A stretch of DNA of 8,683 nucleotides from Deltaproteobacteria bacterium (GTDB lineage Bacteria; Desulfobacterota; Desulfobacteria; Desulfobacterales; UBA11574). The DNA is taken from contig JAFDCA010000657.1 in assembly GCA_019313025.1 (NCBI GenBank), forward strand, positions 1-8,683, written 5' to 3'. Both the position numbers and the translations under genes were made by a program. Within the stretch, counting starts at the first letter, position 1. Every line of letters starts with the position of its first letter. Shown here one piece after another: positions 1-8,683 of the stretch. The notes beneath the pieces were generated by a model. That model ran no database searches and was not told the origin of the DNA. It saw nothing but the letters and a program-made list of their open reading frames with translations.

Positions 1-142
1 AAAAAACGGGATAAAAAGGCATGCGAAAAAAAAACCACCTCATGGAAAATCTACCGGGCCAAGCCGGCATATGATCGATATTCTGAGGATTTATCCACCT
101 CCGGCGGGTTTGGCAAAAAGTCCGTTTATGGATGGACACCAA
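1..142. other. Unassigned left edge
   Basis: No gene can be supported here. On the minus strand an open frame starts at ATG 70 and leaves the window (MPAWPGRFSMRWFFFRMPF...). It is hydrophobic, but it has no ribosome site at a proper distance and does not resemble a family I know. It could be the start of a downstream gene, but the visible part is too short to judge. Confidence 0.3.
115..137 (-). terminator. Weak candidate Rho-independent terminator after the DUF166 gene
   Basis: Just downstream of the TAA of the DUF166 gene, the minus strand reads GTCC (137-134), a 10-nt loop, GGAC (123-120) and then five T (119-115). The stem has only 4 bp and the T run is short, so this is a weak candidate. 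It is the only hairpin plus T run seen at this end of the operon. Confidence 0.25.
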
Positions 143-835
143 TTAACAGGTATGTTTCAATGCCCTTATAAGCGCAGCTTTATGAAATTCACCGGCCAGA
201 TGCACAGAACTTTTACCAGAGATTGGATCCCAGGCTGAGGGATCTGCCACACAAAAATATTGTACTTCAAGACCGATGCGTACGATGGCATCTTCCACAG
301 GAAGACCCTCAACTCGCGGTGCAGCCTCCCAGGTCGCTATGCAAGGAGCCCCGCGAACGACCTGAATGCTATCAATACGTCCACTGGAAACCTTTACGAC
401 AAATTCCGGCATTCCAAACATTTTTCCATAATCACCCAGGCAGACCTGCCGGGAGAGACCGCATCATGTGGGAGGTGTCAGAGTACCCTTGACCCTCAGC
501 TTTTTTCCGGAAGCCACGACCGGGATATTTTTATCACGACAGACAGCTGCAAGATCATGGGAAAGATCCGGGTGTTTTAAATAATCCAGAACCAGATCCG
601 CTTGAAAATTTCGAGGAATGTATTGCGTTGTATCGTCAATAATTGTGGGCAACGAATTGTTGATAGATATAATGTCCAAGGAAAAAAGGTTATTACCGTA
701 ACGCCGAATACCTTCTATTTTCTTTTCTCCACTGCCGTTCTGTTGAAAAACTAAAATTTTTTGGGTGTCGGCAGCAGACTTTTTAAGCGGTGTGTTTATT
801 TTAATGTTGTCTTCATACTCTAAATCTTTTTTCAT
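143..835 (-). CDS. DUF166-family protein, predicted selenoprotein (TGA at 464-466 read as Sec124)
   Basis: The reading frame runs from ATG at 835 to TAA at 143 (230 residues) with one internal TGA at 464-466. Residues 1-123 hold the family N-terminus (KILVFQQNGSGEKKIEG from about 26, then LVLDYLKHPDL). Residues 125-230 continue in the same frame with the conserved C-terminal part (FGMPEF at 140-145, RGAPC at 161-165, EVQYFC at 190-195, GKSSVHLAGEFH at 207-218). The TGA falls in PPT-U-CGL, where from memory relatives carry a Cys-Cys pair. A SECIS-like hairpin follows it directly. A ribosome site, GAGGA, lies 6 nt before the start and overlaps the stop of the upstream ABC-F gene, so the two are probably co-transcribed. 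Pfam (PF02593) links the family to thymidylate synthesis from early work on a methanogen protein; the bacterial role is unproven. The alternative is a pseudogene or sequencing error, which the intact frame and hairpin argue against. Confidence 0.85.
435..466 (-). promoter_or_regulatory. Putative bacterial SECIS element for Sec insertion
   Basis: On the minus-strand mRNA, UGA (466-464) is followed after 10 nt by CCCGGCAGGUCUGCCUGGG (453-435). This folds as CCC/GGG plus GGCA/UGCC with a GGUC loop and one bulged U at 438. Two more pairs (456-432, 455-433) can form below a U-U mismatch. The tip GCAGGUCUGC is the same decamer I recall at the tip of the E. coli fdhF SECIS, and it starts 15 nt after the UGA against 16 nt in fdhF. 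SelB is known to read the GU in that loop and a bulged U. Here the bulge is on the 3' side of the stem rather than the 5' side as in fdhF, which is a small departure from the model. Confidence 0.8.
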
Positions 836-844
836 GATATATCC

Positions 845-2719
845 TCAATCTTCAATATTCGATTCGAGCTGTTCGAGTTTTTTTTCAAAAATGGCCTTTT
901 GCTCGTCAAAAACGATGGTGGAGTGTTCAAGCTCTTCAAAAAGGTTATCGATGGCAGACTGGCAGCTATGGATGGAACGAGAGAGCAAACCGATCTTTTC
1001 GCCGTCACCGGCCTGAGAAGCCGTCAATAAATCAGCATTGAGTTCATTGAGCGCATTTTCGTGCCTCTCGATATGGTTTTCAATACGAAAAATCCGTTGT
1101 TCAAGGGGTTTAAGGACTCTGGACCGTTCAGTAACAAACTTGGAACGTATACGCCTTTTTTCTTTTTTGGTCAACTTAAAGTGAGAGCCTTTATTAGGTT
1201 CATCACCATTGAGGCATGCTTCCAAAGCCTCTGTTTCATCCGACCATCCATTTTTTTCCAGAAACCGCTGATAGCTCCCTTCAAAGACATCAACACGATG
1301 GTTTTGAAATACGATAAGACGCTCGGCGATTGCATGCAAGAACATTTCATTATGCGTCACCATAATGACCGTACCCTCAAAACTGTCGATGGCGGCAAGC
1401 ATCGCGTCACACGATTCCATATCCAGATGATTGGTGGGTTCGTCGAGAAGCAAGAGATTCAAAGGTGTCACAAGAAGTTTACCCAGGATCACCCTGCTTT
1501 TTTCTCCGCCGGAAAGAACACCGATCTTTTTTAACGCACTGTCACCTTCAAACATCATTGCACCGCATATATTTCGAGCCTGCTGACGGTCGACATCCGG
1601 GTGTGAAAAGAGAATTTCTTCTTCTATGGTTCTTGATCCATCAAGGTTTTTTATATTATTTTGTTCAAAATATCCCTGTTTAACCGCGGGATGGAGCGTG
1701 ATCTCACCATTCTGGGGTTTGATCACCCCTGACATAAGCTTTAGCAGTGTCGTTTTGCCTTTGCCGTTTTTACCGACAACACAGATACGTTCTTGTGCCT
1801 TTGCTGAAAAATTGAAGTTTTTGATCAACGGTTTTTCGGGGTCATATGAAAAGGAAACATTTCGAATATTCATTACGTGCTTTCTAGGAAAGGGACTGAG
1901 TCTAAAAGAAAAATCAAGTGTCTTTAGTCTTTCCAGCTTTTCTTTTTTTTCCATCCTGGACAGCGTCTTTATACGCGACTGTACCAAGTTCGCAAGCCTT
2001 GCTTTGGCTCTGAACCTGCTGATGAATAGTTTTATTTCCTTGCGGCGACGCTCGTCATTGAGACGGGTCTTTTCATATACTTCCTCGTCTTGGGCTAGTT
2101 GTGAATAATACTTTTCGGTATTTCCAACCAACTTTCTGATCTTTCGGCGATGGATGCCCAGGGTATGTGTGATGACATTATCCATCAGGCTTCTGTCATG
2201 GGTGATAAGCATCAACTCACGGGGCCACCGGATCAGAAAACGTTCAACCCAACGGATTGAAGTAATATCAAGATAATTGGTCGGCTCATCCAAAAGCAAA
2301 AGATCGGGCTCAGAGACGAGTTCTTTTGCCAGATTCAGACGAACCTGGAATCCTCCGGAGAATTCGTCTGGGTGTCGTTTAAAATCTTCTTTGGAAAATC
2401 CGAGGCCCGAGAGTATTTCTTCAACCTTCCAGTGCTGATCCTTTTCGTCATCACGAAGCGCGGTCATTCCCTCTGAAAGTAGGGTATCTTTTGTGAACCC
2501 GATCTCCTGGCGAACATAACCGATACGATAATGTTTTGGGATGATAATTACTCCTGAATCTGGAGATACCTCGCCGGTAATGAGTCGAAAAAGGGTTGTT
2601 TTTCCATGTCCGTTGCGACCAAGGAGACCCATTTTTTCTTTAGGATTCAGTTTAAAACTCACATTGTCAAAAAGCACTTCAGGATCATAGCTTTTTGTAA
2701 GATTTTCAACACTTATCAT
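845..2719 (-). CDS. ABC-F family ATP-binding protein (Uup/YheS-like)
   Basis: A 624-residue soluble protein with two ABC ATPase domains and no membrane segments, the layout of ABC-F translation factors, which bind the ribosome rather than transport. Domain 1 has Walker A GRNGHGKT (34-41), Q-loop Gln71, signature SGGFQ (121-125), Walker B ending in LLLLDEP with catalytic Glu145, and switch His174. A basic linker (about 195-265, rich in Arg and Lys) matches the P-site tRNA-interaction motif region. Domain 2 has GKNGKGKT (316-323), LSGGEK (402-407), LLLLDEP with Glu427, and His456. Residues from about 515 form a charged, coiled-coil-like C-terminal tail as in Uup. All catalytic residues are present. 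ATG 2719 is the first possible start because an in-frame TAG lies just upstream; no clear Shine-Dalgarno is visible. It is followed 9 nt later by the DUF166 gene. Which ABC-F subgroup it belongs to is not decided here. Confidence 0.93.
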   Translation of the reverse strand: MISVENLTKSYDPEVLFDNVSFKLNPKEKMGLLGRNGHGKTTLFRLITGEVSPDSGVIIIPKHYRIGYVRQEIGFTKDTLLSEGMTALRDDEKDQHWKVEEILSGLGFSKEDFKRHPDEFSGGFQVRLNLAKELVSEPDLLLLDEPTNYLDITSIRWVERFLIRWPRELMLITHDRSLMDNVITHTLGIHRRKIRKLVGNTEKYYSQLAQDEEVYEKTRLNDERRRKEIKLFISRFRAKARLANLVQSRIKTLSRMEKKEKLERLKTLDFSFRLSPFPRKHVMNIRNVSFSYDPEKPLIKNFNFSAKAQERICVVGKNGKGKTTLLKLMSGVIKPQNGEITLHPAVKQGYFEQNNIKNLDGSRTIEEEILFSHPDVDRQQARNICGAMMFEGDSALKKIGVLSGGEKSRVILGKLLVTPLNLLLLDEPTNHLDMESCDAMLAAIDSFEGTVIMVTHNEMFLHAIAERLIVFQNHRVDVFEGSYQRFLEKNGWSDETEALEACLNGDEPNKGSHFKLTKKEKRRIRSKFVTERSRVLKPLEQRIFRIENHIERHENALNELNADLLTASQAGDGEKIGLLSRSIHSCQSAIDNLFEELEHSTIVFDEQKAIFEKKLEQLESNIED

Positions 2720-2879
2720 ATTCTATTTTGACACTTGAAGTTTGATCTGTCTCCCTTTCCTGTAAAAGCATCTTAAAAGGGAGCTTTGTTTATTGTTTTT
2801 TGAAAGCCAGTGTCTAACCCTTTTCGGAACAGCCATTTTTTAGGGATGGACAATCAAAATTTATTTCATATTTGTTTTT

Positions 2880-2913
2880 CTTATAAAAGAAAATTCGCCT
2901 TTCCTTTTATAAG
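2880..2913. repeat. 10-bp perfect inverted repeat
   Basis: CTTATAAAAG (2880-2889) and its exact complement CTTTTATAAG (2904-2913) are separated by 14 nt. There is no T run after either side, so it is not an ordinary terminator. It may be a protein-binding site or a cruciform-forming element in the divergent promoter region. Confidence 0.6.
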
Positions 2914-2926
2914 TTGGAATGGGGAA

Positions 2927-2962
2927 AGGAGTAATCATATTGAAATAGTTAATCATACTCCT
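2927..2962. repeat. 7-bp inverted repeat enclosing an 8-bp direct repeat
   Basis: AGGAGTA (2927-2933) pairs with TACTCCT (2956-2962). Overlapping and inside these arms, TAATCATA occurs twice (2932-2939 and 2950-2957), 18 bp apart. The mixed symmetry, about two helical turns apart, would suit an operator, but no regulator is visible nearby. Confidence 0.45.
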
Positions 2963-3224
2963 CACTATAAGTCAATTTTCTTGGTTTTTTCTGTGTGATC
3001 TCAATGGATGGAAATTTAATTATATAATTTATAAGCCCCCATAATTTCTTGACAAAAAAACGTTGAAAAAGTAATTTCATTTAATTCTGTTTTTCACCTT
3101 CAAAATGAGAGCGGTTATCAACCGTGCTGTTCAAAAAAATTTCATGGGCCGCCTGTATGATAAATACATGATGGATGTTTCCTTGCGAAGAAATGCATTT
3201 TAAAACTTTGATGCTGGAATTAAT

Positions 3225-3911
3225 ATGCTGAAACGTTTGTTAAATTTACGAATATTTCCTTATATCGGGCTTTTTATCATAAAGATCATATCATCAACTT
3301 ACAAGATCAGAATTATAAATCCTGAGATTGAAAGAGATATTTTAAAGAGAGGACAGATTCCGATCTATGCGTCGTGGCATCAGCGGTTTTTCCCGGGAAT
3401 AACCTTTCTCGCAAGCCGAAAGCCTATATCAATCATGATTAGCCAGAGCAGAGATGGAGAACTCATTTCCAGAATAGTTAACATCTTGGGATGGTATCCG
3501 GTGAGAGGTTCTTCATCAAAGGGGGGGCGTCACGCATTAAAGGAAATTAATAAACTCATTCATGAAGGATACAAGGTCGCTCATATTGTGGACGGCCCTA
3601 CCGGTCCTCTTGGAGTTGTTAAACCTGGTTTGCTTCTCATTGCCCAGGCTTCGGGAATGCCCATCGTCCCTTCCATTGCCTCTGCTGAAAAAAAATGGGT
3701 TTTCAATAGTTGGGACCAATTCATGGTGCCAAAACCTTTTTCACGTGTCATTTTAAGGTTCGTAGGTGGAATTTACATCCCCAGAGAATTGCGGGGATCT
3801 GATTTTGAGATAAAACGATCCTTTATTGAGGACATTCTAAAAGAAGCGTATATTGAAACAGATGCCATGTGGTCAAATCAGGAGGAGATCCGTCGATTGT
3901 TCAACACCTAA
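3225..3911 (+). CDS. DUF374 family lysophospholipid acyltransferase-like protein
   Basis: A 228-residue protein with the conserved blocks of the DUF374 branch of the lysophospholipid acyltransferase superfamily: YASWHQRF with the likely catalytic His52, SQSRDGE (73-79), RGSSSKGG (94-101), and DGPTGP (123-128) followed by PGLLLIAQASGMPIVPS. The family is thought to add acyl chains to envelope lipids at the inner face of the membrane, but the substrate here is unknown. The classical HX4D Asp is not at the expected place, as is usual for this branch. A hydrophobic stretch at about 10-24 may anchor it. The length is normal. The start ATG 3225 has only a weak GGA 7 nt upstream. Its TAA directly touches the stop of the convergent SprT-like gene, leaving no room for a terminator between them. 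Confidence 0.9.
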   Translation: MLKRLLNLRIFPYIGLFIIKIISSTYKIRIINPEIERDILKRGQIPIYASWHQRFFPGITFLASRKPISIMISQSRDGELISRIVNILGWYPVRGSSSKGGRHALKEINKLIHEGYKVAHIVDGPTGPLGVVKPGLLLIAQASGMPIVPSIASAEKKWVFNSWDQFMVPKPFSRVILRFVGGIYIPRELRGSDFEIKRSFIEDILKEAYIETDAMWSNQEEIRRLFNT

Positions 3912-4442
3912 CTAAGATTCTTCGTAGTAGTAGTTTTGGGGTCTGGATGAATAGGGGAAATTCAATAACGCTTTAGGGTTTATACTTCCGTATTCGGCGC
4001 ATGGGGGTTTTTTTTGAATGACTTTTGGCTTGATGTCAATATCCAGAAGTTTCGCGATTCTAATGACCTCTTCAATAAACCGTTTGTTATTGTGGCTGGA
4101 TTCACCTACCCATCCACCGGTCTGATGAACCCTTTGGTGAATCATCTCATGCAAAAGAACATCTCGAACCTTTCTTTTATTTAAAAGGCGAGGTTCCCAC
4201 ATGAAATCGGTGGTTGGATAGACAGGGCGCATTAAAGTCTTATGTAAAACGATGAGATTTTCATCTGGAGAATAATATCCAAGACTTCTGTCTTGAGGTG
4301 TTGACCCCCAAATGATCTCACCGGCCCTGTTTTCTCCATAGAAAAAAGAATCATTCAATTTTTTCCATTCATCGAAAATCCATGCGCCGAAATTTCCAAA
4401 AACTTCTATGGCGTTAATTTTCAATTCTTCAAATGTCGACAT
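3912..4442 (-). CDS. SprT-like zinc metalloprotein
   Basis: A 176-residue protein when started at ATG 4442. It contains HEMIH (98-102), the HExxH zinc-binding and catalytic motif, in the setting VRDVLLHEMIHQ. SHNNKRF follows 14 residues later, where His117 is the likely third zinc ligand, as in the SprT/Spartan domain. The C-terminal four-Cys zinc ribbon of E. coli SprT is missing; only one Cys (PPCAEYG) remains. The frame is open upstream to ATG 4574, but that extension overlaps the hydrolase gene in another frame, so the inner start 13 nt after the hydrolase stop is preferred; it has no clear ribosome site and may depend on translational coupling. It is the last gene of the mltD-hydrolase-SprT operon. 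Spartan relatives cut DNA-crosslinked proteins; whether this one does is unknown. Confidence 0.85.
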   Translation of the reverse strand: MSTFEELKINAIEVFGNFGAWIFDEWKKLNDSFFYGENRAGEIIWGSTPQDRSLGYYSPDENLIVLHKTLMRPVYPTTDFMWEPRLLNKRKVRDVLLHEMIHQRVHQTGGWVGESSHNNKRFIEEVIRIAKLLDIDIKPKVIQKKPPCAEYGSINPKALLNFPYSSRPQNYYYEES

Positions 4443-4455
4443 GACAACGTAATTT

Positions 4456-5115
4456 TTACTCAAGAATAAAGTCGGTGATGTATGGATTATCTTCCATCTC
4501 TCTGCCGATGGTGGATGACGGACTTTCCCCATAATCATGCCCCGGCCAGATGATGGTTTGTTTTGGAAGTACAATCAGTTTTTTCTCAATGGATTCAATA
4601 AGTGTATTCAGTGAGCCGCCGATTAAATCGGTTCTTCCTGCTGCGCCGACAAAGAGGGTATCGCCGGTAAAGAGATTCCCACCCGTCAGATAGCAGACAG
4701 AGCCCAGAGTATGTCCGGGTGTGTGTATAACCTCAATATTGAGCGTTCCCACTTTAAGTATATCTCCATCTTTCAATTTAATATCTACAGAATTAGGCGG
4801 GAGCAGTCCCAATTCATGAGAAGATTTCTCCCTGACAATAGGGTCGTTAAAAAATCTGTCATCGGATTCATGCATGCATACAGGGATTTTAAGAAGGTTT
4901 TTCAACTTTTGGTTTCCCAAAACATGATCGGCATGACCGTGGGTATTCAGGATGTATTTGACACGAAGATTTCTTGTTTCAATCAAGGTCAGCAGTTTGT
5001 CTTCATCTCCGGCAGGATCAATGATAACTGCATCGCAGCTTTTGGGGCAGGCCACCAGATATGTCAGAACCTTAAAAGGTTCTACGGGGATCTGTTTTAT
5101 AATTATTTTAATCAA
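4456..5115 (-). CDS. Metallo-beta-lactamase-fold hydrolase, glyoxalase II-like
   Basis: A 219-residue protein with every metal ligand of the glyoxalase II/ETHE1-type fold: THGHADH (58-64: His59, His61, Asp63, His64), His135 in HTPGHTLGS, Asp152 in FTGDTLF, and His193 in PGHDYG. This predicts a two-metal cytosolic thioester hydrolase, for example on hydroxyacyl-glutathione or another low-molecular-weight thiol, or an ETHE1-like sulfur enzyme. The C-terminal glutathione-binding domain of classical GloB is absent, as in the short MBL hydrolases common in anaerobes, so the substrate is open. The start is TTG at 5115, 6 nt after the stop of mltD. No ATG lies in the conserved N-terminal part (KQIPVEPFKVLTY), so the non-ATG start is needed. 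Translational coupling to mltD is likely. Confidence 0.92.
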   Translation of the reverse strand: MIKIIIKQIPVEPFKVLTYLVACPKSCDAVIIDPAGDEDKLLTLIETRNLRVKYILNTHGHADHVLGNQKLKNLLKIPVCMHESDDRFFNDPIVREKSSHELGLLPPNSVDIKLKDGDILKVGTLNIEVIHTPGHTLGSVCYLTGGNLFTGDTLFVGAAGRTDLIGGSLNTLIESIEKKLIVLPKQTIIWPGHDYGESPSSTIGREMEDNPYITDFILE

Positions 5116-5121
5116 ATTCGG

Positions 5122-7014
5122 CTATTCTATGAATAGTTTTTGTCCTGGATATATTTTGCAATTGGGTGTCAAAAGATTGATGCGCAGAAATCGTTCAAGG
5201 GGCATATTATGAAGTTGTGCGATATCGAAAGGACTATCACCGCGTTTAACCATATATACTTTTAGATTCCCAACCTCTATTTTTTCATCCTTGTACCCGG
5301 GTATCTTTAAAACCTGGCCGATATGAAGTTGCGTTGTTTGCAAGTTATTTAAACTCTGGATCTTTTTGGTGGTTGTGCCGTATCGATTGGCGATGTTCCA
5401 GAGTGAATCCCCACTTTTTACAACATGGGTGGACGGGAGTATAAAGTCTTTGCTTCGGTCTATTTTCGGCCTATACGGCATTGTACCCCTTTGTGGTATT
5501 TTGAGTTTTTTGCCCGCAACGATATAGCCCGATCTGCTCAAGTTGTTCGCGTGCATAATTTTTCTTACGCTGGTACGGTATCGTCTGGCAATGGTGGAAA
5601 GGCTTTCGCCGGGCCTTATCCGATGATAGACATAGGCAGGTTGAGGCGGGTACGACACCGGTATGTTATCGAGAGTTGCCAGCAGAACTTCACTTTTTCC
5701 CGGAGGAACTCTAAGGGGATAATTGTCTTGAGGAAGTATACGGTAACGAAGCTCAGGATTCAGTTCTCTAAGGGTATTTTCAGGAACACCGATTTCTGTG
5801 GCAATATTTTTCAGATGGATCTGTTTTGAAACCATTACGTTCTCATATTCCAGCGGTTCATCAACAGAGATGGCATTGAGTCCGTATTTTTCCGGATTCT
5901 TAATAATAAAAAGAGCCGCCATAAAGCGGGGAACGTATCGAGCCGTTTCCCGAGGAAGGCGCTCGTAAAGATCCCAAAAATTGTCAAGGTAGTTTATGTT
6001 CTGAGATCGAATGACTCTGAGGACCTGTCCTTCACCACAATTATAAGCTGCCAAGACCGTTGACCAGTCACCAAAAATTTGATGCAGTTCCTTCAAATAT
6101 GCAATTGCAGCCTCAGTTGATTTGACCGGATCGATTCTTTCATCGATGTATTTGTCGCGTTTGAGACCAAATTTATATCCGGTTGAGGGGATGAACTGCC
6201 AGAGTCCAAGTGCTCTGGCCCTTGAAAGCGCATTGACCTTGAATCCGCTTTCAATTAACGGAAGCCATGATAGTTCAACCGGCATACCGGCTGCTTTGAG
6301 TGCTGAAACGATCTGCGGACGATATTTTCCCGAACGTTTATATGCATTGATGAAAAAATTTTTTTCACCGTATTTTGTAAAGTGATTAATTTCAAGCTCA
6401 ACATGCTTGTTCATCACCAGAGGAATGGCATTATGATTGCCGTTTACAACAATATTACGCGATGCGTAAATTTCAAGAATGCGTTTAGAAATCATAAAAC
6501 GCAGATCTTCTTTTTGTTGTATGAGTTTAGGGTTATTGGTCGTATCGGTTGTCAAGATCAAGGCATAAGCATGGTCCAGTGCTTCAAGGGCATTTTCAAG
6601 CTCCCCTTTTTGCCAAAAATCTTGAGAGGCTTGACAAAAATCGAGAGCTTCATCAAGGATGGATTGTATTTTTTCACTTTGATCAGAATCTTCTGATTGA
6701 TGATTCTGACTGTTTGTTTGATGGCTAAAACCCGATGAATTTTCAGGATTTTCCGGACTGACAGGACCCGCAAGAGAAGTCTTTTGATTTTCAGTGTCGG
6801 CTTTTTCGGATAATTCTAAAGGATCGGAGGATTCTTTTGGGGATGAAATATCAGAAACGACGTTGTTGTTCATTGTCCCAGGATCAATAGAACTTTCTTC
6901 GTTCGAAAAAAAAGCCGTTTCCGGTGATACGGGATTTTTGTGAAGATTCTGTGCGCAGCCGAAAAAGAGCAAAAACATGAACATAGGTAAAATAATAACT
7001 CGTGAATTTATCAA
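5122..7014 (-). CDS. mltD: Membrane-bound lytic murein transglycosylase D with three LysM domains
   Basis: A 630-residue outer-membrane lipoprotein that cleaves peptidoglycan glycan strands. Numbered from TTG 7014: a short signal peptide with lipobox LFFGC (Cys20); a Ser/Asn/Glu-rich low-complexity linker to about 115; a helical region with LENALEALDHAYALIL; an SLT catalytic domain (about 240-345) with LIESGF (Glu255 catalytic), GLWQFIPSTG and AAYNCGEG; then LysM repeats at about 461-507, 529-572 and 585-629 that bind peptidoglycan. The third LysM ends two residues from the C-terminus. The frame is open to another TTG at 7032, but only the TTG at 7014 has a ribosome site (GGAG, 7 nt upstream) and gives a normal lipoprotein signal length. 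It is the first gene of a three-gene operon, preceded by a sigma70-like promoter. Confidence 0.94.
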   Translation of the reverse strand: MINSRVIILPMFMFLLFFGCAQNLHKNPVSPETAFFSNEESSIDPGTMNNNVVSDISSPKESSDPLELSEKADTENQKTSLAGPVSPENPENSSGFSHQTNSQNHQSEDSDQSEKIQSILDEALDFCQASQDFWQKGELENALEALDHAYALILTTDTTNNPKLIQQKEDLRFMISKRILEIYASRNIVVNGNHNAIPLVMNKHVELEINHFTKYGEKNFFINAYKRSGKYRPQIVSALKAAGMPVELSWLPLIESGFKVNALSRARALGLWQFIPSTGYKFGLKRDKYIDERIDPVKSTEAAIAYLKELHQIFGDWSTVLAAYNCGEGQVLRVIRSQNINYLDNFWDLYERLPRETARYVPRFMAALFIIKNPEKYGLNAISVDEPLEYENVMVSKQIHLKNIATEIGVPENTLRELNPELRYRILPQDNYPLRVPPGKSEVLLATLDNIPVSYPPQPAYVYHRIRPGESLSTIARRYRTSVRKIMHANNLSRSGYIVAGKKLKIPQRGTMPYRPKIDRSKDFILPSTHVVKSGDSLWNIANRYGTTTKKIQSLNNLQTTQLHIGQVLKIPGYKDEKIEVGNLKVYMVKRGDSPFDIAQLHNMPLERFLRINLLTPNCKIYPGQKLFIE

Positions 7015-7089
7015 ATTAATACTCCGATTCAATATATCAAAGGATTACAATTAAAACGCATCAAGACAATTTTTATGGTTTGATGTCCG

Positions 7090-7117
7090 ATTACACGACA
7101 TTCAAGCCTTTTGTCAA
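7090..7117 (-). promoter_or_regulatory. Sigma70-type promoter for the mltD operon
   Basis: The minus strand reads TTGACA (7117-7112), 16 bp, TGTAAT (7095-7090): a perfect -35 and a 5 of 6 match to the -10 consensus. Transcription should start near 7083, giving a leader of about 70 nt before the TTG start at 7014. The -35 box lies in the loop and arms of an inverted repeat. Confidence 0.65.
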
Positions 7118-7122
7118 GGCTT
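7104..7122. repeat. 7-bp inverted repeat overlapping the mltD -35 box
   Basis: AAGCCTT (7104-7110) and AAGGCTT (7116-7122) are perfect complements around a 5-nt centre. The repeat covers the -35 hexamer of the predicted mltD promoter, so it may be an operator. No T run follows on the plus strand, so a terminator is unlikely. Confidence 0.5.
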
Positions 7123-7523
7123 TATCTCGCTGAAAAAGTAATAAAAGCTTTGTTTATAGGAGCTTAATGCAACCTTATTCGGTATTCATTTTTCGAAAAT
7201 GATACCATTCCAATAATTTTTCTTGCTTTTATAATGATATGGGGTTTAATTAAGCAAATAATATGCCAAAAGAAGACAGATCAGGAGGTATAAATAAAAA
7301 CTGTAAAAACAATTACATAAGAAATTATTTTGAGATAATGAGGTGCGTCTTTTAATTTTGTTGTCAATTTATGATCACCATCGAGACAGTATGTGACAAA
7401 AAATTATCAACCTGTCATAGGCAAAATAACTTGAAAAAAGGAGTAAAAGGCAGTATTTCTTTCAATATTATCGATTATTCGTTATATTTGGTAATTATTG
7501 TTATAAAAAGCTAAATATTAGAC

Positions 7524-7552
7524 TTGATAAAAAATAAAAATATCAGTAAAAG
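7524..7552 (+). promoter_or_regulatory. Candidate promoter of the tRNA-tuf cluster
   Basis: TTGATA (7524-7529) is followed after 17 bp by TAAAAG (7547-7552), about 36 bp before the first tRNA. The spacing is ideal and the -35 box is good (5 of 6), but the -10 box matches only 4 of 6. In such AT-rich DNA this could be chance. Confidence 0.3.
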
Positions 7553-7588
7553 AAACAGTTTTATGAGAGAAAGGTTAGAAAATGTGCT

Positions 7589-7664
7589 GCCAGAGTAGCT
7601 CAGTTGGTAGAGCGCCTCACTTGTAATGAGGATGTCGCGGGTTCAACTCCTGTCTCTGGCTCCA
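7589..7664 (+). tRNA. tRNA-Thr (anticodon TGT)
   Basis: A 76-nt cloverleaf with acceptor stem GCCAGAG/CTCTGGC, D-arm AGCTCAGTTGGTAGAGC, anticodon stem CCTCA/TGAGG with loop CTTGTAA (anticodon TGT at 7622-7624), T-loop GTTCAACTC, discriminator T and an encoded CCA. It is the first gene of the tRNA-tuf cluster. Confidence 0.97.
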
Positions 7665-7683
7665 TATATGATAATATAATTCA

Positions 7684-7768
7684 GGTGGGGTTCCCGAGTG
7701 GTCAAAGGGAACAGACTGTAAATCTGTCGGCGAAGCCTTCGGAGGTTCAAATCCTCCCCCCACCACCA
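7684..7768 (+). tRNA. tRNA-Tyr (anticodon GTA)
   Basis: An 85-nt class II tRNA with a long variable arm (CGGCGAAGCCTTCGG region), acceptor stem GGTGGGG/CCCCACC, anticodon loop CTGTAAA (anticodon GTA at 7718-7720), T-loop GGTTCAAATCC, discriminator A and an encoded CCA. It lies 19 nt after tRNA-Thr. Confidence 0.97.
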
Positions 7769-7933
7769 GCCTCAAAGTAGGTCGTATGTAGGAGATTTCG
7801 GTTGATTTAGCGAAATCGACAGAGACTACATGGCTTCTTTCATAAATCTATACTACACATTTTGAGGACACTTATTTTTTCAAAATCATCATTAAACAAG
7901 AGGTTCTATACAGGGTATCTTTATGTTATATGA
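7769..7933 (+). other. Long tRNA-Tyr to tRNA-Gly spacer with an alternative hairpin
   Basis: The spacer is 165 nt, against 19 and 54 nt for the other two tRNA gaps. It contains ATGTAG (7786-7791) facing CTACAT (7826-7831). Between them two exclusive inner stems are possible: GATTTCG (7794-7800) with CGAAATC (7811-7817), or GTTGATTT (7801-7808) with AAATCGAC (7813-7820) including one G-U pair. No T run follows, so it is not a standard terminator. It may be an RNA processing site or an unrecognised small RNA. Confidence 0.5.
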
Positions 7934-8009
7934 GCGGGAGTAGCTCAGTTGGTAGAGCTCTAGCCTTCCAAGCTGGATGTAGCGAGTTCGAGTCTCGTCT
8001 CCCGCTCCA
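7934..8009 (+). tRNA. tRNA-Gly (anticodon TCC)
   Basis: A 76-nt cloverleaf with acceptor stem GCGGGAG/CTCCCGC, anticodon loop CTTCCAA (anticodon TCC at 7967-7969), T-loop GTTCGAGTC, discriminator T and an encoded CCA. Confidence 0.97.
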
Positions 8010-8063
8010 AATTAAAAATAGACTGCATTAACAATTTTCCATACAGCATCATAAGACATAATT

Positions 8064-8140
8064 GCCCACGTAGCTCAGTCGGTAGAGCGCTTCCTTGGTA
8101 AGGAAGAGGTTCACCGGTTCAATCCCGGTCGTGGGCTCCA
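8064..8140 (+). tRNA. tRNA-Thr (anticodon GGT)
   Basis: A 77-nt cloverleaf with acceptor stem GCCCACG/CGTGGGC, anticodon stem CTTCC/GGAAG with loop TTGGTAA (anticodon GGT at 8097-8099), T-loop GTTCAATCC, discriminator T and an encoded CCA. It is the last tRNA before tuf and the second threonine tRNA of the cluster, reading ACC and ACU codons while the first reads ACA and ACG. Confidence 0.96.
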
Positions 8141-8237
8141 TGATTTCAGACAATAGGGCGCAGAGGGGAAAATTTTGAAGAGGATGAAATTGTTTAAAGC
8201 CAAAGCACCTTGCTAAAAATCAATTCAAACAAAGTAT

Positions 8238-8243
8238 GGGAGG
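8238..8243 (+). promoter_or_regulatory. Ribosome binding site of tuf
   Basis: GGGAGG, a strong Shine-Dalgarno match, lies 9 nt before the ATG of tuf and fixes that start. Confidence 0.8.
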
Positions 8244-8252
8244 ATTTCGAAG

Positions 8253-8683
8253 ATGGGTAAGGTAAAGTTTGAGAGGACCAAGCCGCATGTAAATGTCGGA
8301 ACGATTGGTCATATCGATCACGGCAAGACGACTTTGACGGCGGCGATAACGAAGCATATGGGTATGAAGGGGATGGCGGAGTTTGTTCCATTTGATCAGA
8401 TAGACAAGGCCCCTGAGGAGAAGGAGCGAGGAATAACCATAGCGACGGCGCATGTTGAGTATGAGACGGCGAATCGTCATTATGCACATGTGGATTGTCC
8501 GGGTCATGCGGATTACATTAAGAACATGATAACGGGTGCGGCGCAGATGGACGGTGCCATTTTGGTTGTTGGGGCCGATGATGGTCCGATGCCTCAGACA
8601 CGTGAGCACATATTGTTGGCGCGTCAGGTGGGGGTTCCCCAGATGGTTGTATTTTTAAACAAGTGTGACATGGTGGATGATGA
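8253..8683 (+). CDS. tuf: Translation elongation factor Tu (5' part, cut by the window end)
   Basis: The first 143 codons of EF-Tu, the GTPase that carries aminoacyl-tRNA to the ribosome. The P-loop GHIDHGKT (19-26), switch I region [17 protein letters not shown]3 motif DCPGH in switch II and G4 motif NKCD are all intact; domains 2 and 3 lie beyond the window. The start ATG 8253 gives the family N-terminus [20 protein letters not shown], and GGGAGG lies 9 nt upstream (8238-8243). It lies 112 nt after tRNA-Thr with no terminator between, so it is probably co-transcribed with the four tRNAs, as tufB is in E. coli. In related bacteria rpmG, tRNA-Trp, secE and nusG often come next; that is an expectation and cannot be seen here. 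Confidence 0.97.

Follow-up and report, generated by a model that had tools for sequence, protein, structure and literature searches.

Does the TGA codon that interrupts a DUF166 family gene in the 8,683-nucleotide stretch of DNA analyzed here (hereafter, the window) terminate the protein, or is it read as selenocysteine (Sec)? The gene, dfsP, and the features that bear on this question all lie on the minus strand:

143..835, minus strand: dfsP, predicted selenoprotein gene of the DUF166 family; it encodes 230 residues, the putative Sec being residue 124; the true stop is the TAA at 143-145
464..466, minus strand: TGA codon, very probably read as selenocysteine, residue 124; TGA is present in 68 of 80 relatives and recurs in the phylum sample
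461..463, minus strand: TGC codon, invariant Cys125 adjoining the putative Sec; a Cys codon in all 80 loci, and Cys in 120 of the 120 DfsP proteins among the matches listed and in 101 of 101 wider DUF166 proteins
435..453, minus strand: putative SECIS hairpin; 5' arm 453-448, loop 447-442 (GG at 446-445), 3' arm 441-435
845..2719, minus strand: gene for an ABC-F ATPase, upstream of dfsP and separated from it by 9 bases

A single reading frame with an internal TGA

The frame that runs from 835 to 143 opens with ATG and closes with TAA, and its sole in-frame stop is the TGA at 464-466. With the closing stop counted, the frame has 231 codons, of which this TGA is number 124, and the next codon is TGC. 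The initial annotation had described an otherwise complete DUF166 protein that is split, with no change of frame, by a stop located directly before a Cys, with family-typical blocks in both halves, and all of this is borne out. One NCBIfam model, NF041372, aligns to both halves without a change of frame (profile positions 1-99 for the first and 101-203 for the second). The joined read-through protein reaches 327.6 bits, where the cut-off is 200, with residues 25-227 aligned to positions 1-203 of the 203 in the profile. The Pfam domain PF02593 (DUF166) likewise covers both sides of the TGA, with 137.2 bits against the gathering cut-off of 24.4. The features of NF041372 membership are thus present in the window gene, namely, a score above the cut-off across the whole model and a TGA (Sec) before the invariant Cys. 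The expectation that gene callers would break the gene in two and miss its core also proved accurate: the ORF finder produced exactly two ORFs, 464-835 (123 amino acids) and 143-421 (92 amino acids), the second of which begins 43 bases beyond the TGA and leaves out the conserved core that surrounds the Sec position.

It is very probable that one full-length DfsP is made and that UGA codon 124 is read as selenocysteine, as originally suggested, because TGA and Cys codons exchange at this position, a covarying SECIS follows the TGA and is missing from the Cys forms, and sel genes are present in the genomes of relatives. Under this reading, the UGA would be decoded by SelB with tRNA-Sec, and decoding would be guided by a SECIS hairpin that is located inside the coding sequence and starts 10 bases past the UGA. 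The opposite possibility, that translation really ends at the UGA and gives two distinct polypeptides or a short form under regulation, agrees with the output of the ORF finder, and SECIS-dependent readthrough is generally incomplete, so that some short product is likely. It is nevertheless highly improbable as the main account of the gene because the stop falls inside one conserved domain and the second ORF, starting as far downstream as it does, would be a protein devoid of that core.

Codon 124 among the relatives of dfsP

The selenocysteine reading can be assessed by comparison of codon 124 across related loci. Among the best 80 of 272 loci, those most similar to the query, codon 124 is TGA in 68, TGC in 10 and TGT in two, with no TAA, TAG or TGG, and codon 125 encodes Cys in all 80. 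L001, the fetched locus closest to the window gene (77% identity), is likewise a TGA form. Alignment of homologs across this position, the check proposed with the initial annotation, accordingly brings out both Cys codons (12/80) and other TGA-containing relatives (68/80). The phylum of the nearest relative was sampled evenly, and of the 297 genomes taken, 61 contain a match and 40 a match over the cut-off, at 41 places; 19 of these 41 members carry exactly one internal stop, which is always TGA, and 22 have no internal stop, so that none contains TAA or TAG, these counts not being fully independent of those for the 80 loci because at least four genomes of the phylum sample (G001, G008, G032 and G033) also carry some of the 80 loci. 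Given the 19 to 22 split in the phylum sample and the TGA/Cys split in the 80 loci, the Sec and Cys forms of DfsP are both common.

Annotated proteins present a similar picture. Among the matches listed (120 of 817 homologues, 39 of the 120 being included in the alignment A1), position 124 is Cys in 114 and Trp in six, and position 125 is Cys in all 120, so that the Cys-Cys pair that had been attributed to relatives is correct within DfsP. A nonsense mutation or a sequencing error within an ordinary Cys-Cys DUF166 gene could, in principle, account for the window sequence, given that 12 of the 80 relatives have a Cys codon and that a single base change turns such a codon into TGA. This explanation has very little in its favor once the relatives are taken into account, however, because many distinct assemblies share the same TGA, which is found in 68 of the 80 loci, because neither TAA nor TAG ever occupies this codon, and because the hairpin that follows the TGA is conserved in the TGA forms only. 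The least credible alternative is that UGA is read as tryptophan under a changed code: Trp does occupy the site in six of the 120 proteins among the matches listed (P0002, P0003, P0010, P0011, P0043 and P0072), but wherever the 80 loci lack TGA they have a Cys codon and in no case TGG, and P0003 is identical, letter for letter around the site, to the TGA-containing locus L008 except for Trp in place of the stop, so that the Trp rows probably stem from a TGA translated with a different code, which fits code 4.

A quick tree, built without the Sec codon and the sequence that follows it, pairs the window with L001 (support 94) and places the two inside a set of ten Sec rows (support 97). The same tree requires at least seven changes between Sec and Cys, three of which are forced by well-supported branches. 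Two forms can coexist in one genome: the record LT984854 contains a Sec form (L044) along with a Cys form (L059), and Desulfoferrobacter suflitae has two Sec forms (L026 and L052). In viral contigs, 56 stretches fitted a pattern and none of these encoded a relative.

The hairpin after the TGA and the selenocysteine machinery

With the U of the UGA numbered 1, positions 14-19 of the candidate SECIS pair with positions 26-31, and the loop GG is at 21-22; in the minimum-energy fold of the window sequence, one U (438) is bulged. The loop GG is retained in all 69 TGA sequences (window included), compared with two of the 12 Cys sequences. Covariation was evaluated with these 69 TGA sequences, which collapse into 65 distinct rows, against 500 shuffles. 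In the TGA rows, 93.8% of the cells are paired and the covariation score is 0.260, compared with 0.135 after shuffling, a value that none of the 500 shuffles attains, and versions of the stem that are slid along the same rows score 0.018-0.097, with 15.9-68.7% of the cells paired. The pair 15-30, whose compensating changes fall at silent sites because both of its sides are third codon positions, is CG in 39 rows, AU in 19, GC in two, GU in one, and other or unpaired in four. Two of the five covariation measures are no better than shuffles in the TGA rows; the pairs in which both sides changed number two, a count reached by 486 of the 500 shuffles, and the further pair types number seven, reached by 47 of the 500. 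All six pairs of the stem are standard in 43 of the 69 TGA sequences, and C16 is set against U29 in 19 of the 69, the window among them, in whose fold this U is the one that bulges.

In the 12 Cys sequences, 54.5% of the cells are paired, covariation is not above that of the shuffles (165 of 500 are as high), and the stem slid by one column scores 0.258, higher than the stem itself (0.109). The minimum free energy of the window hairpin is −11.8 and −12.1 kcal/mol for two shorter stretches and −14.8 kcal/mol for the longest one, but taken alone the hairpin does not exceed shuffled sequence in stability (z of −0.30, 0.26 and −0.24). The case for the hairpin is therefore made by covariation and by its absence from the Cys forms, not by energy. 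The bacterial SECIS model given in the available part of PMC13188914 specifies a G within the first two loop positions, a spacing of 16-37 nucleotides and a minimum free energy of −7.5 or lower, and the window hairpin agrees with that description in loop G, spacing and energy. At the gathering thresholds, Rfam models identify four tRNAs only in the window; these (tRNA-Thr, tRNA-Tyr, tRNA-Gly and tRNA-Thr) and, after them, an EF-Tu gene that is cut by the end of the window occupy 7589-8683 on the plus strand.

The genes for selenocysteine insertion were sought in the genomes that host the relatives. These searches covered 46 of the 80 loci and then 43, in 43 genomes; L059 shares its record with L044, and the genome of L008 lies outside the set. 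Over the cut-off, selB was detected in 37 of the 43 genomes, tRNA-Sec in 39 and selA in 39, and none of the genomes lacks all three. Many of the genomes are drafts, and the individual genes did not pass the cut-off in six of the 43 for selB (G002, G007, G013, G018, G019 and G031), in four for tRNA-Sec (G011, G012, G020 and G021) and in four for selA (G013, G018, G020 and G043). The records of G011 and G012 are titled chromosome, yet contain no tRNA-Sec over the cut-off under the stricter filters that were used. Among 14 control genomes, selB was found over the cut-off in two, tRNA-Sec in five and selA in one, so that a weak match to tRNA-Sec alone proves little. The genome of the nearest relative L001 (G001) encodes the complete set, with 616 bits for selA, 357 for selB, 75.4 for tRNA-Sec and 369.8 for selD, which itself carries one TGA; selD is over the cut-off in four of the six genomes searched for it.

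Taken at the level of sequence, these comparisons establish that the UGA is conserved, that it exchanges with Cys and that the hairpin is under selection; that Sec is actually inserted into DfsP is what we infer from them.

DfsP within the DUF166 family

The window gene had been put forward as a member of an undescribed selenoprotein family, and this part of the initial annotation does not hold. NF041372 bears the name 'DUF166 family (seleno)protein DfsP', and two reviews, in their available parts, list DUF166 as a selenoprotein. In PMC9312934, the DUF166 domain-containing protein is listed as a selenoprotein with reference 63, Zhang and Gladyshev 2007, a study on the delta symbiont of Olavius algarvensis that is the credited source for the DUF166 selenoprotein in both reviews; PMC13188914 lists DUF166 with NF041372, gives MDJ0831378.1 as an example and, in the part available, provides no Sec motif. 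The name DfsP is absent from the available parts of PMC9312934 and PMC13188914, and among the literature matches listed, it is not used for this protein. The window gene adds one more member to a selenoprotein family that has already been described, and the find is an ordinary one, since both this family and the Sec form of it are on record. The gene resembles the other NF041372 members in the match to the whole model and in the Sec or Cys that precedes the invariant Cys, and nothing was found that sets this copy apart from them. By the family listing in the available parts of the reviews, it belongs to the same Pfam family as the selenoprotein of the Olavius algarvensis symbiont.

Five residues, Cys125, Cys165, Cys195, His212 and His218, are invariant in all 81 DfsP rows. 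Cys99 is Cys in 78 of the rows and Ala in three, and is Cys in all 120 DfsP proteins among the matches listed (of 817); its candidacy as an obligate partner of Sec124 is weakened by the three Ala, all of which occur among the 69 Sec forms. The wider DUF166 set (101 of the 108 proteins from a second search, seven of fewer than 215 residues having been dropped) shares the PF02593 domain, Cys125, Cys165 and a Cys at alignment position 196, the three Cys being present in 101 of 101 proteins, and His212 in 99; by contrast, position 124 is Phe in 87 and Leu in 14, and Cys99 and His218 are found in none of the 101 in the same alignment. Cys195 of DfsP and Cys196 of the wider set, one column apart in the alignment, probably correspond to the same residue. 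Position 124 of the wider proteins is neither Sec nor Cys, while the Cys after it never varies, so that the Sec/Cys site seems to have been added in the DfsP branch, next to an older set of Cys and His residues. COG1810 is, we assume, the same family as DUF166 (PF02593). In the available part of PMC1852104, COG1810 is listed for methanogens and Archaeoglobus. A number of DUF166 homologues are named thymidylate synthase by one source; nothing in the present analysis backs that name.

The pattern of conservation suggests that DfsP could be a metalloprotein or a redox protein, with Sec124 placed next to the older invariant Cys125, Cys165, Cys195 and His212. Cys125, Cys165, Cys195/196 and His212 might together make up a site for a metal or an Fe-S cluster, and Sec124 might either tune this putative site or perform redox chemistry beside it. 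Fold searches with DfsP gave no firm match. There is no single gene context that is common to all 81 dfsP loci, with formate dehydrogenase or HdrA found in a subset. In six of the 81 loci (L067, L068, L069, L072, L076 and L079), dfsP lies downstream of, and on the same strand as, a molybdopterin gene with one in-frame TGA; in L076, the pieces of this gene match the formate dehydrogenase alpha subunit at profile positions 1-128 and 130-671, with the TGA at 129. The Cys form L059 has HdrA2 as the frame upstream of dfsP. Three proteins of the wider family (P0180-P0182) join DUF166 to a 2Fe-2S thioredoxin-like domain of the NuoE type, according to precomputed domains that were confirmed for P0180. 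The fusion and the formate dehydrogenase and HdrA neighbors are weak hints of a part in Fe-S electron transfer. It is conceivable, if rather unlikely, that DUF166 is an old metal- or redox-center protein working for Fe-S oxidoreductase complexes (formate dehydrogenase and heterodisulfide reductase, for example), and that DfsP is a selenium-tuned version, with Sec/Cys added beside a Cys ligand.

In the lineage of the window, by contrast, it is the ABC-F gene that lies upstream of dfsP. This gene is perhaps co-transcribed with dfsP, and DNA similarity spans both genes in L001, L003, L004 and L015. The ORF cluster that includes the ABC-F gene of the window occurs in 19 of the 81 loci, with 17 of the 21 ORFs in the cluster lying on the same strand as dfsP, a count to be read with the qualification that many loci end early and that the cluster may include other ABC ATPases. 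This neighbor was considered as a clue to function and set aside, as the ABC-F cluster suggests no redox role. Two genes are ordinary, one for a DUF374 protein (3225-3911, plus strand) and one for a lytic transglycosylase with LysM domains (5122-7032, minus strand). An ORF at 3912-4574 on the minus strand contains an HEMIH motif and is zinc-protease-like by eye; it overlaps a metallo-beta-lactamase-fold gene (4456-5115) and has no Pfam match at 1e-5 and no NCBIfam match at 1e-4.

The covariation of the putative SECIS, together with the absence of the hairpin from the Cys forms, backs a selenoprotein family that the available parts of the reviews list without a Sec motif. The dfsP gene also illustrates how a selenoprotein gene becomes two ORFs, and some of its relatives are probably mistranslated with Trp in some databases. 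For a family that is still uncharacterized, the apparently older Cys/His set, joined by a Sec/Cys site that seems to be specific to one branch, would provide a testable starting point.
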